Of a stretch of DNA of 7,373 nt, positions 1 through 7,373 are shown piece by piece; the stretch's first letter is position 1; every line of letters starts with the position of its first letter. The notes under the pieces are model-generated. The model was given only the letters and a program-made list of their open reading frames with translations. It was not told the origin of the DNA and did no database searches. Source of the DNA: Pseudomonadota bacterium (lineage in GTDB: Bacteria; CALINM01). Position numbers and translations under genes: made by a program. The stretch spans positions 7,713 through 15,085 of the forward strand of contig JAOAGA010000042.1 in the NCBI GenBank assembly GCA_026415985.1, given 5' to 3'.

Positions 1-393
1 TGGGATATCGCTAAAAAGCCCCTTATTCTCCTTTTCTCTCTTTTCGTTAACCCAACTTTTATAGGAACTATCTAAACTGTACCCTCTTTTTTTATCAAAG
101 ACATGAGGATGTCTTGATATGATCTTTTTATTTAAATTAATTAGAATTTCTTCTATTTTGTCTCCGCCCCGTTCCTTTAAAATAGTTGCCATAAGAAGTA
201 TGTTTAATAACAGATCGCCCAACTCCTCACCAATGTCCTTGAGATTGTTTTTTTCAATGGCATCGAACAACTCATAGACCTCTTCAAGGACGTATTTCTT
301 ATAACTTTCCAGGGTCTGAGCCCTGTCCCAGGGGCAACCATCTTCAGATCTTAAATACTCAATTGTATTAATAACTTCCTGAAAAATATTCAT
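1..393 (-). CDS. mazG: MazG nucleoside triphosphate pyrophosphohydrolase, N-terminal part (C-terminus beyond window edge)
   Basis: MazG enzymes hydrolyse NTPs or dNTPs to the monophosphate and pyrophosphate in the cytoplasm, cleaning aberrant nucleotides from the pool. The frame is open for 131 codons from the ATG at 393-391 to the left edge with no stop, so the gene is incomplete. Visible family hallmarks are the N-terminal DGCPWDRAQT segment (residues 18-27), the Mg-binding EExxE (E37, E38, E41) followed by ExxD (E57, D60), and the RHPHVF signature (94-99). The start aligns with that of E. coli MazG, where GCPWD also lies about 20 residues in. E. coli MazG has a second MazG domain; whether this one does cannot be seen. 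There is no Shine-Dalgarno sequence; a TATAAT lies 6 nt before the ATG, so the mRNA is predicted to be leaderless. The gene is divergent from radA and the candidate small RNA. Confidence 0.95.
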   Translation of the reverse strand, partial: MNIFQEVINTIEYLRSEDGCPWDRAQTLESYKKYVLEEVYELFDAIEKNNLKDIGEELGDLLLNILLMATILKERGGDKIEEILINLNKKIISRHPHVFDKKRGYSLDSSYKSWVNEKREKENKGLFSDIP

Positions 394-399
394 ATAAAA

Positions 400-428
400 A
401 TTATATTGACTTAAAAATCATTTTCTAA
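400..428 (-). promoter_or_regulatory. Predicted sigma70-type promoter of mazG (leaderless start)
   Basis: Read on the minus strand, a perfect TATAAT occupies 405-400. With a 17-bp spacer, a weak -35 (TTAGAA) lies at 428-423. Six bases (399-394) separate the -10 box from the A of the mazG ATG at 393, so the expected transcription start coincides with the start codon. It abuts and overlaps the divergent promoter at 406-434, so one polymerase would exclude the other. Confidence 0.6.
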
Positions 429-434
429 TAATAT
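406..434 (+). promoter_or_regulatory. Predicted sigma70-type promoter of the candidate small RNA
   Basis: A good -35 box TTGACT at 406-411 is followed by a 17-bp spacer and TAATAT at 429-434. A perfect TATAAT at 432-437 overlaps it but would need a 20-bp spacer. The expected transcription start is about 441. The only thing downstream before a strong terminator is about 60 nt of sequence without a credible reading frame. The -35 box directly adjoins the mazG -10 box on the other strand. Confidence 0.55.
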
Positions 435-440
435 AATAGT

Positions 441-500
441 ATATACTCCTTCTTTTACCCGGTATGGTTTTTATCCCTCCTAACCAGCCGGGTTTTTTTT
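441..500 (+). ncRNA. Candidate small RNA with an anti-Shine-Dalgarno hairpin loop
   Basis: The span runs from the predicted start (about 441) to the end of the T-run of an intrinsic terminator (500). The RNA would be about 60 nt: a short pyrimidine-rich 5' tail (ACTCCTTC near 446-453) and one hairpin that is also its terminator. The hairpin loop contains CCCTCCT (475-481), which includes CCTCCT, the core of the 3' end of 16S rRNA, so it could pair with Shine-Dalgarno sequences. Loop residues 470-483 can pair with the ribosome binding site of the SGNH-inositol operon at 4805-4818 with 12 Watson-Crick pairs, one G-U and one mismatch. Small RNAs with C-rich loops acting on ribosome binding sites are known in other bacteria (S. 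aureus Rsa RNAs with UCCC loops, alphaproteobacterial cuckoo RNAs). I recognise no named family. Promoter, hairpin and loop are seen; expression and function are inferred. Confidence 0.45.
457..500 (+). terminator. Rho-independent terminator
   Basis: ACCCGG (457-462) pairs with CCGGGT (488-493), and TGGT (465-468) pairs with ACCA (483-486), separated by a small TA/G internal loop. The apical loop is 469-482, and eight T residues follow (493-500). The T-run is on the plus strand only; past the stem in the minus direction the sequence is A/G-rich, so the terminator works one way. The only upstream plus-strand promoter is at 406-434; no plus-strand gene precedes it within the window. Confidence 0.8.
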
Positions 501-607
501 ATCTTCTTAATCGTCAACACTTTGAACTTTACTATAGTAACCTATAGGAGCTAAAAAATCAAAATAAATATATTTAACAATAACCTTTTGAGTATCTACT
601 TTTCACT

Positions 608-636
608 TTAATATTAAATTACTTAAAGCTTATAAT
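608..636 (+). promoter_or_regulatory. Predicted promoter of radA (leaderless start)
   Basis: A perfect TATAAT at 631-636 lies 7 nt before the radA ATG at 644. A weak -35-like TTAATA sits at 608-613 with a 17-bp spacer. Transcription should begin at 643-644, on or next to the start codon, which fits the absence of any Shine-Dalgarno sequence before radA. Confidence 0.55.
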
Positions 637-643
637 AAATATT

Positions 644-1993
644 ATGAATAAAACAAAAATCGAGTTTGTCTGTCAGTTTTGTGGATATAGGAGCCCAAAA
701 TGGATAGGTAAATGCCCTGATTGTGATAACTGGAATAGTTTTGTTACCGAAGAGTTCAGAAAAGATAGCAGAAAAAGATTTAACAGTACTCACAGGGATA
801 AGGTTATTTCCATTACAGATATTGCTGTAGAGAATATCGAGAGAATAACTACCGGGTTAAATGAGTTTGATAGGGTACTTGGCGGGGGAATTGTCCCTGC
901 CTCCCTGACGCTTATAGGAGGTGAGCCCGGTGTTGGTAAATCTACTATTCTTACACAGGTTTCGAATAAAATTTCTGAAAACAAAAGAAAGGTTCTCTAT
1001 GTGACAGCAGAAGAATCTACAGGTCAGCTAAAATTAAGGGCAGAAAGATTAGGGGCTCTCTCAAAAGACTTTTTTTTAATTGCTGAGAACTGTCTTGATA
1101 CCGTCTTTGATGAGATAAAGAAATTTAGCCCCGAACTTGTTATAGTTGACTCAATTCAAACTGTTTACCTCGAGGATATACCATCTGCTCCCGGTAGTGT
1201 CTCTCAGGTTAGGGAGTCTGCGGGAAAAATCATGGAGTTTGCAAAAAAAACAGGGATAACATTTTTTATTGTTGGTCATGTAACAAAAGAGGGTAATATT
1301 GCAGGCCCAAGGGTACTGGAACATTTAGTTGATACCGTGATATATTTCGAGGGAGACAAGGGGCAGAATTTCAGGATTCTCAGAGCAGTAAAGAACAGAT
1401 TTGGTTCTACCAATGAGATTGGCATATTTGAGATGACAGATAGCGGATTAAGAGATGTATCTAACCTGTCGGATTTTTTTATTTCCAACAGGGTTAAAAA
1501 CGAGCCCGGTAGCTCAATGTTTATTACAATCGAAGGGAGCAGACCTATTGCGGTAGAGATACAGGCATTGGTAGCACAGTCGAATTTCGGTATGCCAAGA
1601 AGAATGGCCATGGGGGTGGACAATCAGAGGTTAAACCTTCTTGTTGCTGTTCTTGAGAAAAAGTTGGATATGCCCCTCTTCTCTTATGATATTTATGTAA
1701 ATGTTGCAGGAGGGCTTAAGATTACCGAGACTGCATCAGATCTTGCTATCGCAATGGCCATAGTTTCAAGTTTTAGAAATGTGCCTCTTAATGGTGAGAC
1801 TATTTTCATAGGAGAGATTGGTCTTTTAGGAGAGATACGTTCTGTAAGCAATTTGGAGGCGAGGCTAAAGGAGGCACAAAATCTTAACTTTCGACGTGCC
1901 TTTATCCCTGAAATCAGGCTAAACAAAATTGTGTTGGAAGAGATAGTTGAAATACCTAAGCTTGAAACGGCTATAGAAATGTGTTTTCTGTAA
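644..1993 (+). CDS. radA: DNA repair protein RadA (Sms)
   Basis: RadA is a cytoplasmic RecA-like ATPase that promotes branch migration and strand extension in homologous recombination and repair. The 449-residue product has the full family layout: an N-terminal C4 zinc finger (C10xxC13 and C24xxC27); a RecA-type core with Walker A GEPGVGKST (93-101), Walker B-like ELVIVDSIQT (164-173) and the RadA-specific KNRFG motif (250-254); and a C-terminal Lon-protease-like domain (about 340-449) with conserved FIGEIGLLGEIR (388-399). Length is as usual for the family (about 450). The ATG at 644 places the zinc finger where it belongs. No Shine-Dalgarno sequence is seen and the -10 box ends 7 nt upstream, so a leaderless transcript is likely. 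The stop codon is followed directly by the next ATG. Confidence 0.98.
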   Translation: MNKTKIEFVCQFCGYRSPKWIGKCPDCDNWNSFVTEEFRKDSRKRFNSTHRDKVISITDIAVENIERITTGLNEFDRVLGGGIVPASLTLIGGEPGVGKSTILTQVSNKISENKRKVLYVTAEESTGQLKLRAERLGALSKDFFLIAENCLDTVFDEIKKFSPELVIVDSIQTVYLEDIPSAPGSVSQVRESAGKIMEFAKKTGITFFIVGHVTKEGNIAGPRVLEHLVDTVIYFEGDKGQNFRILRAVKNRFGSTNEIGIFEMTDSGLRDVSNLSDFFISNRVKNEPGSSMFITIEGSRPIAVEIQALVAQSNFGMPRRMAMGVDNQRLNLLVAVLEKKLDMPLFSYDIYVNVAGGLKITETASDLAIAMAIVSSFRNVPLNGETIFIGEIGLLGEIRSVSNLEARLKEAQNLNFRRAFIPEIRLNKIVLEEIVEIPKLETAIEMCFL

Positions 1994-2545
1994 ATGAAAC
2001 ATAAAAAAATAACTCCTATAAACCTTTTTAAATCTATGGCTTTAAATAAGGGACTAAACAGGTCGATGAAAAATACTATCTTAGAAAAATTAAGAGTCTT
2101 ATTTTTATTACTTATCTTTTTTTTAAATTTTTCCGCTATGAAAGTGATGCTTAAAGACGGCAACTTTGTGGAAGTATCAGGCTATAAAATATTTAATGAT
2201 TTTATTCGTATAGAGATAAAAAGAGAGAAAATAGATGTTCCTATCCATCTAATTGATATAAAATCAACATTAAAATTACTTGAGATAGAAAGCAGAGGCT
2301 TTTCTGTTCTGAAAGGGTATTCTTCCTTATTCTATCAGGAAAAGGTAAACAGCTACTCATTTTCTTCCGAGGATAAGAAAAAGGATTATGTTAAATCTGT
2401 TCCAAAGATAAAACTTGAAACAAGAAAAGAGACCAACCCCTTTTTTATGGAGCTACCGGATCAAAAATTTAAAGATGAGGATTTTATAGAAAGAATAAAA
2501 AAGAAAGGTATTTTTTTAAAGTTTAATATTCCCGTTAAGCAATGA
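1994..2545 (+). CDS. Small exported or membrane-anchored protein of unknown function
   Basis: The frame opens with an ATG immediately after the radA stop (TAAATG), which suggests expression in the same transcript by re-initiation. From this start the product is 183 residues. An internal ATG at 2066 (residue 25) would give a classic signal peptide: charged MKNTILEKLR, a hydrophobic run at about 35-46, and a plausible cleavage site after NFSA (residue 48). That start is biologically attractive, but neither start has a clear Shine-Dalgarno sequence. After the signal, residues 51-90 (LKDGNFVEVSGYKI, then IRIEIKREKIDVPIHLI) look like the short beta-strand module 'LkDG..i.v..Y.i.gd.i.v....i.iP...I' seen in assorted bacterial envelope proteins; this similarity is from memory. 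The rest is lysine- and glutamate-rich and probably hydrophilic. I do not recognise a specific family, and the link to radA may be positional only. No terminator follows. Confidence 0.75.
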   Translation: MKHKKITPINLFKSMALNKGLNRSMKNTILEKLRVLFLLLIFFLNFSAMKVMLKDGNFVEVSGYKIFNDFIRIEIKREKIDVPIHLIDIKSTLKLLEIESRGFSVLKGYSSLFYQEKVNSYSFSSEDKKKDYVKSVPKIKLETRKETNPFFMELPDQKFKDEDFIERIKKKGIFLKFNIPVKQ

Positions 2546-2594
2546 CTGTCAGATGAAAATATTAAGAATGAGTAGAAGTGCTTAATCAATCAGG

Positions 2595-4625
2595 TTAAAG
2601 ATACATACAAGAAGGGTTTTCTTCAATAATTAATGCAAATATGTCAACAAGCTGTGGATCAAACTGAGTACCCGCACATCTTTTTATCTCTTCAAGGGCG
2701 GTCTCTAAATTTAAAGCCTTTCTGTAAGGTCTGTCAGAGGTCATGGCATCAAAGGCATCACATATGGCAATAATACGCGATTCTAAGGAGATTTCCTCAC
2801 CTTTTTTCCCCAATGGATAACCTTTCCCATCATATCTTTCGTGATGCTCTGCAATTATTGATTTTACATCCTCAAGAAAACTTATAGGATCAAGTATCTG
2901 AGAACCAACGAGAGGATGTTCCTTGACAACCTCAAACTCCTCTATTGTTAAAAAACCCGATTTGTTTAATATATTAAGATCTGTTCCGATCTTGCCAATG
3001 TCATGTAGGATTGCTGCGTGCTGAAGAATTTCCATCCTTTTTGGTGTAAGATTTAGTCTCTTTCCTATTTCAAGGGCGTAGCAGGTAACTCTTTCCGAAT
3101 GGCCTCTTGTATATTTATCCTTTGCTTCTATTGCGTTTACCAATGCCCTTATTGTATCAAAATAACTTTTTTGCAAATCGGTATAAAGTTTTGCATTTTC
3201 TAAGGATACGGCGGTTTGCCCTGCTAATGTATTTAGCAACTCAAGTTCATCTTCTGTAAACTCAGAGCCATCGAGTTTGTTGTTTACATTAAGAACTCCC
3301 AATACCTCACCTTTAATTATCCCCGGGCTTGATATTAAAGACCTTGTTTCATATTTATCCTTGCTTATTTTTTTAAATCTCTCGTCTGTTTCAATGTTCT
3401 TTACAATCAGTGGTTTTGCCTCTTTTGCTACCCACCCCGCAACAGAATCCCCCACCTTAACGAGGGTATTTTTAATAATATTTTCGTCCATACCGATAGC
3501 ATATTTGATATAAAGACTATCCTTTGTATCGTTAATCAACATTAAGGAACCCGTTTTTGCCTTCATAATCTGAACGGATTTTTCAACAATCATCTTAATA
3601 ACATCATCTGGGTTTAACACAGTGGTAAGACATCTGCTTATACGGTACAAAATCTTTAGTCTGTCAACTGCCTTTTCCAAATGGAAGTTTTTTTCTTCGA
3701 TGTCTTTTACCATCATCTCTATTTGGTTATTGGCATTTTCAAGTTCCAGAACGCGGGCTTTGAGTTGGGCATTTAATGTCTCCAGCTCAGCCTTATATCT
3801 AAGCTTTTCCTGCATCTTTGCTATCTCATGCTCTTTTTTCAGGTCATTTTCGTGGAACTCTTTGAGTTTATTGACCATAAAATTGAAGGTTTTGGCAAGG
3901 ATACCGATCTCGTTACCAGATGGTATCTTAACTTCTACATTAAGATTTCCCTTACTGGCATCAATCATAGCCTTCATTAAATCCTTAATCGGACAGGTTA
4001 CAAAAAGGGTTATTACCAGAAACGTGAGAATTATCAGGATTGCAAAGGTAATTAAAGAAGAGTAGATCATTTTTTCCAAATTTCTTCTTAAAAGACCGTT
4101 TATGTTTTCCTTAGATATTTCTATGACCAGGGCACCTAACACCTTCTTTGAAGAAGAATGATGGGTAAGACAGGTAGGACCATTAAAAAGCAGATTAACA
4201 ACCCTAAAGCTATCGGCATTTTCGATAATTGCAAACTTTTCTCTTTTGGGTGTTGTCCCATTGTGACAGGATACACACAACTCACTGTTTATAGGGATTG
4301 AAGAACCTTTGTTGGTTTTTTCGCTTGAAATAAGTATCTTGCCCGGTTTATTTAATATATAGATACTTTTTATGTCCCTTTGATCCTTTATGACGTCACT
4401 TATTACATTTTCTACGATTGTAAAATCGTTTCTTTCCATACCATAATAAAGAGACTTCTCAAGAGAGGTACTTAGCTTTGTAACCATGTCTTTTTCATAT
4501 TTTATAAGCTCTCTTTTCTGATAGTTTATAATATAGAAAAAGGATGCCAGGATGATGATTCCTATTACGATGCTGATCTTATACAGGATTTCAAACCAGA
4601 GTCTTCTATAGAGAGGGATGTGCAT
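2595..4625 (-). CDS. Membrane heme-sensor HAMP-GAF-HD-GYP cyclic-di-GMP phosphodiesterase
   Basis: This 676-residue protein is predicted to degrade c-di-GMP in response to a periplasmic signal. In order: transmembrane helix 1 (about 13-34); periplasmic region (about 35-186) with a c-type heme motif CVSCH (C117, C120, H121) and a second, altered motif CLTHH (C152 to H156); transmembrane helix 2 (about 187-210); HAMP (about 208-262); coiled coil (about 256-325); GAF (about 340-482); HD-GYP (about 485-670). The HD-GYP domain has H509, the H541-D542 pair, H570, H594-H595, the DGKGYP signature (599-604) and D623, so it looks catalytically complete. The CxxCH faces the periplasm, where cytochrome c maturation attaches heme, so a redox or gas (NO, CO, O2) signal is plausible but inferred. 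The GAF ligand is unknown. The gene stands alone, convergent with the upstream plus-strand gene, and has no Shine-Dalgarno sequence; a promoter lies just before the ATG. Confidence 0.93.
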   Translation of the reverse strand: MHIPLYRRLWFEILYKISIVIGIIILASFFYIINYQKRELIKYEKDMVTKLSTSLEKSLYYGMERNDFTIVENVISDVIKDQRDIKSIYILNKPGKILISSEKTNKGSSIPINSELCVSCHNGTTPKREKFAIIENADSFRVVNLLFNGPTCLTHHSSSKKVLGALVIEISKENINGLLRRNLEKMIYSSLITFAILIILTFLVITLFVTCPIKDLMKAMIDASKGNLNVEVKIPSGNEIGILAKTFNFMVNKLKEFHENDLKKEHEIAKMQEKLRYKAELETLNAQLKARVLELENANNQIEMMVKDIEEKNFHLEKAVDRLKILYRISRCLTTVLNPDDVIKMIVEKSVQIMKAKTGSLMLINDTKDSLYIKYAIGMDENIIKNTLVKVGDSVAGWVAKEAKPLIVKNIETDERFKKISKDKYETRSLISSPGIIKGEVLGVLNVNNKLDGSEFTEDELELLNTLAGQTAVSLENAKLYTDLQKSYFDTIRALVNAIEAKDKYTRGHSERVTCYALEIGKRLNLTPKRMEILQHAAILHDIGKIGTDLNILNKSGFLTIEEFEVVKEHPLVGSQILDPISFLEDVKSIIAEHHERYDGKGYPLGKKGEEISLESRIIAICDAFDAMTSDRPYRKALNLETALEEIKRCAGTQFDPQLVDIFALIIEENPSCMYL

Positions 4626-4634
4626 AATTAAAAA

Positions 4635-4664
4635 ATTTTAAATGATTTGTATTTGTTTGGTCAA
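4635..4664 (-). promoter_or_regulatory. Predicted promoter of the HD-GYP sensor gene
   Basis: On the minus strand TTGACC (4664-4659) and TAAAAT (4640-4635) are separated by 18 bp. Nine bases separate the -10 box from the ATG at 4625, so the expected transcript start near 4628 leaves a leader of about 3 nt. No Shine-Dalgarno sequence is present. Confidence 0.55.
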
Positions 4665-4765
4665 TAATTTTAATTTATTACTTTAGGATTTTTCATAAAT
4701 ATTAATTTATTTAATTTTCACTGAGATTATTCAGGTTGTTTTTTCCTTTTCAAATATATTTATTC

Positions 4766-4794
4766 TTTCTTTTACCTGACTATTTTTGTATAAT
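4766..4794 (+). promoter_or_regulatory. Predicted promoter of the SGNH-inositol lipid operon
   Basis: A perfect TATAAT at 4789-4794 is the main evidence. The position 17 bp upstream (TTTCTT, 4766-4771) is a poor -35 match, so an activator or an alternative -35 is possible. The start expected near 4801 gives a leader of about 25 nt that contains the Shine-Dalgarno sequence. It is divergent from the HD-GYP promoter about 100 bp away. The sequence between them is very A+T-rich; a short inverted repeat (ATAAAT/ATTTAT, 4695-4710) is too weak to call an operator. Confidence 0.5.
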
Positions 4795-4805
4795 TTTTTA
4801 AAAAT

Positions 4806-4814
4806 AAGGAGGGG
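4806..4814 (+). promoter_or_regulatory. Strong but distant ribosome binding site of the SGNH gene
   Basis: AAGGAGGGG is nearly ideal, but its end lies 11 nt before the ATG at 4826, longer than the usual 5-9 nt. No better in-frame start exists: the TTG at 4819 is in another frame and meets a stop after four codons. It is also the best match in the window to the loop of the candidate small RNA at 441-500. Confidence 0.75.
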
Positions 4815-4825
4815 TAAATTGTTTT

Positions 4826-5422
4826 ATGCTTGAAAGTCTTAAGCAAAAACTTATAAATGGTGAACCTGTATTGTATGTAGCATTTGGTGATTCAATTACT
4901 GAAGGGTATGGCGTATCTGAAGGATGGCCTGAAAAACTTGTGAAAGAGCTTAAAAAAAAGTATTCGTCAGCTGATATAAAGTTAATAAATAAAGGGAGGG
5001 CAGGGGATACAGTTGAAGATGGTTTATTTAGATTAGATAATGATGTAATAGAAAATAAGCCCGATTTTGTTTCAATTAATTTTGGAATAAATGATGCCAT
5101 GTCAGCGGTTCCTCTTGCTGTTTTTGAAAAAAACTTAAATGAAATGATTAATATAATAAAAAGTAAGACTCAAGCTGAGATTTTAGCAATAAGTTCTGAA
5201 ATATTAGAAGATGAAGAGGCAGACAAGACTGTTAGGAAATATTACGATAAGATACAAAAGGTAAGCAGGGAACAAAAGATTGCCTTTGTAGATATTCATA
5301 GGTACTGGCATCAAAAAATAAGAGAGGGGGTGGATATAAACTCTTTATTAATCCCCGGTCTTGATCATCCTAATGAAGAAGGTTATAAATTATTTGCTAA
5401 GATTATCGCAGATATCTTTTAG
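4826..5422 (+). CDS. Cytoplasmic SGNH/GDSL-type hydrolase
   Basis: SGNH-fold enzymes are serine esterases, lipases, thioesterases or acetyl-hydrolases. This 198-residue product is a single domain with no signal peptide, so it should act in the cytoplasm. Block I is FGDSITEGYG (20-29) with nucleophile S23; block II is NKGRAGDT (55-62) with oxyanion G60; block III is FGINDA (86-91) with N89; block V is GLDHPNEEGY (178-187) with H181. The usual catalytic Asp three residues before the His (DxxH) is G178 here, and an Asp occurs instead at 180, directly before H181. The triad may therefore be rearranged or the enzyme may act as a dyad. It is the first gene of a tight operon, 15 bp ahead of inositol-phosphate synthase, which hints at a substrate in inositol or lipid metabolism, but the sequence does not show the substrate. 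Confidence 0.9.
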   Translation: MLESLKQKLINGEPVLYVAFGDSITEGYGVSEGWPEKLVKELKKKYSSADIKLINKGRAGDTVEDGLFRLDNDVIENKPDFVSINFGINDAMSAVPLAVFEKNLNEMINIIKSKTQAEILAISSEILEDEEADKTVRKYYDKIQKVSREQKIAFVDIHRYWHQKIREGVDINSLLIPGLDHPNEEGYKLFAKIIADIF

Positions 5423-5425
5423 TTC

Positions 5426-5433
5426 AGGAGGAG
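5426..5433 (+). promoter_or_regulatory. Ribosome binding site of the inositol-phosphate synthase gene
   Basis: AGGAGGAG lies 4 nt before the ATG at 5438 and begins 4 nt after the SGNH stop codon. It fixes the start and indicates strong independent initiation within the operon. Confidence 0.85.
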
Positions 5434-5437
5434 ATAA

Positions 5438-6547
5438 ATGTCAGCCAGAGAAATAAGAGTTGGGATAGTAGGGGTGGGTAACTGTGCCAGCTCTTTGGTT
5501 CAAGGCGTTTTTTATTATAGTCAGTTGAAAGATGACGATTCTGATGCTTCCTTAGGGCTAATGCACAGAAACTTAGGTGGTTATTTTCCATCTGATATAA
5601 GATTTGTTTCTGCCTTTGATATAGATGCAAGAAAAGTTGGTAAAAGACTTAATGAAGCCATATTCTCAAAACCAAATTGTACAAAAACAATATTTAAAGA
5701 TATACCTGCTTTAGACGTGGTTGTTGAGATGGGAGAGCCTCTGGATGGTATTGCGGAGCATATGAAAAACTATCCTGAAGACAGAAGATTTGTTCTTGCT
5801 GACAAACCCCCCTGTGATATCGTTAGGATCTTGAAAGAGACAAAAACAGAGATTTTAATTAACTATCTTCCCGTTGGAGCAGAAAGGGCTGTTGAGTATT
5901 ATGCAAATGCCTGCCTTGAGGCTGGCACTGCCTTTATTAACTGTGTACCTGTTTTTATCGCATCAGATAAAGAATGGGCTAAAAAGTTCGAAGAAAGAAA
6001 TATTCCTGTTATCGGAGACGATATAAAAAGCCAGATCGGAGCAACAATAATCCACAGGGTATTGGCAAAATTATTCAGTGACAGGGGGGTAAAAATTGAT
6101 AATACCTATCAGATGAACGTTGGTGGAAATACAGATTTTTTGAATATGCTCGAAAGAAGCAGATTAAAGTCTAAAAAAATTTCTAAAACCGAAGCAGTTC
6201 AGTCACAATTAGATAAACCTCTTGAAAACGAACATATCCATATAGGACCATCTGATTACGTTCCCTTTCTTAATGATAATAAGATTTGTTTTTTAAGGAT
6301 TGAAGGAAGAGGTTTTGGAAATATAAAAGTTGATCTTGAACTCAGGCTTTCCGTTGAAGACTCACCTAATAGTGCAGGAGTAGTTATAGATGCCATAAGA
6401 TGTTGTAAGCTTGCTTTGGACAGAAAAGTAGGTGGTGTCTTAAAATCACCTTCAGCCTATTTTATGAAACATCCGCCGGAGCAATACTACGATGATATGG
6501 CAAGAGAGAGAGTTGAATCATTTATAAAAGGAGAGGTTAAAAGCTAA
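5438..6547 (+). CDS. ino1: myo-Inositol-1-phosphate synthase
   Basis: This cytoplasmic NAD-dependent enzyme isomerises D-glucose-6-phosphate to 1L-myo-inositol-1-phosphate, the only de novo route to inositol. The 369-residue product is of the short bacterial/archaeal type (eukaryotic forms exceed 500) and resembles mycobacterial Ino1, whose N-terminus also reads VGVGNCASSLVQG (here 11-23, the Rossmann NAD loop). Other signatures are NYLPVGAE (142-149), NCVPVFIAS (168-176), GDDIKSQIGAT (193-203), GGNTDFLNM (229-237) followed by the lysine-rich active-site segment SKKISKTEAV (245-254), and SPNSAGVVIDAIRCCKLA (309-326). A strong Shine-Dalgarno sequence sets the start. The stop overlaps the next gene's ATG by one base (TAATG), so the two are translationally coupled. 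With that partner it supplies the head group of an inositol phospholipid; the compatible solute di-inositol phosphate is a less likely product because no cytidylyltransferase domain is seen. Confidence 0.96.
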   Translation: MSAREIRVGIVGVGNCASSLVQGVFYYSQLKDDDSDASLGLMHRNLGGYFPSDIRFVSAFDIDARKVGKRLNEAIFSKPNCTKTIFKDIPALDVVVEMGEPLDGIAEHMKNYPEDRRFVLADKPPCDIVRILKETKTEILINYLPVGAERAVEYYANACLEAGTAFINCVPVFIASDKEWAKKFEERNIPVIGDDIKSQIGATIIHRVLAKLFSDRGVKIDNTYQMNVGGNTDFLNMLERSRLKSKKISKTEAVQSQLDKPLENEHIHIGPSDYVPFLNDNKICFLRIEGRGFGNIKVDLELRLSVEDSPNSAGVVIDAIRCCKLALDRKVGGVLKSPSAYFMKHPPEQYYDDMARERVESFIKGEVKS

Positions 6548-7113
6548 TGCTTTCAAATATTTTCGGAAATATCCTTGATAAATCCTTAGGTTGGATAGTA
6601 AGAATATTTCCGTTTCCGCCAAACATTTATACCTTTTTGGGACTTACTTGTGCTTTAATATCAACGGTATTTATAATTGATGGTTCAAAGATGGCGGTAT
6701 TTTTTATTGCTTTATCGGGTCTTTTTGATATCCTCGACGGGGTATCGGCAAGAATAAATAATAAATCTACAGATTTCGGCGCATTTTTAGATTCTGTTAT
6801 AGACAGGTTTTCCGATAGCCTTTTCTTTATTGGCTTATCGACATTCTTCTTTTTGAAAGAAGATGGGGAGGGGTTTCTTATAACGATAACGACGATGGCT
6901 TTTTCTGTTATAATAAGTTATATCCGTGCAAGAGCAGAGGGTATAGGAAGAAACTGTAAGGTTGGGATAATAGAGAGACCGGAACGCATAATATTAATCT
7001 GTTTAGGGATACTTTCCGGGATGATTAAGGAATCAATGATGCTTTTAGGTTTGCTTTCATTCATAACTATATTTCAAAGAATTTTTTACGTCTATTCGCA
7101 AAAAAATAAATAA
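6547..7113 (+). CDS. CDP-alcohol phosphatidyltransferase, likely phosphatidylinositol-phosphate synthase
   Basis: This integral membrane enzyme should transfer a phosphatidyl (or ether-lipid) group from a CDP-lipid to inositol-1-phosphate, giving phosphatidylinositol phosphate and CMP. The 188-residue product has the complete family signature DGxxARx8GxxxDxxxD, with D64, G65, A68, R69, G78, D82 and D86, where the aspartates bind the metals. The later segment RARAEGIGRNCKVG followed by ERPER (127-147) resembles the corresponding part of mycobacterial and archaeal inositol-phosphate-using enzymes better than that of phosphatidylglycerophosphate synthases; this is a recalled comparison. About five or six hydrophobic segments are visible. 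Coupling by a 1-base overlap to Ino1 strongly supports inositol phosphate as acceptor. AGGAG at 6529-6533 can serve as ribosome binding site, 13 nt upstream. There is no N-terminal cytidylyltransferase domain, so it is not the fused enzyme of di-inositol phosphate synthesis. Confidence 0.88.
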   Translation: MLSNIFGNILDKSLGWIVRIFPFPPNIYTFLGLTCALISTVFIIDGSKMAVFFIALSGLFDILDGVSARINNKSTDFGAFLDSVIDRFSDSLFFIGLSTFFFLKEDGEGFLITITTMAFSVIISYIRARAEGIGRNCKVGIIERPERIILICLGILSGMIKESMMLLGLLSFITIFQRIFYVYSQKNK

Positions 7114-7116
7114 TTG

Positions 7117-7373
7117 ATGTCAATTAAATTCATCGCAGATGTAATGTTAGGTAAGCTCGCAAAGTGGTTGAGAATTTTGGGTATAGACACCCTCTATAGT
7201 TCGTCTTTTGACGATAAAGAAATAATCTTTTTAGCAGTTAACGAAAGCAGGATTGTACTGACAAGGGATAATAGATTACAAAAAGATTTGGGCAATAAAA
7301 AATCTGTTCTGATTAAAAGTGATAATCTTTTTGAACAATTATCTCAGGTAATCGATACTTTTAATCTAAAAAT
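7117..7373 (+). CDS. Mut7-C RNase domain protein, N-terminal part (C-terminus beyond window edge)
   Basis: The frame is open for 85 codons from the ATG at 7117 to the right edge. It begins with FIADVMLGKLAKWLRILGIDTLY (residues 5 to 27), followed by the acidic SFDD segment and RIVLTRDNRL (about 45-54), the hallmarks of the Mut7-C family. That family has a PIN-like nuclease fold and usually ends in a C4 zinc ribbon, which would lie outside the window. Members are small proteins of about 150 residues, named from the C-terminal part of the animal exonuclease Mut-7; their bacterial role is not established. Four bases after the previous stop and without a Shine-Dalgarno sequence, it is probably read through from the inositol operon by coupling. 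A TTG at 7114 is an alternative start one codon earlier. The link to inositol lipid synthesis is positional only. Confidence 0.85.
   Translation, partial: MSIKFIADVMLGKLAKWLRILGIDTLYSSSFDDKEIIFLAVNESRIVLTRDNRLQKDLGNKKSVLIKSDNLFEQLSQVIDTFNLK

Follow-up and report, generated by a model that had tools for sequence, protein, structure and literature searches.

The mazG-radA locus

The window, by which we mean the whole 7,373-nt stretch of DNA analysed here, contains a divergent gene pair, mazG on the minus strand and radA on the plus strand. The 250-nt gap between them houses a candidate small RNA gene (Table 1). The window's first ~75 bases recur immediately before it, on the other side of a run of N, around 7539-7790 of the contig (G000:C98; L121 540-790). 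These duplicated ends within mazG are probably an assembly artefact marking a scaffold gap. The small RNA is single-copy, no second copy being found in its own genome.

The comparison set consisted of three genomes from the window's phylum: its own (G000), G001 and G002, the last of which belongs to another genus. Genome-wide controls were based on about 380-400 kb per genome.

Table 1. Features of the window and of the homologous small RNA locus (window positions unless another locus is named)
Feature	Position	Strand	Basis or remark
mazG-type pyrophosphohydrolase	1-393	minus	runs off the window edge
Sigma-70-type promoter: TTGACT (406-411), 17-nt spacer, TAATAT (429-434)	406-434	plus	sequence
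Promoter segment TTGACTTAAAAATCATTTT	406-424	plus	kept in G002
Predicted small RNA, about 55-60 nt	441-500	plus	promoter and terminator positions; G002 homologue
5' tail ACTCCTTCTTTT, unpaired	445-456	plus	carries the first anti-SD-like element
Terminator stem-loop of 12 pairs, 7 of them outer (one bulge) and 5 inner, around a 12-nt loop	457-493	plus	fold
Loop anti-SD CCCTCCT	475-481	plus	with the next A, equals the loop of the RF01733 atoC RNA
T-run of the intrinsic terminator	493-500	plus	
-10-like TATAAT, its end 7 nt ahead of the radA ATG; SD absent	631-646	plus	
radA/sms	644-1993	plus	595 bits to TIGR00416
HD-GYP sensor	2595-4625	minus	
Other genes: unassigned ORF with a hydrophobic N-terminal stretch, GDSL-like hydrolase, inositol-phosphate synthase, CDP-alcohol phosphatidyltransferase			
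Small RNA homologue in G002	L120 about 1350-1404		promoter segment, tail, terminator

Signals of a short terminated RNA

An earlier note on this DNA had described a TTGACT-17-TAATAT promoter followed closely by a strong terminator, with CCCTCCT in the terminator loop and a second pyrimidine-rich stretch, ACTCCTTC, in the tail. All of these are present. The fold of positions 441-505 has an energy of -16.5 kcal/mol (z -4.35), and none of 200 shuffled sequences folds equally well. The hairpin at 457-493 reads ACCCGGTATGGTT-[TTTATCCCTCCT]-AACCAGCCGGGT, and ACTCCTTC, the first element resembling the anti-Shine-Dalgarno (anti-SD) sequence, occupies 445-452. Judging by the positions of these signals, the 5' end of the RNA would lie at 441-445 and its size would be ~60 nt. 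The 3' end of the organism's own 16S rRNA is GGATCACCTCCTTTCT, therefore CCTCCT is the true anti-SD core. In the RNAs of both the window and G002 the anti-SD elements are unpaired with a probability of 0.98-1.0. A plus-strand reading frame of 27 codons (ATG at 464) was rejected as it is not conserved.

Promoter-like sites are no commoner in the window than expected by chance (24 observed vs 25.8 in shuffled sequence), so the promoter by itself proves nothing. The case for a small RNA rests on comparison, i.e., on rarity and conservation. The hairpin was not picked up in the terminator scan of the window because its 12-nt loop exceeds the 8-nt limit of that scan. Intergenic units combining a promoter and a terminator are rare: there is no other in 382 kb of the window's own genome and there are four in 396 kb of G002, the homologue being among them. 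The same stretches of the two genomes contain 24 intergenic terminators, and CTCC is absent from all of their loops. The intergenic density of CTCCT is 1.03 per kb in G000 and 0.69 per kb in G002, yet each of the ~55-60-nt RNAs contains two copies (Poisson P about 0.002 and 0.0007, respectively; as the RNAs are homologous, these values are not independent).

Outside this locus, CCTCC-type matches in these genomes are in many cases antisense images of SD sequences, and the elements described here might similarly mirror the SDs of unannotated minus-strand genes. However, neither genome has a minus-strand start codon at a distance of 4-14 nt from a GGAGG or AAGGAG image, and the mazG start is 50-80 nt off. 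This highly improbable reading, which also lacks conservation, was rejected.

Conservation in the sister genus

G002 retains the divergent mazG/radA order with the promoter segment, the tail and a strong terminator in between, RadA and MazG being 62% and 43% identical to those of the window. The gap in G002 reads TTGACTTAAAAGTCATTTT...AATAAT...ACCTCCTACCTCCTTCTTTATTAAGGCTACTCTCTTTGAGTAGCCTTTTTTTT, and the 5' tail of its RNA is ACCTCCTACCTCCTTCTTT. Exact sites for the pattern TTGACTTAAAADTCATTTT, a segment of 19 positions, occur only twice in the three genomes, and these are the two mazG-radA gaps. The score of the gap-versus-gap alignment was equalled by 3 of 2000 shuffles and was the highest among 146 G002 intergenic strands. 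A 10-mer in the tail, CTCCTTCTTT, is identical in the window and G002 and lies at a similar distance from the promoter. Taken by itself, the tail match lacks significance relative to shuffled sequence (317/2000), so the significance depends on the promoter segment. The G001 assembly has neither radA nor mazG nor the small RNA, and the locus is thus found in only two genomes.

Two wider uses of these sequences were considered. Near-matches to the palindrome-like segment TTGACTTAAAADTCATTTT, taken as a regulon site, are no commoner than those to a reversed control. ACCTCCTTCTTT, taken as a genome-wide seed, is not clearly enriched over a reversed control, and many of the matches inspected turn out to be SD images or to lie in coding sequence.

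A very short RNA unit with an exposed anti-SD between mazG and radA, as proposed earlier, is borne out insofar as both its signals and its position are kept in another genus; its size remains a prediction. The proposal that the stem and its CCCTCCT loop form the conserved core is not supported: the stem and loop of the G002 RNA are unrelated in sequence to those of the window, the CCCTCCT loop is not kept, and both anti-SD copies are located in the 5' tail, compared with one in the tail and one in the loop in the window. As far as the two sequences tell, the conserved unit is the promoter, the position and a short terminated RNA with two unpaired CU-rich anti-SD elements, and no particular hairpin. 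Such a pattern fits a trans-acting RNA with a single-stranded seed. Selection may hold the anti-SD elements exposed while the stem and the loop get replaced.

A fortuitous promoter and terminator, with the terminator merely insulating radA and the pyrimidine runs being incidental, would explain why promoter-like sites are as frequent in shuffled DNA and why the tail similarity by itself stays within the shuffle range. It would not readily explain the exact match over the 19-position promoter segment at the same locus, despite the low identity of MazG, the presence of CTCCT twice in each of the RNAs, or the scarcity of promoter-terminator units in these compact genomes. We consider a non-functional unit unlikely; the small RNA locus is real and probably functional.

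In G002, a 10-bp inverted repeat, TGTTGACTTA ... TAAGTCAACA (L120 about 1315-1326 and 1438-1449), flanks the small RNA unit. Its counterpart in the window comprises only TTGACTTA on the promoter side and GTCAACA past the terminator.

Comparison with known anti-SD RNAs

Both RF01733 and RF02278 have an Rfam gathering score of 50 bits, and scans with a lax threshold were used for weaker matches. The window gives only sub-threshold matches at the lax threshold, and nothing is found around the G002 locus at the gathering threshold. The earlier remark that no described family was recognised calls for qualification. All family scores lie below the Rfam cut-offs, but anti-SD sRNAs as a kind have already been described (alpha-proteobacterial ar14 or 'cuckoo' RNAs, betaproteobacterial toxic sRNAs, RsaE/RoxS), and RF01733 has the very loop of the window RNA. 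The candidate is an unnamed new member within this known class.

The atoC RNA (RF01733), listed from delta-Proteobacteria, has a loop, UCCCUCCUA, letter-identical to that of the window, and both RNAs end with an intrinsic terminator whose loop reads CCCUCCU followed by A. The window hairpin scores 25.3 bits against RF01733, below the gathering score. It is the best match in 790 kb to a model of the atoC hairpin alone (23.6 bits, E 0.05), with all model pairs formed and the stem letters changed; atoC members left out of that model score 45-54 with it. The atoC RNA has a two-hairpin layout in which UUGC and a first hairpin precede the terminator hairpin; the candidate RNA of the window lacks the first hairpin, with a single hairpin in its whole unit, and has an extra tail element. 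Neither radA nor mazG lies beside any of the 31 atoC copies. Since the first hairpin is missing, the scores reach only half of the gathering score and the sister copy in G002 lacks the CCCUCCU terminator loop, homology to the atoC RNA cannot be claimed; the two RNAs would be alike in working.

Within one class, 129 of 195 genomes have atoC RNA matches. CCCTCC is present in the terminator loop of 31 out of 31 copies extracted; the pattern used for picking itself included CCCTCC, yet every locus yielded it. The copies examined (L240-L269, L237) have a TATAAT-type element upstream, the first hairpin and their own terminator hairpin. Their neighbours, as read from translations, vary by family: a ferredoxin/hydrogenase-like sensor gene, folK, a ribbon-helix-helix gene or a Spy-like gene. 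In 29 of 31 cases, mostly from related genomes, the RNA and the gene that follows it share a strand, and cis action is possible. By its sequence features, the atoC RNA, filed as cis-regulatory in Rfam, may itself be a stand-alone anti-SD sRNA of ~80 nt.

RF02278, the betaproteobacterial toxic sRNA family, includes Burkholderia ncS03, ncS05, ncS27, ncS62 and bdhR1 and Bordetella S17-like RNAs, which are free-standing RNAs of 57-92 nt with CU-rich CUCCUCC stretches towards the 5' end and a terminator (PMC4603805, PMC5688073, PMC11722255). The G002 homologue scores 27.5 bits, again below the gathering score, in an alignment spanning the whole model from the 5' CUCCU motifs to the terminator; the window copy has no RF02278 match among those listed. 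The family has a double hairpin with CU-rich unpaired stretches; the latter are present in G002, but the first hairpin is absent, its pairs being broken or deleted.

More distant parallels exist. The NfeR1/ar14 'cuckoo' RNAs of alpha-Proteobacteria carry redundant unpaired CCUCCUCCC anti-SD motifs on stems of varying sequence (PMC10746234). They resemble the candidate in having several anti-SD motifs in unpaired regions and variable stems, but possess three hairpins, each with CCUCCUCCC, and alpha-proteobacterial promoters, and the window has no Rfam match to them. RepG of Helicobacter pylori likewise acts through a C/U-rich terminator loop (PMC8295292), but its targets are G-repeats in a leader and it has two stem-loops. 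Cyanobacterial Yfr1 (54-69 nt) has an unpaired conserved ACUCCUCACAC (PMC2190773), comparable with ACUCCUUCUUU of the window RNA and diverging after ACUCCU, but flanked by two stem-loops. C-rich regions of RsaE/RoxS of Firmicutes pair with SDs (PMC4409812), although this is a distinct RNA with several such regions.

We speculate, with considerable doubt, that short terminator-ended anti-SD RNAs came into being, or were retained, in a number of unrelated phyla (this phylum, the class with the atoC RNA, beta- and alpha-Proteobacteria) as a widespread layer of translational control, the anti-SD elements here being kept while shifting between loop and tail.

Predicted mode of action and targets

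We favour, with a probability of roughly 0.6, a free-standing gene for a trans-acting sRNA of ~55-60 nt which has its own promoter and terminator and would block SDs. Transcription from the promoter would yield a short RNA stopped at its own intrinsic terminator and exposing two unpaired anti-SD copies: ACUCCUUC in the tail and CCCUCCU in the loop in the window, or two in the tail in the sister genus. The RNA would pair in trans with the G-rich SD regions of mRNAs and so prevent ribosome binding. The hairpin and U-tail would serve as terminator and stabiliser, free to drift in sequence while the anti-SD elements remain exposed. Transcription, mRNA pairing, repression and any Hfq role are predictions from sequence. 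As in the anti-SD sRNA class, a promoter and an intrinsic terminator of its own, present as sequence signals in two genera, go together with unpaired anti-SD motifs. This makes it a small RNA gene predicted in a phylum represented by three genomes and having a testable seed.

SDs complementary to the RNA are in use: of the called genes, 129 out of 358 and 129 out of 368 are preceded by GGAG. The sister genus encodes Hfq, which was not found in the window's own genome, 84% complete. Predicted pairing with an extended SD amounts to -14.2 and -20.2 kcal/mol for the two RNAs vs -19.2 for the 16S tail, and across start regions the pairing energies track those of the 16S anti-SD (rho 0.80 and 0.86). 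By these predicted energies, both RNAs appear built to bind SDs.

This close tracking would also suit a global modulator of translation which competes in bulk with 16S rRNA for SDs, or a decoy for a CU-binding protein, in either case without specific mRNA targets. Once generic SD strength is accounted for, no shared target preference is seen among 104 ortholog pairs (about a quarter of each genome; residual rho 0.04, p 0.7), and the related toxic sRNAs inhibit growth of E. coli when overexpressed. However, an RNA of ~60 nt would need very high abundance to rival ribosomes, and the comparable NfeR1 and RoxS possess specific targets; we regard such a general role as unlikely.

For a trans-acting sRNA, the best matches of the loop in G000 include the SDs of three genes (GGAGGG; L185 16267 and 17439, L186 about 5647) which, from their translations, we take to be korA, sucC and sucD. 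In G002 (L227), GGGAGGGG and GGAGGGG precede sucC and sucD, while G001 has GGAGGA instead. These SDs are unusually rich in G, and their GGAGGG class precedes about 3% of called genes. As RoxS/RsaE of Firmicutes target sucCD (PMC4409812), sucC and sucD, and with them korA, may serve as a fair first guess, a lead only, as the genes and the sucCD parallel were chosen post hoc.

INDEPENDENCE and the probable separation of radA from the small RNA

In the two genomes alike, radA follows the small RNA unit in the same orientation, and any read-through would enter it. The promoter could accordingly be imagined to drive radA, with a leader terminator halting most transcripts until a signal opens it, and the atoC RNA, which is similar, is classed by Rfam among cis-regulatory elements. 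Nevertheless, in each genus radA lacks an SD and has a -10-like hexamer of its own, 6-7 nt ahead of the ATG (in G002, TATACT at 6 nt; L120 about 1450-1462), no obvious antiterminator pairing was seen in the folds inspected, and the terminators of the two genera are unrelated in sequence. Attenuation of radA is therefore improbable in our view. With such a hexamer and no SD in both genera, radA looks leaderless, and it is probably transcribed from a promoter of its own that does not depend on the small RNA. The terminator, 60-145 nt upstream, need not govern it.

In the window, mazG also has a -10-like hexamer 6-7 nt before its start codon (393-405) and no SD. This arrangement suggests leaderless mRNAs for mazG in the window and for radA in the two genera, and such mRNAs would escape an SD-pairing block by the anti-SD RNA.
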